A stretch of 64,000 nt of DNA from Cellulosilyticum lentocellum DSM 5427 (GTDB taxonomy: Bacteria; Bacillota; Clostridia; Lachnospirales; Cellulosilyticaceae): contig NC_015275.1 in assembly GCF_000178835.2 (NCBI RefSeq), forward strand, positions 4,493,001 to 4,557,000, given 5' to 3'. The translations under genes were made by a program, and so were the position numbers. This document shows, piece after piece, positions 1 through 64,000 of this stretch (positions are counted from its first letter, which is position 1; each line of letters begins with the position of its first letter). The notes beneath the pieces are model-generated. The model had not been told where the DNA came from. It saw nothing but the letters and a program-made list of their open reading frames with translations, and searched no databases.

Positions 1-77
1 ATTATGTATTTTTATTTGATCTTATCCTTCATTATAGATATAACGTAATTATACAATTGCTCTTATAAATAAAAATT

Positions 78-337
78 TGTCTTGGCGTTTATGAGAAGTA
101 CGTCTGAGAGAAAATGAGTGGGTATGGGTGCCTTTCGTTGTTCCGGTTCACATTTTTAGAAGCACTAAGTTCACTTATTTAGATGAACGGCAGAACTCGC
201 TTCGCTCAAACAGCTGCCTAAAACCCATCTAAAACGTTCACTAAGTGCTTCTAAAAAAATGTTCCCAAGTCACTACTCCAGGCACCCATACCCACTCATT
301 TTCACAAACGTTGTTGACCTCATAAACATCCAAGACA
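78..337. repeat. Giant imperfect palindrome, copy A
   Basis: The two halves of this 260-base stretch are reverse complements over several blocks. Outer blocks are TGTCTTGG (78-85) with CCAAGACA (330-337) and GTTTATGAG (87-95) with CTCATAAAC (319-327). A perfect 23-bp block pairs 111-133 with 280-302. Inner blocks pair 150-170 with 240-262 around AGAAGCACT. The apical stem is GGCAG (189-193) with CTGCC (214-218), closing a loop AACTCGCTTCGCTCAAACA (194-212). The core is repeated in inverted orientation at 489-684. I see no transposase or convincing reading frame. It could be a structured RNA, a MITE-like palindromic element or a DNA cruciform; the sequence alone does not decide. Confidence 0.85.
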
Positions 338-411
338 GTGAAGCAGCGTGGAAAGAAGGCGTAACGATAATAAAAAAACACTCAGAACCAAGGAAAAGAC
401 TAGAGCAATAA
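259..411 (+). other. Short open frame of unclear status beside palindrome A
   Basis: An ATG at 259 opens a 50-codon frame ending with TAA at 409-411. Its second half reads like real protein: NVVDLINIQDSEAAWKEG, then a basic, charged end KKHSEPRKRLEQ. The first half lies inside the right arm of the giant palindrome and no ribosome binding site precedes the ATG. It may be the tail of a gene broken by the palindrome, or chance. The rest of the gap between the palindromes (412-488) is AT-rich and shows nothing I recognise. Confidence 0.25.
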
Positions 412-488
412 CGTATTAAGTTTTCTTCTATTTTTATTTTTTTCTTGAAAACACTTCAGGAGAGTAACTTTGCGCGTTATTGTTGGTA

Positions 489-684
489 GAACTGAGAGAG
501 GGTGGCTGTCCTAGCGGGGTGACTTCGGAGTATTTTCAGTAGGCACTTAGCGAACGTTTTGGATGGTACTTAGCCCACGTGTTTGAGGGAAACGAGTTTG
601 TGGGCGTTCATCCAAATAAGTGAGCTTAGTGCCTACTGAAAATGCGGAGCGGAACCACGTAGGATAGTCACCCTCTCTCAGTTC
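489..684. repeat. Giant imperfect palindrome, copy B
   Basis: The outer stem is a perfect 16-bp match of 489-504 with 669-684 (GAACTGAGAGAGGGTG and its complement). A second perfect 16-bp block pairs 532-547 with 628-643 (ATTTTCAGTAGGCACT). The apical stem is CCCAC (574-578) with GTGGG (600-604). Read on the minus strand, the core matches copy A: GCACTAAG, then TCACTTATTT, then GATGAACG, then the apical loop ACTCG-TTTC-CTCAAACA. The outer arms differ completely between the copies, yet each is self-complementary. It lies about 90 bases beyond the eut operon terminator. Confidence 0.85.
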
Positions 685-772
685 CGCCCAAATAGCCTAG
701 TGAAGTTACCGATAAGTTTATTCCTTATTTATATTATAGCTCAATTTTCCCTTTAAAGCTGTTCTAAAATAA

Positions 773-804
773 CAAAAGAGGATGCCCTTAAGCATCCTCT
801 TTTG
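773..804 (-). terminator. Terminator of the eut operon
   Basis: A perfect 13-bp stem (CAAAAGAGGATGC, 773-785, with 792-804) closes a 6-base loop. On the minus strand it is followed by GTTATTTT. It lies 15 bases beyond the eutQ stop codon and ends the 17-gene unit. Confidence 0.85.
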
Positions 805-818
805 CTATTTCCCATTTT

Positions 819-1286
819 TTAAGCTTGTCCTGCCCAATCTGCTGGATAAGTTACATAAATAAATCTTGCATAATGAGGCACAGAGAACTTAATAACAGAA
901 CCTTTTGGTATAAGAATTAATTCTCCTGCATTGGCAGTTACAGTTTCCCCATTAATGATAATGCTTAAACTGCCTTCAATGACATAGTCTATTTCATCAT
1001 AGTTTAATGTCCAGTCAAAGGTAGTCGATTTCATTTCCATCACACCACAGCCTAACCTTGGGCTTTCTTGTAAGGTAAATAAATCTTTTGTATAAACTAT
1101 ATCAGCAGCCACGCCTGTATCAAGACGGTTACTTTCATCAACTTTTACAGTTGGCACCTTAACAGACATTACACCAGAAGAGGTTACTTGTCTTGAAAAG
1201 TCCACATGCTTGCAACTTCCTGCTCCTAGTTTTTCTACAATGATTTGTTTAATAAGTGTCTCTAAAGTTGAGCGATCTATATCCAT
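819..1286 (-). CDS. eutQ: EutQ, ethanolamine utilisation cupin protein
   Basis: The 155-residue protein is last in the eut operon. Residues 1-20 (MDIDRSTLETLIKQIIVEKL) form an amphipathic helix of the kind that targets cargo into bacterial microcompartments. The remainder is a single cupin barrel, with a PRLGCGVMEMKSTTFDW strand pair and the turn DYVIEGSLSIIINGE. Enterobacterial EutQ is longer (about 230 residues) with an extra N-terminal segment, and has been reported to have acetate kinase activity. Whether this short form does is unknown. The ATG directly abuts the eutH stop codon, so translation is probably coupled. Confidence 0.9.
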   Translation of the reverse strand: MDIDRSTLETLIKQIIVEKLGAGSCKHVDFSRQVTSSGVMSVKVPTVKVDESNRLDTGVAADIVYTKDLFTLQESPRLGCGVMEMKSTTFDWTLNYDEIDYVIEGSLSIIINGETVTANAGELILIPKGSVIKFSVPHYARFIYVTYPADWAGQA

Positions 1287-2378
1287 CTATGCCTTTTCCT
1301 TTCCAAGTGTTTTATTGGCAATAAACATAGCTACAATAATAGCTGTAATACCCCCTACTAACTTTCCTACTATCATAGGGAATATCATTTCTGGATTAAA
1401 GCCAGCGGTAAAACCTAGGTGATCTCCAAATACAAAAGCTGCAGATACTGCAAATGCAACATTTAGAATCTTCCCTCTTGCATCCATATCCTTCATCATG
1501 CCAAACATAGGAATACTATTAGCTAAACTCGCTACAAGGCCAGCTGCTCCCACATCATTCATTCCTAATACCTTTCCTAATTTCATTAGAGGTGTCTTAA
1601 AGACTTTCGTAATGACATACACTAATGGGAATGCACCAGCTAATACAATCGCAATGTCTGCTACAATAGTAAAACCTTCCGAAATAGGTGTCATACCAGG
1701 AATAATAACAATACCTGTAAGCTGCTCAATAATACCTAACGCAAGACCAAAGATAATAACAGCTACTACGAACTTTCCGAAGTAAGTAAAACCTTTAATC
1801 ATACCATTTTCAAAAAAGAATAGTCCTAAAGCGATAAGCACTGCAAAAATAATGATTGGAATAAGATTCATAATAACCATCATGATTGGAAAACCTGCTA
1901 CAAGTCCTCCCACAAAGGCACCTATAGGAATTGTAATAACCCCTGCTAGGACTCCTGTTGCCAAATATTTACGATCTGACTCTTCAATAATGCCTAGCCC
2001 TACTGGAATAGTAAATACAATTGTTGGCCCAAGCATAGCACCTACGATAAGGCCTCCAAATAGTCCTGCATTAGGATCTATAGCTAAAGCTTCAGCAAGA
2101 GGTGCTCCTCCCATATCATTTGCCAAAATAGAACCTGCAAACATAGCTGGGTCAGCCCCTAAAAATCCGAATAAAGGAACAATAACTGGCTTAAGTAGCT
2201 CTGCAATAACAGGTGCTAATGCTATAATACCAACCATAGATATGGCTAGTGTTCCTATAGCCATGATCCCTTCTTCAAACTTCTCTCCTAACCCGAACCG
2301 ATTACCTATAATTTTATCTATAGCTCCAAGCACTGCAAAAATCACCATGATATAAACAATGATTTCGTTTATACTCAT
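1287..2378 (-). CDS. eutH: EutH, ethanolamine permease
   Basis: This is a roughly 363-residue polytopic membrane protein of about ten helices, rich in Gly, Ile and Ala. It matches the EutH family that imports ethanolamine across the cytoplasmic membrane. Typical segments are FAGSILANDMGGAPLAEALA and GDHLGFTAGFNPEMI. An upstream in-frame ATG (2393) exists, but GGAGG sits 8 bases before the ATG at 2378, so the protein most likely starts MSINEIIVY. It sits between the PduT-like shell gene and eutQ. EutH is needed mainly when little ethanolamine is available, because the neutral form diffuses in. Confidence 0.93.
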   Translation of the reverse strand: MSINEIIVYIMVIFAVLGAIDKIIGNRFGLGEKFEEGIMAIGTLAISMVGIIALAPVIAELLKPVIVPLFGFLGADPAMFAGSILANDMGGAPLAEALAIDPNAGLFGGLIVGAMLGPTIVFTIPVGLGIIEESDRKYLATGVLAGVITIPIGAFVGGLVAGFPIMMVIMNLIPIIIFAVLIALGLFFFENGMIKGFTYFGKFVVAVIIFGLALGIIEQLTGIVIIPGMTPISEGFTIVADIAIVLAGAFPLVYVITKVFKTPLMKLGKVLGMNDVGAAGLVASLANSIPMFGMMKDMDARGKILNVAFAVSAAFVFGDHLGFTAGFNPEMIFPMIVGKLVGGITAIIVAMFIANKTLGKEKA

Positions 2379-2418
2379 AAAAAACGCCTCCATTTATTTG
2401 GATTATCATTAGATACTT

Positions 2419-2967
2419 TCAGATTAAGTATTTTTTAATCTCCTTACTGGGAGATGGAATAATAGCTGTATTGGAATACTCATTCTCACTTAATATGTTC
2501 TTAATTTCCAAGAAACCATATTCAATACTACTAACAGGACCTGTTATAGTAAAAACTAATCTGCCACTAATACATTGTGCTAATTGCATTTTAATAAGTC
2601 TAACATCACTAGCTTTTAAAACGCGGTCCAGTGCTACAATTCCCGTACAAACCTTATTAGTTTCTACAACACCTATTGCATCTATTATTTCCTTAGTTAC
2701 ATACTTATTTTTAAAAGCATCTATAATAACAGGAGATACTGCATGTAGTTTAAAACTATCTACTAAAATTCTAGCAACTTGGCTCTTTCCATGATCAATA
2801 GCCTCATCTACCGCGCCCTCATCTCCTGTTACAATAATTAAAAATTTACCAGGGCAAATGGTTCTACAATAAATAATTTCAACATTTGCCTTTTTTACTA
2901 TTTGGTCAGAAATCTCAATTCCTTTACTAATACTCCTAAATTCAAGTGCACCTATGCTTCTATTCAT
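2419..2967 (-). CDS. PduT-like tandem-BMC shell protein with Fe-S cysteine
   Basis: The 182-residue protein carries two bacterial microcompartment (BMC) domains in tandem (about 1-90 and 95-182), so it should form a trimeric pseudohexamer. The first domain contains TICPGKFLI with the cysteine at residue 38. In PduT, Cys38 in the same motif (CPGK) binds a 4Fe-4S cluster at the trimer centre and is thought to pass electrons across the shell. PduT belongs to propanediol (pdu) operons, so its presence among eut genes is unusual for the classical enteric system. Its start overlaps the eutN stop by 8 bases. Family assignment is strong; electron transfer is inference from the motif. Confidence 0.88.
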   Translation of the reverse strand: MNRSIGALEFRSISKGIEISDQIVKKANVEIIYCRTICPGKFLIIVTGDEGAVDEAIDHGKSQVARILVDSFKLHAVSPVIIDAFKNKYVTKEIIDAIGVVETNKVCTGIVALDRVLKASDVRLIKMQLAQCISGRLVFTITGPVSSIEYGFLEIKNILSENEYSNTAIIPSPSKEIKKYLI

Positions 2968-3235
2968 TTTCCTCTACCTCTATAGAATCCACTATACCAA
3001 CAACGGCTGAATCAATAGGACAATCCGGATTACCTACTGCATAACGTGCAGAACCACCTCTTACCACTAACACCAAATCACCTACTCCTGCACCAATAAT
3101 ATCTGCTGCTACAATAAGCTCTGGTTTTTCCTTTCCTTGTTCTAGAAGTATCTTAAGAACAAGGAATTTCTGACCATTTAACTGTTCATCCTTCTTAGTG
3201 GCCCATACACGCCCTATAACCCTGCCTATTTCCAT
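2960..3235 (-). CDS. eutN: EutN, pentameric vertex protein of the shell
   Basis: The 91-residue protein matches the EutN/CcmL family whose pentamers cap the vertices of microcompartments. It starts MEIGRVIGRVWATKK and contains the family features DIIGAGVGDLVLVVRGGSAR and a closing PIDSAVVGIVDSI strand. Length is typical. It overlaps the following PduT-like gene by 8 bases and lies 14 bases after the TIGR02536-type gene. No membrane segment or signal peptide is present. Confidence 0.93.
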   Translation of the reverse strand: MEIGRVIGRVWATKKDEQLNGQKFLVLKILLEQGKEKPELIVAADIIGAGVGDLVLVVRGGSARYAVGNPDCPIDSAVVGIVDSIEVEENE

Positions 3236-3249
3236 AGCTTCTGCATCTC

Positions 3250-3903
3250 CTATACTCTTTTAATCTCAATATGATGCTTTCGTATATAATCATCTGCTAG
3301 CGGGGTAATAATGCAGCCTTTTGAAATAGTAACACTACAAATTCCTTCAAGATGTTTCTTAATAAGGTCTGCCTCTAAAAGTAACTTTTTATAAGTCATA
3401 TCAAAGTTAACATTACCTGTAATGGGTTTTGGTGCTTTGTGATTATCTCTAGACTTTGCACTATTAAGTAATTCATCTAAATGACTAATACACTGAATAC
3501 CATAGTTTTTAATCTTATCTTCGTAATCCATTAAAAGTGTGTATAGAGCTTTATGCGCATTCTCTTTGTAACGCCTGTATTCTATACCTTCTTCTAGCAT
3601 ATAAACCTGTTTCTCATTTAAAAGAGCTTTTAATATAAGACTTTCCTCTTCTGTAACAGGCGAGCTAGTAGCTAAATGGCCTAGCATCTCTATAGTAAGC
3701 TTAGTAATTACTATCCCTTCATAGCTTTCCTCGCTATTCTTATAAACACTACACTTATAAGCTTGCTTTAAATACTTTAAACCTACATCGGGCATGGGGC
3801 CAATAAATATCAGCTTCTTTAATGAAGTTTGTTCATTACATTTATCCTCTAGCCTTTTATAAACTTCATTCAAAATTTCATCTATTAAGGTTTGACTGTA
3901 CAT
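3250..3903 (-). CDS. TIGR02536-type ethanolamine utilisation protein of unknown role
   Basis: The protein of about 217 residues is of the eut-associated hypothetical family found in Clostridia operons. The frame could open at 3921, but AAGGGGTGGGAGC immediately precedes the ATG at 3903, favouring the start MYSQTLIDE. The first 17 residues (MYSQTLIDEILNEVYKR) form an amphipathic helix like the encapsulation helices of EutC and EutQ. A Rossmann-like strand KKLIFIGPMPDVG follows. The last 25 residues (ISKGCIITPLADDYIRKHHI) resemble the N-terminal part of EutT two genes upstream (ITPSARAYLLEKGIEM). The function is not known; a luminal partner of EutT is only a guess. Confidence 0.8.
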   Translation of the reverse strand: MYSQTLIDEILNEVYKRLEDKCNEQTSLKKLIFIGPMPDVGLKYLKQAYKCSVYKNSEESYEGIVITKLTIEMLGHLATSSPVTEEESLILKALLNEKQVYMLEEGIEYRRYKENAHKALYTLLMDYEDKIKNYGIQCISHLDELLNSAKSRDNHKAPKPITGNVNFDMTYKKLLLEADLIKKHLEGICSVTISKGCIITPLADDYIRKHHIEIKRV

Positions 3904-3922
3904 GCTCCCACCCCTTCTCATC

Positions 3923-4546
3923 TTATTTAATAATCATACCTAAGGTGCCTTTAGTAAAACCACATGCATTGGCTTCATCATAGTCAATATGGATATATGT
4001 TCTAAAATCCTTACTTACACGTACTACTAAATCATCAAAGATGAGTGGTCTTACTCCAAAAACTTTTACTTTCACAATCTCACCATCTGTTACATGGAAC
4101 CTATTTGCATCCTCTGGGGTAATATGCATATGCCTTTTAGCTACAATAAGTCCTTGTGAAAGCTTTACCTGCTTATCTCCATTACTTATTGTAATCTCAG
4201 GTGTTCCTGTAATATCTCCACTTTGCCTAATAGGTGCTTTAATTCCTAGAACTAGGGCATCTGTTAGAGAAATTTCTACCTGAGATGCTTTTCTTTCTGG
4301 ACCTAATACTACTACATTTTTCAAAGTTCCCTTGGGCCCAGAAATCGTAACACGTTCAGCAGAGGCATATTGTCCTGGCTGAGATAATTCCTTCACAGGT
4401 GTAAGCTTATAGCCTACACCAAATAATGTATCTATATCTTGTCTCGAAAGATGCACGTGTCTACCGGAAGCTTCTACTTCAATAAATAATTGCTTTTTTA
4501 AGGCTTGTACTATGGTGTCTACTAATTGGTCTACTGATGCTGACAT
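3923..4546 (-). CDS. pduL: PduL-type phosphotransacetylase (EutD role)
   Basis: The 207-residue protein is of the PduL family, unrelated in fold to classical Pta/EutD. It interconverts acetyl-CoA plus phosphate with acetyl phosphate plus CoA. The two zinc-binding histidine motifs are visible: SGRHVHLSRQDID near residue 27 and AKRHMHITPEDANRF near residue 135. Residues 1-20 (MSASVDQLVDTIVQALKKQL) are an amphipathic helix expected to target it into the microcompartment, where it recycles CoA for EutE. It sits between eutT and the TIGR02536-type gene. Confidence 0.93.
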   Translation of the reverse strand: MSASVDQLVDTIVQALKKQLFIEVEASGRHVHLSRQDIDTLFGVGYKLTPVKELSQPGQYASAERVTISGPKGTLKNVVVLGPERKASQVEISLTDALVLGIKAPIRQSGDITGTPEITISNGDKQVKLSQGLIVAKRHMHITPEDANRFHVTDGEIVKVKVFGVRPLIFDDLVVRVSKDFRTYIHIDYDEANACGFTKGTLGMIIK

Positions 4547-4595
4547 ATAATCTCCCTTCTCTATACTGTATTTATTCCATTAGCTTTAAAAAAAT

Positions 4596-5363
4596 TTATA
4601 CGTTAGCTTTATATTTGCCTGCTAAGTATTTAAACATCATAACCCAGAATAATGAGGATAAACGGTTTAAAGACTTAATAATATCTTCTCTGCTCACTTG
4701 CCCATACTCGTCTTTAAAAGCTTTATAGGCAATAAGCTCTGTTTGACGTGTTAAAGTCCTCAGTTTATTAAGATAAGCTACCATTTCTCCTTGTTTATAA
4801 TGAGGTAAAAAATGCTTGATACCATAATATTTGCTTGGATGATGGGAGTGTTCTCTAAGTTCTTTAGCATCTAGACCTTGCAGCGTAAATTCACCTATTG
4901 GTTCACCACACACTTCATTTCTTAATAACCTTCTAATGAACTTAATAATTTCTTCAAGGTCTGCTATTATCTGTGGCAAATGCTCTTTTTCTGCAAAAAT
5001 CTGTGTCATAACTATTTCTGCTTCTAAGCTATCTATCGCACCTCTAAAAACAATGCGAGGATGATCTTTGAATACCAATAGATTGTCTCTAAGGTGTGTC
5101 ATATGCTCAGGTTTTTCATTTAATTTAGCACCAAACATAGTCTCATAAACCTCTGTTCGATCGCTTGCCATCTGCTCTTCACTCACCTTTGTCACTTCTC
5201 CTATGAGATTATCCTCTATCTTCATTTCAATACCTTTTTCTAATAAATAAGCTCTAGCTGAAGGTGTAATAATTTTATTACGTGGTACAACTATTTGACC
5301 CTTTTCTTTTAGCTGTCCACTTGCAAGCATTTGCCTTACATCATTTTCTGTTAATACGGACAC
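4596..5363 (-). CDS. eutT: EutT, corrinoid adenosyltransferase
   Basis: The 255-residue protein makes adenosylcobalamin, the cofactor of EutBC, from cobalamin and ATP. It matches the EutT family along its length: an N-terminal ITPSARAYLLEKGIEM segment, then KPEHMTHLRDNLLV, HPRIVFRGAIDSLEAEIV, and a helical C-terminal domain with LNRLSSLFWVMMFK. The HX11CCX2C metal motif of the Salmonella enzyme is missing: the equivalent stretch (EVYETMFGAKLNEKPEHMTH) has no cysteine. That places it with metal-free forms known from other Firmicutes. It is followed by pduL and preceded by a 117-base gap containing a strong hairpin. Confidence 0.9.
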   Translation of the reverse strand: MSVLTENDVRQMLASGQLKEKGQIVVPRNKIITPSARAYLLEKGIEMKIEDNLIGEVTKVSEEQMASDRTEVYETMFGAKLNEKPEHMTHLRDNLLVFKDHPRIVFRGAIDSLEAEIVMTQIFAEKEHLPQIIADLEEIIKFIRRLLRNEVCGEPIGEFTLQGLDAKELREHSHHPSKYYGIKHFLPHYKQGEMVAYLNKLRTLTRQTELIAYKAFKDEYGQVSREDIIKSLNRLSSLFWVMMFKYLAGKYKANV

Positions 5364-5409
5364 TTATTCACCTTCTTGCCCTATAATATAGTCTGCTACC
5401 TTGTTATAG

Positions 5410-5447
5410 AAAGAGGTTACCTAGATATAACTCTAGGTATCCTCTTT
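5410..5447 (-). other. Strong hairpin in the eutM-eutT gap
   Basis: AAAGAGG, one mismatch, then TACCTAGA (5410-5425) pairs with TCTAGGTA, one mismatch, then CCTCTTT (5432-5447), giving about 15 bp with a 6-base loop. On the coding (minus) strand it is followed by CTATAAC, not a T-run, so it is more likely an mRNA stabiliser or leaky terminator than a full stop. It lies just after eutM, the gene for the major shell protein, which must be made in large excess. Confidence 0.6.
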
Positions 5448-5480
5448 TTGCCCTTAAAGGACCCTTCCTATAGGAGCGTC

Positions 5481-5771
5481 TTATGCTTGTGCATGACTAT
5501 GTGGCAAGATAACGTCAACTTCTGAATGAGGTCTTGGAATAACATGCACAGAGATGAGTTCGCCTACTCTTTCTGCTGCTGCTGCTCCTGCATCTGTAGC
5601 TGCTTTTACAGCACCCACATCTCCTCTTACCATAACAGTTACAAGGCCACCTCCAATTTGCTCTTTACCAACTAAAGCAACATTGGCTGCTTTTACCATT
5701 GCATCAGCTGCTTCAATTGCGCCAACTAAACCTTTTGTTTCAATCATTCCTAATGCATTTGTATTTGCCAT
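5481..5771 (-). CDS. eutM: EutM, major hexameric shell protein
   Basis: The 96-residue single-BMC-domain protein starts [20 protein letters not shown] and contains the pore-loop [20 protein letters not shown] and the family end [15 protein letters not shown]. It should tile the flat facets of the microcompartment as hexamers. The AGGAGG site is 7 bases before ATG. Hairpins on both sides (a 6-bp stem at 5794-5813 upstream, and 5410-5447 downstream) isolate it in the transcript, which fits selective stabilisation. Confidence 0.95.
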
Positions 5772-5840
5772 TTTATTTTCCTCCTATAAAGTATAGTGTC
5801 ATCTATTACACTACATCCTTAGTATTCTACTTTTCGCTAA

Positions 5841-7316
5841 TTATATTAACTCTTTCATAATCCTTCTTACGATTTCATCTACTAAATTCTTCTCACAACA
5901 GCTATTACCAATATTTGACGAAGAACAACCAACTCCGGCTTCTTGTCTCAATGTTTCTATTTCCTTTATTCCATAAGCCACGCGCCTAATATTAATAAGA
6001 TCCATAGGGCCAATGTTATTAGAGGATGAGCTACCACCTACTGCACCACAACCTAAGGTAAGTGCTGGGAATAAGTTAGTTGTACCACCAACACCACCTA
6101 ATGAACCCATGGTATTAACTAAAATACGTGATGCTGGAATATGGAGTGAAAAATGTTTTACTAGCTCCTCATCATTAGCATGCATACAGAAAGTATGTCC
6201 TTTTCCTTCTAAATGAAGGATTTCTTGTGATTTCTTAAGCACAGCATCTACATTTTCTTCTACATAAAAGGCAAGGATAGGTGCTAACTTTTCTCTTGAA
6301 TAAGGATATTCATGACCAACATTTATTTCCCTTCCAATCAGTACACGCGCTGCACTTGGTACTTTAGTAAGTCCTGCTAGTTTAGCAATGTGTTCTACAC
6401 TCTTTCCTACAATTTGAGGGTTCATTGTACCATTGGCCCTTAGGATAAACCTGGCTAGTTGTTTATTTTCTTGTTCGTCTAAGAAATAGCCACCTTGAGC
6501 TTTAAACTCAGCAATTACTTTTTCTTCCATACATCTTTCAACGATGACAGATTGTTCTGAAGCACAAATGGTACCATTATCAAATGTCTTGGAATCTATA
6601 ATGCGTTTAACAGCTAATTTAACATCTGCACTTTTATCAATAAAAGCTGGTCCATTTCCTGCACCTACTCCAATAGCTGGCGTTCCTGAAGAATAAGCAG
6701 ATTTTACCATACCCGGTCCACCAGTTGCTAAAATCAGTTTAGTATTAGGATGTTTCATAAGCTCTTGTGTTGCATGTAAAGTTGGAAGCGTAATAGTGGA
6801 GATTGCTCCTTTTGGACAACCTGCTGCTTCTGCTGCTCTTGTTAATATATCTACTGTTTCTTTAATACAGTTTCTCGCACTTGGGTGTGGAGAAAAAACA
6901 ATACAGCTACCTGCTTTAATGGAAATAAGTGTTTTGTACATAATTGTAGAAGTAGGGTTAGTAGATGGTACAATCCCTGCAATAACCCCTACAGGTACAC
7001 CTATATCTAAGATTTTTTCTTCTTTGTTGTCTCTTAAAATACCAATTGTCTTTTGATCTTTGATAGCTTCATAAATACCTTTTGATCCAAAGATATTTTT
7101 GATTACTTTATCTTGCCAACGTCCAAAACCTGTTTCTTCATTTGCCATCTTTGCTAACTTTTCAGCATTGGCAGCTCCTGCATCTGCAATAGCTTTTACA
7201 ATCTTATCGATTTGACATTGACTAAAGGTAGATAATACCTCTTGCGCTTTTTGTGCTTCTATTAAAAGGTTTCTAACCTCTTGAATGGATTGTAAGTCTT
7301 TATCTATTAGTTCCAT
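5841..7316 (-). CDS. eutE: EutE, CoA-acylating acetaldehyde dehydrogenase
   Basis: The 491-residue enzyme oxidises acetaldehyde with NAD and CoA to acetyl-CoA inside the microcompartment. The catalytic cysteine is in the TFDNGTICASEQSVIV segment (near residue 250), and the NAD-binding aldehyde dehydrogenase fold spans most of the protein (GVPVGVIAGIVPSTNPTST). It lacks the N-terminal targeting helix of enteric EutE. Instead the last 17 residues (EKNLVDEIVRRIMKELI), after a Cys/Ser/Gly linker, form the same kind of amphipathic helix, as in several other acylating dehydrogenases of microcompartments. AAGGAGG precedes the ATG. Confidence 0.95.
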   Translation of the reverse strand: MELIDKDLQSIQEVRNLLIEAQKAQEVLSTFSQCQIDKIVKAIADAGAANAEKLAKMANEETGFGRWQDKVIKNIFGSKGIYEAIKDQKTIGILRDNKEEKILDIGVPVGVIAGIVPSTNPTSTIMYKTLISIKAGSCIVFSPHPSARNCIKETVDILTRAAEAAGCPKGAISTITLPTLHATQELMKHPNTKLILATGGPGMVKSAYSSGTPAIGVGAGNGPAFIDKSADVKLAVKRIIDSKTFDNGTICASEQSVIVERCMEEKVIAEFKAQGGYFLDEQENKQLARFILRANGTMNPQIVGKSVEHIAKLAGLTKVPSAARVLIGREINVGHEYPYSREKLAPILAFYVEENVDAVLKKSQEILHLEGKGHTFCMHANDEELVKHFSLHIPASRILVNTMGSLGGVGGTTNLFPALTLGCGAVGGSSSSNNIGPMDLINIRRVAYGIKEIETLRQEAGVGCSSSNIGNSCCEKNLVDEIVRRIMKELI

Positions 7317-7352
7317 TGGGGCCTCCTTACTTAGTTGTCATCTATAGTTTGT

Positions 7353-7919
7353 TTATTTTCTAGCCTCAGTTATCATCTTAATCAGCTCTGACTTTTTAGC
7401 TTCTTTTAATTGCTTGATAGGCACATTGATCCCCAAAGCCTTAATAAGTGCTCTCAGCTCAGTATTACTTTTTTTACTAAGGTCCTCAGCACTTACTATG
7501 TCTTCAGTAGTACTCTCTTCTAATTTTGAATCTGTATCTGTGCTTAATATACTCGGCTCCTGAGGCACTGTATACTCTAAGTTATCTGGTGCTGCTTGCT
7601 GTTTTAGTCGGCCTTCCTCACTGTTTTTCTTATTAGCTTTGATAGTACTTGATTGTATAACTTTTCCAATCAGGCTTTCATCTACCCTTGGAATAACATG
7701 AGTTGCCCTAACCTTACCAATTCTCTCAGCTGCTTCACCACCTGCTTGTACTGCTGCTGTGATTGCTCCTACATCTCCAAAAAGTTGTACTGTCATAATG
7801 CCGCTGCCAACCTTTGACACACCACTTAGTTGAACATTAGAAGCTTTTAATGCGGCATCCGCTGCTTCTATTGCAGCAGGATATCCGATTACTTCTATAA
7901 GGCCTAGTGCTTGCATCAT
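7353..7919 (-). CDS. EutK-like shell protein with SAP/Rho-N-like tail
   Basis: Residues 1-90 of this 188-residue protein are a BMC shell domain (ALGLIEVIGYPAAIEAAD, SGIMTVQLFGDVGAI, ATHVIPRVDE). A charged, low-complexity linker of about 55 residues follows. The last 40 residues, LSKKSNTELRALIKALGINV then KELKEAKKSELIKMI-like helices, resemble the small helix-extended-loop-helix SAP/Rho N-terminal fold that binds nucleic acids. Enteric EutK also joins a BMC domain to a DNA-binding-like domain, but a different one (helix-turn-helix). Its start touches the eutL stop. The BMC call is certain; nucleic-acid binding is inference. Confidence 0.87.
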   Translation of the reverse strand: MMQALGLIEVIGYPAAIEAADAALKASNVQLSGVSKVGSGIMTVQLFGDVGAITAAVQAGGEAAERIGKVRATHVIPRVDESLIGKVIQSSTIKANKKNSEEGRLKQQAAPDNLEYTVPQEPSILSTDTDSKLEESTTEDIVSAEDLSKKSNTELRALIKALGINVPIKQLKEAKKSELIKMITEARK

Positions 7920-7920
7920 C

Positions 7921-8574
7921 TTAATAATCCCTTGGGTTATCTGCTACAGCTTTTATAGCTTCAGCAAATGCAGCACATGCGGCATGACATGCAGATTGAG
8001 TTCCTGTGAGCAGTCCTCCGCCAAAGTTTGTCTCCGAAGGTGGCCCAAAGAATTCCACTAATTTTACATCTGCCGCTTTCATTGCAGCATCAAGTCCATA
8101 TATCGCTTCCATTGGAGGAGCAATTAAATAAGCAAGTGGCTCCCCTTCTTCAACACCTGCTACCTTAGACAGATATGAACCTGTACGAGATACTGTATGC
8201 GCATAATAGACAATAGAATCATCTTCGTTAGCACTTATAAAACAAGCATCTGACCCAAAAAAGTCTAAAGCAGCTTTAAGACCACTTCTTACCTCTGCTG
8301 GGCTTGGTCCACCAATAATACCAATCACTTCACCTGCTAGTTTTGTAGAAGCATTACCTGCTCCTGCATACATAGAACGTGCATACACGACTTCAACATC
8401 TGCATCTTTAGTGGCTTCATCTAATGCAGTATACGTCACATCATCACTGTCAGCTGTGATGATTCCTATACTTTTATGCTTTGGTCCTAATTCTAATTTT
8501 GCTGCAAGCTCTGGACTAACATTGGAAATGACACGCACACCAAGTACATTAGCTCGCACTTTATCGTTTTTCAT
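7921..8574 (-). CDS. eutL: EutL, trimeric tandem-BMC shell protein
   Basis: The 217-residue protein matches EutL, a circularly permuted tandem-BMC trimer with a gated central pore thought to pass ethanolamine or larger cofactors. Recognisable stretches are ANVLGVRVISNVSPELA, VVYARSMYAGAGNAST and FGPPSETNFGGGLLTGTQSA. Length is typical of the family. It is followed immediately by the EutK-like gene and preceded by eutC at a distance of 15 bases. Confidence 0.95.
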   Translation of the reverse strand: MKNDKVRANVLGVRVISNVSPELAAKLELGPKHKSIGIITADSDDVTYTALDEATKDADVEVVYARSMYAGAGNASTKLAGEVIGIIGGPSPAEVRSGLKAALDFFGSDACFISANEDDSIVYYAHTVSRTGSYLSKVAGVEEGEPLAYLIAPPMEAIYGLDAAMKAADVKLVEFFGPPSETNFGGGLLTGTQSACHAACAAFAEAIKAVADNPRDY

Positions 8575-8589
8575 TATGACTGCCTCCTT

Positions 8590-9516
8590 CTACTTTAAGT
8601 CGATACCAGATGCTTTTTTATCTAACATAGTTTTAATTAATTCTGCTGCATGAGCACCTGCTTCTACTGCTGTGGTACCACCTTTGTGTATATTAGAAAT
8701 AACCGTCCTCTTAGCTTCTGGTAAACCATGTTTAGGCTTGTAGGCTATATAAGCTGACATGGATTCAGCAGTTACAAGACCAGGTCTTTCACCAACTAAC
8801 ATACAAATAACATCTGCTCCAGTTACCTCGCCAATAGCATCCATAGCTCCAACTCTGGCATATTTTATAAATAGGATGTCTGGTACAGTAATGCCATACA
8901 TCTGTAAACCTTGTTTAATAGCTGGGATAGCATCTTCTACGTTTGCTTCAATAGCTGAAGAAGATAGGCCATCACCTACCACTATTAATACCTTTGGATT
9001 ATTCCCACAGGTTTTCTTAATAATCTCTAGCTCCTCTGGTCCAAATCTTCTTCCTAAATCAGGTCTAGTTAAATATTCATCTTTATCTTTACATAGGGTT
9101 TTTACGAAAACGAAATTATTCTTTTTAACAAAGTCTTCTGATACATCATTAAAAACTGCATCTTGGGCAGCAGCATGGTCTGCTCTTACACGTAGCATTG
9201 TAATTGTTTTATATCTTGCACCCGCTTTACCTACACCTAGTCTAGCTGGCGTTTTAGCTTTCATTGCTAAATAACCATCTTTATCCTTTGCATGCTCTAC
9301 TAGAAATTGCTTCTTAATATCAATCTTAGTAATGTCAGGGATACATCCATTAGGATCAATAGTAGTTGTTTTTGTTTCACTACTTGCTGCTTGTACAACT
9401 GATGCAGCTGGTGTGGTTGGGATAGTCACACTGCTACCTACTTCATTAGTATCTTTTCCAACCATTTGTTCTACTAGTTGTTCTACCATTTTTCTTAAAT
9501 CTTGTTCGTTCATCAT
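8590..9516 (-). CDS. eutC: EutC, ethanolamine ammonia-lyase small subunit
   Basis: This 308-residue subunit forms, with EutB, the adenosylcobalamin-dependent lyase that splits ethanolamine to acetaldehyde and ammonia. The N-terminal helix ([18 protein letters not shown]) matches the targeting helix known from EutC. A Thr/Ala/Ser-rich linker of about 40 residues precedes the catalytic fold, which contains [33 protein letters not shown] and [11 protein letters not shown]-like cobalamin-facing segments. It lies 14 bases after eutB. Confidence 0.95.
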
Positions 9517-9530
9517 TTTGCCTCCTTATC

Positions 9531-10895
9531 CTAGAATAGTATTGATGCGTCTCCGGCTCTTTCAGTTAAACGGCCTCTTTCATCAACAAAGCCCATCTTA
9601 ACTAGCCATTCATGGAAAGGCTTAATAGCTGTGAGTCCGAACATTTCTCTAAGTGCTGCTGTTTCATGGAAACCTGTTGTTTGGTAATTAAGCATAACGT
9701 CATCACCATGAGGAATACCCATAAAATAGTTGCAGCCTGCAGTTGTTAATAAAACAGATAAATCTTCAATAGAGTTTTGGTCGGCTTTCATATGGTTGGT
9801 ATAACATGCATCACAACCCATAGATACGCCTGTTAGTTTTCCCATAAAGTGGTCTTCAAGTCCTGCACGACTTACTTGGCGACCATCATATAGATATTCT
9901 GGCCCGATAAAACCTACTACAGTATTAACAATGAAAGGTTGAAAGCGTTTAGCAAAGCCGTAGCATCTTGCTTCCATCGTTACTTGGTCTGTATCATGAT
10001 GTGCTTCTGAGGAAAGTTCTGAGCCTTGTCCAGTTTCAAAATACATCACGTTAGGTCCTTCTGCAGTTCCTTCAGATAAAGCAAGCTGTCTTGCTTCTTC
10101 TATGGTTGCTGCATTAAACCCAAAAGCTTCATTTCCCTTTTCTGAACCAGCAATAGATTGGAAAATTAGGTCTGTTGGTGCACCTTTACGAATAGCATCC
10201 ATTTGAGTAGTAACATGGGCAAGTACACAGGTTTGAGTTGGGATTTTAAACTTTTGTTTGATTTCCTCAAAACGTTTGAGTACACGCACAACACTTTCTG
10301 TAGAATCATCTACTGGATTAAGTCCAAGTAGTGCATCTCCAGCCCCATAGGTTAAACCTTCTAATAAAGAAGCCATAATACCATCAGGGTCATCTGTTGG
10401 ATGGTTAGGTTGAAGCCTTGAAGAAAGTGTTCCTGGTTCTCCAATAGTTGTATTACAGTGAGCAGTTATGCGAATTTTACTTGCTCCATAAATAAGGTCC
10501 ATATTAGACATGAGTTTAGCTACAGCAGCTACTATTTCTGAAGTAATCCCTCTAGATGCCCTGCGAATATCAGCACCTGTGGTTTTTTCATCAAGAATCC
10601 ACTCTCTAAATTCTGCTACTGTCATATGCTTAAATTCGTTATAAATCTTTTGATTCACATCATCTTGAATAATACGAGTCACCTCATCAAGTTCATAAGG
10701 TACTGCTGGATTATTTCTAAGGTCTTCTAAAGTAACATTAGCTAATACCACCTTTGCAGCTACTCTTTCTTCTGCACTACTTGCTGCAAGACCTGCTAAT
10801 TTATCTCCTGACTTTTCTTCATTGGCTTTTGCCATTACCTCTTTAAGTGATTTGAACTCATAGGTGTGTCCAAATAATTGAGTTTTTAAAATCAT
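9531..10895 (-). CDS. eutB: EutB, ethanolamine ammonia-lyase large subunit
   Basis: The 454-residue catalytic subunit has the expected length for EutB. It is a TIM barrel that binds substrate and the adenosyl group of the cofactor; conserved blocks include AHCNTTIGEPGTLSSRLQPN, GLTYGAGDALLGLNPVDDS, NVMYFETGQGSELSSEAHHD and MGCDACYTNHMKADQNS. It is the first enzyme of the pathway and acts inside the microcompartment. It follows eutA by 13 bases. Confidence 0.97.
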   Translation of the reverse strand: MILKTQLFGHTYEFKSLKEVMAKANEEKSGDKLAGLAASSAEERVAAKVVLANVTLEDLRNNPAVPYELDEVTRIIQDDVNQKIYNEFKHMTVAEFREWILDEKTTGADIRRASRGITSEIVAAVAKLMSNMDLIYGASKIRITAHCNTTIGEPGTLSSRLQPNHPTDDPDGIMASLLEGLTYGAGDALLGLNPVDDSTESVVRVLKRFEEIKQKFKIPTQTCVLAHVTTQMDAIRKGAPTDLIFQSIAGSEKGNEAFGFNAATIEEARQLALSEGTAEGPNVMYFETGQGSELSSEAHHDTDQVTMEARCYGFAKRFQPFIVNTVVGFIGPEYLYDGRQVSRAGLEDHFMGKLTGVSMGCDACYTNHMKADQNSIEDLSVLLTTAGCNYFMGIPHGDDVMLNYQTTGFHETAALREMFGLTAIKPFHEWLVKMGFVDERGRLTERAGDASILF

Positions 10896-10908
10896 AAAGG
10901 TACTCCTT

Positions 10909-12354
10909 TCAATTAAATACTAATGTTTTAACAACCACAGGAAGCACTGTGCCTTCTGCAATAGGATTGCCTATATCAATGTAATCACCATTATCTAGCT
11001 TGACACTATCTAAGCAGATTACATCTTTCTTGAAACTTAGTTTGTTGTACATGGTCTGTCCTAATACCTTTGCCATATCCTTCTCTACAATTAAAATGAG
11101 AGGTAATTCCCTTTCAATCAGTTCCTGCATACCTTCTACTAGTCCATCTGCGTATGCTTGTACTTCCTTGAAACTAGGATTTTCTTTTCCTTCTATAGCA
11201 ATGGCTACCCTCTGAAGGTCACCTTCTAATTTAAACCATTCTAATTTCTTCTTAACGGCCTCTGCTAATGCAATAGCACCACTATTTTCATCCTCATAAG
11301 CCATTTTTAGAATAGGCAAATTCTTAATAGGAAAGGCATTTTTTGTGTAGGTAATAGTACTGCCACTTATTTCTGTAGTATGTGTTCCTGCACCAACTAC
11401 TGTTGCCCTGATAGTCTCTGTACTTTTTACAACCTTTAATTTACTGCATAACTCAGACCCCCTAATAGCTTCTCCTAGTAGGATACCTATATCCCCATAC
11501 TCAAAATAATCTCTTATGGGTCCTCGCTCTTTCTCATCATAGTAAATATAGTCTGCTACACCTCCTGAAAAAGATATACACTCCATAGGGTTATCTAAAA
11601 GAATACTTTTATTAGTCACCATTAACTTAAAGTCTTCATCTATGGGCACTAATCCAACGCTTTGCATTAATACTCTAACCATTATGTCTATAATGGGCCT
11701 AAGATTATCCTTTGTCACTATAGTTCCTACCTCTAACCCTAAATGGTATTTCTTCACTAGTGTTTCTAATTTAGGTGCAATATATGTCATCCTTTTAGAA
11801 TTAGTATCTACTTTTATTAATCTGCCCCCTATATCTAAACAACCAGTATCTTTTACATCTCCTCTTTTAAAGACCGCCAGATTACTGGTTCCCCCTCCAA
11901 TATCAATATTAACAACGGTTGTACTATTTTCTTTTGAGTAAATATGAGCGCCTGCACCCTTGCCTGATATAATACTTTCTAAATCCGGACCTGCTGTCGC
12001 TACTACAAAGTCTCCAGCAAATCCACTTAAAGTCGTTAATACTTCTTCTGCATTTTGTTTCCTAGCTGTTTCACCTGTAATAATAACGGCTCCTGTATCA
12101 ATGTCCTTTTTATCTACACCCGCATTCTTATATTCCTTTTCGATGATTTCTCTCACCTTAGGTCCATCAATTTCTTTTAAAGAAACTAGGGGTGTAAAGT
12201 AAATGGGACTTTTATAAATAATTTCTTTATCTACAATAACAATTCTCGGTACCGTGTAGCTAGAAGCCATATTCTCAATAATAAGCTTTGAAAATATAAG
12301 CTGTGTTGTGCTGGTTCCAATATCAATCCCTACACTTAAAAGCTCTTCTCTCAT
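10909..12354 (-). CDS. eutA: EutA, ethanolamine ammonia-lyase reactivase
   Basis: The 481-residue actin/Hsp70-type ATPase exchanges damaged cobalamin from EutBC. The phosphate-1 motif is SVGIDIGTSTTQLIFS (residues 7-22), a second nucleotide motif is VVNIDIGGGTSNLAVF, and ISFSGGVADYIYYD lies further on. Length agrees with the family. A 70-base gap separates it from eutP and holds a small hairpin with CCTAA/TTAGG arms of unknown role. Confidence 0.94.
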   Translation of the reverse strand: MREELLSVGIDIGTSTTQLIFSKLIIENMASSYTVPRIVIVDKEIIYKSPIYFTPLVSLKEIDGPKVREIIEKEYKNAGVDKKDIDTGAVIITGETARKQNAEEVLTTLSGFAGDFVVATAGPDLESIISGKGAGAHIYSKENSTTVVNIDIGGGTSNLAVFKRGDVKDTGCLDIGGRLIKVDTNSKRMTYIAPKLETLVKKYHLGLEVGTIVTKDNLRPIIDIMVRVLMQSVGLVPIDEDFKLMVTNKSILLDNPMECISFSGGVADYIYYDEKERGPIRDYFEYGDIGILLGEAIRGSELCSKLKVVKSTETIRATVVGAGTHTTEISGSTITYTKNAFPIKNLPILKMAYEDENSGAIALAEAVKKKLEWFKLEGDLQRVAIAIEGKENPSFKEVQAYADGLVEGMQELIERELPLILIVEKDMAKVLGQTMYNKLSFKKDVICLDSVKLDNGDYIDIGNPIAEGTVLPVVVKTLVFN

Positions 12355-12424
12355 TCCCTCACTTCCTCCATTAATAATCTTTATCCCCTAAATCTCCTAA
12401 ACTACTTAGGTTATCTACCCTATA

Positions 12425-12874
12425 CTATTTTTTAGGACTTAAAAATTTCTCTAGATAAGTAAATAATGCTTCTATTCCTATGTCATCTACTGTATCTACC
12501 TTGAAAATTTTACTTACTCCTGCTGCTTTAAGACTTTCTTCTACCTTCTGAATTTGTGACTCATCTGTTACTAAGTTAACCTTCGTTATAATACCGATAA
12601 GTTCCTTTGCAAATGAACAAGCAAAAGCAGGTGGAATAAAGTTATCTTCTGCTGTAGGGTCTCCTATTAAAGCAATAATCTCTGCATCTACTGCTGTCAT
12701 AATAAGGGCACTATAATAATTTCTGTTTTCTAGATATTCTCCTGGCGTATCAATGGCATGATTGTATAACTCCACAGCTTGTGTCTTTTTGTATTTAATC
12801 TCTAGTTCATCAAGCTTTTGACATAGTGTTGTCTTGCCACAACCTGTTCTACCCATAAAAATAACTCTGCTCAT
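12425..12874 (-). CDS. eutP: EutP, small P-loop NTPase
   Basis: The 149-residue protein has a Walker A motif GRTGCGKTT (residues 8-16) and a DTPGEYLEN switch motif near residue 43, as in Ras-like GTPases. A fourth motif appears as ITKVNLVTDE in place of the usual NKxD. EutP/PduV proteins associate with microcompartments, and Salmonella EutP has been reported to act as an acetate kinase. The gene lies 3 bases after eutS. Confidence 0.92.
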   Translation of the reverse strand: MSRVIFMGRTGCGKTTLCQKLDELEIKYKKTQAVELYNHAIDTPGEYLENRNYYSALIMTAVDAEIIALIGDPTAEDNFIPPAFACSFAKELIGIITKVNLVTDESQIQKVEESLKAAGVSKIFKVDTVDDIGIEALFTYLEKFLSPKK

Positions 12875-12877
12875 ATC

Positions 12878-13234
12878 CTAAGTCCTCGTAATAGCTGTGG
12901 GTGTAAATCCTAGATTATTGCTCAGTACAGCTACAATATCTTTAAGTGCAGCTTCTACAGCACTAATATCACCACTTATAATAAGTGCTCCGCTAAAACG
13001 ATCTATAAAACCAATAGCAATATCTGATGCCTTAGTCGCTACATCTGCTGCAATAATAGCTCCTTCGCTAGGTGTAATAGTCAAAATCCCAATAGCACTG
13101 ATTTTCTCAGTAATAAGGCCTAGCTTCTTATAGATATCTTGGGTAGGGTTAGCAATAATATGAGCTAATGTAATTTGTTTGCCAGGTACAAATTCCTGAA
13201 TAATACGTTGTTTATCCTCTATATTTATAGCCAT
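12878..13234 (-). CDS. eutS: EutS, bent hexameric shell protein
   Basis: The 118-residue BMC protein of the EutS/PduU type is a permuted single domain with an N-terminal beta barrel segment ([20 protein letters not shown]). It contains [20 protein letters not shown] and [19 protein letters not shown]. Such hexamers are bent and probably occupy shell edges. It is the second gene of the operon, after eutG. Confidence 0.95.
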
Positions 13235-13283
13235 ACTTTACCTCATTTTCTCCATTCATCCTTTTTCGCCTCTAGCTTGTTAT

Positions 13284-14414
13284 CTAACTTACCTTATAAA
13301 TAATCTCTAAAATATCTCCTGCTGTGGCAGTACGCGGATTGGTTATAATACATGCGTCCTCTAAAGCACCTTTTGCAATCTCTTGTTTAAGCTTGTTAAT
13401 GTCCTCTAGAGAGATCTTACATTCTTGAAGACGCGTAGGCATCTTCATTTCATGTTGAAGTTTCGTAATGGCATGAATAAAATTTTTAACTAACATTCTA
13501 GTTGTGCTTCCTTCTATGCCCACTAACTTTGCTAACTGCGCATACTTTTTAGCTGCTATCGAATATTTATTAGGATTAAAACCTTCAATTTCACTATTAA
13601 ACTCAATAACATAAGGTAGTAATATAGCATTAGTTCTACCATGTGGAATATGAAGCTTGCCTCCAATATTATGGGCAATCGCATGATTAATTCCTAATGA
13701 AGCTAAATTGAAAGCCAGTCCTGCTATACAAGATGCATTATGCATTTTTTCCTTTGCCTCTATATCTTCACTACTTCTATAAGACTTTAATAAATACTCA
13801 AAAACTAGCTCTACTGCTTTTTCAGCTAATGCATCAGAGAAATCTGTTGCTGCTGTAGATACATATGCTTCTATGGCATGAGTTAAAACATCCATACCTG
13901 TATCAGCTACAATGCTACTTGGAACACTTTTCACAAGCTCTGGTTCCAAAATAGCTACATCTGGTAAGAACTCATCTGATACTAAAGGGTACTTGATATG
14001 TTTAATCTCATCTGTAATAACAGAAAACGAGGTTACTTCTGAACCTGTTCCACTAGTCGTAGGAATTGCTATAAACTGCATTTCCTTTAACTCTCCAAGC
14101 TTCCTTGAAAAATCCATAATAGCTTTAGCTGCATCAATAGCTGAACCTCCCCCTAAAGCAATGATTACTTCAGGCTTAAAAGAGGTTACTGCTTTCACTC
14201 CTTTTACAATAAGCTCCATAGGTGGGTCTGGTACGATTTCACTAAATACTTCATGTTGATTGGGTGATAAGTATTCTGTAATTTTATTAATCATTCCAGA
14301 TTTAACCATAAATGGGTCTGTCACAATAAATACACGATTTTTTCTTAAGTTTTCAAGATACGCAAGTGAACCTTGTCCAAATTTTACTTTTGTTTTTATT
14401 TCAAAAGTGTTCAT
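13284..14414 (-). CDS. eutG: EutG, iron-dependent alcohol dehydrogenase
   Basis: The roughly 376-residue protein reduces acetaldehyde to ethanol and regenerates NAD for EutE. It is a group III metal-dependent alcohol dehydrogenase: GGGSAIDAAKAIMDFSR and PTTSGTGSEVTSFSVI bind nucleotide, and metal ligands lie in ADTGMDVLTHAIEAYVS and NHAIAHNIGGKLHIPHGRTN. Two ATGs are possible. AGGATGGG directly touches the one at 14420 but is correctly spaced from the one at 14414, so I start at MNTFEIKTK. It is the promoter-proximal gene of the operon. Confidence 0.93.
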   Translation of the reverse strand: MNTFEIKTKVKFGQGSLAYLENLRKNRVFIVTDPFMVKSGMINKITEYLSPNQHEVFSEIVPDPPMELIVKGVKAVTSFKPEVIIALGGGSAIDAAKAIMDFSRKLGELKEMQFIAIPTTSGTGSEVTSFSVITDEIKHIKYPLVSDEFLPDVAILEPELVKSVPSSIVADTGMDVLTHAIEAYVSTAATDFSDALAEKAVELVFEYLLKSYRSSEDIEAKEKMHNASCIAGLAFNLASLGINHAIAHNIGGKLHIPHGRTNAILLPYVIEFNSEIEGFNPNKYSIAAKKYAQLAKLVGIEGSTTRMLVKNFIHAITKLQHEMKMPTRLQECKISLEDINKLKQEIAKGALEDACIITNPRTATAGDILEIIYKVS

Positions 14415-14620
14415 CTTCATCCCATCCTATTCAAGTAGATTCAAGATTTTCTATATTAGACTATGTACTTTTGGAGCATTTATACTTTTTACCTTAAAAT
14501 CAATAAATGATTGAAAATTCAATTTTTATTTTCCAATATAAATCCTCCTCAATTTCCAGTCATAATATTACTTTTTCTCTAATAAACTATTAGTAGAAAA
14601 GTTCAGGGAGTTTATGAAAA
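14415..14620 (-). promoter_or_regulatory. Leader region upstream of the eut operon
   Basis: This is the only upstream region from which the eut operon could start within the window. On the minus strand it contains a strong AGGAGG (around 14543-14548) followed 7 bases later by a five-codon frame TTG GAA AAT AAA AAT TGA, and an AT-rich stretch with weak stem potential. I see no convincing -35/-10 pair, no B12-box sequence and no clear tandem hairpins of the EutV-binding type. The eut regulators EutV and EutW are not encoded next to it. Confidence 0.35.
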
Positions 14621-15058
14621 ATGTCTGATATATTTGAGCGTTTAGGCATTCATCGAGTGCAACCTCCAACAAGTTCACCTCCAAACTTTACTCCAAATAA
14701 AAGTCAAGGTACAAAGCTAGGACCTCCTAGACCTCCAGGTCCTCCTGGCCCTCCTGGTTCCTTTGGTCCTCCTGGTCCTCCTGGTCCTCCTGGCCCTCCT
14801 GGTTCCTTTGGCCCTCCTGGTCCTCCTGGTTCTCCTCAATCATTAGGTGGTGGTATTCAACCACTTGCAATTGATACAGGTGCCATCTCTCCTTGTATTA
14901 ATCGATTTGTTTACATCTGGCCAACTAACGGCCCTGGTTTTTGGGCTTTTGTTACTTTTGTAGGCCCTCGTTCTCTTGCAGGTTGGAGACGAATGGGAAG
15001 GCGTTGGCGATACTTCGGTATTGATTTAAGAAGAATTGATTCATTTTATTGTGCATAG
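14621..15058 (+). CDS. Collagen-like protein with conserved aromatic C-terminal domain
   Basis: Residues about 33-77 of this 145-residue protein are Gly-X-Y triplets, mostly GPP, in two near-identical DNA repeats. The tail has no triplets and is rich in Trp, Arg and Phe (CINRFVYIWPTNGPGFWAF, GWRRMGRRWRYFGIDLRR). Collagen-like triplets form trimeric stalks and are common in exosporium or spore-surface proteins of Bacillus and Clostridia. No signal peptide is visible, which fits assembly in the mother cell; that role is inference. AGGGAG lies 10 bases before the ATG; a nearer ATG at 14614 meets a stop at once. It stands alone between two minus-strand units. Confidence 0.8.
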   Translation: MSDIFERLGIHRVQPPTSSPPNFTPNKSQGTKLGPPRPPGPPGPPGSFGPPGPPGPPGPPGSFGPPGPPGSPQSLGGGIQPLAIDTGAISPCINRFVYIWPTNGPGFWAFVTFVGPRSLAGWRRMGRRWRYFGIDLRRIDSFYCA

Positions 15059-15109
15059 AAAAAAAGCGATTACGTAAGTTAAACCACGTAATCGCTTTTT
15101 TCTATGCAC
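15051..15109. terminator. Bidirectional terminator overlapping the collagen-like gene end
   Basis: GTGCATAG (15051-15058), seven A, then GCGATTACGT (to 15075) pairs with ACGTAATCGC, six T, then CTATGCAC (15086-15109). That is 24 bp with one bulged base and a 10-base loop. The outer 8 bp contain the last codons and stop of the collagen-like gene. The A and T tracts let it work for the minus-strand gene facing it as well. Nothing else is seen up to 15321. Confidence 0.9.
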
Positions 15110-15321
15110 AATTTATTTTAAAATACTTCTTACTAAACTATTGCTTTCCTATTACATATAATCTATATGACTATACTTAAATAAACATAAGATATAATTG
15201 GAGACTCCCCTTAGGGTTATTGATGGGCAAGAACTATATAAAATGCATAGGCACATAAATTCCTACTTTGTATGTAAAGAACAATAACCCGATTTTAAAC
15301 TTCTAAACTAAGAAAATTGGT

Positions 15322-16806
15322 TCACTCAGCATGAACACTGTAAACAATTTTACCGTCTTTTATGACAAACTCAACTTGATTTAAGTCAGATATATTCTTT
15401 AGTGGATTTGCACTCAGGATAACTAAATCAGCCTTTTTACCCATGTCTATACTTCCAAGCTCATCAGCCACACCCAAGAGTTCGGCAGCATTTACTGTAG
15501 CAGTTCGAATAGCTTCATATTCATCCATTCCATGCTTCACAAATAACTCAAGTTCCTTGTACAGGAACCCATGGGGGACATATCCTGCACCTCCCATCCC
15601 CGCATCTACTCCTGCTACAATTCTCACTCCAGCTTTAATAGCATTTTCAAGATTAACAGGAAGATATGTTTGCCTATAATTAGGCATCTCATCATAAAAC
15701 TTTACCCAAATCGGATCTGTTCCGGATTTTATGGCTTCCCTTTGCTTTTCTATAGCCTTTTTACCCATGGAATGATAGGGTTCTGGTACGGCCTCCTTCA
15801 CTTCCTGTCTACTAAATAAGTCAGGGTTATCTATTAAATCTGACCAGTGTATAAAACAATATGCAGTAGGAACCCAACATACTCCATTTTCTTTCATTCG
15901 CTTGAATGTTGCCTCATCTATCAGCCCCAGTGGCGTATGCTCTATACTGTCTACTCCTGCTTCAACTGCCTGCTTAATACCTTCAGGTAAGCAAATTGAA
16001 TGTGCAGATACCTTCAATCCTTCTTTATGAGCTGATTCTGTAATGGCTTTCAATATCTCCGGAGTCATACTTGCATCCAGTAGGCGGGGATCTACCTTTC
16101 TTTTTATATAAAACTCCCGACTCTCAGAATCATTTTCAATGAATGACAAAGATGTTCCTGGTGTGCTGGTTTTAATAAAATCCACACCGGCCTTCTTCAG
16201 CTTTTTAATGATTTCTAACACTTCTTGCGGCTCATCAATGTCAACTGATAATCCTTTAACACCAAAAATAAGGCTTAAAAATGATAATAAAACTGGAGGA
16301 GCTGGAATAAATCTCTTTATACTAAAATAGCCATATGGCACTGATAAAGCAGGGCCGCTTGCTAAAATCCTAGGACCTATGTATTTTCCCTCGTTAATTT
16401 CGTCCCTAATTTTTAGAATATTGTACCCAAATGAACCAGGCATATTTCTTATTGTTGTGACACCTGATTTTAGCGTTAAGTGGGAGTGTCGTAGAAGCTT
16501 CTTTGTCATGGTTTCTGTATTGATTCTTCCATAATCGTCAACGCCCGGATGAGCCAGATGCACGTGGGCATCAATCAATCCCGGCAGAATATACCGTCCT
16601 GAAAGGTCTAAGACTTCTGCATTTTCAGGAATAGATATGGTTTCAGCGGACCCGATTTTATCGATCTTTCCACAACTGCAAATAATCGTACTGTTCTCAT
16701 GAATAGTTTTCTCTAACACATTAATAATATTTACACCGGTTATAACCAATACTCTAGGCTGTTTATTGATGCTGGAAATAGTTTTCTCATCTTTTCTTTT
16801 TATCAT
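15322..16806 (-). CDS. Amidohydrolase of the imidazolonepropionase/prolidase-like group
   Basis: The 494-residue metal-dependent hydrolase has a TIM-barrel flanked by a small beta-sandwich. The HxH metal motif is LIDAHVHLAHPG (near residue 80). Further metal or catalytic residues lie in GVDFIKTSTPG, KVSAHSICLPEGI, VDSIEHTPLGLI and IVAGVDAGMG. The C-terminal part GKKADLVILSANPLKNISDL returns to the sandwich. Such enzymes hydrolyse cyclic amides or Xaa-Pro/Xaa-Arg dipeptides; the substrate cannot be read from the sequence. No signal peptide. Single gene, convergent with the collagen-like gene. Confidence 0.85.
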   Translation of the reverse strand: MIKRKDEKTISSINKQPRVLVITGVNIINVLEKTIHENSTIICSCGKIDKIGSAETISIPENAEVLDLSGRYILPGLIDAHVHLAHPGVDDYGRINTETMTKKLLRHSHLTLKSGVTTIRNMPGSFGYNILKIRDEINEGKYIGPRILASGPALSVPYGYFSIKRFIPAPPVLLSFLSLIFGVKGLSVDIDEPQEVLEIIKKLKKAGVDFIKTSTPGTSLSFIENDSESREFYIKRKVDPRLLDASMTPEILKAITESAHKEGLKVSAHSICLPEGIKQAVEAGVDSIEHTPLGLIDEATFKRMKENGVCWVPTAYCFIHWSDLIDNPDLFSRQEVKEAVPEPYHSMGKKAIEKQREAIKSGTDPIWVKFYDEMPNYRQTYLPVNLENAIKAGVRIVAGVDAGMGGAGYVPHGFLYKELELFVKHGMDEYEAIRTATVNAAELLGVADELGSIDMGKKADLVILSANPLKNISDLNQVEFVIKDGKIVYSVHAE

Positions 16807-17264
16807 ATTTCTTCTCCCCCAAACTTATTCTTTTTGTGTTATATAAAGCAATGCTAAACTTAAAACCGTTTTCTCCATATACTTATTATCTTAACTAAGA
16901 GAATAGAGATGAAAAAACTTTTTGCACTTATTCACTATACTTTTCCTTTGCCATTTAGAATTTTAATATCTTGTAGCATTCTTACATTTTCTTATGCGCA
17001 TACATTTTTTATTTTTAATTTTCTGAATTTTATCACACATCTTCTGTGGTGTCAACTGAATCTGCTTTAAAATCACAGATTAGCCTTTGTAAAGTAAATT
17101 AAAGAGACGTTCCAAAGGGGACCTCTTACTCTATTTAAATATCAACAAATTTATCTAACTTAACCTACTTTTCTGTTATAATAAAATAAATAGATAACAT
17201 TATAATTATCATATTGTTTACACAATAGAACGCTTATTACTAAAAAGAAACTCAGGTGTTTATT
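16807..17264. promoter_or_regulatory. Divergent intergenic region with an extended -10 for the MATE gene
   Basis: TGTTATAAT at 17174-17182 is an extended -10 on the plus strand, about 80 bases before the MATE start; no good -35 is visible. A hairpin with AAGAG/CTCTT and GTTCC/GGGAC arms lies near 17102-17130. An ATG at 16909 opens a 53-codon hydrophobic frame ending at 17070 with no clear ribosome binding site. I would not call it a gene. Confidence 0.45.
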
Positions 17265-18632
17265 ATGACTAAAAATTCTTATGAAATGGATATGTGTAAT
17301 GGTCCACTAACCAAAAAAATTCTAATTTTCTCCATCCCTCTCATGTGTTCTGGCATCTTGCAATTACTCTTTAATGCCATTGATATGATTGTTGTTGGAC
17401 AATACTCGGGTAAGGAAGCATTGGCAGCTGTTGGCTCAACAGCCTCGCTTATTAACTTACTCGTTAATGTTTTTATCGGTCTATCTATTGGTGCTAATGT
17501 CCTTATTGCACAAGCTTATGGTGCACATCATGACCAAGATCTTCATGAGACTTTACATACTTCTATTTTGCTAAGTATAATCTGTGGCTTTTTCCTAAGC
17601 TTTATTGGAATCCTCTTAGCTAAACCTCTGCTCCTATTAATGGGAACACCCGATGAAGTGATAGAACTGGCTACTTTATATATGAAAATTTATTTTGTTG
17701 GTATGCCCGCCATGCTTTTATACAACTTTGGCAGTTCTATTTTACGTGCTACGGGAGACACTAAAAGACCTCTTTACTTTTTACTTATAGCTGGAGTCAT
17801 TAATGCGCTTCTTAACCTAGTATTTGTAGTTGGTTTTAAAATGAGTGTTGCTGGTGTAGCACTTGCTACTGTTATTGCACAATGTATTTCTGCTTTTTTA
17901 ATTACACTCTGTTTAATGCGTACTTCTGGTGGCTGTCAATTAATGCTTTCAAAACTGCATATCAATAAAACTGTACTACTTAAAATTATGCGCATCGGCT
18001 TACCCGCAGGCTTCCAGGGGGCTATTTTCTCTATCTCCAATGTGCTCATTCAGTCCTCAGTTAATTCTTTTGGCGCTATTGCTATGGCCGGAAATGCAGC
18101 AACTACTAATCTTGAAGGCTTTGTCTATACTTCTATGAATGCCTTTCATCAAACAGCCCTTAGCTTTACTGGGCAAAATATCGGTGGTAAAAAATATGAT
18201 CGCATTAAACCTATATTACGTATTTGCTTAATCAGTGTTTTTGTAGTCGGCAGTGCTATGAGCTTATTATTCTTTATATTTAGGTTTCCTTTACTTCGCC
18301 TCTATTCCTCTGATTCAGAAGTCATTAATTATGGCATCGTTCGAATGAAGGTGATCTTCTCCACCTACTTCTTGTGCGGTATTATGGATGTATTAGTTGG
18401 TAGTATTAGGGGCCTTGGGTATTCTGTTTTACCTATGATTGTTTCCCTACTAGGTGCTTGTGGCTTACGTATTCTTTGGATTTTTACCCTATTTAAACTG
18501 ATGCCAACACTAACCATCTTATATATTTCCTATCCTGTATCTTGGGGTATTACTTTAACGGTGCATTTCTTATGCTTTAAAATACTTTATAATAAAGTTC
18601 TAAATGAGCAGCAACTTTCTATTGCTCACTAA
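17265..18632 (+). CDS. MATE family multidrug/cation antiporter
   Basis: The roughly 455-residue protein has twelve predicted membrane helices in two homologous halves, typical of Na+- or H+-coupled MATE exporters. Family stretches include GPLTKKILIFSIPLMCSGIL, NAIDMIVVGQYSGKEALAAV, LRATGDTKRPLYFLL and HQTALSFTGQNIGGKKYDRI. A GTG start at 17256 is possible, but AGG lies 8 bases before the ATG at 17265, which I prefer (MTKNSYEMD). It stands alone and ends before a bidirectional terminator. Confidence 0.9.
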   Translation: MTKNSYEMDMCNGPLTKKILIFSIPLMCSGILQLLFNAIDMIVVGQYSGKEALAAVGSTASLINLLVNVFIGLSIGANVLIAQAYGAHHDQDLHETLHTSILLSIICGFFLSFIGILLAKPLLLLMGTPDEVIELATLYMKIYFVGMPAMLLYNFGSSILRATGDTKRPLYFLLIAGVINALLNLVFVVGFKMSVAGVALATVIAQCISAFLITLCLMRTSGGCQLMLSKLHINKTVLLKIMRIGLPAGFQGAIFSISNVLIQSSVNSFGAIAMAGNAATTNLEGFVYTSMNAFHQTALSFTGQNIGGKKYDRIKPILRICLISVFVVGSAMSLLFFIFRFPLLRLYSSDSEVINYGIVRMKVIFSTYFLCGIMDVLVGSIRGLGYSVLPMIVSLLGACGLRILWIFTLFKLMPTLTILYISYPVSWGITLTVHFLCFKILYNKVLNEQQLSIAH

Positions 18633-18707
18633 ACGTAATGTAGCTTCAACTCAACATGTTAATTAGATCTTCCGGTCCTAGCATCTACTTTTATCAGTCA
18701 GCTCTAA

Positions 18708-18754
18708 AAAAAGCACTCATCATGTAGGCATAAATTATATGGTCAGTGCTTTTT
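18708..18754. terminator. Bidirectional terminator
   Basis: AAAAAGCACT (18708-18717) pairs with AGTGCTTTTT (18745-18754) around a 27-base loop. It separates the MATE gene from the convergent flavoprotein pair, and A/T tracts on both sides fit use in both directions. Confidence 0.7.
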
Positions 18755-18796
18755 AGTAGTATACTGATGGCAAATATATATATTTTAGAAATAGAG

Positions 18797-19477
18797 TTAC
18801 TTTAGTTTATAGGGCTTAGAAAATAACCTTATGGGCCCTACCTTATTAGCAAATGCCTGAGGGAACCAACCAAAACTTCCTGCTAAAAGAAAAAGGGATT
18901 GAGAAAAGTCTTGGTTCACTAAAATTTGCTTGTTTGATGTCGGAATAGATGCCTTTGTGACAATACAAGTGATAAACGTATCAATGGCATCGTAAAGTGG
19001 TTTTAACATTTTTGCTTCCTTTGGAATAGTATTTTTCATACCTTTAAACATTTCTCCACTTCCTAAACCCACACCTCCACCATAAGACCAATTCATGCGT
19101 TCTGCATAATGTTCAAGGATATTGAGTGCAATACAATTTTGAAAACCATCTATAAATCCACAATTTACAAAACTATATAGAACAGGTGATTGAATAGGAG
19201 AAATGGTGGCTTGGTATTCTTCTAATCCGTATAAGAATTGAAGAAGTGTAGAAGGGAGTGAATCTACATAAAGAGGTGTAACAACTACGATAATATCACA
19301 CGCTAAAAGAGAAGCGTATTCTATGGAGCAATCTGCTTTGCTACTTTGCTTACGTGTATCACAGATAGTATAGTTTTCTGGAATAAGCTGAAGCTCTTGA
19401 ATAAAGGTCTCAATCATCATGCGTGATAAGCTACCTGATGCTCTGGGGCTCCCATTAATAAATCCAACTTTAGTCAT
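18797..19477 (-). CDS. NAD(P)H-dependent FMN reductase-like flavoprotein
   Basis: The 226-residue flavodoxin-like protein begins VGFINGSPRASGSLSRMM, the FMN phosphate-binding loop of NADPH-dependent FMN reductases. It continues with CDIIVVVTPLYVDSLPSTLL, the usual FMN-ring loop. It overlaps the upstream flavoprotein gene by 8 bases, so the two are translationally coupled. The last 40 residues extend beyond the fold without a recognisable motif. The substrate is unknown; a redox or quinone-type role is inferred. Confidence 0.8.
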   Translation of the reverse strand: MTKVGFINGSPRASGSLSRMMIETFIQELQLIPENYTICDTRKQSSKADCSIEYASLLACDIIVVVTPLYVDSLPSTLLQFLYGLEEYQATISPIQSPVLYSFVNCGFIDGFQNCIALNILEHYAERMNWSYGGGVGLGSGEMFKGMKNTIPKEAKMLKPLYDAIDTFITCIVTKASIPTSNKQILVNQDFSQSLFLLAGSFGWFPQAFANKVGPIRLFSKPYKLK

Positions 19478-20060
19478 TATATTGTTCCTCCTTGCTTAAT
19501 TTATTCTTAACCTCTAATAGTGCATCTTCAATCTCCTCCCTTGTACGACAAATATAAACCCTAGGCGAAGGCAAATGAAAGTTGACACCATTAGCTTTGG
19601 TGAGTGCTCTAAAAGTAGCTTCTTCTTCAGGGGTAATCGACTCACTATAGGCAATCATAATAAAGGATGCAGTCTTTTTGTAGCGTTTGGCGTGATGGAT
19701 CTCTATAGGATGACCTTTACGCTTTATTTTAGTGAAAAAAGGTAAAACATTAGGGATAGAACGGTCTAGTACTTTTTTGATAGCCGGGCTGTAACAGCCA
19801 TATTGGATAGAGGTTACAAAGATCATCATGTCGTCTTGAACCATATGCGCACTTATTTCTTCGCTTAAGTCTTTGAAACAACACCTGCCAGGTGTCTTTA
19901 GCCAACAAGAGAAACAACCTATACAAGGCTTTAACGTATCAAAAGCTACCTGAAAATGCTTAAGAGGTGGTGTGGTGGCAAACAAGGTGGTAATGGATTG
20001 ATTAGCAGATTGAGTGAGCATGCAAGTAGGATCATATTCCGAGATAATAGAAAACCGCAT
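19470..20060 (-). CDS. Flavodoxin-family protein with cysteine pairs
   Basis: This 196-residue flavodoxin-fold protein carries CIGCFSCWLKTPGRCCFKD (residues about 46-64), a cysteine cluster seen in iron-sulfur flavoproteins and related FMN reductases. DDMMIFVTSIQYGCYSP is the FMN-ring loop. It is first in a two-gene unit with the next flavoprotein and starts after AAGGAG. Its promoter faces the tetR gene and is overlapped by operator-like palindromes. Confidence 0.8.
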   Translation of the reverse strand: MRFSIISEYDPTCMLTQSANQSITTLFATTPPLKHFQVAFDTLKPCIGCFSCWLKTPGRCCFKDLSEEISAHMVQDDMMIFVTSIQYGCYSPAIKKVLDRSIPNVLPFFTKIKRKGHPIEIHHAKRYKKTASFIMIAYSESITPEEEATFRALTKANGVNFHLPSPRVYICRTREEIEDALLEVKNKLSKEEQYND

Positions 20061-20080
20061 AATAACAACTCCTTTTCTAT

Positions 20081-20148
20081 GTAGACACTGTAAACATATG
20101 TTCAGTATATTAAGGAAAGTTTACACTGTCAACATTAATTGTTATAAT
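20081..20148. promoter_or_regulatory. Face-to-face promoters with two TetR-type operators
   Basis: Two near-palindromic 15-mers are present: GTAGACACTGTAAAC (20081-20095) and GTTTACACTGTCAAC (20119-20133), which are inverted copies of one another. For the flavoprotein genes (minus) the promoter is TTGACA (20127-20132), a 17-base spacer and TATACT (20104-20109). For tetR (plus) it is TTTACA (20120-20125), 17 bases and TATAAT (20143-20148). The right operator covers both -35 boxes and the left one lies downstream of the flavoprotein -10. This strongly suggests the TetR protein represses both sides. Confidence 0.85.
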
Positions 20149-20188
20149 AGATTAAATAAACAAAAAAATTAAACTGAAAGGACATACA

Positions 20189-20779
20189 ATGGAAAAGGAA
20201 AACTACCATCACGGGGCACTAAAAGAAGAACTTATCAAAAATGGACTTCTACTCCTTAATAGTGAAGGAGTAGAAAATTTTTCACTTCGTAAGGTAGCTA
20301 CAATGTGTGGTGTAAGCCATGCCGCCCCTTATAAACATTTTAAGAATAAAGAAGAAATGCTCAGTGCCATTTCTCATAGAGTCAATCAAGACTTTAGAGA
20401 ATATTTAGAGCAAGTAGTAGTGATACATCCAGGCCTAGATGGAATGATTACTATGGGAAAGGCCTATGTTCGATATATGATTACCAATAAGGAGGCCTAT
20501 CAGTTTATGTTTTTAAGTGAACTGAAACTTAGTCTAAGACTAGAAGATGATAAATTTATCTACAACGAAGACTCACCCTTTGTACCTTTTTATAAGGCAG
20601 CATATGCTAATTTAGGGCCTATGTTCCCAAATTCAAAGCAGCTTAATATGGTGATTCTCAATATGTGGAGTCAAGTACATGGACTAGCCTCTCTTATTGT
20701 AAACGGTATTGTAGAATATAATCAGGATATAGAAGAATTAGTGGAAAGGATGCTTACCTCTACTTGTCTAAAGCAATAA
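20189..20779 (+). CDS. TetR family repressor
   Basis: The 196-residue protein has the TetR helix-turn-helix at residues 10-55: ENFSLRKVATMCGVSHAAPY followed by KHFKNKEEMLSAI. The C-terminal ligand domain resembles the WHG subgroup (MWSQVHGLASLIVNGIVEY). It is divergent from the flavoprotein pair and shares operators with it, so it is expected to control itself and them. The ligand is unknown, perhaps an electrophile or quinone given the targets (inference). Confidence 0.92.
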   Translation: MEKENYHHGALKEELIKNGLLLLNSEGVENFSLRKVATMCGVSHAAPYKHFKNKEEMLSAISHRVNQDFREYLEQVVVIHPGLDGMITMGKAYVRYMITNKEAYQFMFLSELKLSLRLEDDKFIYNEDSPFVPFYKAAYANLGPMFPNSKQLNMVILNMWSQVHGLASLIVNGIVEYNQDIEELVERMLTSTCLKQ

Positions 20780-20781
20780 AA

Positions 20782-20822
20782 AAATCGCTTACTAAGTATT
20801 ACTTTTACTTAGTAAGCGATTT
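20782..20822. terminator. Shared terminator of tetR and the ABC pair
   Basis: A perfect 17-bp stem (AAATCGCTTACTAAGTA, 20782-20798, with 20806-20822) closes a 7-base loop. It lies between the convergent tetR gene and the ABC exporter gene, with A-rich and T-rich flanks, and probably serves both. Confidence 0.85.
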
Positions 20823-20823
20823 C

Positions 20824-22722
20824 TTAACCCGTTATTTCTTCTTGATAATAATACGCTTGTTTTTCAAACATCTTAGCATATTCTCCCTTTAATGCCATTA
20901 GTTCATCATGAGTACCTTGTTCTATAATCTCACCATGTTCAAACATATATATGCGGTCTGCTTCTCTGGTAGTTGAAAGTCTGTGAGAAATAAAGATAAT
21001 AGTAGCATCTTTTGCTGCTTTCATCATATTGCGATTGAGCTTATATTCTGCAAAAGGATCCAGGGCACTAGAAGGTTCATCTAAAATAGCTATGGCAAGT
21101 TTTCCTGTTTTAGCAAACATTCTAGCTATAGCTACTTTTTGCGCCTCGCCACCTGATAGCATTGTTCCTTCATCAGAGAACTCTCTTGTCATTTCTGTCT
21201 TGAGTCCTTTGGGCAATCTTTCTAGCTTAGCTCCAAAATCAGCAAGGTTTAAAGCCTTCCTAATATGATCTTCATCTATAGCAGTATCATCCATCCAAAC
21301 ATTTTCTTCTAGAGTGGCACCATAAAGCTGATAATCTTGGAATACTGCTCCAAAAATATCTCTATAAGCTTTAGTTGAAAAGCTGCGGATGTCCTCTCCT
21401 CCATAGCAAATAGAACCTTCTGTTACATCATATAAACGCATTAAAAGCTTTACAAATGTTGTCTTCCCTGCACCATTTTCTCCTACTATGGCTATTTTTT
21501 CTCCCGGCCTAACAGTCATCTGAATATGCTTAAGGGTATCTTCACTAGCTCCCTCATAACGAAAGCTCATATCTTTAATTTCAAGTACACTCTTTTCTAC
21601 TGGTACCTCTTTACTTCCTTTATATCCCTCAATATTAATATCATATTCTATAAAACGCCTAAAGCGTTCTGCAAACTGTCCTACCTTTTGAAATTCCACC
21701 ATAGCATAATTAAGTGAATCTAAACGATTTCTTACTGTACCTTGTGCATTATTCATGGCCGCTACATCACCTAGACCTATACTAAGCTTAACTAGCGCTA
21801 AGTACCCTAAATACATAGGTACACAGAAATGAGATAAAAAAGTAAACACAAATATCCAGTTTATTAAAGAAAGAATAGCAATCTTAACCCCTGCTGTTTT
21901 AGCTTCTGACATAATATCTTCTATGGCTTCTTCAAACTGTTTACGAAGAGGAATCTCTATCTTTGAAAGCTTAATCTCCTTAGCATATTCTGGTTGATAA
22001 AAAATACGCTTAGAATAGTCAGCTTTTCTCATAACTCTCTTTCTTTCCATTTCATAGTTGTACTCGATTTTAGTAATGCTAAAGCGCGTCACCATATTAA
22101 TAAGAAAACCTAGAATAGGAAAGATGGCAATGATAGGATTAATAGCCATAATAAGTCCACCTAAGGTTAAAATAGTCGTTATATTCCCTAGAATCCAAGC
22201 CATACTTAGAACACCAGTAGTAATCATTTCTTCAGACTGAGCTGCTGCAATAACAAAGTCATCAAAATAATCTTTATGGTCATAGCATATAAGGTCAATA
22301 TCTGCCACCTTGCGTATAAAATCTTCTTGAATCTTTCCTGTCATTTTTACAAATTTAGCTCTCGCCCAATTCTCAACTAGTACTTCTATGGCTTGCCCTA
22401 TTCCCATGACTAAGATTCCTACCATGATAAAAACGAGTGTAGCCTTTAGATCTATAGCCTTATCCGAAAGCATATCTATAAAGATTTTAAGGAACAAGGT
22501 ATCAAATAGTGCATAAATAATACCACAAGTGACAAAAGCACCTATTACTAAAAACACTAATGCTTTATCTATTCTTAATGCACACTTTACAACATAAAAT
22601 ACATTGCTAATAAGGCGTCTCATGGTTAATTTATCTTGCTTCTTATCCTTATCATCATGCTTTATTTCTTTTTGCTTCTTACTTGTGTTAGGATTACTTG
22701 CTTTCTCTTTATTTTTAGGCAT
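20824..22722 (-). CDS. ABC exporter half-transporter, second subunit
   Basis: The 632-residue protein has a Lys-rich N-terminus (about 35 residues), a six-helix membrane domain and an ATPase domain. Walker A is VGENGAGKTTFVKLLM, the signature is MLSGGEAQKVAIAR, and Walker B with the catalytic Glu is AILDEPSSALDPFAEY. The H-loop is FISHRLSTTREADRIYM. Its start overlaps the previous ABC gene by 8 bases, so the two probably form a heterodimer. It resembles multidrug or peptide exporters; the cargo is unknown. Confidence 0.88.
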   Translation of the reverse strand: MPKNKEKASNPNTSKKQKEIKHDDKDKKQDKLTMRRLISNVFYVVKCALRIDKALVFLVIGAFVTCGIIYALFDTLFLKIFIDMLSDKAIDLKATLVFIMVGILVMGIGQAIEVLVENWARAKFVKMTGKIQEDFIRKVADIDLICYDHKDYFDDFVIAAAQSEEMITTGVLSMAWILGNITTILTLGGLIMAINPIIAIFPILGFLINMVTRFSITKIEYNYEMERKRVMRKADYSKRIFYQPEYAKEIKLSKIEIPLRKQFEEAIEDIMSEAKTAGVKIAILSLINWIFVFTFLSHFCVPMYLGYLALVKLSIGLGDVAAMNNAQGTVRNRLDSLNYAMVEFQKVGQFAERFRRFIEYDINIEGYKGSKEVPVEKSVLEIKDMSFRYEGASEDTLKHIQMTVRPGEKIAIVGENGAGKTTFVKLLMRLYDVTEGSICYGGEDIRSFSTKAYRDIFGAVFQDYQLYGATLEENVWMDDTAIDEDHIRKALNLADFGAKLERLPKGLKTEMTREFSDEGTMLSGGEAQKVAIARMFAKTGKLAIAILDEPSSALDPFAEYKLNRNMMKAAKDATIIFISHRLSTTREADRIYMFEHGEIIEQGTHDELMALKGEYAKMFEKQAYYYQEEITG

Positions 22723-24550
22723 GAAGGACTACCTCCCCTCTTCCACTCTCCTGATAATTCTTAGCTTGAAGTCTAAACATAGCTGCATAACTACCATCTA
22801 AAGCCATAAGTTCATCATGTGTACCACTTTCTTTAATCTGCCCATGTTCTAAAAAGTAAATTTTATCTGCAATTCGTGCTGAAGATAGTCTATGAGAGAT
22901 GAAGAATACGGTTTTTCCTTCTGATACTTGTAGCATATTGTTATACATATTGTACTCTGCAATAGGATCTAGCGCGCTAGAAGGTTCATCCAGGATAACA
23001 ATATCTGGATTCTTAGCAAATACTCTCGCAATAGCTATTTTCTGTGCCTGTCCTCCTGAACACACAAAACCTTGATCATCAAATTCTTTTGTCACCATAG
23101 TATCTATACCTTTTTCTAAGGTAGCTAACTTATCTCCAAACTGTGCCTTTATAAGTGCATCTACTACTAACTCTCTTTCTTCCTCTGTCTCTGGCGCACG
23201 CATAAGTACATTCTCACTTAAAGGCAAGGCAAATATCTGAAGGTCTTGGAATACTGTTCCAAAGTGCTCATGATAGTCCTCTGGTTCAAACTCATTAATG
23301 TTACATCCATTAGCTTTAATCTCTCCCTCTGTAATTGGATATAAGCCCATTAATAGTTTAATCAAAGTAGTCTTACCTGCTCCATTTTCCCCAACTAATG
23401 CAATACGTTCGCCTCTCTTAATAAAGAGAGATAGGTCTTTAATAACAGGTGACTTAGCCCCCTCATAAGTAAAACTAACATGGCTAAATTCAATATCTCC
23501 AAGAACTCCCTCTATTTTTTTATCCCCTTTATAGGCCTTGTCAGATTCATATTCCAGAAAATCCTTTAAGTTATTCATATAAAGGCAGTATTTACCCGCC
23601 TCAATGCTCTTTTGTACTGCTTCTTTAACCTGCCAGGATACAAAACCTATTGCTGATAACATAGCCACATAAGCTCCTATCCTACTAGTACCTGTAGCTT
23701 TAATAACAAAAGTAATATACATATATGAGCTAAAATACGTAAGTCCAAAAAAGACAACTGCATTTAAAAATTGATATAGCGCTATTTTCTTACGATATTT
23801 CACATTGATAGCATATCTATTCTTGTAGCTCTCAATATGCTTTTTAAATAAGATATTCCTAATACCATATAGACGAATCTCTCCCGCGTACTTCTTTTCA
23901 TAAAAAACACGTTTGACATAGTCTGTGACTCGTCTATCTGGTGTTTCCATTTTTCTAAGTTCGAAGTGCATTTTGTTTTCTTTATCTCCACAAATTAACG
24001 AACCAATAACCGGTGGAAAAATGAAAAGAATCAGCCAAGGATCCACAGTTGCAATAATACCTATGGCACAAAATACAGCTAAAATAAGCCCTAAAGATTG
24101 CGCCAGATTAGCTAAGCCATCCATAGCTTTATTAAGACATTCATCTAAAGCTCTTGAAAACTTATTATAAAAATCAGGTTCTTCATATCTAGTAAGCTCA
24201 ATAGCTGTTGCCTTTGTAATAACCTTGTCAAATATGTAGCGATATACCTTGGGTGTTTTTAGTCTAATATAGTAGGCATGACCTGCAGACGCTAAATGAA
24301 TAATAATATGTAGAGAGCAGAAAAATACAATGAGCTTTACGAGTTCACTATAAGGTGCCCTATCGTTGATACATGCATAAATAGCCTTTGTCATATAAAC
24401 AAAGAAAAAAGCATTAAATACTTCTTCTGTACAGTTCTTATAGAAAGTATATATAATGCATCCTTTATCTGCATGCCAAATGGTTTTTATAGTATACCCC
24501 ATACTTTGCCACACAGACATTTCTTTATTTGATTGATGTTTTCCTCCCAA
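22715..24550 (-). CDS. ABC exporter half-transporter, first subunit
   Basis: The 611-residue membrane-ATPase fusion has Walker A VGENGAGKTTLIKLLMG, signature VCSGGQAQKIAIAR, Walker B VILDEPSSALDPIAEYN and H-loop FFISHRLSSARIADKIYF. Both partners keep a glutamate after Walker B, so neither site is obviously degenerate. It is translationally coupled to the second subunit downstream. No dedicated regulator adjoins it; the nearest is the convergent tetR beyond the partner gene. Confidence 0.88.
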   Translation of the reverse strand: MGGKHQSNKEMSVWQSMGYTIKTIWHADKGCIIYTFYKNCTEEVFNAFFFVYMTKAIYACINDRAPYSELVKLIVFFCSLHIIIHLASAGHAYYIRLKTPKVYRYIFDKVITKATAIELTRYEEPDFYNKFSRALDECLNKAMDGLANLAQSLGLILAVFCAIGIIATVDPWLILFIFPPVIGSLICGDKENKMHFELRKMETPDRRVTDYVKRVFYEKKYAGEIRLYGIRNILFKKHIESYKNRYAINVKYRKKIALYQFLNAVVFFGLTYFSSYMYITFVIKATGTSRIGAYVAMLSAIGFVSWQVKEAVQKSIEAGKYCLYMNNLKDFLEYESDKAYKGDKKIEGVLGDIEFSHVSFTYEGAKSPVIKDLSLFIKRGERIALVGENGAGKTTLIKLLMGLYPITEGEIKANGCNINEFEPEDYHEHFGTVFQDLQIFALPLSENVLMRAPETEEERELVVDALIKAQFGDKLATLEKGIDTMVTKEFDDQGFVCSGGQAQKIAIARVFAKNPDIVILDEPSSALDPIAEYNMYNNMLQVSEGKTVFFISHRLSSARIADKIYFLEHGQIKESGTHDELMALDGSYAAMFRLQAKNYQESGRGEVVLHA

Positions 24551-24668
24551 CTATTCTCCCCCTCTGCTTATCATTAAAATATGAGCATTAGCTATTTTAC
24601 TACAAATAAAATATTTTTTCAATATATAGAATTTATTAAAAACTACAGCATTTATATCATTATGAAGC

Positions 24669-24706
24669 CCCTAAAGTTAAGACTTTATTTTAGTCTTACT
24701 TTAGGG
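24669..24706 (-). terminator. Hairpin between the hydrolase and ABC genes
   Basis: CCCTAAAGT, one bulged T, then AAGACT (24669-24684) pairs with AGTCTTACTTTAGGG (24692-24706), giving about 15 bp. The T-tract afterwards is weak on both strands, so termination may be partial. It follows the serine hydrolase gene and precedes the ABC pair on the minus strand. Confidence 0.6.
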
Positions 24707-24737
24707 ACCCTAAGCCTTCATTCTACTTTAGTATCAT

Positions 24738-25694
24738 TTATTCTAAAATCCTTGTAGCTTGATTGCATAATGCAAATATATCCTCATAAGATTTGCCTAA
24801 TGATGTTGGGGTTGCCTGAATAATACCAACTCTATTTTGCTCAGGCATCACTCTAATCTCCTGTCCTCCAAAACCACGACAACCGTACCAGCCATCTCCT
24901 AGCCACCATAAAAAACCATAGTTACTATTTTGCTCTGTTGGCGTAGTTGCTTCTTTTATATAACTTACCGAAATGATTTGCTTTCCATTGTATTTGCCGC
25001 TATTCAAAAATAAATTTCCTATCTTAGCTAAATCTCTTGCGCATAAATGAGATGTTGCTTCATCTAAGGGTGTATTCCCTATGTTATAGGTGATACCACA
25101 AGGGCTTGTCCACCATTTCTCGCTTTTAATATCAAGTGGGGTAAATAAGTAGCTATTGCAAAAATCAAATGTATTCATTCCTGTAGCTTGACTTATAAGG
25201 GCACTTAGCAAAATCACATCCCATTCTTTATAAACATGCTTTCTTCCAGGTACCTCTTCCATTTGAATATCTGCTAAATGTGCTAACCAATCTTGTGTTC
25301 TTCTAAGCTGCTCTAACATAGGACAATGATAGTGTTTACCCCCATTCCAATAAATTCCGGATGTCATAGTAAGCAAATGTTTTATTGTAATAAGCTTATG
25401 ATAAGGATGATTGTTTTGGTTAAAGACTTCTAGGTACCTACAAATAGGTTCATCTAAACTTTCGATAAATCCTTTATCTAAACAAATACCAATGCCAATA
25501 GAAATAATGCTTTTCCATATGGATTTAATAGGATTACGACTTTCCTTAGTAAACTTATTATAATAGCGTTCTACCATTAGCTGTTCATTTTGATAGAGCA
25601 AAAAACTATTGATTTGCGCATATCTTTTTTGCTTAATATAAGTGTCTATTATTTGCCCAAGTTCATGATCCTTAGTTTTTACTTCCTCTAACAT
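24738..25694 (-). CDS. Serine hydrolase of the beta-lactamase/PBP4* family
   Basis: The 318-residue protein belongs to the class C beta-lactamase-like family. The SxxK nucleophile motif is SIWKS (near residue 55), followed by GICLDKGFIESLDEPICRYL and HLLTMTSGIYW, which are typical of the fold. At the place of the second motif (YxN) it reads YKEWDVILLSALISQATG, so the Asn is replaced. No signal peptide is seen, suggesting a cytoplasmic esterase or peptidase-like role rather than antibiotic cleavage. It overlaps the UvrA-like gene by 7 bases and GGGAGG precedes its ATG. Confidence 0.82.
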   Translation of the reverse strand: MLEEVKTKDHELGQIIDTYIKQKRYAQINSFLLYQNEQLMVERYYNKFTKESRNPIKSIWKSIISIGIGICLDKGFIESLDEPICRYLEVFNQNNHPYHKLITIKHLLTMTSGIYWNGGKHYHCPMLEQLRRTQDWLAHLADIQMEEVPGRKHVYKEWDVILLSALISQATGMNTFDFCNSYLFTPLDIKSEKWWTSPCGITYNIGNTPLDEATSHLCARDLAKIGNLFLNSGKYNGKQIISVSYIKEATTPTEQNSNYGFLWWLGDGWYGCRGFGGQEIRVMPEQNRVGIIQATPTSLGKSYEDIFALCNQATRILE

Positions 25695-28033
25695 AAATAC
25701 CTCCCAATAATAGAATGAGGATTTTCCTTTAACTCCCTAGGTGTACCTGTTGCAATCACTTCTCCCCCATCTTTCCCACCACCAGCACCCATTTCTATCA
25801 AGTAATCACAGCTGGATAAAACATGCGAATCATGTTCAATAATGATAACCGTATTCCCTTTATCCACTAACTCTTGTAATAACACCATAAGCTTTTCACT
25901 ATCATAAAAGGATAACCCTGTTGTAGGCTCATCTAAAATGTATAAAGAATCTTTAGCTGCTTGTCCCTTTGAGAGTTCCTTAGCGAGTTTGATGCGCTGA
26001 CTTTCACCTCCAGATATAGTCGGTGTTTTCTGACCTAACTTAATATATCCCATGCCTACACGTTTTAAGGTCTCTAACATATGGGTAATTGGCTCATCTT
26101 TATCACTAAAAAATGTTATTGCTTCATCTACGCTCATCTCTAATACATCCTTAATATTCTTTCCTTCAAGTGTCACTTCTGCTGACTCTGGTATAAATCC
26201 TATACCCTCACAAGCTTCACACTTCACATGAATAAAATTGCCATAGCCTACATGATAGTGTACTTCTCCTTCACCCTTGCATATGGGACAACCACCTTGA
26301 GCATTAACAGAGAAAAAGCCTGGAGGAAGGTCACTTGCCTTAGCAAACAACTGACGAATACGGTCCATAGTCCCTGTATAAGTTGCAAGGCAAGAGGTCC
26401 TAGTTCTGCCTATAGGCTTTTGATCAATAACGTAGCACTTCTTAATTTGACTTACACCTAATAGTTCTACTTCTCCTAGTTCTATTGCTTCCTCTACTTC
26501 ATCTTCCATAATACACTTTGATTTAAGTAATGCTTTTAACTTAGGCACTAAGGTTTCTGAAATCAAGCTAGACTTTCCACTGCCTGAAACGCCTACCACT
26601 CCCACCATTACACCTAGAGGAATATCTACAGTAATATTCTTTAAATTATGTAAGGAAGCGTTTTTTAATGTAAGCAGCTTTGTTTCATTAAATCCTCGGT
26701 AATCTTCTTTGTGTACAAAAGGCCTTTTTCCCGATAAATAAGGAGCTGTTCTAGAATCACCACAGGATAAAAAGGTGTTAAAATCCCCCTCATAGATCTT
26801 AGCACCTCCTAAAATTCCTGCATCCGGTCCCAAGTCAATAATATAATCTGCTTGCCTTATAAAGCCCTCATCATGTTCAACGGCAACCACTGTATTTCCT
26901 TTACCTACAAGCTTTTTTATAATATCAATTAATTTTGCCTTTTCTATTTCATGTAGTCCAATAGTAGGTTCATCAAAAATGAAAATGATCGCATCCATAT
27001 CTGCAATAATATAAGAGGCAAGAAATAACCTTTGAATCTCACCTCCTGAAAGAGTGGGAAGTGAACGCGATAAAGCTAAGTGGTATAACCCTACATCAAT
27101 CATGCATTCTAGTTTAGTAAGGATTTCTTGAATCAATCTATTCTTTGTACTTAGCTTACTTAAAAACTCATATAAATCCTTTATATACATTTGCTCCATT
27201 TCAGAGATGGTTTTCCCACCAATAGACGTATGAATAGCTTCTTCCCCTAAACCCATTCCTTGACATTTAGGACATTTTCCCTTTTCCATATAACCTGCCT
27301 CAGTTAGCATCTGTTCTAATCTGCCAGTAGCAGAAAACGCTCCATTGGTAACCTCCGTAATCCATGGTATAAAACCTATAAATGAGGATTTCCCATAATC
27401 CCCATACTTCAAAACAAAAAGTTCGTCGCTTGTTAAGTTATTAAGAGGTGTATCCCCTGTAACTTTATAGTATTTATAAAAGCTCTCTAACATCTTTTTA
27501 GTGCTTCCTCTTTTTCCTACTCCTAAACAAACATCCTCGATTTTTTGAGAACCGTCCCCAAAAAGCTTCTCCTCATCTATTTTCTTAACAATGCCTTTCC
27601 CTAGACATTTCACGCACATTCCTTTAGCTGAATTCTTCTGGAACATCTCCATAGTTAAAGGTCTGCCACCTTCACACTTATTTTCACGTTCCCCATAGGT
27701 TGCAAAAAGTATCGCTAACATATTACTTATTTTGGTTTTAGTTCCTACTGTACTTCTAGGATTTGACTGCCTAATAATGCGCTGTTCCACTGCAACAGTT
27801 GGTGAAAGTCCCGTGATTTGATCAAATGCTGATTCTCCCTCCACCATAAAGCCAGAATTCGAAAACATTAAGTATCTGTGTTTTCCTTCTTCATAGAGCG
27901 TATCAAAAGCTAGACTTGACTTTCCACTTCCTGAAACACCTGTAATAACAGTCAGCTTATTTCTAGGGATTTTCACATCGATTCCTTTAAGATTATGGAT
28001 ATGTGCATTTTTAATCTCTATATATTTATTCAT
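25688..28033 (-). CDS. UvrA-like ABC ATPase (UvrA2/DrrC type)
   Basis: The 781-residue protein has the UvrA layout: Walker A GVSGSGKSSLAFDTL near residue 31 and again GVSGSGKSSLISETL near 484. Signatures are TLSGGEIQRLFLAS and TISGGESQRIKLAKEL, and CxxC zinc motifs include CVKCLGKG, CPKCQGMG, CPICKGEG and CEACEGIG. Housekeeping UvrA is about 940 residues; this one appears to lack the UvrB-binding segment, as in UvrA2/DrrC proteins linked to resistance to DNA-intercalating or other drugs. It is the first gene of a two-gene unit and sits behind an attenuator-like leader. Confidence 0.88.
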   Translation of the reverse strand: MNKYIEIKNAHIHNLKGIDVKIPRNKLTVITGVSGSGKSSLAFDTLYEEGKHRYLMFSNSGFMVEGESAFDQITGLSPTVAVEQRIIRQSNPRSTVGTKTKISNMLAILFATYGERENKCEGGRPLTMEMFQKNSAKGMCVKCLGKGIVKKIDEEKLFGDGSQKIEDVCLGVGKRGSTKKMLESFYKYYKVTGDTPLNNLTSDELFVLKYGDYGKSSFIGFIPWITEVTNGAFSATGRLEQMLTEAGYMEKGKCPKCQGMGLGEEAIHTSIGGKTISEMEQMYIKDLYEFLSKLSTKNRLIQEILTKLECMIDVGLYHLALSRSLPTLSGGEIQRLFLASYIIADMDAIIFIFDEPTIGLHEIEKAKLIDIIKKLVGKGNTVVAVEHDEGFIRQADYIIDLGPDAGILGGAKIYEGDFNTFLSCGDSRTAPYLSGKRPFVHKEDYRGFNETKLLTLKNASLHNLKNITVDIPLGVMVGVVGVSGSGKSSLISETLVPKLKALLKSKCIMEDEVEEAIELGEVELLGVSQIKKCYVIDQKPIGRTRTSCLATYTGTMDRIRQLFAKASDLPPGFFSVNAQGGCPICKGEGEVHYHVGYGNFIHVKCEACEGIGFIPESAEVTLEGKNIKDVLEMSVDEAITFFSDKDEPITHMLETLKRVGMGYIKLGQKTPTISGGESQRIKLAKELSKGQAAKDSLYILDEPTTGLSFYDSEKLMVLLQELVDKGNTVIIIEHDSHVLSSCDYLIEMGAGGGKDGGEVIATGTPRELKENPHSIIGRYLC

Positions 28034-28096
28034 CTCTTAACCCTCTTACCTCTATTTTTATTAACAACTAAACGAACTATTTTATAAAAGCAAAAA

Positions 28097-28144
28097 AATC
28101 TTAGAACATAATAGTGCGTGTTTCACCTTTAATGTTCTAAGATT
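28097..28144 (-). promoter_or_regulatory. Attenuator-type terminator in the leader of the UvrA-like gene
   Basis: On the minus strand AATCTTAGAACAT (28144-28132) pairs perfectly with ATGTTCTAAGATT (28109-28097) and is followed by seven T. This is a complete intrinsic terminator ending about 63 bases before the ATG at 28033. No minus-strand gene lies upstream of it (gltS diverges), so it cannot be an ordinary gene-end terminator. An inner GTG/CAC helix is possible. Confidence 0.75.
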
Positions 28145-28220
28145 AGTTGATATCATTATAGCATATTCTAGCCATGCATTTGATATTAAAAGTTATCTTC
28201 TCACTTAAGTTTCCTAGCAA
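28143..28220 (-). CDS. Candidate leader ORF ending at the attenuator stem
   Basis: A TTG at 28220 preceded by GTGGAGG (8-base spacing) opens 25 codons, beginning with L/M-LGNLSEKITF and ending KCMARICYNDIN. Its stop codon (28145-28143) touches the 5' arm of the terminator. That geometry is expected for a ribosome-sensing leader peptide. Against it: an extended -10 lies inside the frame, so transcripts from that site would lack it. Confidence 0.4.
   Translation of the reverse strand: MLGNLSEKITFNIKCMARICYNDIN
28155..28163 (-). promoter_or_regulatory. Extended -10 promoter element before the UvrA-like gene
   Basis: On the minus strand the sequence reads TGCTATAAT, a perfect extended -10. Transcripts would start near 28148, right at the terminator stem. 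No convincing -35 is seen 17 bases upstream, which extended -10 promoters tolerate. Confidence 0.5.
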
Positions 28221-28273
28221 ATTTTCAACCTCCACTTTAAAAATTTCTATTATGCTTTTTGAATGAATACTTG

Positions 28274-28318
28274 CTAATATAACCATACTAAGCTTATTAA
28301 ACTATCATTTCTAATCAC
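28274..28318 (-). CDS. Candidate second leader peptide, 14 residues
   Basis: A GTG at 28318 follows a perfect AGGAGG (28325-28330) by 6 bases and encodes MIRNDSLISLVWLY before a TAG. The strong ribosome binding site in otherwise empty DNA is the only reason to list it. It lies about 130 bases upstream of the attenuator hairpin. It could also be the remains of a gene start. Confidence 0.3.
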   Translation of the reverse strand: MIRNDSLISLVWLY

Positions 28319-28465
28319 TTCATTCCTCCTAATTTATGCAAATGTCTGACTTTGTTAGCTGCTTTCGCCTTTACATAATTAGGTTAATTAGGCTATACTT
28401 TAATTTTCTTATGCTATATGATATATACTATGTGCAAATAAGTACTAGAAAGGACTAGATAATGT

Positions 28466-29668
28466 ATGACATTTAATTTAGATATCTATGAGACTATGGC
28501 CTTAGTTTCTCTTGTGTTTTACATGGGTAAGTATATGAGAACTAAATTTTCTATACTCTCTAAGTATTGCATTCCGCCATCAGTTGTAGGTGGCTTTATC
28601 TTCGCTCTATTAATACTTCTACTAAATGAAACTAATATTGCATCTATTAATTTAGATACAACACTTCAAAACATATTTATGACAGCCTTTTTTACTAGCA
28701 TCGGGTTTACTGCCAGTATCAAAATACTAAAACAAGGTGGCATTAAAGTAGTTACTTTTCTCTCGCTCGCAGTGTTACTTGTTATCTTACAAAATACAGT
28801 TGGTGTAACATTAGCTTCATTATTTAGCTTATCCCCTTTAATGGGACTTTGCACTGCTTCTATTCCTATGGTAGGTGGACACGGTACTGCTGGCTCCTTT
28901 GGTCCCATCCTTGAAGATATGGGGATTACTGGTGCCACTACAGTTTCTGTCGCTTCCGCAACCTTTGGTCTCATTATGGGTAGTATCATTGGTGGTTTAG
29001 TTGCTAGAAACTTAATTCTTCGTTATAAACTGCACACAGTCCATGATGAGAATGATCTTACCCCACCAGAGGAAGTAGGCGATTACAATGAAGAAAATCA
29101 TAATATCTTATCTTTCAAAAGATTAATGACAGGTGCATGCTTCTTGTTTATTGCAATGGGAGTCGGTTCTCTCGTTTCTAAGTTAATCCAAGCATCTGGC
29201 TTAACTTTTCCTTCTTATATTGGAGCTATGTTAGTTGCTGCCCTTATAAGAAATATATGTGATTTTAGAAAAGAGCCTATTGTGGAAAAGGAAATTGAGA
29301 CACTAGGAGGATTAAGCTTATCCTTTTTCTTAACAATGGCATTAATGGGACTTAAACTTTGGCAACTATTCGATTTAGCACTGCCACTTTTCATTATGCT
29401 TATCGCCCAAGTTATTTTAGTAGGCTTATTTGCTTATATTATAACCTATAAAGTCATGGGGAAAAATTACGAGGCGGCTGTATTTGCTTCTGCAATCTGT
29501 GGTTTTGGAATGGGAGCTACTCCAAATGCTATTGCTAATATGGATGAGCTTACAAATAGATATGGTTTTGTTCCTACACCTTACTTTGTTGTTCCAATTG
29601 TAGGTTGTTTGTTTATTGACTTTGTTAACTCAGCTATTATAACAATATTTATCAACTTTATTCGTTAA
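28466..29668 (+). CDS. gltS: Sodium/glutamate symporter GltS
   Basis: The 400-residue membrane protein matches GltS in length and sequence. It has two inverted halves of five helices, with re-entrant loops rich in Gly: ASIPMVGGHGTAGSFGPILE and AICGFGMGATPNAIANMDEL. It imports glutamate with Na+. GAAAGGA lies 11 bases before the ATG at 28466; the ATG four bases earlier runs into a stop after four codons. It is divergent from the UvrA-like unit and ends in a very stable hairpin. Confidence 0.93.
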   Translation: MTFNLDIYETMALVSLVFYMGKYMRTKFSILSKYCIPPSVVGGFIFALLILLLNETNIASINLDTTLQNIFMTAFFTSIGFTASIKILKQGGIKVVTFLSLAVLLVILQNTVGVTLASLFSLSPLMGLCTASIPMVGGHGTAGSFGPILEDMGITGATTVSVASATFGLIMGSIIGGLVARNLILRYKLHTVHDENDLTPPEEVGDYNEENHNILSFKRLMTGACFLFIAMGVGSLVSKLIQASGLTFPSYIGAMLVAALIRNICDFRKEPIVEKEIETLGGLSLSFFLTMALMGLKLWQLFDLALPLFIMLIAQVILVGLFAYIITYKVMGKNYEAAVFASAICGFGMGATPNAIANMDELTNRYGFVPTPYFVVPIVGCLFIDFVNSAIITIFINFIR

Positions 29669-29671
29669 TCC

Positions 29672-29721
29672 TATATAAAGAAAGAACTATCACCACAAGG
29701 TGATAGTTCTTTCTTTATATA
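29672..29721. terminator. Perfect 23-bp hairpin terminator
   Basis: Bases 29672-29694 and 29699-29721 are perfect reverse complements (core AAAGAACTATCACC) with a 4-base loop ACAA. It ends gltS on the plus strand and contains the stop codon of the convergent histidine kinase gene (29715-29717), so it probably serves both. Confidence 0.9.
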
Positions 29722-31157
29722 AATTCTATATTATACTCACTGTAACCCATATTGTTATATAATATAGGCTCCATATGATCTAATACAATACGTGGTAAGG
29801 AAAAAATCATTTTACACCCTTTTTTATATTCCTTGTCAATCCAGATTCTACCTTGTTGTAACTCTGCAAGAGATTTAACAAGTGCCAGACCAATACCACT
29901 ACTGTTATATTTCTGATGAAGTTCACCTTTATTTTGTATAAAACGGCCAAAGATAGCTTCATGTAGTTCTTCTGGAATTCCCTCTCCTGTATCTTGCACC
30001 ATAATACATATATCATTCGTATCATAACTTATATAAACTAAAACCTCTCCCCCCTCAGGAGTATATTTAATAGCATTAGAAAGTAGATTAAAAACAATCT
30101 TTTCAACCTTATCCATATCACAAGCTATAATAAGCTCTTCTATTTCTGTATCAAATATAACGTTAATTTGCTTTTGCATGGCAAAAGCGTTAATTGACAT
30201 AACCATGTCTTCTATAAAAGGAATAATATTATAATTTTTCACTTCTAACTTCATATAGCCTGATTCAATCTTGTTCATATCAATGATATTATTAACTAAT
30301 TTAATAAGACGATAGCAATTCTTTTGCATGCTTTTTAGATACTTATCGGATTCTGCTATTCCAGTAGAATCTTCCGACATACACTTTTCAAACAATTGAA
30401 TATTGCTATAAATCACATTAATAGGCGTCTTTAATTCATGAGATAAATCAGCAAAAATACTACTTCGCAGTTCATTCTTTTCGTAGCTCTCTTGTAATTG
30501 CTTTTGTCCTAGGACAATTTCCCCCTTTAGTTCATCTACTCTCTGTGCATAATATGCTTTAGATTCTTGAATAGTAATACATACAAATATTGTAGAAGTA
30601 ATAAAATTATGTATAATATAGGCCACATTATCCCAAAAGAAATAGGTTGGTCCTTTAGAATAAAATATTCCTGCAAATATCCACTGTATTATGGCTAAAA
30701 TAATATTATTACATAGTAATAGCTTTGCTAATACACTCTTACTTCTAGAGTGAAAAAACATAATAGCAACGATTAGTGATACTAGTACTAGAATAATTTT
30801 ATGTAAAAACACACTAATTCCTATACAAAATGGATAACAAAAAAAGTCTACTATTAAAAAACCTAAAATCACCAAAAAGTAAGAAGGTTTTAATTTAACC
30901 TTCATAAGCACTAATATTGCGCTAGTACTTAAAAGTATGCCACAACAAAAAACAACTGAAGTTATTCCTTTTAAAATCCAATGTTCATTTGCTGCCTTGT
31001 AAAGAACAAGTAGCAAAATACTTAATACAACACAAATATTACTGGCACATATACAACTTAAATACCTCTCATTATAATACAAATTAAAAATGACAAAAAA
31101 CAAACATATTAAACAGGAAAAGATCATAATAATCAGAAAATAAACCGAGTTAAACAT
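29715..31157 (-). CDS. Orphan membrane histidine kinase
   Basis: The first 200 residues of this 480-residue protein are about seven hydrophobic helices without a large extracytoplasmic domain, so the signal is likely membrane-borne. A short coiled coil leads to the HisKA domain with the phosphorylated His in FADLSHELKTPINVIYSN (near residue 240). The ATPase domain follows: NLLSNAIKYTPEGGEVLV (N box), VQDTGEGIPEELHEAIFGRF (G1/F boxes) and SSGIGLALVKSLAELQQGRI (G2). No response regulator gene is nearby. Confidence 0.9.
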   Translation of the reverse strand: MFNSVYFLIIMIFSCLICLFFVIFNLYYNERYLSCICASNICVVLSILLLVLYKAANEHWILKGITSVVFCCGILLSTSAILVLMKVKLKPSYFLVILGFLIVDFFCYPFCIGISVFLHKIILVLVSLIVAIMFFHSRSKSVLAKLLLCNNIILAIIQWIFAGIFYSKGPTYFFWDNVAYIIHNFITSTIFVCITIQESKAYYAQRVDELKGEIVLGQKQLQESYEKNELRSSIFADLSHELKTPINVIYSNIQLFEKCMSEDSTGIAESDKYLKSMQKNCYRLIKLVNNIIDMNKIESGYMKLEVKNYNIIPFIEDMVMSINAFAMQKQINVIFDTEIEELIIACDMDKVEKIVFNLLSNAIKYTPEGGEVLVYISYDTNDICIMVQDTGEGIPEELHEAIFGRFIQNKGELHQKYNSSGIGLALVKSLAELQQGRIWIDKEYKKGCKMIFSLPRIVLDHMEPILYNNMGYSEYNIEFI

Positions 31158-31395
31158 ATTTTCACCATCAAATCCCTTTTATTGCCATATTTATTCGGCT
31201 ATCTTATTATATCACATCTAATTATACAGAAAAATCATATTTTTTCACATTTTTACATTTATAAAATTTATATTTTATATTTATTATTTTTATAGCTATT
31301 GAGTGTACTTTTTATTTTTCTCACTGATCTAAATGCACCATTTTTTTGATAACCCAATAATATAATAATGACACATTAATCATAAGGATATTAAA

Positions 31396-32502
31396 ATGGA
31401 GAAATTAATATTAAACTTTTTATGTGCTATACTTGTTTTAAGGTCTAATCCTCTCCACATCGCCTCAAGATTGGTCCGTTCAAGACAACTTCCTTACAAT
31501 GTTGAAGTTATTGCGGAAAATTTATATGTTCCTTGGGCTATAGATATCAGTAGTGACGGCAAATTATATTTTACGGAACGCTCTGGTTCCATTAGAGTTA
31601 TTCAAGATGGCATACTTCTTCCAGATCCACTTATTACATTTACATCTCCTTTTATTAGTCAAGATGAGGGAGGCTTAATGGGACTTGTTCTGGATCCTAA
31701 CTTTTCACAAAATCACTATATTTATATTATGCATACCTACACTGAAGATGGGCAAATCTATAACCGTGTTATTAGATTAATAGAAAACAATAATCGTGCA
31801 TCTATTGACCGCATTCTGATAGATAAAATTCCAGGTGGGCGGTTTCATAATGGTGGAAGACTAAAGATAGGACCTGACCAAATGTTATATATCTCAACAG
31901 GAGATGCAACCAACCCCCTTTTAGCACAAGACCTCACAAGCACAGCTGGAAAAATCCTCCGTCTAACATTAGATGGTAATATTCCTACTGATAATCCAAT
32001 CCCTAATTCTCCTATATATAGCTTTGGCCATCGAAATCCACAAGGGCTAGCATGGAGCTTGCAAAATATTTTATATGCATCGGAACATGGTCAATCTGCC
32101 CATGACGAAATTAATATCATCTATCCTGGGGCAAACTATGGTTGGCCACTTGTTCAAGGAGATGAAGATTTGCCAGGTATGATGTTACAACGACCCCTTA
32201 TAAACAGCGGTGATGAGACATGGGCGCCTTCTGGTATTACTTTTGTGAATCAAGGGCCATTGCAAGGCAAGCTGCTTGTTGCCACTTTATACGGAAAGAG
32301 GCTACTTGTTATTTCTTTAAATGAATCAGGAACTCTGGTAGAGAACATTGAATCATGGTTTCCAAATGAATACGGGCGTTTACGTGAAGTTATTCAAGGC
32401 CCAGATGGTTCAATCTATCTTAGTACTAGTAATAGGGATGGTCGAGGAGATGCTAATATCTCTGACGATAAAATTATTCGTCTTGTCCCAAACCACTTGT
32501 AG
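31396..32502 (+). CDS. Glucose/sorbosone dehydrogenase-like beta-propeller protein
   Basis: This 368-residue protein is of the soluble PQQ glucose dehydrogenase/GSDH superfamily, a six-bladed propeller. Family blocks are ENLYVPWAIDISSDGKLYFT, GGRFHNGGRLKIGPDQMLYI, GHRNPQGLAW and SEHGQSAHDEINIIYPGANY, which carry the Ca2+, PQQ and catalytic His residues in known members. A hydrophobic stretch LILNFLCAILVL at the N-terminus could be a signal or anchor. PQQ is not made by Clostridia, so the cofactor and substrate are uncertain. Single gene. Confidence 0.83.
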   Translation: MEKLILNFLCAILVLRSNPLHIASRLVRSRQLPYNVEVIAENLYVPWAIDISSDGKLYFTERSGSIRVIQDGILLPDPLITFTSPFISQDEGGLMGLVLDPNFSQNHYIYIMHTYTEDGQIYNRVIRLIENNNRASIDRILIDKIPGGRFHNGGRLKIGPDQMLYISTGDATNPLLAQDLTSTAGKILRLTLDGNIPTDNPIPNSPIYSFGHRNPQGLAWSLQNILYASEHGQSAHDEINIIYPGANYGWPLVQGDEDLPGMMLQRPLINSGDETWAPSGITFVNQGPLQGKLLVATLYGKRLLVISLNESGTLVENIESWFPNEYGRLREVIQGPDGSIYLSTSNRDGRGDANISDDKIIRLVPNHL

Positions 32503-32600
32503 CTTGCGTCTTTAGATCCTAACTATACCTATTTTTGCTCTTATAAGGCCTCTCTCATAAGTCATACCTCCATCTTGCAACTATAATACTCTCAATCAAA

Positions 32601-32640
32601 AAACGATATTAACCTAATAATTACAAGGTTAATATCGTTT
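32601..32640. terminator. Hairpin terminator between convergent genes
   Basis: AAACGATATTAACCT (32601-32615) pairs perfectly with 32626-32640 around a 10-base loop, with A-rich and T-rich flanks. It separates the dehydrogenase-like gene from the convergent DUF2935 gene. Confidence 0.8.
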
Positions 32641-32709
32641 CCTTAGTTTCTATCATTCTTCTAATAAGTTATTTTAATATAGCTATAACATAGCTACTCA
32701 GTTCTATCA

Positions 32710-33624
32710 TTATATCCCTTCATAAGTCTCTAATAATCTAATATAATGATTGGCTTCTCTTAGTACATGATCAGCCAGAAGCGGAAGTATTATAGATCTT
32801 ATTTTACAACTAGCAATCCCTTCTGTTCCCGCTTGTTTAAAATTCTTCAATTGAACAGTTTGATTTAAAGTTTCATTAGTAACACTATTTATTGTTACAT
32901 TTGTCATGGTTTGTGCCTCTTGAATTAAATTCTTAAATTCATTAGCAAATTCATTTGAGGTGGTAATTAATTCATCTTCAGAAGGGTCAAGTAATCCTCT
33001 TATAAACAATGCATGCTCCATCATAATTTGATCCCAAAACAACTCTGTTTCTCTAGCATCTTTAGAATCAATATCCACCCTATTTTCTAAGTCGCTTACT
33101 AATGACAAATATAGCCTTGCCTCGCGCAGTATATGTTCGATTAGTAATGGATAATTAGCTGTAAATAAATCACAAGATAAAACACCGTTTAATAGTCTCT
33201 GCTTAAAATTAATCAGCCCATTAAGAAGATTCCTTGCATTAGCGTTAAGTTGCCTTACACGATTTACTGTATTAGGTCCAATCTGGGGATTATTTCCACT
33301 ATATAGTTGTGATTCCTGCATCGTTATATTTTGATCTATCTTTATCCCTGTGAAATTTTGAGTCTTTCTTTCTGTTCCTAATGTATAGTCAGTTACCACC
33401 TCGCCAGAATTTAAAACGCTTGGTCTTACTACGCCGTTACTAAGACTCACCACCTGTGACAAAAGCCTTTCAAATTCTCTCTTATAATGCTCTGCCTCAC
33501 TAGCAAGTTTTGAGTCTTTAGGCATAAACCCTGCTTCTAAAAAAAGTGCATGTTCCTTCATAATTCTTGAGAAAAATAAATGTAATTCAAGTGATAGAAT
33601 CACATATCTTTGATCGCTTATCAT
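32710..33624 (-). CDS. DUF2935 protein, two ferritin-like helical repeats
   Basis: The 304-residue protein consists of two homologous halves of about 140 residues. Each opens with a Glu/His helix (LHLFFSRIMKEHALFLEAGF and TELFWDQIMMEHALFIRGLL) and closes with another (EHILREARLYLSLV and DHVLREANHYIRLL). The spaced E..H..E pattern resembles a metal-binding four-helix bundle. The family is frequent in spore-forming Firmicutes, but its function is not established. No signal peptide. It lies in a row of small single genes. Confidence 0.82.
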   Translation of the reverse strand: MISDQRYVILSLELHLFFSRIMKEHALFLEAGFMPKDSKLASEAEHYKREFERLLSQVVSLSNGVVRPSVLNSGEVVTDYTLGTERKTQNFTGIKIDQNITMQESQLYSGNNPQIGPNTVNRVRQLNANARNLLNGLINFKQRLLNGVLSCDLFTANYPLLIEHILREARLYLSLVSDLENRVDIDSKDARETELFWDQIMMEHALFIRGLLDPSEDELITTSNEFANEFKNLIQEAQTMTNVTINSVTNETLNQTVQLKNFKQAGTEGIASCKIRSIILPLLADHVLREANHYIRLLETYEGI

Positions 33625-33728
33625 ATTCCCTCCAAAAAATCATTTTACTGTATTGTATGCATCTGGAAATTTCTGAGTGAATCATTTTGCAAATTATCCT
33701 TTAATCTATTATGTAAAAGAAAAATATA

Positions 33729-33755
33729 GGAGCCATTGCTTAATGCAACAGCTCC
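33729..33755 (-). terminator. Terminator of the DUF1540 gene
   Basis: GGAGC (33729-33733) pairs with GCTCC (33751-33755), with an inner TTGC/GCAA helix. On the minus strand it is followed by a T-rich tail (TATATTTTTC). It lies about 18 bases beyond the DUF1540 stop. Confidence 0.65.
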
Positions 33756-33772
33756 CTTTATCTAACTACATT

Positions 33773-34105
33773 TTATTCCGACCTACGCTCAAAGCTTAAA
33801 CAGTCTGTATCCCTATAAGTTTCTGCTTCTCCTAGATTGCTTACCTCAATACCATCTGCTAGAGAACAGTGACTTCTGACATGATAGATACATGTTTCTA
33901 CTTCACAAAGTACTGCTTCTGTCTCTCCTGTTTTAACCTTATCATCTACGGCATTACTAACTTTCTCTTTATTGATATAGGTACTACAACTTGTTTCCTC
34001 AGTAATATTTGCCTTAGCCCCTACAATATTCAGAATACTGGCGCTACATATGTTTCCTTGATTATAAGAACAAGAAACTACGCTACAACTTATCTTTGGC
34101 ATCAA
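33773..34105 (-). CDS. Protein with two DUF1540 cysteine domains
   Basis: The 110-residue protein has two copies of a roughly 40-residue Cys-rich unit. The first runs ISCSVVSCSYNQGNICSAS to ETSCSTYI; the second runs VLCEVETCIYHVRSHCSLAD to DTDCLSFE. Each has four cysteines in the pattern C-x4/5-C-x6/7-C-x~20-C, probably binding a metal. DUF1540 proteins are common in endospore formers and of unknown function. Single gene with its own terminator. Confidence 0.85.
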   Translation of the reverse strand: MMPKISCSVVSCSYNQGNICSASILNIVGAKANITEETSCSTYINKEKVSNAVDDKVKTGETEAVLCEVETCIYHVRSHCSLADGIEVSNLGEAETYRDTDCLSFERRSE

Positions 34106-34264
34106 ACCATCCTCCTCATATTATGCTACTTAAAATACGTACAAATTTATTATGAGTTAAATGATTACAAATTATGTAATTTCCAGTGTATAATCTCTAC
34201 ATTTTTTAAATTCTATTCATTTATTAAGATTACTTACTCATCCTTTTACTGCAAAACAAGTCTT

Positions 34265-35335
34265 CTAAGATAGACTATGGCGCTTCCATAGTACTACGGA
34301 ACAAATACCTGTAAAAATAATAGCTGTTATTATGCCAAATAGATACACCTCCCCTGATATAATTATTGTTTCATATATAGGGAAACATACGAGGTAGCTA
34401 GAAATCCAGTAAGTGTTCTCCTTAACATCAACCTTTTCAAACTGCCTTTGTATTACCTTAAATAAACTATTCTTATTATCTAGTTTAGATTCTCCTCCCT
34501 GTATTACATCCTCTATATTAGGAATTAATGCTTTATTATAATCCTCCCATTTCCAATCTCCCTCATGGTTGTTATAGTAGTAAGAAGTAGCTTCTTGCCT
34601 GGAAAAGAAATGATCTGACTCCCCAGTAAAAGGAATCATCTTGGTTGTATCTATTGGATTATCAAAGGTATGGGTATTAACTAGTTTCTTACTTTTCAAT
34701 TTTCTCGAGTCATCCTTTTCAAAGGTCAGCTCATATTGTTGTAATTTTTGAGGTATAATTTCACCGTCACTATAATAGCCTTCCACTCTGAATGTTCCTT
34801 TGCCATAGCGCTCATCCTTTAATATTGATTTAATCTGTCCTTGCGTCAAGTAACGCTCCATATATAATGTTCCGTAAATCTCAAAATCTTCTTTTTTATA
34901 TTGACTCAGTAAATCTTGGTTCACTTCTAAGCTATTGTTTTCCTTAAAGATCAAGCAGTTACCAGTCTTTGCAATCCACTTTTTAGTATTTTCATCATAA
35001 ACTGCCAATTGTGCATCATCGTTCAAATGCTCTCCCTGATTAATAAATAAATAGTAATATGCAGCCATTCTATTTATCCTTCCATCACGCCACATTTCAA
35101 TTTTTCTCTTGCTTAAATTTCCTCCATCAGGAATTTTTATCTCCTCATTATATACTATACAACTTTCCATTATATTCACGGCCTGAGCTAATATTTTTTC
35201 AACTTCTCCTTGGTAATATCGTGCCAAAATACAGGTATAAATGCTCATTACCACTAAATATACAGTTAAAAATATACTTAATGACCTAGTCAAAAAGTAT
35301 CTATAGCTAGATTGATTTTTTATTCTTCTTCTCAT
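34265..35335 (-). CDS. Two-helix membrane sensor-like protein without output domain
   Basis: The 356-residue protein has an N-terminal basic stretch, one membrane helix (SIFLTVYLVVMSIYTCIL), about 270 extracytoplasmic residues and a second helix (EVYLFGIITAIIFTGICSVV). It ends just seven residues later at WKRHSLS. That is the sensor half of a typical histidine kinase, stopping where a HAMP or kinase domain would begin. No kinase sequence follows. Either it is a truncated kinase or a stand-alone membrane protein. A tiny paralogue of its N-terminus lies upstream (35415-35561). AGGGAG lies before the ATG. Confidence 0.6.
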   Translation of the reverse strand: MRRRIKNQSSYRYFLTRSLSIFLTVYLVVMSIYTCILARYYQGEVEKILAQAVNIMESCIVYNEEIKIPDGGNLSKRKIEMWRDGRINRMAAYYYLFINQGEHLNDDAQLAVYDENTKKWIAKTGNCLIFKENNSLEVNQDLLSQYKKEDFEIYGTLYMERYLTQGQIKSILKDERYGKGTFRVEGYYSDGEIIPQKLQQYELTFEKDDSRKLKSKKLVNTHTFDNPIDTTKMIPFTGESDHFFSRQEATSYYYNNHEGDWKWEDYNKALIPNIEDVIQGGESKLDNKNSLFKVIQRQFEKVDVKENTYWISSYLVCFPIYETIIISGEVYLFGIITAIIFTGICSVVLWKRHSLS

Positions 35336-35414
35336 ATACTTTCTCCCTCTTTAAAATAGGTTGCACTCCCATTATATTTTCGCAAACTTTATCTTGTTTC
35401 TTATATCTGATTTA

Positions 35415-35561
35415 CTAAAATGCTTTTGGTATTATATTGTTCTGTACCCAAATATAAATAAAAATGCTCACTACTATTAAATATAAAATTACAAAGACAC
35501 TTAAAGTCTTAACCCAGGAATGTCTCTTTCTAGATTGATTTCTAACCTTTCTTTTCTCCAT
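35415..35561 (-). CDS. 48-residue membrane peptide, paralogue of the neighbouring sensor N-terminus
   Basis: An ATG at 35561 preceded by GGGGGGAAGG encodes 48 residues starting MEKRKVRNQSRKRHSWVKTL and then one membrane helix (SVFVILYLIVVSIFIYIW). It closely resembles residues 1-38 of the next gene (MRRRIKNQSSYRYFLTRSLS, then a helix), and the intergenic sequences are also alike. It is either the broken start of a tandem copy or a real small membrane protein made together with its larger paralogue. Confidence 0.5.
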   Translation of the reverse strand: MEKRKVRNQSRKRHSWVKTLSVFVILYLIVVSIFIYIWVQNNIIPKAF

Positions 35562-35650
35562 ATACCTTCCCCCCTTTTAAAATAATTTTTAATTATTTAA
35601 ATTTTATCATAATTCAATCCCTTTATGTATATTAGATTTGCTAAATTAAA

Positions 35651-35681
35651 AAGTCCTACACCTTATTTAGGCATAGGACTT
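35651..35681. terminator. Hairpin between the membrane-peptide gene and the IS30 remnant
   Basis: AAGTCCTA (35651-35658) pairs with TAGGACTT (35674-35681), with AAAA on the left and TATTTTT on the right, so it could end transcription in either direction. No complete gene ends here; it may be left from DNA lost when the IS remnant arrived or decayed. Nothing else is recognised up to 35856 except a small CTCCTC/GAGGAG hairpin near 35772-35791. Confidence 0.45.
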
Positions 35682-35856
35682 ATTTTTGTGTCAAAAGTAT
35701 GTAATTTAACATTTATAAAGTTTTATACTCATTGGATTTACATGGTTTAGCTCTTACTTATGGTATGGCTCTCCTCACCTAAAGAAGAGGAGATTTTTAT
35801 ATGCTTTTTATTTGGCTTAATTGTAAAATGATTTCATATCCTACGTTTGTACCACA

Positions 35857-36594
35857 ATGAAATCGAGAAACTGGTCTGTCGATGCTTGTATCGGCGAGGC
35901 TATCGTTAATCAGCTTTTCAATCCATCTCAAATGGTTTGCACTAAAACACTTTATAACTATATTGATTTAGGTCTACTAGAAATACGAAATGTCGATCTT
36001 CCGATGAAGCTTAGAAGAAATACCAAGCCTCAACGCAACCGTATAAACAGACATATTCTAGGCACAAGTATCGAGGAACGACCAGCTAGTATTGATTCTA
36101 GGGAAGAATTTAGCCACTGGGAGATAGATACTGTCATTGGTACAAAAGATAAGAATGATAGTATTCTTCTCACTTTAGCTGAATGCAAAACTAGACATTA
36201 TATTGTTCGTAAAATTACATCTAAGACTTCTCATGCTGTTTTAACAGAACTAGCCAATCTAAAAACTTACTTTGAAGAACAATTTAACCACGTCTTCAAA
36301 AGTATTACCAGTGATAATGGTCAAGAGTTTGCAGAACTCTCCAAAGTAGAACAGGAATCTGCTGTAAAGGTCTACTTTACATATCCATATGCCTCATGTG
36401 AACGTGGAACCAATGAAAGGCACAATGGCTTATTAAGACGATTCATCCCAAAAGGTGCAGCTATAAATGGTTATAGCACCGATGAGATTGCTTTTATTAA
36501 AGAATGGTGTAATACGCTTCCTAGAAAGCTGCTTAATTATCGTACACCTGAGGAACTATTTGAGGATGAATTGGATGCTATATATGTAGTATAA
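35857..36594 (+). pseudogene. IS30-family transposase remnant lacking its N-terminus
   Basis: The 245-residue frame covers the catalytic half of an IS30 transposase. The DDE residues are visible: HWEIDTVIGTKDKND (first Asp), ITSDNGQEFAEL (second Asp) and CERGTNERHNGLLRRFIPKG (Glu). Intact IS30 transposases are about 300-350 residues and begin with a helix-turn-helix segment, which is missing here. The frame opens directly after a stop at 35824-35826, with no ribosome binding site. I could not find convincing terminal inverted repeats, so the element is probably dead. Confidence 0.8.
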
Positions 36595-36668
36595 ATTTTG
36601 TGGTGAAATAAAAAACACAGTTAGTTCAACTTATTATTGCAATTTGGGCCTTTTATTTAGAAATAAAA

Positions 36669-36693
36669 AAGAGGAGATTAATGTTCTCCTCTT
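36669..36693 (-). terminator. Terminator of the cysteine-rich protein gene
   Basis: AAGAGGAGA (36669-36677) pairs perfectly with TCTCCTCTT (36685-36693). On the minus strand it runs into TTTTTTATTT. It lies about 25 bases beyond the stop of the gene at 36719. Confidence 0.75.
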
Positions 36694-36718
36694 CCTCTCA
36701 TTATATGAAATCCTTATT

Positions 36719-37183
36719 TTATGCTAAAACCTCTGCCTCTATAAGTTTCCATATATAATGACTACTTTCTTCGTTTAAATCATGAAAAAAGGCTGTACTC
36801 CTACATTTTTTATACTCCACACCATCCATTGTAAATGTATAGCCTGCTGGACATGTAGGTGAACAATTTCCTCCCGTCAGCTTCTTACACTCTCCTGCCT
36901 TAACGATCTCTTTTTTCATTTTATCTGGAAATTCATTTAAAAGAACATCATAGCTTGCTACATTCGCTGCATATATTCTCATTTTCACACCAGTCTTCCT
37001 AAATACATAGTTTAATAGTGTTTTTCCTGTCTTTGCCGAAAGATAAGAAGTCACAAAACCACTTTTAGCCGTTTTTATTTCTCTCTTGCACCCCTTTTTT
37101 ATTAGTGATTCATCTAGCTCTAGTACAAATCCATGAAGTGAAACGGGTATATCGTTAAGAAATGATGTAAACTTTTCATCCAT
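36719..37183 (-). CDS. Conserved protein of unknown function with C-terminal Cys cluster
   Basis: This is a 154-residue cytoplasmic protein. Residues about 100-135 hold a Cys-rich block: AGECKKLTGGNCSPTCPAG, then VEYKKCRSTAFFHDL, four cysteines that could bind zinc or an iron-sulfur cluster. The N-terminal half has mixed strands and helices (LHGFVLELDESLIKKGCKRE). I recognise the Cys block from uncharacterised Clostridia proteins but know no function. It stands alone with its own terminator. Confidence 0.65.
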   Translation of the reverse strand: MDEKFTSFLNDIPVSLHGFVLELDESLIKKGCKREIKTAKSGFVTSYLSAKTGKTLLNYVFRKTGVKMRIYAANVASYDVLLNEFPDKMKKEIVKAGECKKLTGGNCSPTCPAGYTFTMDGVEYKKCRSTAFFHDLNEESSHYIWKLIEAEVLA

Positions 37184-37366
37184 CGTTTTTTCCTCCCAGT
37201 ACAGCTGGCAGACCTTTTTATGCTCCCATGTATTCTCTTTTGATAAATTAATAATACATCTTTTTTCTATATTTATCCTCTCATTTTTTGCACCAAAAAG
37301 AGAAGTCTTTCTCGTCTTCTAAAGTTCTCTTATACTTTGTGGAAAATGAAATACACTAATATTACT

Positions 37367-38086
37367 TTAAAGTGATTCTAGAATAGGCAGATTATTAATG
37401 CATGGTGGTAAATGCATCATATGATGATCTGTCATAGGCGTTAAAATCATACCACCTCTCGTCAACCTTCCCCAGTATACTAATAGCCATACAGAACGAA
37501 AATCTGTCGTCACACCACCTTCTTCTAGAATTCTCATTACCCAGCTTTCAGGGACCATAGACTGTATTTGTTCTAAAGTAAGGCTTGCTAATATTTTACG
37601 TGTATTTTTTCCTACTGTGATCATATAATCACGAAGTGCCTCAGCATTAATCCCTTTTCCAAATGCTACTGCTTCATCCAATTCCAATGCATTGCCTGTA
37701 TCCGTAATAGATGCACCTATCTTCTTCTGCCACTCTTCATCAAAAATCTGAGGTTGATCCATCATTAGTATATTACTTACTAAATCTTCAATACGATATG
37801 TATGCCACAGCTGCCAGCACATAGGGACTGTTTTAGTTCCTGCATAACGTAAGTCTACATCCCAATCCTCTCTAGGTACTATGTCATTTTGATGCCCTGC
37901 TAGCATATAGTCTAAAACATAATCCGCAATCGTTTTCTCCGTTCTTCCTGAAACCTCTGCTGGATGTACCATGCCATGGACCTCTAATGTTAGCTCCCTT
38001 ATTTTTTCAATGTCCGTTCCATTCAATACTTCTTTTAATTCGTCATACTTGTCTCTGATAGGTGCATATAATTCCTCTTTTTTCAC
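37367..38086 (-). CDS. DinB-like four-helix-bundle protein
   Basis: The 239-residue protein resembles the DinB/YfiT superfamily of metal-binding helical bundles. Candidate metal histidines are in LTLEVHGMVHPAEV, LWHTYRIEDLVSNIL and TPMTDHHMMHLPPC. Some members are thiol-dependent S-transferases; here no substrate can be named. It has no signal peptide. The AT-rich gap before the cysteine-rich gene (37184-37366) shows nothing certain. Confidence 0.72.
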   Translation of the reverse strand: MKKEELYAPIRDKYDELKEVLNGTDIEKIRELTLEVHGMVHPAEVSGRTEKTIADYVLDYMLAGHQNDIVPREDWDVDLRYAGTKTVPMCWQLWHTYRIEDLVSNILMMDQPQIFDEEWQKKIGASITDTGNALELDEAVAFGKGINAEALRDYMITVGKNTRKILASLTLEQIQSMVPESWVMRILEEGGVTTDFRSVWLLVYWGRLTRGGMILTPMTDHHMMHLPPCINNLPILESL

Positions 38087-38242
38087 AATAAATACCTCCT
38101 TTAAATCTACTTATTCATTTTGTTTTTAGTATAGCACCACTATATGACAACTAGCTGTCGCAATAAAGAAATTTATCATATTTTTATTTTTTCTATAACT
38201 GTTGGATGAAAAAACTATCTCCTATTGATGTTCATTAAATAA

Positions 38243-38282
38243 CCCCTAGAGTATACTCTTATTATTTAGTATATTCTAGGGG
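38243..38282 (-). terminator. Terminator of the large secreted protein gene
   Basis: CCCCTAGAGTATACT (38243-38257) pairs with AGTATATTCTAGGGG (38268-38282) with one wobble pair. On the minus strand it is followed by TTATTTAAT. It lies about 20 bases beyond the stop codon. Confidence 0.8.
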
Positions 38283-38300
38283 CTAAACTATTCTTATTTA

Positions 38301-41300
38301 TTATTTTACAATCTCAATAGACTTGCTTGATGGAATCCAAAGGACATGTGCACCTAAATTCTCTGAAATATAGCGAAGTGGTACAAGGATTCTACCATTC
38401 TGGTTCACGCTACCTTCTTTTTCACCTACTATTATGGTCTTACCATCTAAAACAACAATAGCTGATTTAGTATTACTGTCCCATTTTACTTCTGCCCCTA
38501 AGTTCTCTGCTATAAAGCGTAGCGGAACAACTGTTGTGCTATCAATGATCTGTGGTGCCACATCATTAACTTTCTTTATATCATTAACTGTTGTTTCAAA
38601 ATTTTCAATCTGTAAATTTACTTTTACTTGGTCACTAGCAAGCATTACGCCGTAGTTACCTGTTTCTGCAACTTGTGATGTAAAGGTCTCTGTAGCTTGA
38701 TCAAACTTACCGCCTAATTTTACTATCTTTACACTACCATCTGCATTTTCTACATATTTGACAAGTGTTAACTTTGATGGTTCTTTCACTTCTATTCCTT
38801 TAAGGTCAAATTTAAGTATTAATGGCTCTGTAAAATCTGTTACTTTTTGCCCTGCCTTACTATCAGATGTTGTTGTCATATTTAATGACACCCATACTTT
38901 TTCATTCTCTATTGGTGCAAGGTTACTTTCTTTAGATAATTTTTTCTCAATATCTCCTGATCTTGCGATTGGTGCAAATTCTATATCTACATTTATCTTA
39001 TCATTTAAACCATCTTTACCAATGATCTGATTAAGTGCTTCTTGGCTGATCACTATATCTACTTTATCTCTAGAAACGACTAGTGGCTCTTTTTTACTAT
39101 TTACACTAGCGACTCTTGTGTCATCCAATTTTGCTTTGTTATTACTATCAACAAACACAACATTTGATGGTGGATTAGCTGGCGAAAGCGTTGGTTTTTC
39201 CTCTTTACTTGGTGTACTGCTACTACTTGTTGAACTTGATGATGTGTTTGAACTTGATGGTGAACTTGGCTTCACACTTTTTATGAAATCTTTAGAAGCA
39301 ATGTCACTATTCATCATACCACCTTTGACGGCAATAGCCTTTACTGTTGCAGAGCTATTGATTGCAAAAGGAGCAGAATATACTGTACTTCCTGTTGTAG
39401 GTTCTGTGCCATCTGTTGTATAGTAAACGATTGCATCTTTAGTGTCACATACAATAGTAACAGTCTGTGAACTAGAGAATGTACCACCACTAGGTGAAAT
39501 AGTAGGCATTTTTACTTTCTCTAAGTCCTTCCAAACAGCTTTAATAGTTGTAGGAGCAGTAACTATGTAATCAGCACCTGCTGCATATTCTGTGCCGCCA
39601 ATATTCCAAGCTTTAAATGCTTTGTTTGCAGGTGCAGTGAATGCACAGGCTGGAAGTTCATAGTGCTGTCCATCTATTACTGATTCACCTGACATCTCTC
39701 CTGTCCCTCCGTTTCCATCAAAGGAAACAAGATATGTTACGGGTGCAATTTCAAAACTCTTTGTCATCGTACCACTATATTTATTTATAAAGGTTACTGT
39801 TGCAGTTGCTGTACCTACATTAATATTATCACTATAATTTACAGTATAATCAGTATCTTTGACTAGTGTTATGTCACCATCTTTTATGACTAGTGATGGC
39901 GTAATAGCAATGCCTGTATGCGTTTGTGGAGGGATTGCTTCGATCGTCACGCCGTTTGGAGCATCATTGGAAACTGCTTTTGCAGCTAAAGTTTTAAAAG
40001 TTTCTGATTCAACTTGATCGCTTTCAAAACCATCTTCGTCAGCCTTGTGCCTTACATAGATTTTATACTCTGTAGCTGATGTCAATCCTTCAAATGTAGA
40101 GGAAGTTCCCCAACTTAAATCACTGTTATCACTTGTTTTTCTAATAGAAAATTCACAGTCTGCAAAATCATTTGTGTTTGTAACACTTGCAGTTGTTGTC
40201 TTAGCTTTTGTCATCGGCTTATTTGGTTTATTATGTTTAAGAGAAACGAAATCTGAATTAACATATATGTCTACATTATCAGAATTTAAGCGGATCTGAG
40301 GATGAAATTGACTTAATCCTTCATAAATAAATTCACCATTTTCATCTGATTTTACGGTATTAGTATAATAGTCTTCATTAAAATCATACTTTGGATAGGC
40401 ATAAGTTCTATTAGGTAAAAGATTAGTTACTTTTTTGTTTGTTAAATCAAGCTTATAAGAAGGTTTTTGCTCCTTATACATAGCCATTAGTTCACATGCA
40501 GTATTAACATTTGGTCTATCACCTGTTCCATTAGCAAAATATGCATATTCACTACTATTAGGATGCTTCCAACCATAAAAATCTTTGCCCACAAGCGAAA
40601 CTGTCGGGAGCTTTGTACTATCAATGCTAGCCTTTGGTGTTGCATACATTTTTGTTTCAGACAAATCAGGTTCACCAGTGTTTTGATTAAACGTTACTTC
40701 TACAGTCGGAACAAGAGTGAGTTTAAAGTTATACGAATTTACACCTTTGGCTGTAAGGTCAACAGTATAATAAAGCTTTGTTAAATCAGGTACTTTGTAG
40801 ACATTATCCTCTAATTTTTTATCAAACTTTTCTTCATCTACGACTACATCTTTATCTACATCATCACGGAGTTCTGATGCAGATGGAAGTGTAAAAGAAG
40901 ATGCCTCATTATATTCCGTCAGACCGGTGTTTCCTACATAAATGTTTACTTGGATGGCTGCATCTGTAGTAGTAGAAAGTGTAGTACCCTCAGGCAAAAT
41001 CATATGGGTTCCTCCAGGTATATTTTCAAGAGGAGCAGCTGGGTATGCTTTAAAACAATAGGTACTAGGATTCTGTGTAGACCCATTGAAACCTCCTAAC
41101 TCTTTATCAAATGATATATGCCATGCATACGCCTTTACTGCAATATCATCTGGACCAATTACAGATTCAGAATATGAGTTATCCTCAAACAAAACAGTAT
41201 TAGAATCAGCAGATTCATAATAAGTAATGCGCATACCACCCCAATAAGTCCAGGGTAATGATACCTTAGTTCCGGAAAGAATTACTTGATCAGTATTTGT

Positions 41301-41414
41301 AGTGATCTCAATTTTTTCAGATGCATAAATAACTGAAAAGTCTGCTAATCCTATGGTTGTAAAAATAAGTACAAATGTAAGCAGCCATGAGACTTGTTTT
41401 GAAAAATGCTTCAT
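38301..41414 (-). CDS. Large secreted multidomain surface protein with copper-amine-oxidase-type domain
   Basis: The 1037-residue protein starts with a signal peptide (VSWLLTFVLIFTTIGLADFS, cleavage near residue 31). Approximate domains: a unique N-terminal half; fibronectin-III-like segment (395-470); a beta repeat (485-555); an InlB/Flg_new-type repeat (558-628, VSFDGNGGTGEMSGE); a chitobiase/hexosaminidase C-terminal-type repeat (638-712, DAIVYYTTDGTEPTTGSTVY); and a Ser/Thr linker (715-745). It ends with a copper amine oxidase N-terminal-like domain with two VPLR(F/Y)I(A/S)ENLGA repeats (925-1037). Such C-terminal domains occur in many secreted Clostridia proteins and may bind the cell wall. 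There is no sortase motif. A degraded relative lies at 46788-47012. Confidence 0.85.
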   Translation of the reverse strand: MKHFSKQVSWLLTFVLIFTTIGLADFSVIYASEKIEITTNTDQVILSGTKVSLPWTYWGGMRITYYESADSNTVLFEDNSYSESVIGPDDIAVKAYAWHISFDKELGGFNGSTQNPSTYCFKAYPAAPLENIPGGTHMILPEGTTLSTTTDAAIQVNIYVGNTGLTEYNEASSFTLPSASELRDDVDKDVVVDEEKFDKKLEDNVYKVPDLTKLYYTVDLTAKGVNSYNFKLTLVPTVEVTFNQNTGEPDLSETKMYATPKASIDSTKLPTVSLVGKDFYGWKHPNSSEYAYFANGTGDRPNVNTACELMAMYKEQKPSYKLDLTNKKVTNLLPNRTYAYPKYDFNEDYYTNTVKSDENGEFIYEGLSQFHPQIRLNSDNVDIYVNSDFVSLKHNKPNKPMTKAKTTTASVTNTNDFADCEFSIRKTSDNSDLSWGTSSTFEGLTSATEYKIYVRHKADEDGFESDQVESETFKTLAAKAVSNDAPNGVTIEAIPPQTHTGIAITPSLVIKDGDITLVKDTDYTVNYSDNINVGTATATVTFINKYSGTMTKSFEIAPVTYLVSFDGNGGTGEMSGESVIDGQHYELPACAFTAPANKAFKAWNIGGTEYAAGADYIVTAPTTIKAVWKDLEKVKMPTISPSGGTFSSSQTVTIVCDTKDAIVYYTTDGTEPTTGSTVYSAPFAINSSATVKAIAVKGGMMNSDIASKDFIKSVKPSSPSSSNTSSSSTSSSSTPSKEEKPTLSPANPPSNVVFVDSNNKAKLDDTRVASVNSKKEPLVVSRDKVDIVISQEALNQIIGKDGLNDKINVDIEFAPIARSGDIEKKLSKESNLAPIENEKVWVSLNMTTTSDSKAGQKVTDFTEPLILKFDLKGIEVKEPSKLTLVKYVENADGSVKIVKLGGKFDQATETFTSQVAETGNYGVMLASDQVKVNLQIENFETTVNDIKKVNDVAPQIIDSTTVVPLRFIAENLGAEVKWDSNTKSAIVVLDGKTIIVGEKEGSVNQNGRILVPLRYISENLGAHVLWIPSSKSIEIVK

Positions 41415-41551
41415 TTTTCTCCCTCCTATTAAATTGATATATACTTAATTTGCCTTTTTAGCAAATATAAGTCTAGATAAATGCATGATATTAAAGTTAT
41501 TTTTATATCAAGGATGATGCTAAAAAGATGCATAACCCTCACCTATTTCTT

Positions 41552-43000
41552 CTAGATCACACAGTACATATATACTGATAAAAGTGAAAAGGTTAGTACT
41601 GTTCCAGCAGATAGACGATAAAGTATTTTGCTGTACTTTTTATCTTTATTTCTGTCAAGAAATCTTCCGAAAAGAAGCGTTTTTATAATAAACACAGGTG
41701 CAACATACCTAAAGTCCATTGTGCAGCCATAGGGATACTTTATGTTAAAGGCTACATAAGCTATCATAAGCACCATTATTGATAACACCAGATAAAGGAT
41801 ATTTGTATCCTTTTCCTTTAAACAACTAACTACTGAAAGAATCATAAAAATGCTTATTAGGGCATAAATAAAAAGCATTATGGTAGGTAGTGTAGTTGAG
41901 ATATTAAAACGAAATTCACCAAATAACCCACCCTTTAATAGATACATCCAGATATTATAATCCGAAAATGCATCGTTATAGACAGGATTAAACATTTTCG
42001 TTATGGGAAATGAAAGAAATCTTTGTGCAAATGTATAATAATGTGATTTAAATCCAACCTCTCCCACATCAAGCACATAATTAAATGGTTGATTAAACAA
42101 AACTAGATTTCGTATGGGATAAGCTAGACCAAGGGGCATACTTATGACTGCAAATAAACACAAACTTTTAATTGAGTTAAGCAGAGTGTTGTTTTTTATG
42201 CTTTGGACAATAACAACGATCATCAAAAGCCCTGTGGGAATGGCCAATACAACAACTGATATTTTTGTCATCATTCCAAGTCCGAAGCATAGGGCGAGTA
42301 TAATTGTATTTCTTATACTTTGCTTTTTATACCATTTCATACTAAAAAGTAATATCATTGTCATAAAAAACACTGCCATAGCATCGTTGTTTACCCGCCC
42401 ACCCATAAGATAGAAGTTAGGTAAAAAAGCAACTAAGGAAAGAGGAATAAGCTTATTGATTTTAAGCTCCTCACAAAGGGATTTTACGCAAAAAAGGGTT
42501 GCACACGAGAAGGTACATGACACAAGCCTTGCACAGTTCATGATGTCCATTTCATCTGTTAAGCGTAAAATAGGCTTAAGCACAAAAATAACAATGCTAC
42601 TTAAAATATAATAAAGTGGGGGATGATAAAACTGTCCCTCATTACTTGTAGGTAACTGTCCATTAAGAATATTCAGTATGTATGCGGCATTCCCATCAGA
42701 ATCAATGGAAATAATACCTAGATCATGGTATCTCACGGTACATGGTGTATAAAGCATATAGCCTATTCTCATTACAAATCCAATAAGAAGAATGTATTTT
42801 GCAAGTAATTCTTTATCAAATTTTTGACATAGGTTAAAGCCACCCATTAATGCTGTTGAAATAATGAGCAGTAGCATAATGCCTTGCACGCTATCTTCAA
42901 GACCTAGGATATAAACCAGAACATAGATGACAAGAATGGAAAGGCTTAAAATAGAGATATTTACTAAATTGGTTCGTTTTTTAGAGAATAAATTAACCAT
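41552..43000 (-). CDS. GT39-like membrane glycosyltransferase
   Basis: The 482-residue protein has about eleven membrane helices. An early extracytoplasmic loop holds acidic residues, HDLGIISIDSDGNAAYILN, then GQFYHPPLYYILSSI, the layout of lipid-phosphate-sugar-dependent GT-C transferases (ArnT/PMT type). It follows the other GT-C gene by 4 bases and its ribosome site (AAAAGGAG) lies in the end of that gene, so the two are coupled. The acceptor is unknown; a surface polymer or protein is likely. Confidence 0.75.
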   Translation of the reverse strand: MVNLFSKKRTNLVNISILSLSILVIYVLVYILGLEDSVQGIMLLLIISTALMGGFNLCQKFDKELLAKYILLIGFVMRIGYMLYTPCTVRYHDLGIISIDSDGNAAYILNILNGQLPTSNEGQFYHPPLYYILSSIVIFVLKPILRLTDEMDIMNCARLVSCTFSCATLFCVKSLCEELKINKLIPLSLVAFLPNFYLMGGRVNNDAMAVFFMTMILLFSMKWYKKQSIRNTIILALCFGLGMMTKISVVVLAIPTGLLMIVVIVQSIKNNTLLNSIKSLCLFAVISMPLGLAYPIRNLVLFNQPFNYVLDVGEVGFKSHYYTFAQRFLSFPITKMFNPVYNDAFSDYNIWMYLLKGGLFGEFRFNISTTLPTIMLFIYALISIFMILSVVSCLKEKDTNILYLVLSIMVLMIAYVAFNIKYPYGCTMDFRYVAPVFIIKTLLFGRFLDRNKDKKYSKILYRLSAGTVLTFSLLSVYMYCVI

Positions 43001-43004
43001 TTAA

Positions 43005-44468
43005 TCAATCTCCTTTTCGTTTTTTTATCTTTCGATATAAATAGCCACAATCGTTATTAAATACTTGGGTATAGCTTGTCTTTATGATTTCTGAAAGCTC
43101 AGGGTTAGTTTTATCTGTTTCAAAACTATAAAGGGATAAAATCCATTCTGGATGATTTTCTTTGACATATTCAGTACAATACCTTTCAATATCAGGATTG
43201 ATCTTAGCCATCCAGGTCTGCATGGTAAAATATTTACAGGGAGTATTTAAGTTTACTTCATAAATAAACATGGCAGGCATATTATAAGCAAAGCAATGGT
43301 TTTTCTCATTATCAGGTATCAGCTTATACATTTCATGGACGCTATGCTTATATTCTGTAATATACGATTTTTTCTCTATGATCTTTGTAGCCAAGAAGCT
43401 ATTTGTACCCATCAGTGTCAAAAGTAAGGTCAAGAAAATCACTGGTAAAGCCTTTTTCTTGATTTTTATGCTATACTTTATGAGGAATATGGCAGAATAA
43501 GCAGTTAAAGGGGCTAGAAGTGTCCAATAATATATAAAAGGATGCTTGCTTATCAATATTGCTAAAGGAAGAACAGCAGAACCTAGCAATATAAAGGTAC
43601 CTACTTTTTCTTCACTATTTGAATAACAAGTACACATAGTAATCGTATTGATGCCCAAAGCAATAAATAAGCATAAAAGCTGAGGACTATTTCCATTTGG
43701 GATAAGACGAAAACGCTCAGCCCCAATTTGACAATATTTAATATTATGTAAAAAAGTTGCATAAATCAGATCATATAGTGTTCCTGTACATAAATGATAG
43801 ATCAATATGGGAAGAATCACAGTTATCAATCCTAAGCATCCGAAAAAGAAAGCACTTCCTATTTCATTCTGACTTTTTTTGAGCATATAAATGCCAATAA
43901 AAAGGATAATGGATACAATGAGTGCAATATTGTTAGGACGCATGAAAAACACGATACCAAAGCACAATCCAAGAATGAAGACCATTGGGGCAGTTAGTTT
44001 TTTATTCTTTAGCCACTTGTCAAAAATGTAAAGTGAGATCAAGCAAAAGAAATTACTGTATTCTTCAGTATAATTTCCACCGTTGAAAAATGTAACAGTT
44101 ATCCATACATAAAGCAGTGGTATGTAAAGTGATAATGTATTATCCAAATAATGATTTGCCATTTTATATATCATTACTACAGAAATGAGCATCAGGAAAA
44201 GTTCTGTAAGCCATACGCCCAGTGTTCCATCAATAAAAAGCTGGGGAAGCATATTAATAATGAAAATAATCGGTCCTTTATGGTCAAAGAGTCCTGAATA
44301 AAGGATTTTCCCTTGAGCCATAGCCTTGCCCATAACAAGATACATACTGCTGTCTACGCCAAAATACTCAATAAGAGGGCTTGTGTTATAGGCAAAAAAA
44401 AGCATAAACAAAGTAGCTCCTATAATTAAAATCACATATGAGAGAGTTGACGGTACATTCTTTTGCAT
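43005..44468 (-). CDS. GT39-like membrane glycosyltransferase, upstream partner
   Basis: The polytopic protein of about 487 residues is of the GT-C type. The first loop carries YFGVDSSMYLVMGKAMAQGK and GLFDHKGPIIFIINMLPQLF, where Asp residues would bind the metal-free lipid-phosphate sugar. The frame extends to a TTG at 44501, but AGGAGG lies 5 bases before the ATG at 44468, giving the start MQKNVPSTL. The gene begins a two-gene unit downstream of the broken MalT-like regulator gene. Confidence 0.75.
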   Translation of the reverse strand: MQKNVPSTLSYVILIIGATLFMLFFAYNTSPLIEYFGVDSSMYLVMGKAMAQGKILYSGLFDHKGPIIFIINMLPQLFIDGTLGVWLTELFLMLISVVMIYKMANHYLDNTLSLYIPLLYVWITVTFFNGGNYTEEYSNFFCLISLYIFDKWLKNKKLTAPMVFILGLCFGIVFFMRPNNIALIVSIILFIGIYMLKKSQNEIGSAFFFGCLGLITVILPILIYHLCTGTLYDLIYATFLHNIKYCQIGAERFRLIPNGNSPQLLCLFIALGINTITMCTCYSNSEEKVGTFILLGSAVLPLAILISKHPFIYYWTLLAPLTAYSAIFLIKYSIKIKKKALPVIFLTLLLTLMGTNSFLATKIIEKKSYITEYKHSVHEMYKLIPDNEKNHCFAYNMPAMFIYEVNLNTPCKYFTMQTWMAKINPDIERYCTEYVKENHPEWILSLYSFETDKTNPELSEIIKTSYTQVFNNDCGYLYRKIKKRKGD

Positions 44469-44547
44469 AATAGCCTCCTGTATATGTGCTCCTTCTTTCA
44501 ACTTTTAGTGTAATATTTTATCTCAAAATTCATTTTATACTTTTGGG

Positions 44548-46537
44548 TTAAATAATATTGCGTTTCCTTGCCTCTATAACAGCGGCTGCTTTTCCATTGA
44601 CCCCTAGCTTTCTATAAGTCTGTTGACAATGATATTTTATATTGGCCACAGACATCCCTGTCTCATTTGAGATTTGGGTTATAGACAAGCCTTCTGATTG
44701 TAATTTTAATATTTCAAGGGCATTTTTATTAAAATTGATACGCTCTGTCTGCTCCTTCAGATAAGAGGGATAACTACGTGCCATTTTTTCTGTCTCTTTC
44801 ATCACTTGCTGCAGAAAAGGGCATGCCTTAGTCTGGCATTTGTATGACTCAAATAATTTCCACATCGGTGCACCTTCCCTGGAGATAATTCTGACAAAAT
44901 GATACTGTTTTGCTTGCTCTAAACACTGGGTCAATGTTTCTTTCCAGTCTTTGTTTTTCATGCGATACTGGGTGATAGCAAGTAATACTTTAGCTTCTAT
45001 GTTAATGTAAGTCCTTTGCATTATCTCACTATATACGAGAAGCCTTTGCAGCAACCCATTTGCCTTTTCTAACTTTCCTAGTATGAGATAACCTCTTACC
45101 TTGGTCAAATACCTGAAACGTTCCATGGTATTAAAATCAATTTCCTCCTTAGGTGCTTCCTGCATCCACTTCATCACTTCTGCTATTTCGCCGTAATACA
45201 TTTGTATCCGGCATTTAAACGCTCTGATGTTAGGTAAAAGCTTGGTTGCCTCTGCACTTTCTGCCTTTTTATAAAAATCATCTAACAATTCAGCACCATC
45301 TGCGGCATTATTATTTAACACATAGAGCCATGTTAAAATACCATTTCCTACAAAGCACTGCTCGATCTTACCCCCTGCTTCTGCCTGCATCTTTCCCTTA
45401 TTGGCGTAAGAAGACGTTTCATAATCGTCTTCTCCTTTTTCAAGATAGCTTTCTGCAAGTGCTAGATTAACTAATCCCTTTCCATACTTACCTAGGACAA
45501 TCTCTACGATACTCCCAATACTTTTCGCTAGTTCCTTATCTTTTTTACTCCATTCACAAAAATCTTTGCCTCCATTCATCATAGAAGGCAGGTTGCTGGT
45601 TACAGAAAACTCTGGAAGGACAATGTCCTTATTTTCCAAAAGCATCCCCACACCTTTGAAGATTTCTATCAGGCTGGTACTCCCTCTATGTGGAAGGGCA
45701 ATATCCAAATATGTAAGCCTACTCTCTGCTGCCTTTTTTAGACTTCCTGTCTGATTCAATGCATAGGCTCTTAATTCTTCATACCATCGCTCACTCTCTT
45801 CTACATTCATAAGCATAGATTGAAGCATGCTCATGCCTGTCATCAGTTCTACGCTTTGTCTTATGGTACTTTCTGGAAGCCTCAGATAATATTTTTTCAG
45901 CTCATAATAATTCCCAACAGATGGATTTTTTCTGGCATTGGCAATGATTAAGCTACTAATACGTTCATTATTTCCGTATTTTTCATACATCCTTATTGCA
46001 TTGGGCATATCTCCTTCTAATTCATAATAAAGACCCGCATTGTAATAAAATTGTTTTTTCATTTCTAGAGAATACGTACGTTCCATTTTTCTAAGCAATG
46101 AACGTCTTGCTGCCAATCGAATTTCATAAATCGTTTCCTTATCCAATTCGCCTTTTTCTATAATGAAGTTTCCAATTTCTTTGGCTTTATCCAGGATGTA
46201 CCTCACATCATTTCGTCCTGTAATCATTTCTGCTAGATGTGTATTTGATGAGTTCATCCCCATCACTTGAGCCAAGCCAATATAAATCGTCAATTACAAC
46301 AATGGTCTTTCTTGATCCTATTCCAAAATCTAAATCTTGCAGTGTAAGCTTTTCAGCAGATAAATACACGTACTTCGTCTTTCCAAAATAATCTCTAATA
46401 AAACTCGTCTTCCCACAACCAGATACCCCATATAAATAGACGGTTTGATATTTTGCCCGTGCAAACTTCATCTTTTGGTTAACTAATTGAGGGCGTATAT
46501 AGTATGCCGTTTGTAGATCATCTTCATAGATATCCAT
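44548..46537 (-). pseudogene. MalT-type LuxR regulator split by frameshift and deletion
   Basis: Two overlapping frames make up one gene. The first (46537-46208, 109 residues) has a good ribosome site (GAGGTG) and encodes the ATPase start: QTVYLYGVSGCGKTSFI (Walker A) and KTIVVIDDLYWLGSSDGD (Walker B). It then stops. The second (46293-44548, 581 residues) continues with TPR-like helices and a C-terminal LuxR helix-turn-helix (LKLQSEGLSITQISNETGMS, NIKYHCQQTYRKLGV). Together they give roughly 690 residues against 800-900 for intact MalT-like proteins, so about 150-200 residues of the ATPase module are missing at the junction. Confidence 0.75.
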
Positions 46538-46613
46538 AAATCACCTCATTATTTAGCCACTTTACTTGCATGTCGTTTATTTTATAAATTTATTATATAA
46601 ATTTTTTGCAAAA

Positions 46614-46641
46614 AATAAACTAGCCATTCGGCTAGTTTATT
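46614..46641 (-). terminator. Hairpin terminator
   Basis: A perfect 12-bp stem AATAAACTAGCC (46614-46625) with 46630-46641 and a loop ATTC. On the minus strand it is followed by TTTTTTGC. It overlaps the stop codon of the small frame at 46637-46759. Confidence 0.8.
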
Positions 46642-46759
46642 GCGTTTTATTCTTAATGCCACGAATTTTATCTAATTTTGCTCTATTTGAATACCGTACA
46701 GATGATTTTATATTTTTCTTATACTCATAAAAAATGCTTGGTGTCTTAGCACTAAGCAT
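46637..46759 (-). CDS. Small basic 40-residue frame, possibly a gene remnant
   Basis: The frame encodes MLSAKTPSIFYEYKKNIKSS and continues VRYSNRAKLDKIRGIKNKTQ, a strongly basic and protein-like sequence, and stops exactly in a good terminator. No ribosome binding site precedes the ATG, and that ATG lies in one arm of the inverted repeat at 46721-46772. It may be the end of a gene whose start was lost. Function unknown. Confidence 0.3.
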   Translation of the reverse strand: MLSAKTPSIFYEYKKNIKSSVRYSNRAKLDKIRGIKNKTQ

Positions 46760-46772
46760 TTTTTATGAGTAT
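46721..46772. repeat. Perfect 19-bp inverted repeat
   Basis: Bases 46721-46739 (ATACTCATAAAAAATGCTT) and 46754-46772 are exact reverse complements. The stem can extend by three further pairs and a wobble towards a 6-base loop. It follows the end of the copper-amine-oxidase-type gene remnant and may be its old terminator, although no separate T-tract follows the stem. Confidence 0.75.
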
Positions 46773-46787
46773 ACAAATTTTTACACT

Positions 46788-47012
46788 CTACTTAACAATG
46801 ATAATACTCTTACTAGATGGAATCCAAACTTTCTGTAACCACCCTTAGTGGTACACAGGTTACATTATCTATAATCTGTGACTCCACATCATTTATTATA
46901 TGGTTGCCATTTACTTCTATCATTGTATTGCTAGCAAATAATATGATTTGAGTTAAATCCTTTTAATAATCTACTGTACCATAACCTAATTGTTTTGATT
47001 TCTTGACTATTA
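46788..47012 (-). pseudogene. Remnant of a copper-amine-oxidase-domain gene
   Basis: Translated on the minus strand, this stretch gives LGYGTVDY, a stop, then ASNTMIEVNGNHIINDVE, SQIIDNVTCVPLRVVTES, and after a frame change VWIPSSKSIIIVK with a TAG at 46790-46788. The matching parts of the large secreted protein end are APQIIDSTTVVPLRFIAENL and VLWIPSSKSIEIVK. So it is a deleted and frameshifted relative of the C-terminal domain of the 38301-41414 gene. It sits just downstream of rlmH. Confidence 0.8.
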
Positions 47013-47035
47013 AGCCTTAATTACGGCTATCTGAG

Positions 47036-47515
47036 TTACTTATGATACGGTTCATTATTATTAATCCTGAACCCTCTATAAATCTGCTCTAATAGCATGA
47101 CTCTAAATAGCTGATGTGGGAATGTCATTTTTGAGAAGCAAAGCTTATAATTTGCTCTTTGTCTTACGGCATCTGATAAGCCAAGTGACCCTCCAATGAC
47201 AAATACAATATGACTGTTACCTCTTACACCACAGTCTGCCATAAAACTTGCGAGTTCTTCAGATGAGAGCATCTTTCCATTCAAATCTAATGCTACAACG
47301 TAAGCACTATCACTGATTTTAGATAGAATTTTTTCGCCTTCTTTTTCTTTGATTTGTAATTCTTCTTTTTCAGAAGCATTATCTGGTGTTTTTTCATCTG
47401 CTAATTCAATGATACTTAATTTACAGTAACGACTTAGTCTTTTACTATACTCATTAATAGCTTGTACCAAATATTTTTCTTTAAGTTTGCCTACACATAT
47501 GATTTCTATCTTCAT
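47036..47515 (-). CDS. rlmH: RlmH, 23S rRNA pseudouridine-1915 N3-methyltransferase
   Basis: The 159-residue SPOUT methyltransferase is full length and starts [19 protein letters not shown]-binding loops are VVALDLNGKMLSSEELA, VFVIGGSLGLSDAVRQRA and the C-terminal FPHQLFRVMLLEQIYRGFRI with the typical end NNNEPYHK. It methylates the helix 69 pseudouridine of 23S rRNA on assembled ribosomes. A second, broken copy lies 2.6 kb upstream at 50154-50633. The 177 bases before it hold a short GGGAT/ATCCC hairpin and nothing else certain. Confidence 0.97.
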   Translation of the reverse strand: MKIEIICVGKLKEKYLVQAINEYSKRLSRYCKLSIIELADEKTPDNASEKEELQIKEKEGEKILSKISDSAYVVALDLNGKMLSSEELASFMADCGVRGNSHIVFVIGGSLGLSDAVRQRANYKLCFSKMTFPHQLFRVMLLEQIYRGFRINNNEPYHK

Positions 47516-47692
47516 GTCTATCTCCTAAATCTTATTGATTATATTTTATCTTTATTATGGGATGAGCTTTCTATTTGTATGATAACTATAACACTATATT
47601 ACACCTACTATCCCAAAATCATTATAAACTTATAGGGGATAAAGCACGAGTTAAAAACACCCTATTCTCATATTTATTGAAAAAATTAATAT

Positions 47693-49729
47693 CTAATCTA
47701 ATTTAAACTTATTCATATATTCTACTAATGTAACTGAAGAACTTGCTGCAATGGTTGCAGTTTTTTCTACTTTTTCACTTTCTTCGTTAAATCGTTTTGA
47801 ACGTCCTGTCATCATTTCGATGGTACTTAAAATTTCTTCTGCACTTGCAGATTGTTCTTCTGAAATAGCTGCCATACTTGTTGCTACCTCATCTACTTGT
47901 GTAATCGTATCTTTAATATTGGCTACAAGTTTACTTGCCTCGGTGATCTCGCTATAAATTTTTTCAAAGGTACTATATGCTTTATTAATAGAAGACTTAT
48001 TTTCCTCAACGATACTTGCACTATCCTTTGTCTTTTCTACCATTGCTCCTACTTGCTCTTGAACTCCACTTATGATCTCACTAATTTCCTTAGTAGAATT
48101 AGCACTCATCTCTGCAAGTTTTCCTATTTCTTGTGCAACTACAGAGAAGCCTTTCCCTGCTTCTCCTGCTCTTGCTGCTTCAATTGAAGCATTTAAAGAT
48201 AAGAGGTTCGTCTGTGAAGCCATATCTTCAATGAACTTAATAATCTCATTAATTTTACCAGTAGATGTATTAACTTCTTCTACTGACTCTATTAATGTTC
48301 CCATAGTTACTATGATCACATCCATCATTTGTCTAACTTTATTCATATCTTGTTGACCTTCTGCTGTAGCTCTAACCGTATGGTTCATCTTATCATCTGC
48401 TTCATTGCTATGCTCATTAGTGACTCCAACAATTTGTGCAAGGGATGTTGCATGTTCTGCTACTTCTGTAACTGATTTTACAAGCTCTTCTACTGTTTTA
48501 TGCGTGTTATTCATCGCTTCATATTGTCCTTCTGCCATTTGATTTAAGAATAACGCACTTTCCTTACCAGTATCTGCATTTTGATCTAGTTCACTAGAGA
48601 TCAACTTAATATCATTAATCAACTTCTTCATATAAATAATATACTTCTTAAGTGCCTCACTCATTCTCCCTATTTCATCATGGCTCTTGGTGTCAATCAT
48701 GACAGTGAAATCTCCCTCTGTAATACGTGTGAGGCCTTCTGTTAATATCCCTACTGGTTCCATCATTGAGTTGATCACTTTCATTACAATAACACTTATA
48801 ATGATAATAAAGATCAGTGCTAGTATTAAATACACCCCCGTTACTTTATAAAGCACTGCTACAATTTCATTTCTAGCAACACAAGTTACTAATCGCCATG
48901 TCGTTCCCTCTATTGGCTCTACCATTACAAAATAATCTTTACCTTCATCCTTAATAGTATGTAATTTGAAATCTTCTTCCTGTATGTAGCCTGCCACCTC
49001 TGCCATAAAACTACTTTCATCAGATGTAGAAATCATTTTAGCATTCCACTCACTATTCTTATGTCCTAATATCATATTATTTTGCTGATCAACTAAAAAA
49101 CCATAACCACTATCTGTATCCATAATATTGATATTGGCAACAATCGATGTCACATCATTTAATGATACATCTGCTGACGCTACAAAGTTTTTCTTATCCT
49201 CTCTCTTAATTTTGGTTGTAGCACTCACAATGAACCCTTTTGTATTATCATCTAAATATGGTTCTCCAAAAGTAAACTTTTCATGTGTAAGGCCTTCCTT
49301 ATACCAAGGCCTTTCTGTGACAACAAAATCTGCATCTGGTACCCATCCTGAGCCATCTAAATAAATACCTGTCTCATCTCCCCCATAAATACCATTAGGA
49401 AAAGCTTGGTGTAACTCCAGAGTAGATGCTAGATATTTTAATTCTTCTTCATCGCTCTTAAAATCAATATTTTCTAAACTGCTTTGCACACTATTTAAAT
49501 TACCGAATACCCCCTGTACCCATGCACTGATCTTATTAGCATTAGCTACTGCTTGTTCTCTTAAACTCCTATAAGTATCATCTAACATTACACTCCTTAT
49601 ATTAAATATACTTATAGCACCCAACATTGAAAGTGCTAATACCATGATTGGAATGATCATTAACATAAGCTTTTTACGAATAGTAGTCTGTTTTTCTTTC
49701 ATTTGTTGCTTAGTAATTTGTGTTTTCAT
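47693..49729 (-). CDS. Methyl-accepting chemotaxis protein with dCache sensor
   Basis: The 678-residue receptor has a membrane helix ([20 protein letters not shown]) and an extracytoplasmic double-Cache domain. Its ligand motif is [16 protein letters not shown] and [19 protein letters not shown] second helix near residue 300, a HAMP domain ([19 protein letters not shown]) and the signalling hairpin with its tip [20 protein letters not shown] follow. The RPWY and EPYxD residues resemble amino-acid-binding Cache domains, but the first tyrosine of that motif is a valine here. The gene lies between the two rlmH copies. AGGGGGAGC precedes the ATG. Confidence 0.92.
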
Positions 49730-49795
49730 CTGCTCCCCCTTAGTGTCATATTAGATACAATCCACTTAAATTCCATTATCAATTCTATGCTTTTG

Positions 49796-49836
49796 TCGAA
49801 TAGAGTCGAACGGAATCGAATATTAGTAATATTATA
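49796..49836 (-). promoter_or_regulatory. Extended -10 and three phased TCGAA repeats before the chemoreceptor gene
   Basis: On the minus strand TGATATAAT (ATTATA at 49831-49836) is an extended -10. TCGAA occurs at 49796-49800, 49806-49810 and 49816-49820, exactly 10 bases apart, just downstream of the expected start of transcription. The phasing is consistent with a protein binding one face of the helix. There is no sigma-28-type promoter. Confidence 0.5.
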
Positions 49837-49918
49837 TCAAACAACAGATTTTTGGAAAACATTTTTTACACACAAGTTTCGTATATAAAAAAATTTACTA
49901 AGCCAATGTACTTTCCTT

Positions 49919-50140
49919 TTACTTTTCTTTATGCTTCTTCCTGAGTATATCTAGAAGGCTGCTCTGCATAATCCACTCGAATACTATGGAACCCACAAAT
50001 TGAATACCATCTGCCAAGATGACATTTTCACTTTTTCCTTTGCGCTTGCGTTCACTCCCGTTCTGATAACAGTTGAATCTAACTAAATAGACCGCATCAT
50101 AACTCAATTCACTACATCCTGTGATTATCAATGTTTCCAT
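49919..50140 (-). CDS. Unrecognised 73-residue frame after the broken rlmH copy
   Basis: The frame starts METLIITGCSELSYDAVYLV and ends LLDILRKKHKEK, with a hydrophobic middle (GIQFVGSIVFEWI). It starts 13 bases after the rlmH copy and has no ribosome binding site. I recognise no family. It could be a small gene, a decayed fragment or chance. Confidence 0.35.
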   Translation of the reverse strand: METLIITGCSELSYDAVYLVRFNCYQNGSERKRKGKSENVILADGIQFVGSIVFEWIMQSSLLDILRKKHKEK

Positions 50141-50153
50141 CTATTTATCTGAG

Positions 50154-50633
50154 TTATTTATGGTACGGTTCATTATTATTAATCCTAAATCCTCTATATA
50201 TTTGTTCTAGTAGCATGACTCTAAATAGCTGATGTGGAAATGTCATTTTTGAGAAACACAATTTATAATTAGCTCGTGCCCTCACAACCTCTGATAACCC
50301 TAATGATCCTCCTATGACAGAAACAAGGTGACTATTCCCCCTTACACCGCAATCCGCTATAAAGCTTGCTAATTCTTCTGAGGATAACATTTTGCCTTAC
50401 AAGTCTAAAGCTATCACATACGCTGCATCACTTATTTTAGAAAGGATTTTCTCTCCTTCTTTATCTTTAATCATAAATTCTTCTTTTTCTGAGGCATTAT
50501 CCGGTGTTTTTTCACCAGCTAGTTCAATCATATTGAGCTTACAATATCTACTTAATCTTTTACTATATTCATCAATAGCTTGCACCAAGTATTTTTCTTT
50601 AAGTTTACCAACGCAGATTAATTCTATTTTCAT
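50154..50633 (-). pseudogene. rlmH: Second rlmH copy interrupted by a stop codon
   Basis: Full-length homology to the intact rlmH is clear from [16 protein letters not shown] to the end NNNEPYHK. At codon 79 the frame reads GAC TTG TAA GGC AAA ATG, where the intact copy has LDLNGKM, so an in-frame TAA replaces the Asn codon. The two parts would encode 78 and 80 residues. The reading frame is otherwise preserved, so the stop is recent or, less likely, read through. About ten bases beyond the stop codon (TAACTCAGATA) are also shared with the intact copy. Confidence 0.9.
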
Positions 50634-50767
50634 TAAAGGACTCCTTATTTTATCTTAGTATCACTCTCTATACATTTTACATTTTAACACACTCATGCTT
50701 TTCTAACCTTATCCTTATGATACTATCCCCTATTATAACCCTTTTATCTATAACTCACTTATAGTAG

Positions 50768-51340
50768 CTATATACCCACATCATGTACTAAGGAGCAACA
50801 TACCATGAGAGCTATACTCTTAAATATGACAAAAAGTGCTCCACTAGGAAAAATGATTAATCCCGCCATTCCAAGAAGTAAAAAAGTTGATATAAAATCC
50901 TTTTTTCTTTCTCCCCTATCAATGACGTATTTGCTTGTTATAGCCGGATGATAATAAATATCTATCGGTTCTTTTATCCTTCTGCCCTTAACTGTTACAT
51001 AGTGTCCAAAGCAAGGATCACCCTTATAATCAGTGTAACTAAAATATATTAAAAATTGATTCCTAGTCCACCTGAAGTGATCTGCATCTCTATCCCACTT
51101 ATTTAATATAACCGGCCTATGATCATGTGCCATAACTTCTTCATTCACTTTCACTTGTTGCACTTCTATTTTTGTTTTAAAATAAGTACCCTTTACAGAT
51201 TTAATCCTTAGGTATTCCTGCATAAGTTGAACTAGTGTCGTTGATCCTCTATATATGGCAATAGCGCCAATGGCCATTCCCATCACATTAACTATCTTAC
51301 TTAACCCCTGCAAACTTCGCATAAAGAATTCTGTTAGCAT
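50768..51340 (-). CDS. DUF3592-like membrane protein
   Basis: The 190-residue protein has one N-terminal helix (IVNMGMAIGAIAIY-like), a soluble middle of about 110 residues with beta character (NQFLIYFSYTDYKGDPCFGH, PIDIYYHPAITSKYVID) and two C-terminal helices. The pattern resembles DUF3592 proteins, whose function is unknown. It follows the MFS gene terminator and is probably transcribed alone. Confidence 0.55.
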   Translation of the reverse strand: MLTEFFMRSLQGLSKIVNVMGMAIGAIAIYRGSTTLVQLMQEYLRIKSVKGTYFKTKIEVQQVKVNEEVMAHDHRPVILNKWDRDADHFRWTRNQFLIYFSYTDYKGDPCFGHYVTVKGRRIKEPIDIYYHPAITSKYVIDRGERKKDFISTFLLLGMAGLIIFPSGALFVIFKSIALMVCCSLVHDVGI

Positions 51341-51403
51341 AATTATCCCCCTACATTTACATCTCTATTTGTCCAAATTGATATACTTTTCTCCTTAAAC
51401 AAA

Positions 51404-51451
51404 AAATCCTAGAACATAAGATACCCTTTTATACACTTATGTCCTAGGATT
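51404..51451 (-). terminator. Terminator of the MFS exporter gene
   Basis: AATCCTAG, a mismatch, then ACATAAG (near 51404-51420) pairs with CTTATGT, a mismatch, then CTAGGATT (51436-51451). On the minus strand it runs into TTTTTTG. Its stem sequence is similar to the leader terminator at 28097-28144. Confidence 0.8.
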
Positions 51452-51464
51452 AGTCTGTTCTATT

Positions 51465-52748
51465 TTAATCTAACTTCCTAATATCTTTATGCCTATACCA
51501 TATCCCGCTAAACAATGCACCTAAAATACCTGTACATAAAAACATAACGGCCATACCTGTTCCTTTTCCTATTCCTACTATTCGTTCTAGGAACCTAACA
51601 ATTTGGTTATCAGCTTTCATAAAAGGTTCAAACACATAATCAGCCAAATAACCACCTAGTAAAATACCAATAGGAATAGTCACATTTTGCAGTGCATTTC
51701 TCACTGAAAACACCCTTCCTTGCATCTCTTTAGGAACCTTCTCATACATAATGCCATTAATGCCTGCATTGATAAAAGGAATCAGTACACTAGTTGCTAT
51801 AGCAGAGAAACACCACATCCATGCATTCCTGCTCATTCCCATTAATAGATCCCCTACTAAAAATGAAAATGCCGTAGAGAAATAAATGACCTTAATTCTT
51901 GATCTAGGAAATTTAATGAAGGTAATTACTATCCCACCTATAATACCACCAAAGCCTATAAATCCTGTGACCAAAGCCAAGATATTTTCATCCCCACCAC
52001 TTCTAGCTAAGATTAACGCTGGTAAAATATTTTCATAGCCTATACGTGAAAACAAATTGGCTACTGTCATACTTAATACTAAGTACCAAATTCCTTTATG
52101 CTCTTTTAAGTACATCCACCCTTCTTTGCAACCCTCTAGTAATGTTTGTTTTTTGCATTCTTTACTTATAAGCCCTTCAGGTATATGAGTAAAACCAGCA
52201 AGTACCACAAAAGCTATTATAAAGCTTAATAAGTCAACCAAAATAACGCCCTTTAATCCTAGAATTCCATAAATAAAAGTGGCAAGCATTGGTGTAACTA
52301 CTGTTAATACAGAACTTGAAAAGGAATTCATTCCACTAGCTTTTTCATATTGCCCTTTAGGTACGATAATTCCTATGGCTACCGAGGTAGCTGGACCTTG
52401 AAAAGCATTCATTACACCTGTGACTGCATTTACCATGTAAATATGATAAAGCTCTAACTTCCCAATCATTAGCAATAACAGTATTACTAATGTATTTAGA
52501 GCAGCAATCATATCTGCTCCTAGTATAATCATCTTTTTTCTATGCCTATCAATAAATGCCCCTACGAATAAGCTGACTACTAAATAAGGTAAATAATTGC
52601 AAAATGACATCAGTGACATAGACATCGCTGACTGCGTCTTACTATATGCCCATAATATAAGTGCAAAACTAGTCATAGAGCTTCCTAGCTGTGAAATTAT
52701 TTGTGTAAGCCAAAATATAATATATGTATTCCATTTATAATCTTTCAT
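51465..52748 (-). CDS. MFS drug exporter (MefA/macrolide-efflux-like)
   Basis: The 427-residue protein has twelve membrane helices. Motif A-like GAFIDRHRKKMIILGADMIA follows helix 2, and NAFQGPATSVAIGIIVPKGQ and MYEKVPKEMQGRVFSVRNAL are typical of the DHA3 macrolide-efflux branch. It starts MKDYKWNTYIIFWLTQIISQ with AAGGAG 7 bases before the ATG. The gene has a 5' leader with a coding frame and a large hairpin (52789-52895), so its expression is probably induced by translation stress, as for other antibiotic-resistance genes. The substrate is unknown. Confidence 0.87.
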   Translation of the reverse strand: MKDYKWNTYIIFWLTQIISQLGSSMTSFALILWAYSKTQSAMSMSLMSFCNYLPYLVVSLFVGAFIDRHRKKMIILGADMIAALNTLVILLLLMIGKLELYHIYMVNAVTGVMNAFQGPATSVAIGIIVPKGQYEKASGMNSFSSSVLTVVTPMLATFIYGILGLKGVILVDLLSFIIAFVVLAGFTHIPEGLISKECKKQTLLEGCKEGWMYLKEHKGIWYLVLSMTVANLFSRIGYENILPALILARSGGDENILALVTGFIGFGGIIGGIVITFIKFPRSRIKVIYFSTAFSFLVGDLLMGMSRNAWMWCFSAIATSVLIPFINAGINGIMYEKVPKEMQGRVFSVRNALQNVTIPIGILLGGYLADYVFEPFMKADNQIVRFLERIVGIGKGTGMAVMFLCTGILGALFSGIWYRHKDIRKLD

Positions 52749-52788
52749 TAGACTTCTCCTTTTTAGTTAATAATGTATTTAACTAAAA

Positions 52789-52858
52789 GTACAAAATCTA
52801 ATCGGGACGACTAAACTGCTACTCTATACAAGGATCGTCCTCTTATTAGATCTTGTAC
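52789..52858 (-). promoter_or_regulatory. Attenuator hairpin in the leader of the MFS exporter gene
   Basis: Bases 52789-52810 and 52835-52858 pair as GTACAA/TTGTAC, ATCTAAT/ATTAGAT and GGACGA/TCGTCC, 19 bp with two small interior loops. The arm transcribed first encodes the end of a leader peptide; the second arm is followed by TTTTAG. A second perfect 10-bp stem (52761-52770 with 52779-52788) sits just before the ribosome binding site. A promoter with TATAAT and TTGTAA (16-base spacer) lies upstream near 52936-52965. The T-tract is short, so premature termination and blocked translation are both possible. Confidence 0.7.
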
Positions 52859-52895
52859 AGAGTAATTTGCTTAAATCAATGACTATCTTACACAT
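52824..52895 (-). CDS. Leader peptide of the MFS exporter gene, 23 residues
   Basis: An ATG at 52895 after AGAGGAAAG starts a 23-codon frame beginning MCKIVIDLSK and ending NKRTILV with TAG. Codons for LCTRSNKRT lie on the 5' arm of the attenuator hairpin, so a ribosome translating or stalled there would prevent the stem from forming. This is the arrangement of antibiotic-inducible leader peptides. It stands about 76 bases before the MFS gene. Confidence 0.55.
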   Translation of the reverse strand: MCKIVIDLSKLLCTRSNKRTILV

Positions 52896-53092
52896 ACGAC
52901 TTTCCTCTTTCCCTACTTTTCTCTTATATCTTTATTATATGTCAAAACATTCTAATTACAATACGTTAACTAAAAATGCAGAAGCCGTCATTTCTTATCT
53001 ATAGCCTCTGCACTTTTTAATGTATTCATTTATCAAATTTCTCTATTTCTCTATTGTGTAAAAGTCTTATTAAAAGAAGTAAAATAGCTCTT

Positions 53093-54784
53093 CTAGCTCC
53101 TTTTGGTAAAACTATAAAAATCAAGAAACTTTTCCTCTTTATTAATTAACTCTTTAAAGGTTCCATTTTCAATTATCAGTCCATTTTCCATATAAATTAT
53201 TTCATTATATAAACCTAGTAATTCTTCACTCATTTTATGAGTGATGTTTATTAATGTTAAATCTTCTATGTTTAAAAGTTTACTTTCTATATCATAAGCC
53301 GTTTGCATATCTATAGCTGATGTACCCTCATCTAATATAAGTATTGGTGTTTTTTGAATCAATGCCCTAGCTATAGCTATCCTTTGTCTTTGACCTCCTG
53401 ATAGGTTACATCCATTTTCACCTACTAAATAATTTAATCCATCTTCTATATTATTTATAAATTTATCCGCTCCACTTGACTCTAGCGCAGCATTAATATT
53501 TGCTTCTGTGAAGTCCTTAAATAGACATATATTATCCTTAATACTTTTATCAAACATATATACATTTTGATGGATCATAGCTATCATTGTATTAACCTTT
53601 TCAATACTTAAATTTGTAATGCTCTTTCCATCATAACTAATATTACCAGTAAAATTTGAGTAATATCCTGATATAAGCTTAATTAATGTGGATTTACCAC
53701 AACCGCTGCCTCCTATAATTGCATATTTCTTCCCTTGCTTCAGTTCTAAATCTATTCCTTTTATAACATTCTTATCTTCATCATAACTAAACTGTAAATT
53801 AGAAACTTCTATGCTTTTATTAAAAGTAGGTTCATCCGTGCCTATTAATCCATGGTCGGCATAATCTGAAAATGTTTCTAATCTTTCAAGAACCGCTTTC
53901 ATACTGCCGACTTTAGGTATATTGCTCATGATTATTATTACAGGTTGCACAAGTGTTCCTGAAAGCTGGAATACAGCAATTAGTATACCCATTGAAAGCT
54001 CAACCTTCAGCACAAAATACCCTGATAAAAAAATGGCTACAAGCTGAGTTCCAAGTCCTAGTATTTGAGACACCGATTCATTAATAGCAAACAGTCTATC
54101 TGCATTAAATTTTATCCGCGCTATATTTTCATTATTCTCTTCAAATTCATCATCTATCTTCTCTTTTAAGTTAAAAGATCGAATAACATCATATCCAGAA
54201 AACATATCCTTTAGCTTACAAGTAAATATTGATAAGCTATTAGATATTTCAAGCTGCTTACTTTCTAAGGCTTTCCCAAAAATACTAGGCACAATAAATA
54301 GTAGTAGCATACTAATAAATAATGCTAATGTAACTATTGGACTTAAAATGATTAGACGAATAACTGTCGCTATAAACATAACCGTATATTGTAAGATTTG
54401 CAGTAGTGGAATAATATAATTCTCTTCAATAAGTTTCATATCATTAGTTAATGCAGAAATATAATCTGCTGTGTTATTATTGGTAAAATCTTTGTGATTA
54501 GCTCTCATTATTCCTCTAAAAACCTTACTTCTTAGCATCTTTAGAACGTTCCTAATGAATTTCTTACTACAAATATCATAAGCAAAATAGACTAATCCCA
54601 ATGTTATTGAATAGCTAATAGTATAAATAAGGATATTACGAAAATTATTACTATCTCCTATTGTGACATAATCAATAGTTTTTTGTACAAATACGGACAA
54701 GTATACAATTGATATTGATGATAATGAACTAAGTAACAACGTCAAAGCTAATAAGAACTTACTTTTTTTAATACATTCTTTCAC
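53093..54784 (-). CDS. ABC exporter, membrane-ATPase fusion
   Basis: The 563-residue half-transporter has six membrane helices, then Walker A IIGGSGCGKSTLIKLISG, Q-loop IAMIHQNVYMFDKSIKDN, signature NLSGGQRQRIAIARAL and Walker B ILILDEGTSAIDM. Translation starts at GTG (54784) 7 bases after GGGGG. It probably works as a homodimer, exporting peptides or drugs. A perfect 24-bp palindrome lies 20 bases before the start codon and an ArsR-type regulator gene lies just upstream, so regulation by that protein is likely. Confidence 0.87.
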   Translation of the reverse strand: MKECIKKSKFLLALTLLLSSLSSISIVYLSVFVQKTIDYVTIGDSNNFRNILIYTISYSITLGLVYFAYDICSKKFIRNVLKMLRSKVFRGIMRANHKDFTNNNTADYISALTNDMKLIEENYIIPLLQILQYTVMFIATVIRLIILSPIVTLALFISMLLLFIVPSIFGKALESKQLEISNSLSIFTCKLKDMFSGYDVIRSFNLKEKIDDEFEENNENIARIKFNADRLFAINESVSQILGLGTQLVAIFLSGYFVLKVELSMGILIAVFQLSGTLVQPVIIIMSNIPKVGSMKAVLERLETFSDYADHGLIGTDEPTFNKSIEVSNLQFSYDEDKNVIKGIDLELKQGKKYAIIGGSGCGKSTLIKLISGYYSNFTGNISYDGKSITNLSIEKVNTMIAMIHQNVYMFDKSIKDNICLFKDFTEANINAALESSGADKFINNIEDGLNYLVGENGCNLSGGQRQRIAIARALIQKTPILILDEGTSAIDMQTAYDIESKLLNIEDLTLINITHKMSEELLGLYNEIIYMENGLIIENGTFKELINKEEKFLDFYSFTKRS

Positions 54785-54804
54785 CCTACATCCCCCTTAT
54801 TTAG

Positions 54805-54828
54805 TATATTAGATAATTATCTAATATA
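54805..54828. promoter_or_regulatory. Perfect 24-bp palindrome, probable ArsR-type operator
   Basis: The half-site TATATTAGATAA is followed exactly by its reverse complement. It lies between the ArsR-type regulator gene and the ABC exporter gene, 20 bases before the exporter start. Winged-helix ArsR/SmtB proteins bind AT-rich 12-2-12-like palindromes of this kind. No second copy is seen in front of the regulator gene. Confidence 0.7.
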
Positions 54829-54918
54829 TTTAATTATTATCAAATTATATTTTTATATTAACTCTTCATTAGATGTATGTCAAATAAATTTGAAAATCAT
54901 CTAACTATTTTCAAAAAA

Positions 54919-54968
54919 TAGAGCTACTTAGGTAAGATTAATCTCCTTAATCTATCTAAGTAGCTCTA
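54919..54968 (-). terminator. Terminator of the ArsR-type regulator gene
   Basis: TAGAGCTACTTAG (54919-54931) pairs perfectly with 54956-54968 and an inner AGATTA/TAATCT helix extends it. On the minus strand a TTTTTTG tract follows. Confidence 0.85.
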
Positions 54969-56000
54969 TTAAAATAATACGTTACTAAGTTCATTCATAA
55001 AATTTTTTAATCCAGGTTCATTTAGAAAATAATAGACTTTACCTTGCTTCTTCTCTATTGTTACCATTCCGTATTCTAGTAATGATCCCATGTGATAAGA
55101 AACCGTTGCTGGGCTTAGCCCCAAAGCTTCTGCTATTTCTAAATTGTATTTATGTCCACTCTTAAGCAAAGTTATTATTTCTAATTTACTTTTATCACTT
55201 AGTGCCTTTAGCTTTAGCACTAACTCTCCCTTATTTCCCATTACTTTTAATTTTTCTTTATAAACTAACTCAACTAATAAACCTACAAAATACGTGTTAT
55301 TGATATTAATGAACGTTGCACCAAATGCTAAAGTAGGTATTATAACATTCTCTTGATTTGGCATTTCAATAATATTATTCAGAATTTCACATTTCCCTGA
55401 GTTAATATATTTTATTAAATCTGAGAGAAGCTTATTTATATGATTACCTATAGCCTTGTATGCTTCCTCATAGGCCTTCATGTTATCATTTATTACTCCG
55501 ATTAATCTAATATAATAATTTTTAGGAGCATCCAATACAGCAATCATCTTCCATTTACTACTTTCACTGATGTCTGCTTCCTTTAAAAAATCTATGATCC
55601 CCCTTAAATCTCCTATAGATTCAACACTTTCATTTCCTTCTGCCTGGTCATTGTATACATCTATGATTAATTTCTTTAATTCCTCATTAGTCATCCCATT
55701 AATATTTTCAATTATGTTATTATTATTAATTAATACGCTTGCAAGAATCAGGAAAATTTCAAGTTCGTTATCACCTAAAAATAAAATTTCATTATCATTA
55801 ATAACTTTATATTTATCAAATGCTTTTACATATTTTTCTATCACTCTTAAATTTTTCTTTATAAAAATCTCTCCATTTATCCCTTCATTACTTAACTGTT
55901 CAATAGCCATTTTCTCGAAATTGCCATAATCATTGCTCATATAAAGTAACCCAAGGATTTCGCAAATAGGGTTTAACTTCTTAATTATTTTTATATCCAT
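54969..56000 (-). CDS. ArsR-type winged-helix regulator with long N-terminal domain
   Basis: The last 85 residues of this 343-residue protein form an ArsR-like DNA-binding domain (LKALSDKSKLEIITLLKSG, LEIAEALGLSPATVSYHMGS, a wing with KKQGKVYYFLNE). The first 250 residues are a largely helical ligand domain of the DUF5937 kind, without the Cys metal site of classical ArsR. The gene lies just upstream of an ABC exporter on the same strand, with a palindrome between them. A role in sensing a compound exported by that transporter is inferred. Confidence 0.82.
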   Translation of the reverse strand: MDIKIIKKLNPICEILGLLYMSNDYGNFEKMAIEQLSNEGINGEIFIKKNLRVIEKYVKAFDKYKVINDNEILFLGDNELEIFLILASVLINNNNIIENINGMTNEELKKLIIDVYNDQAEGNESVESIGDLRGIIDFLKEADISESSKWKMIAVLDAPKNYYIRLIGVINDNMKAYEEAYKAIGNHINKLLSDLIKYINSGKCEILNNIIEMPNQENVIIPTLAFGATFININNTYFVGLLVELVYKEKLKVMGNKGELVLKLKALSDKSKLEIITLLKSGHKYNLEIAEALGLSPATVSYHMGSLLEYGMVTIEKKQGKVYYFLNEPGLKNFMNELSNVLF

Positions 56001-56168
56001 TAACTCACCCCAAAGACTTTTTTCTTTATTATATCATATTTATTAACAAAGCTCCTATCTTCTAATATTCCCCTTATATTCGTAGTTTCTACTAAATCAT
56101 ATTATCACTATATCATAGTCCACTAATCCTATAACAACCCAAATACCCATAAATTTCAGAAAAAAAGA

Positions 56169-56200
56169 CTAGAGAGTAAGTCTTTAACTTAATTCTCTAG
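56169..56200 (-). terminator. Terminator of the TrpXYZ-type ABC operon
   Basis: CTAGAGA (56169-56175) pairs with TCTCTAG (56194-56200), with an inner TAAG/CTTA helix. On the minus strand it is followed by TCTTTTTTTC. Confidence 0.8.
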
Positions 56201-56243
56201 CCCTAACTATAATTCTACCTTTTACTTTAGTTTATCCTTATTA

Positions 56244-57038
56244 TTAAGCTAATAACATTCTATCATTAGCAAATTCACCTGAACTTGCTTCTTCGAACAT
56301 CTTTAGGAGATCTGCTACTTTTAGATTTTTCTTTTCTTCACCTTCAATATCAAAGATAATACGGCCTTCATGCATCATAATGAGACGATTACCTAATCTA
56401 ATAGCATCCTTCATATTATGTGTTACCATAAGAGCTGTAAGTTGACCTTCTGCAATCACTTGTTCAGTAAGGCTTAACACTTTATGCGCTGTCTTAGGGT
56501 CAAGGGCCGCCGTATGTTCATCTAACAGCAGTAGCTGTGGTTTTTGAAGTGTAGCCATAAGCAAGGTCAATGCCTGACGTTGCCCTCCTGAAAGAAGCCC
56601 CACCTTAGAAGTTAGACGATTTTCTAAGCCTAAATCTAACATCTTTAACTTTTCTACATAAAGACCTTTCTCTTCCTTGGTAATTCCCCAACTTAAGCCT
56701 CTTTTCTTCCCTCTACGATAAGCCATAGCTAGATTTTCCTCTATCTCCATTGCAGCTGCTGTGCCCCTCATAGGATCTTGAAATACACGACCTAATAGCC
56801 TAGCACGTTTATGTTCTGATTGATAAGTAATATTCTCTCCTGATAAAACAATGGAGCCCTTATCACTTAGATAAACACCAGCAATCATATTTAATAAGGT
56901 AGATTTACCTGCACCATTACCACCAATAACGGTCACGAAATCTCCTTGTTTTAAATGAAGGTCAATACCATTTAAAGCTTTCTTCTCATTAATGGTATCT
57001 GGATTAAATGTCTTATATAGATTTTCTATCTTTAACAT
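56244..57038 (-). CDS. ABC importer ATPase (TrpZ-like)
   Basis: The 264-residue ATPase has Walker A VIGGNGAGKSTLLNMIAG, signature LLSGGQRQALTLLMA and Walker B LLLLDEHTAALDPKTAH, with H-loop MVTHNMKDAIRLGNRL. The sequence and its operon match the COG1101 ATPases that pair with COG4120 permeases and ABC_sub_bind lipoproteins, known in Streptococcus as TrpXYZ for tryptophan. It is the last gene of the three-gene unit, 1 base after the permease gene. Substrate by analogy is tryptophan or another aromatic compound; not proven here. Confidence 0.87.
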   Translation of the reverse strand: MLKIENLYKTFNPDTINEKKALNGIDLHLKQGDFVTVIGGNGAGKSTLLNMIAGVYLSDKGSIVLSGENITYQSEHKRARLLGRVFQDPMRGTAAAMEIEENLAMAYRRGKKRGLSWGITKEEKGLYVEKLKMLDLGLENRLTSKVGLLSGGQRQALTLLMATLQKPQLLLLDEHTAALDPKTAHKVLSLTEQVIAEGQLTALMVTHNMKDAIRLGNRLIMMHEGRIIFDIEGEEKKNLKVADLLKMFEEASSGEFANDRMLLA

Positions 57039-57039
57039 G

Positions 57040-57939
57040 TTATGTCTCCCTTCTCTTAGCCTGCTGATCTAGCTTTTTCTTCATTACTGGAATACCTAAT
57101 GCAATAGCTACGATAACTGCTGTTAGTAATTTAAGGTCTGTAGACTGCATTCCTAACTGAAGTACAACCGCTATAATAATACGATAAATAATAGAGCCAC
57201 CAATGATAGATGCTAACTTATAAGCAAAGTTAAAGCGATTGCCAAAAATAACTTCTCCTATAATAATAGAAGCAAGCCCTATAACAATAGCTCCTTGGCC
57301 CATACCTACATCTGCAAAACCTTGGCTTTGTGAAACAAAGGCTCCAGATAAGGCAACTAAGGCATTACTAAGCATAAGACCAATAATCTTCATTTTATCT
57401 GTGTTTACACCTAATGCACGTACCATATATTCATTATTTCCTGTTGCTCTAATAGAGCTCCCAAGTTCTGTTCCAAAGAACCAGTATAAAACGGCAACAA
57501 TACCTACAGAAACAATTAATCCAATGATTAAAGCTAAATTGTTTGTAGAAGTCTGAATTACTTCACCTAAGGTTGAAATAACTGTTCTTTCTCCTAAAAG
57601 AGGGATATTTGCCTGTCCTTGAATACGTACATTAATAGAATATAAAGCAAGCATTGTTAATATACCTGCTAGAATACCTGGGATTTTTACTTTTGTATGT
57701 AGTAGGCCTGTAACAGCTCCGGCTATCATTCCTGCACACATAGCAGGTAATATTGCTAGCCATGGGTTAACTCCTTTTACAACTAAAATAGCACTTACCG
57801 CACCACCTAAAGCGAAGCTCCCATCAACAGTCATATCTGGGAAGTCTAATATCTTAAAGGTGATATACACACCTAAAGTCATAAGTCCCCATAATACACC
57901 TTGAGAAATGGCCCCTACTATAGCCAATAATATGTTCAT
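57040..57939 (-). CDS. ABC importer permease (TrpY-like)
   Basis: The 299-residue protein with about eight helices belongs to the branched-chain/ribose-type permease superfamily (GVLWGLMTLGVYITFKILDF, MTVDGSFALGGAVSAILVVK). ELGSSIRATGNNEYMVRALG is the typical coupling loop for the ATPase. It is the middle gene of the unit, 9 bases after the binding-protein gene. Confidence 0.88.
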   Translation of the reverse strand: MNILLAIVGAISQGVLWGLMTLGVYITFKILDFPDMTVDGSFALGGAVSAILVVKGVNPWLAILPAMCAGMIAGAVTGLLHTKVKIPGILAGILTMLALYSINVRIQGQANIPLLGERTVISTLGEVIQTSTNNLALIIGLIVSVGIVAVLYWFFGTELGSSIRATGNNEYMVRALGVNTDKMKIIGLMLSNALVALSGAFVSQSQGFADVGMGQGAIVIGLASIIIGEVIFGNRFNFAYKLASIIGGSIIYRIIIAVVLQLGMQSTDLKLLTAVIVAIALGIPVMKKKLDQQAKRRET

Positions 57940-57948
57940 ATAAACCTC

Positions 57949-58953
57949 CTATTTTACTAGCTGATCACTTAATTCTTGAGGTAATTCTATGCCCATTGCT
58001 TTTAGTGCTTCTTCATTTACTACAAGTGTACATTCACTAGCGTATTCAATAGGCATTTCTGCTGGTTTTTTACCATCTTTGAGTATAGCAACTGCTTGAG
58101 CTGCTGTTAATTTTCCTAAATTGTAGTAGTTAATTCCATACGTTGCTGTTCCACCATTTGTAACCATACCTTCTTCACCAACAACAACTGGAAGCTTAGA
58201 TGGTGTAGTTACTTGAGCTACTGTAGCCATACCTGCTGCAAGCATATTGTCTGTTGGAATATAAATAGCTTCTACTTTACCTACTAAAGATTGTGTTACT
58301 TGTTGAATTTCATTTGAGTTAGAAACAGTTGCTTCTACCCCTTCGAGACCTAGTGCTTCTAATTCTTTCTTAGCTATTTCGATTTGGAATTTTGAATTAG
58401 CTTCACTTGAGCAATATAAAAGACCAACCTTTTTTACACTTGGAACTAGCTGTGTAATAAGGCCAATTTGTTCTTTAACTGGTGTTAAATCAGATGTACC
58501 AGAAACATTACCACCAGGTGCTTCATTAGAAGCAACTAGCTTTGCTGCTGCTGGGTCAGTTACTGCTGTTACTAAAATAGGAATATCCTTTGTTGTATTA
58601 GCTACTGCTTGTGCTGCTGGTGTAGCAATGGCTAAAATAAGATTGTTTTGATCATTGATAAGCTTATTAGCGATTGTCTGGCAGTTAGATTGATCACCTT
58701 GAGCATTTTGATAATCAATAGTAATATTTTTGCCATCCTCAAATCCTGCTTCTTTTAACCCATCTACAAATCCTTTATAAGCAGCATCAAGAGCTGCATG
58801 TTCTACAAGTTGAATAACACCTATTTTATAGTTTTGTGCATCCCCTGTTGAAGCAGTTTGTCCACTGTCTGTAGCAGCACTTTGACAACCTACACCCATA
58901 AGTGAAAGTGTTGTTACCATCATTAAACTTAAGACCTTTGTTAACTTCTTCAT
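57949..58953 (-). CDS. ABC importer substrate-binding lipoprotein (TrpX-like)
   Basis: The lipoprotein of about 334 residues has a signal ending in the lipobox LMGVGC and then two lobes (YKIGVIQLVEHAALDAAYKG, ILAIATPAAQAVANTTKDIP, PVKEQIGLITQLVPSVKKVG) of the ABC_sub_bind family. The frame extends 14 codons upstream to 58995, but GAAAGGGATG 6-8 bases before the ATG at 58953 and a normal signal peptide argue for MKKLTKVLS as the start. First gene of a three-gene importer unit. It has a good promoter of its own but no T-box leader. Confidence 0.88.
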   Translation of the reverse strand: MKKLTKVLSLMMVTTLSLMGVGCQSAATDSGQTASTGDAQNYKIGVIQLVEHAALDAAYKGFVDGLKEAGFEDGKNITIDYQNAQGDQSNCQTIANKLINDQNNLILAIATPAAQAVANTTKDIPILVTAVTDPAAAKLVASNEAPGGNVSGTSDLTPVKEQIGLITQLVPSVKKVGLLYCSSEANSKFQIEIAKKELEALGLEGVEATVSNSNEIQQVTQSLVGKVEAIYIPTDNMLAAGMATVAQVTTPSKLPVVVGEEGMVTNGGTATYGINYYNLGKLTAAQAVAILKDGKKPAEMPIEYASECTLVVNEEALKAMGIELPQELSDQLVK

Positions 58954-59026
58954 TTTAACATCCCTTTCTTCATCGATTATGCTGTTTTTATTCATATTTT
59001 TAAATTTTATTCTTTTTATTCTTTAA

Positions 59027-59055
59027 ATGATATACTAGAGTTTATTATTAGTCAA
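59027..59055 (-). promoter_or_regulatory. Promoter of the TrpXYZ-type operon
   Basis: On the minus strand TTGACT (59050-59055), a 17-base spacer and TATCAT (59027-59032) match sigma-A consensus at five of six positions each. Transcription would start near 59020, about 67 bases before the lipoprotein ATG. Confidence 0.7.
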
Positions 59056-59134
59056 ATATAAATATGTATTTTTTTCATATTAATTTGTACATTTTTATAG
59101 TAAAAACCTAATATTATCATACACATTATAAATA

Positions 59135-59183
59135 GACCTATAACCTCTAGAACATATCATTTAATTCTAGAAGACTATAGGTC
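59135..59183 (-). terminator. Hairpin after the symporter gene
   Basis: GACCTATA (59135-59142) pairs with TATAGGTC (59176-59183), with an inner CTAGAA/TTCTAG helix. On the minus strand it follows the symporter gene by about 100 bases and is followed by TATTTATAAT. It probably ends that transcript. Confidence 0.65.
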
Positions 59184-59287
59184 ATACTAAATAGATTGTA
59201 TTTATTTATGCATTGATTCGATAAACTCTATTTAATAGGAAGATTTAAATGAATTAATTGACTCTTACCATTAAAATATTTGCTGAT

Positions 59288-60814
59288 TTACAGTTCTCTT
59301 GCTTCTCCAAACACTTGATTTAAGTGTGCTTCGCTCATCTGGGTACTTAGTACACTTACAACCGGCACGGCTATACACGATACAATCATTGCTAGACTAG
59401 CAATAACAGGTGCTGTTACTCCTGCTGGAAGCAGCTTTTGGTTGATAAGAATAGTTCCAATGGTAATAGTTAATCCACCACCAATAAAGCCTGCCCATGC
59501 TCCTGCTTTAGTAGTTTTCTTCCACCAAAGCCCAAATAAATAGGGTCCTAAGAACATGCCCGAAATAACGCCCCAAGATAAAGACATCAGGTTAACAATT
59601 GTACTAGACTGAATAACTGCTAGAAGATATGATACCCCTACAAATACAATGCAGCTCACACGCATCATAATCATGATTGCTTTATCTGAAAGTTTAGGTG
59701 CTAAAAATCCTTTAATAAAGTCAATAGAAATAGTAGAGCTTGATACAAGTACTAATGCAGCTAATGTAGACATGGATGCTGATAAAACCAATACAATAAT
59801 AATACCCATAAGCATAGCAGGTAATGCTCCTTCTAACATAGTAGGAACTATCATATCAGGATTAGGTACTCCTGCTGCTGTAGTTGGCATAACTGCTACT
59901 CCTGAACTTGGGTCAATAAAAAATAATCTTCCTAAAGAACCTGTAAAATAAGCAGATACACCTATCACTAAGGCAAATACTGTGGAAATAATGGTTCCTT
60001 TTTTAATGGCTGCATTATCTTTAATTGCATAATATTTATGAATCATTTGTGGTAAACCCCATACTCCAAAACTAGTCATAAAAACTAACCCTAATAAAGG
60101 TAGTGCTTTATCTCCTGTTGCTAACGGAGCAGTAAGCGCAGGATCTAGTTTATTTAATGCCTCAAGTCCCGCTTGTAATCCTCCTACATTAGGATGATAT
60201 AAAACATATCCTACCATTAGAACACAACCTACCAACATAACAACACCTTGTATCAGGTCATTAATAGCTGTAGCTACATACCCACCTAATACGAGGTAAA
60301 TAGCTGTAAGTAACGCCATAAAAAAGATTGCTAAATTAAAATCAATATTAAAAGAGCTTTCTAAGATATATCCTAGGCCTTTATATACAGAAGCCGTATA
60401 TGGAACTAAAAAGATAAACATAATCACTGCTGCTATTAATTTCATATTATTACTATTATAACGTTTTTCAAAAAACTCTGGCATAGTTTTTACATCTAAC
60501 CTATGTGTCATCTCTCTAGTTCTTTTAGCTAAAACCTTCCAAGCTAAGTAACAACCAAACACAGCGTTTCCTATACCAATCCATATAATAGGTATGCCAA
60601 ATTCCCAACCTTGAGCTCCGGCATAACCTATAAAAATAACTGCGGAGAAATAAGAAGTTCCATAGGCAAAAGCACTTACCCATCCCCCCATATTTCTTCC
60701 CCCTAATAAGAAGTCACTAGAGTTTTTTACTTTTGCCTTACTGTATACCCCTACACCCACCATGGTTAAGATAAAAACCAGCACACATAACACTTTGACA
60801 CTATACACGCTCAT
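59288..60814 (-). CDS. Sodium/solute symporter (SSS family), probably for an amino acid
   Basis: The 508-residue protein has thirteen predicted helices of the SSS (PutP/PanF) family. Typical parts are SDFLLGGRNMGGWVSAFAYG, TSYFSAVIFIGYAGAQGWEF, KTMPEFFEKRYNSNNMKLIA and VLGGYVATAINDLIQGVVM. It sits behind a T-box leader, which answers to an uncharged tRNA, so the transported solute is most likely an amino acid. Which one depends on the specifier codon, which I could not fix by eye. Single-gene unit. Confidence 0.88.
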   Translation of the reverse strand: MSVYSVKVLCVLVFILTMVGVGVYSKAKVKNSSDFLLGGRNMGGWVSAFAYGTSYFSAVIFIGYAGAQGWEFGIPIIWIGIGNAVFGCYLAWKVLAKRTREMTHRLDVKTMPEFFEKRYNSNNMKLIAAVIMFIFLVPYTASVYKGLGYILESSFNIDFNLAIFFMALLTAIYLVLGGYVATAINDLIQGVVMLVGCVLMVGYVLYHPNVGGLQAGLEALNKLDPALTAPLATGDKALPLLGLVFMTSFGVWGLPQMIHKYYAIKDNAAIKKGTIISTVFALVIGVSAYFTGSLGRLFFIDPSSGVAVMPTTAAGVPNPDMIVPTMLEGALPAMLMGIIIVLVLSASMSTLAALVLVSSSTISIDFIKGFLAPKLSDKAIMIMMRVSCIVFVGVSYLLAVIQSSTIVNLMSLSWGVISGMFLGPYLFGLWWKKTTKAGAWAGFIGGGLTITIGTILINQKLLPAGVTAPVIASLAMIVSCIAVPVVSVLSTQMSEAHLNQVFGEAREL

Positions 60815-60876
60815 ACCTTCATCTCCTTTTTTTAATATTTCTAATACAAAGGATTTTACCTAAAAGGCAGCAAAAA

Positions 60877-61140
60877 AGCCCTCATCCTTTAACTATGTAA
60901 AGGACGAGAGCTGATATCCCGCGTTACCACCTTTTTTTGCTATTATCTCACGATAATAACCTCTTCAAGTACGTTAGCCACAAAGCTAATTATACTCTAG
61001 CACGATAACGGGTGCACTACCGTTTGCTTCTACTTAAGTTTATACTTGTTTGAAGCAACACTCCAAGATGTATTCAAATAAGCATCTTCTTGCCCCTCTC
61101 ACCTACCGGGAACTCTCTGTTAGCCTAGCTTATTCTACTT
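60877..61140 (-). promoter_or_regulatory. T-box leader of the symporter gene
   Basis: On the minus strand the leader has AGAGAG (near 61113) at the start of stem I, a stem with AAGATG/CATCTT arms, a stem III (AACGG/CCGTT), and the diagnostic T-box AGGTGGTAACGCGG (complement at 60919-60932). The terminator AGCTCTCGTCCTTTA pairs with TAAAGGATGAGGGCT (60877-60891 with 60898-60912) and is followed by TTTTTT. Uncharged tRNA should pair with the T-box bulge, form the antiterminator and turn the gene on. Confidence 0.93.
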
Positions 61141-61356
61141 CTTCTTTTCTACGCTTTGTATTATCAGTATAATTATATATTCTATTCTAAATTTTTTCAA
61201 TACATAAAATTGTACATATTAATCAAATTTATTATTTATTAATTAAAAATTTTTGTTACTTTTATTCGAAATCTGTTTGACTTTTATTTATAAACTTAAT
61301 ATTATTGAATTATAAATCATCCTACATATGCACTTTATTAAAAGGAGGCCACTAAC

Positions 61357-61878
61357 ATGTTAAACACGACTATCTCTACTGAACATTTACAATTAAGCTT
61401 AGCAACTCTTGAGGATTTAATGGTCTTAAAAAAAATTTATGCAGAAGCTACTCTATGCTATTCCTTTGACACTGGCTATAAAATTACATCTCCAGAAGTC
61501 ATCTTGCGTAAGGGAGCATTACCTGCAAATCATATAGCAAATAATAGTTATATATACTGCATTTACCTAAAGGGGCATATGATTGGTTATATAGAAGTAT
61601 ATCTAAGCTTTCCTACTTCTGATAATATCTATATTCCATTCTTCTATATTACAGACCCTTATAAAAACAAAGATTACAAGGAGGATGTATTAGCATGCCT
61701 TATAGAAGCCTTTGGAACGGAAAATTATAAAACAGTAAGTGTTTATACCGCTCTTAAAACTTGGAAAGACTTAGCTTTCTGGCAAAGTTGTGGTTTTGAC
61801 ACTATCTTATCTGTAGAAACAGATTCTACTAATACAGAACATAGTTATGGATATATTGAATTACAATATATTATTTAA
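61357..61878 (+). CDS. GNAT-type acetyltransferase
   Basis: The 173-residue protein has the GNAT layout: an N-terminal strand and helix (LQLSLATLEDLMVLKKIYAE), a central strand GHMIGYIEVYL, and an end strand with FWQSCGFDTILSVET, typical of the last acetyl-CoA-facing helix and strand. The acetyl-CoA loop (Q/RxxGxG/A) is degenerate, reading DPYKNKDYKEDVLACLIEAF. The acceptor is unknown. AAAGGAGG precedes its ATG. It is divergent from the symporter and convergent with the mutase gene. Confidence 0.75.
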   Translation: MLNTTISTEHLQLSLATLEDLMVLKKIYAEATLCYSFDTGYKITSPEVILRKGALPANHIANNSYIYCIYLKGHMIGYIEVYLSFPTSDNIYIPFFYITDPYKNKDYKEDVLACLIEAFGTENYKTVSVYTALKTWKDLAFWQSCGFDTILSVETDSTNTEHSYGYIELQYII

Positions 61879-61886
61879 TACATAGA

Positions 61887-61928
61887 AAAGCCGAGTTTAA
61901 TACCCTTATGGGATTTAAACTCGGCTTT
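61887..61928. terminator. Bidirectional terminator between convergent genes
   Basis: AAAGCCGAGTTTAA (61887-61900) pairs perfectly with TTAAACTCGGCTTT (61915-61928), with an inner CCC/GGG helix. A-rich and T-rich flanks suit both the acetyltransferase and the mutase genes. Confidence 0.85.
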
Positions 61929-61943
61929 ATCATTATCTATCAT

Positions 61944-63665
61944 TTATTTAACATTAAGTATTTGTTTAATATTCGACACAAATGCTTTACTCTTTTCTGC
62001 TGCATCTACTTCATCTTTTCCAACTACAGATGCATAAATCTTTACCTTTGGCTCTGTACCAGATGGTCTAATAACGAACCAACTTCTATCTTCAAGTACA
62101 AATTTAAGTACATTTGATTTTGGAAGTTTGATTTCTTCTTTTGTTCCTTCAAGTACATTTGTACGTGTAGATAACTTATAGTCTTCTACTGTAGCAATTT
62201 TAACACCGTTTACTTCTGTTGGTGTATTTTCTCTAAGAGCTGTAATCATGGCTGCAATTTGCTCTTGGCCATCTTTACCTTCCATTGTGATAGAAACTAA
62301 CTCTTCTTTATAATATCCATATTTCTCAAATAAATCATGAAGGGCTTGTGCAAGGTTTTTACCTTTTGTTTTATAATAGAGTGCCATTTCTGCAATAAGT
62401 GTAGCAGCGATAACAGCATCTTTATCTCTTACAAAACCACCAGATAAATAGCCATAACTTTCTTCAAAGCCAAGTACAAAGTTATTTGAACCTGTTTGTT
62501 CAAATTCTTCAATTTTTTCTCCAATGTATTTGAAACCAGTAAGTACGCTCATTATTTGAGCATCATAAGCTTCTGCTACTCTAGTAGCCATTTCTGTCGT
62601 TACGATTGTTTTGATTAGGGTATCTTTTGTACTAAGTACACCAGTTTCTTTTCTTGCATTAAGCATATATTCAGAAAGTAATACCCCTACTTGATTCCCT
62701 GTTAATACTTTATATTCTCCGCTGTCTTCTTTAACAATAACACCAATTCTATCACAATCTGGGTCGGTTCCGAAAATAAGATCTGGACCTACTTCTTTTG
62801 CCATCTCGATAGCAAGTTCAAAAACTTGTGGATTTTCAGGATTTGGGTATGGTGCTGTTGGGAAATTACCATCTGGAAGCTCTTGCTCTTTTACAATATG
62901 GACATTGGTGTATCCAAGTCTCTTAAGCATTGCTCTAACAGGTATATTTCCACTACCATGAATAGGTGTATAGATGATGTTAAGCTCACTTGCTCTTTCT
63001 TTAACAAGCTCTTTGTTAACAACTACTGTTTCTACTTTTTCATAGTACGCATTATCTACATCTTCTCCAATGTATACAAGTAAACCAGCTTTTACAGCAT
63101 CTTCTGTATTCATTGTCTTAATTCCTGTAAATAAGTCGATTTCATTGATGTAGCCTAATACTTCATTAGCTGCATTATCTGTTAATTGTCCACCATCACT
63201 ACCATATACTTTATAGCCATTATATTCTTTTGGATTGTGTGAAGCAGTAAGAACAATACCAGCTTCTGCTCCTAGATGTCTTACAGCAAAAGAAAGCATT
63301 GGTGTAGGGCGTAAACTTTCATATAAATATACTTTTACACCATTAGCCGCTAATACTTTAGCTGCTGTTTCTGCAAATACATCTGACATATTTCTTGAAT
63401 CATAAGCAATAGCAATACTAGGATTTGTAAAATTTGTAACTAAATATTTTGCAAGACCTTGTGTTGCTTTTCCTACTGTATATATATTCATTCTATTAGT
63501 ACCAGCAGCGATTTTTCCTCGAAGTCCACCTGTACCAAATTCTAAATTTTTATAAAAACGGTCTTCTATCTCTTTTTCATTATTAAGTGCTTTTAATTCT
63601 TCTTTTGTAATTATGTCAATAACATCACTTTCTAGCCACATTTCATAACTTTGCTTGTAATTCAT
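61944..63665 (-). CDS. Phosphoglucomutase/phosphomannomutase
   Basis: The alpha-D-phosphohexomutase of about 573 residues interconverts hexose 1- and 6-phosphates. All four loops are present: the phosphoserine loop VLTASHNPKEYNGYK, the Mg2+ loop GTDPDCDRIGV, the sugar loop GFEESYGYLSGG and the phosphate loop RPSGTEPKVKIY. The frame extends to an ATG at 63686, but AGGAGG is 6 bases before the ATG at 63665, giving MNYKQSYEMW. Single gene. Confidence 0.95.
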   Translation of the reverse strand: MNYKQSYEMWLESDVIDIITKEELKALNNEKEIEDRFYKNLEFGTGGLRGKIAAGTNRMNIYTVGKATQGLAKYLVTNFTNPSIAIAYDSRNMSDVFAETAAKVLAANGVKVYLYESLRPTPMLSFAVRHLGAEAGIVLTASHNPKEYNGYKVYGSDGGQLTDNAANEVLGYINEIDLFTGIKTMNTEDAVKAGLLVYIGEDVDNAYYEKVETVVVNKELVKERASELNIIYTPIHGSGNIPVRAMLKRLGYTNVHIVKEQELPDGNFPTAPYPNPENPQVFELAIEMAKEVGPDLIFGTDPDCDRIGVIVKEDSGEYKVLTGNQVGVLLSEYMLNARKETGVLSTKDTLIKTIVTTEMATRVAEAYDAQIMSVLTGFKYIGEKIEEFEQTGSNNFVLGFEESYGYLSGGFVRDKDAVIAATLIAEMALYYKTKGKNLAQALHDLFEKYGYYKEELVSITMEGKDGQEQIAAMITALRENTPTEVNGVKIATVEDYKLSTRTNVLEGTKEEIKLPKSNVLKFVLEDRSWFVIRPSGTEPKVKIYASVVGKDEVDAAEKSKAFVSNIKQILNVK

Positions 63666-64000
63666 CTCTTTCCTCCTCAGCTCCATACTATGACATTTTC
63701 AATGCCTATATTTTAACATTTATCTTTATGTATTGCTACTATATTTTTTTATATAATATTCAGTATAATTACATTATATTTTAGTTGATATTTGCCATAA
63801 GCCTTGTACATACTGTGGTTTGCATAATGTAACTATTTATCTAAATTTATTTGTATTAATAATTATTTTCCTTACATTTATTTACTTAATTACAAAACTC
63901 TTTCGTCTAATTTTTATCATACTCTTCTATCATCTATTCAAGACGCTCTTAGTATTAATTGATACCTTTCGAAATTTCAACTTTATTTCTTGCTTTTAGC
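63666..64000. other. AT-rich upstream region at the window edge
   Basis: Apart from the ribosome binding site of the mutase gene (63672-63677) I see no gene, strong promoter or hairpin here. A hydrophobic open frame on the plus strand ends near 63999 but has no start codon or ribosome binding site and follows the AT bias. Confidence 0.4.

What the first reader, a model, noticed from the sequence alone, without database searches (positions are those of the whole stretch)
78..684. Two giant palindromes share a core and show compensatory stem changes
Copies at 78-337 and 489-684 lie in inverted orientation and share the apical motif (A)ACTCG-TTC-CTCAAACA. The stem closing that motif is GGCAG/CTGCC in one copy and CCCAC/GTGGG in the other: sequence changed, pairing kept. 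The outer arms are unrelated between copies, but each is nearly perfectly self-complementary (23 bp and 16+16 bp). Covariation in two of two copies suggests selection on a folded RNA or DNA structure with a conserved tip, not a simple sequence repeat. It could be an undescribed structured RNA family, a palindromic mobile element or a recombination site.
Basis: seen in the sequence. Interest (0 to 1): 0.78.

Follow-up and report, generated by a model that had tools for sequence, protein, structure and literature searches.

The report
Twin giant hairpins sharing one tip
The two huge palindromes are the opposite ends of one small mobile DNA element, and the same hairpin tip, on otherwise different stems, turns up in distantly related bacteria, so it is probably a signal that some enzyme reads on folded single-stranded DNA.

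Summary
Palindromes A (78-337) and B (489-684) are the inverted ends of one non-coding element (about 67-725) with short terminal inverted repeats. A covariance model finds 46 such hairpin cores in the host loci searched, dispersed with sharp ends and unrelated flanks, so the element is mobile. All share an apical core: a variable stem, TGTTTGA, a 2-bp mini-hairpin with mostly a GNA triloop, GAGTT. The stems covary. The tip recurs in clostridia, several proteobacterial classes, Nitrospirales and prophages, mostly on long palindromes with unrelated arms. Neighbouring hairpins within 700 bp face outward in 46 of 54 pairs. No Rfam family reached threshold over the elements searched. I read it as a REPIN-like element acting as folded single-stranded DNA, served in trans. 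Best candidate enzyme: a long HUH Y1 protein (RAYT subclass 2.1-like), in 8 of 9 hairpin-positive and 2 of 15 negative genomes of the host family, and in 10 of 10 betaproteobacteria checked. But 6 of 20 positive clostridial genomes have no Y1 protein and no hairpin was found beside the Y1 genes checked, so the enzyme is unproven. New variant of a known kind.

The parts
67..725 (.). whole non-autonomous element (left terminal repeat, palindrome A, spacer, palindrome B, decayed right terminal repeat)
   Evidence: ends set by alignment with other genomic copies whose flanks are unrelated; right end in this copy is decayed, so 725 is approximate
67..81 (+). left terminal inverted repeat AAATAAAAATTTGTC (consensus AAATAGAAATTTGTC)
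   Evidence: 1 mismatch; 18 other two-ended elements carry it at both ends with at most 3 mismatches
78..337 (-). giant palindrome A; the TGTTTGAG strand is the minus strand
   Evidence: alignment of 15 A copies
183..228 (-). apical core of A (P1 foot, TTAG, P2 GGCAG/CTGCC, tip mini-hairpin GC-GAA-GC, CGTTC)
   Evidence: model R1 match L094:8184-8229, E 3.4e-14
194..212 (+). shared apical motif as first reported
338..488 (.). spacer between the palindromes; variable between copies, replaced by a stretch with a 450-nt unit X in longer copies
489..684 (+). giant palindrome B; the TGTTTGAG strand is the plus strand
   Evidence: alignment of 13 B copies (two of them with the middle deleted)
563..611 (+). 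apical core of B (P2 GCCCAC/GTGGGC, tip GG-GAA-AC, one pair broken in this copy)
   Evidence: model R1 match L094:8564-8612, E 8.3e-15
711..725 (-). decayed right terminal inverted repeat (9 of 15 positions fit GACAAATTTCTATTT, counted by eye)
   Evidence: alignment of B copies

Best explanation
The two palindromes are the inverted ends of one short, protein-free mobile element. Each end folds, as single-stranded DNA, into a giant hairpin that displays a conserved cap (variable stem P2, TGTTTGA, a 2-bp mini-hairpin with mostly a GNA triloop, GAGTT). The likeliest enzyme is a HUH Y1 protein of the long RAYT type (subclass 2.1-like, with a DnaA-like or HTH tail). Shown: dispersal, ends, twin inverted architecture, covariation, strand bias of wobble pairs, cross-phylum tip. 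Inferred: action on DNA and not RNA, trans mobilisation, the identity of the enzyme.
For: Dispersal with sharp ends and unrelated flanks; 46 model matches at E 6e-8 or better in the 35 host loci given, in 31 clusters. Terminal inverted repeats at both ends of 18 elements besides the window copy, and no direct repeat seen by eye at their flanks, as expected of single-strand mechanisms (recalled). Covariation: 87.6% of cells paired against 68.2% in shuffles, 84 double-change cells against 27.3. Tip outer pair left free by the search: GC 88, AT 9, GT 1, AC 1 in the GTDB loci. Twin outward orientation in 46 of 54 pairs within 700 bp, 10 of 10 in the host. More G.T wobble on the TGTTTGAG strand in 57 of 82 untied subfamilies, in line with the strand-specific reading known for TnpA_REP (passages of PMC8266576). 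REPs of three enterobacteria carry a GCGNAGC tip (passages of PMC2817692). Long, profile-spanning Y1 protein in 8 of 9 hairpin-positive and 2 of 15 negative genomes of the host family. A Y1 protein in 10 of 10 hairpin-positive betaproteobacteria; in 200 genomes of the order of the Undibacterium one, 97 have a match at E 1e-10 and 25 at E 1e-65.
Against: Six of the 20 hairpin-positive clostridial genomes given have no Y1 domain at E 0.01, among them G338 with 14 tips and the single-contig genome G411 with 6; both Marinobacter and 2 of 3 Vibrio genomes lack it too. Across 371 clostridial genomes the long Y1 type occurs in 10 of 20 genomes with three or more tips and in 112 of 351 others, a weak link. 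No R1 match lies in 30 loci around Y1 genes, unlike classical REPtrons, and no GTAG foot is present. G002, hairpin-negative, has a partial Y1 match in a 374-aa frame; counting it gives 3 of 15. In 7 of 10 loci read the Y1 gene has the same neighbour, so it is inherited by descent and co-occurrence is confounded. One of five covariation measures (further pair types, 17 against 20.5) does not exceed the shuffles. Wobble bias is about even in G014, G019 and the rest. No autonomous element was found and no transposase-like family among the 25 largest neighbour clusters. Covariation could arise partly from quasi-palindrome correction.
Confidence: 0.55

Rival explanations
1. A miniature inverted-repeat element (MITE) of an ordinary DDE-type transposon: the 15-bp terminal repeats are what the transposase sees, and the giant palindromes are incidental, kept perfect by quasi-palindrome correction during replication.
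For: Clear terminal inverted repeats at both ends of 18 elements besides the window copy and sizes of 129-1268 bp. Correction between arms would make paired changes without selection.
Against: No target-site duplication seen by eye. No parent transposon noticed in the host genome searches. The letters outside the stems are the conserved part and cross phyla, and the TIR is not seen in G014 and G019, whose hairpins end differently.
Confidence: 0.2
2. A structured RNA element, for instance a 3' end processing or attenuation hairpin, that has spread within genomes.
For: Covariation and wobble bias on one strand are also what an RNA would give; the hairpins lie mostly between ORFs.
Against: No Rfam family reached its threshold. 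The two hairpins of a twin face opposite ways, so a single transcript holds only one TGTTTGAG copy. In tandem gene pairs both orientations occur. The GC-GNA-GC mini-hairpin is recalled to be exceptionally stable as DNA.
Confidence: 0.15
3. A folded single-strand recombination or replication site that is read by a host or integrase protein other than a Y1 enzyme, such as an attC-like site, a single-strand promoter or a primase start.
For: In five Vibrio loci the tip caps a palindrome that starts TAACAA and ends GCGTTA or GYGTTGA, like an attC site; L129, L135 and L169 hold 4, 5 and 3 further attC-like sites on the same strand, L143 and the 874-base L193 none by that filter. The tip occurs in genomes without a detected Y1 protein and in prophage contigs. 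The motif behaves as a portable cap on unrelated stems.
Against: No integrase-like family stood out among the 25 largest neighbour clusters (names are my reading). A host function does not explain dispersal with sharp ends and twin inverted symmetry.
Confidence: 0.25

Closest known systems
REP / REPIN elements with RAYT (TnpA_REP) HUH Y1 transposases
   Same: non-coding, mostly intergenic, multi-copy palindromes; inverted doublets; strand-specific single-strand hairpin; some REPs carry a GCGNAGC tip; a RAYT-like gene in many of the genomes
   Different: about 160-340 bp (upper value limited by the fold window) and not 20-40 bp; no GTAG foot (TTAG in the host and some clostridia); not found next to the Y1 gene; same tip across phyla; some genomes have no Y1 gene
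TIRYT / TnpA_Y1 subclass 2.1 and its flanking terminal inverted repeats (Di Nocera 2013, PMC3733652, passages; Quentin 2018, PMC6006769, abstract, passages, section 20)
   Same: long Y1 protein with HTH or Bac_DnaA_C tail; some published TIRs are partly or wholly self-complementary, form repeat families and occur as dimers or clusters; the 2018 survey found no REP-like sequence near subclass 2.1 genes
   Different: the published repeats flank the gene and many share GGGGWSAS; our hairpins do not flank the gene in the loci checked and are defined by the tip. I could not compare with their sequences, which are in figures
MITEs
   Same: short, protein-free, terminal inverted repeats, dispersed
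   Different: no target-site duplication seen, no parent transposon noticed, sub-terminal giant hairpins with a cross-phylum tip
integron attC sites
   Same: long imperfect palindromes read as folded single-stranded DNA; five Vibrio loci have attC-like sites with this tip
   Different: host-genome copies are dispersed and have other ends

Membership tests
REP/REPIN | short (20-40 bp) imperfect palindrome | tested here: not met
   hairpins span about 160-340 bp; only the apical core is REP-sized
REP/REPIN | GTAG (or GTGG) tetranucleotide at the 5' foot | tested here: not met
   TTAG, not GTAG, before P2 in 30 of 30 unique host cores, 19 of 50 other clostridial, 6 of 91 GTDB and 6 of 20 viral ones; GTAG not scanned systematically at the outer foot, none seen in the aligned G014/G019 ends
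REP/REPIN | inverted doublet as mobile unit | tested here: met
   46 of 54 neighbouring pairs within 700 bp are - then +; 4 ++, 3 +-, 1 --; in G014 and G610 most hairpins read are single
REP/REPIN | RAYT gene flanked by the repeat (REPtron) | tested here: not met
   no R1 match at E 0.1 in 30 loci around Y1 genes; in 19 loci scanned with a loose pattern (2 of them also) 5 gave matches, none with the 19-base tip form; flanks of at most 1.5 kb
REP/REPIN | resident RAYT-type protein in the genome | tested here: inconclusive
   8 of 9 versus 2 of 15 in the host family; 10 of 10 betaproteobacteria; absent from 6 of 20 clostridial positives, 2 of 2 Marinobacter and 2 of 3 Vibrio
TnpA_Y1 subclass 2.1 (for the candidate enzyme) | HUH and Y motif plus C-terminal HTH/Bac_DnaA_C domain | tested here: inconclusive
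   HxH and Y-I-H-x-N-P invariant in 10 aligned proteins; Bac_DnaA_C only below the Pfam cut-off, in 2 of 4; REP_Tyr_transpos below its cut-off in 4 of 4
MITE | terminal inverted repeats | tested here: met
MITE | target-site duplication | tested here: not met
   none seen by eye at the flanks of the 18 elements whose two ends were set correctly
MITE | autonomous parent with the same ends | tested here: inconclusive
   no convincing ORF in the nine copies read; TIR-plus-arm matches fall on known clusters or are chance-like, but were not read one by one
integron attC | cassette array with attC boxes | tested here: inconclusive
   5 of 5 Vibrio sites have TAACAA and GYGTTR ends; 3 of 5 loci show further attC-like sites; not tested for the host copies
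Rfam RNA families | score at or above a curated threshold | tested here: not met
   window, 6 host loci, 18 other loci: no family over the hairpins. Below threshold: 7 matches over 1-800 at E up to 10 (best E 0.21) and 8 over one longer element at E up to 1 (best E 0.0026, a microRNA family at 30 of 249 bits)

The most novel reading that the evidence does not exclude
A phylum-crossing class of giant twin DNA hairpins, defined by one near-universal single-strand cap (TGTTTGA, mini-hairpin with mostly a GNA loop, GAGTT) on freely changing stems, is the nucleic-acid substrate of the long Y1 (subclass 2.1) HUH proteins, near whose genes a broad survey found no REP-like sequence (PMC6006769), and it has lent its tip to integron attC sites and prophages.
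Probability: 0.25. Interest if true: 0.85.

Novelty: new variant of a known kind. Interest (0 to 1): 0.62.

Why it matters
REP-type elements are described as short and tied to one lineage's transposase. Here the same cap sits on hairpins several times longer, in bacteria of several phyla and in phage and integron contexts. If a single protein family reads the cap, this gives a direct binding and cleavage test for a large class of HUH proteins near whose genes REP-like sequences were sought and not found (PMC6006769). If no such protein exists, some other factor must read it, which would be more surprising still. It also bears on how very long palindromes survive in bacterial chromosomes.

Tried and rejected
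Rejected or led nowhere. (1) A skipping-rope RNA, recalled as a lead: no such match in Rfam; the paper search gave two listings, neither opened. (2) Tip strings in print: none of 6 found in the paper library, none with the first palindrome query; a query on long inverted-repeat families listed one unrelated paper; a mini-hairpin query listed aptamer, biosensor and nucleic-acid-drug papers (listing only). (3) An autonomous copy in the host genome: nine stretches of longer or odd copies read, no convincing ORF. (4) Empty sites: the 729707 and 3189160 copies proved to be a 2-kb duplication; the X-tail flank looks like an old arrangement, not an empty site. (5) Plasmid relatives: 4 records, none covering 80% of the query. 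(6) A mobilising gene beside the hairpins: ORFs of 100 aa or more within 2.5 kb, 25 largest clusters shown; by my reading these were genes of homologous phage contigs, common families such as an ABC transporter, syntenic genes of one species, and ORFs running through the element; no family search was made on them. (7) A loose tip scan gave 471 mostly false hits and was not used. (8) A regex with a wrong gap gave 0 and was redone. (9) More than half of the viral-contig matches are not giant palindromes: 42 of 111 had 25 or more enclosing pairs.

Limits of the counts. The GTDB set was drawn by a pattern that fixes GAACG and most of the tip, so its tip conservation, and CGTT beside it, is built in; only the R/Y pair and N were free. 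The hairpin scan uses a loose tip. Copies within a genome are related, and two GTDB loci (L154, L160) overlap loci also counted under G005 and G019, so p-values for orientation and wobble are too small. Scored candidates were capped per genome, so copy numbers are lower bounds. The hairpin status of the 200 genomes is unknown. The output was cut; I saw part of the 82 folds.

Full report
What is in the window. Palindromes A (78-337) and B (489-684) are present as described, and the stretch folds far better than 20 shuffles (z -14.4). The shared tip AACTCGNTTCNCTCAAACA is at 194-212 (+) and 580-598 (-). Its other strand reads TGTTTGAG; I call this the TGTTTGAG strand. It is the minus strand in A and the plus strand in B.

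One element, many copies. The host genome is one 4,714,237-base contig. That the host is C. lentocellum is my recall of its genome size. The tip pattern with up to 2 mismatches occurs 31 times against 8 for the reversed control. Fifteen A copies and thirteen B copies align with sharp ends and unrelated flanks, save one pair that lies in a 2-kb duplication. The outer ends carry the inverted repeat AAATAGAAATTTGTC. In two-ended elements one end is A or a third type C and the other B, C or A-like, in inverted orientation. Of the 19 two-ended elements listed I had set one right end wrongly (the window copy); in the other 18, of 129-1268 bp, I saw no direct repeat at the two flanks by eye.

The conserved core. 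Forty-three unique cores from the host, G005, G014, G019 and other clostridial loci align as ATGG, three bases, TTAG, stem P2, TGTTTGA, stem P3 of 2 bp with a triloop, GAGTT(T), P2', CGTTCAT, with a few departures. On the structure given, 87.6% of cells pair against 68.2% in shuffles and 20.6-56.3% in slid versions; 84 cells have changes on both sides against 27.3; the number of further pair types (17) does not exceed the shuffles (20.5); P3 pairs in 97.7% of cells. The alignment shifts P2 in the shorter cores, so its 76.9% is an underestimate. P3 comes as GC/GC, AC/GT, GG/CC, CC/GG, CT/AG, AT/AT and GT/AC. In some G017 and G019 copies a longer hairpin takes the place of the tip loop between the same flanks (L255-L258). 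Model R1 finds 46 cores at E 6e-8 or better in the 35 host loci given, and two weaker ones; the 46 lie in 31 clusters.

How far it reaches. In 295 genomes of the order, 14 have an R1 match at E 0.001, 9 of them among the 24 genomes of the host family; the 5 others are weak, though the hairpins fetched from four of them (G056, G078, G163, G245) and from G170 fold as long palindromes. One scan of a GTDB collection with a tip pattern gave 82 stretches, in Vibrio, Marinobacter, Undibacterium, Herminiimonas, Noviherbaspirillum, Herbaspirillum, Oxalicibacterium, Ralstonia, Desulfuromonadales, Nitrospirales, Selenomonas, Lachnospiraceae, Ruminococcus and a few others. In 74 of the 82 loci there is a tip hairpin with at least 45 enclosing pairs; L132 and L203 are examples that do not look palindromic. 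In 371 clostridial genomes the looser tip TGTYTGANNGNANNGAGTT occurs in 56, three or more times in 20; the reversed control never exceeds one per strand. Prophage contigs hold giant hairpins with it too: 42 of 111 matches have 25 or more enclosing pairs. In five Vibrio loci the tip sits on an attC-like palindrome, and three of these loci hold further attC-like sites. In the P3 pair that the GTDB pattern left free, GC 88 and AT 9 stand against GT 1 and AC 1; in the viral matches GC 61, AT 4, GT 1, AC 1. TTAG before P2 is in 30 of 30 unique host cores and 19 of 50 other clostridial ones but in 6 of 91 GTDB and 6 of 20 viral cores, so it is not universal; GNA triloops are in 19 of 30, 46 of 50, 85 of 91 and 18 of 20 (the GTDB figure is built into the pattern).

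Architecture. Of 54 neighbouring hairpin pairs within 700 bp, 46 are - then +, 4 ++, 3 +- and 1 --; the host gives 10 of 10. Up to 2 kb the counts are 57, 11, 8 and 9. The outward twin is found in host, Undibacterium, Herminiimonas, Ralstonia, Selenomonas and Marinobacter loci among others. Some twins enclose a whole ORF (L251, L190). In G014 and G610 most hairpins read are single. The TGTTTGAG strand holds more G.T (G.U) pairs than its complement in 40 of 42 host hairpins, 12 of 14 in G008 and 69 of 101 in the GTDB loci, but about evenly in G014 (6 to 5), G019 (2 to 3), G005 (4 to 2) and the rest (6 to 4). By subfamily it is 57 against 25 with 8 ties, of which 15 to 0 in the host and 26 to 16 in the GTDB loci. 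This suggests that the folded TGTTTGAG strand is what counts.

What could read it. REP sequences are processed as single strands, in a strand-specific way, by TnpA_REP (RAYT) enzymes of the HUH Y1 class (passages of PMC8266576). Three enterobacterial REPs in a table of PMC2817692 have a GCGNAGC tip (passages). I therefore searched for Y1 proteins. In the host family, Y1 matches that span the profile and lie in an open frame of 226 aa or more occur in 8 of 9 hairpin-positive genomes (not G017) and 2 of 15 negative ones (G001, G006) (hypergeometric p about 5e-4 by hand). A partial match in a 374-aa frame of negative G002 would make it 3 of 15 (p about 2e-3). There is one such gene per genome, two in G012. 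In 7 of 10 loci read the gene lies beside the same 380-aa ORF, which looks to me like a spore-germination lipoprotein, so descent confounds the link. They score below the curated cut-off for REP_Tyr_transpos in 4 of 4 and weakly for Bac_DnaA_C in 2 of 4, like subclass 2.1 of PMC6006769 (abstract, passages and section 20 read), near whose genes neither automatic nor manual searches found REP-like sequences. PMC3733652 (passages) called such proteins TIRYT and reports that some of their terminal repeats are self-complementary and form repeat families; its sequences are in figures that I could not see. In 18 named hairpin-positive genomes, all 10 betaproteobacteria hold a Y1 protein: nine of 233-304 aa and one cut by a contig end, with a second weak match in two; Vibrio 1 of 3, Marinobacter 0 of 2, both Selenomonas only short IS200-like copies, and C. 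ruminicola a 226-aa one. They are homologous to the clostridial long type (for Undibacterium to the other betaproteobacterial ones). The base rate in 200 genomes of the order of the Undibacterium genome is 97 at E 1e-10 and 25 at E 1e-65. Against this, 6 of the 20 hairpin-positive clostridial genomes given have no Y1 match. In 371 genomes the long type is in 10 of 20 with three or more tips and 112 of 351 others, although in 8 of 10 with nine or more. No hairpin core was found within 1.5 kb of the Y1 genes examined.

Reading. I take the element to be DNA that works like a REPIN, with the cap as the recognition signal. That it is mobile, by its dispersal, and that the cap is conserved while stems change is shown. 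That the folded form is DNA, and that a Y1 protein acts on it, is inference; the second is no more than a good candidate. It is not a REP by membership: length, foot and REPtron tests fail. It is not a typical MITE either. Quasi-palindrome correction can produce matched arms without selection, but would not by itself conserve the unpaired letters across phyla.

In print, as far as searched. Tip strings: none in the library. Repeat-family and mini-hairpin queries: listings without a fitting paper. RAYT literature: listings, of which three papers were opened in part besides PMC2817692. Subscription papers are not in that library, so the absence is only of that library and those words.

Noticed in passing
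L064:8250-8700 (host C1:364251-364699) and 9 more places listed: A 450-nt non-coding unit X, with 9 further host copies 89-95% identical, sits between the palindromes of longer elements, beside them or alone; no Rfam family at threshold, no clear ORF. Two partial copies share the same internal deletion.
   Followed up: partly
host genome C1, 0.74-3.06 Mb: All 37 element clusters lie in the origin-proximal half, the origin placed by GC skew at 13 sampled loci; the empty arc is 2.32 Mb (49%), chance about 1e-9 for uniform independent placement.
   Followed up: partly
L129, L135, L143, L169, L193: Vibrio palindromes that start TAACAA, end GYGTTR and carry the same tip; three of the loci hold further attC-like sites.
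   Followed up: partly
L144 1-3011: A 3,011-base contig whose two ends repeat the same hairpin, so it may be a circular DNA of about 2.9 kb with a twin hairpin and several ORFs.
   Followed up: no
L190:6195-7078 and L251:1143-2720: Twin hairpins enclosing a whole gene or gene pair: two small ORFs that look like a toxin-antitoxin pair, and a 371-aa ORF that looks like an aminopeptidase (names are my reading).
   Followed up: no
L255, L256, L257, L258: Tip loop replaced by a longer hairpin while the TGTTTGAGC and GCGAGTTT flanks stay.
   Followed up: no
host C1:728151-730132 and 3187604-3189568: A 2-kb duplicated stretch, 97% identical, that ends inside the element.
   Followed up: no
window 60897-61160 (-): T-box leader at 121.6 bits.
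   Followed up: no
window 819-8574: Run of minus-strand genes that reads like an ethanolamine or propanediol microcompartment operon (my reading of the ORFs), starting just beyond the element.
   Followed up: no
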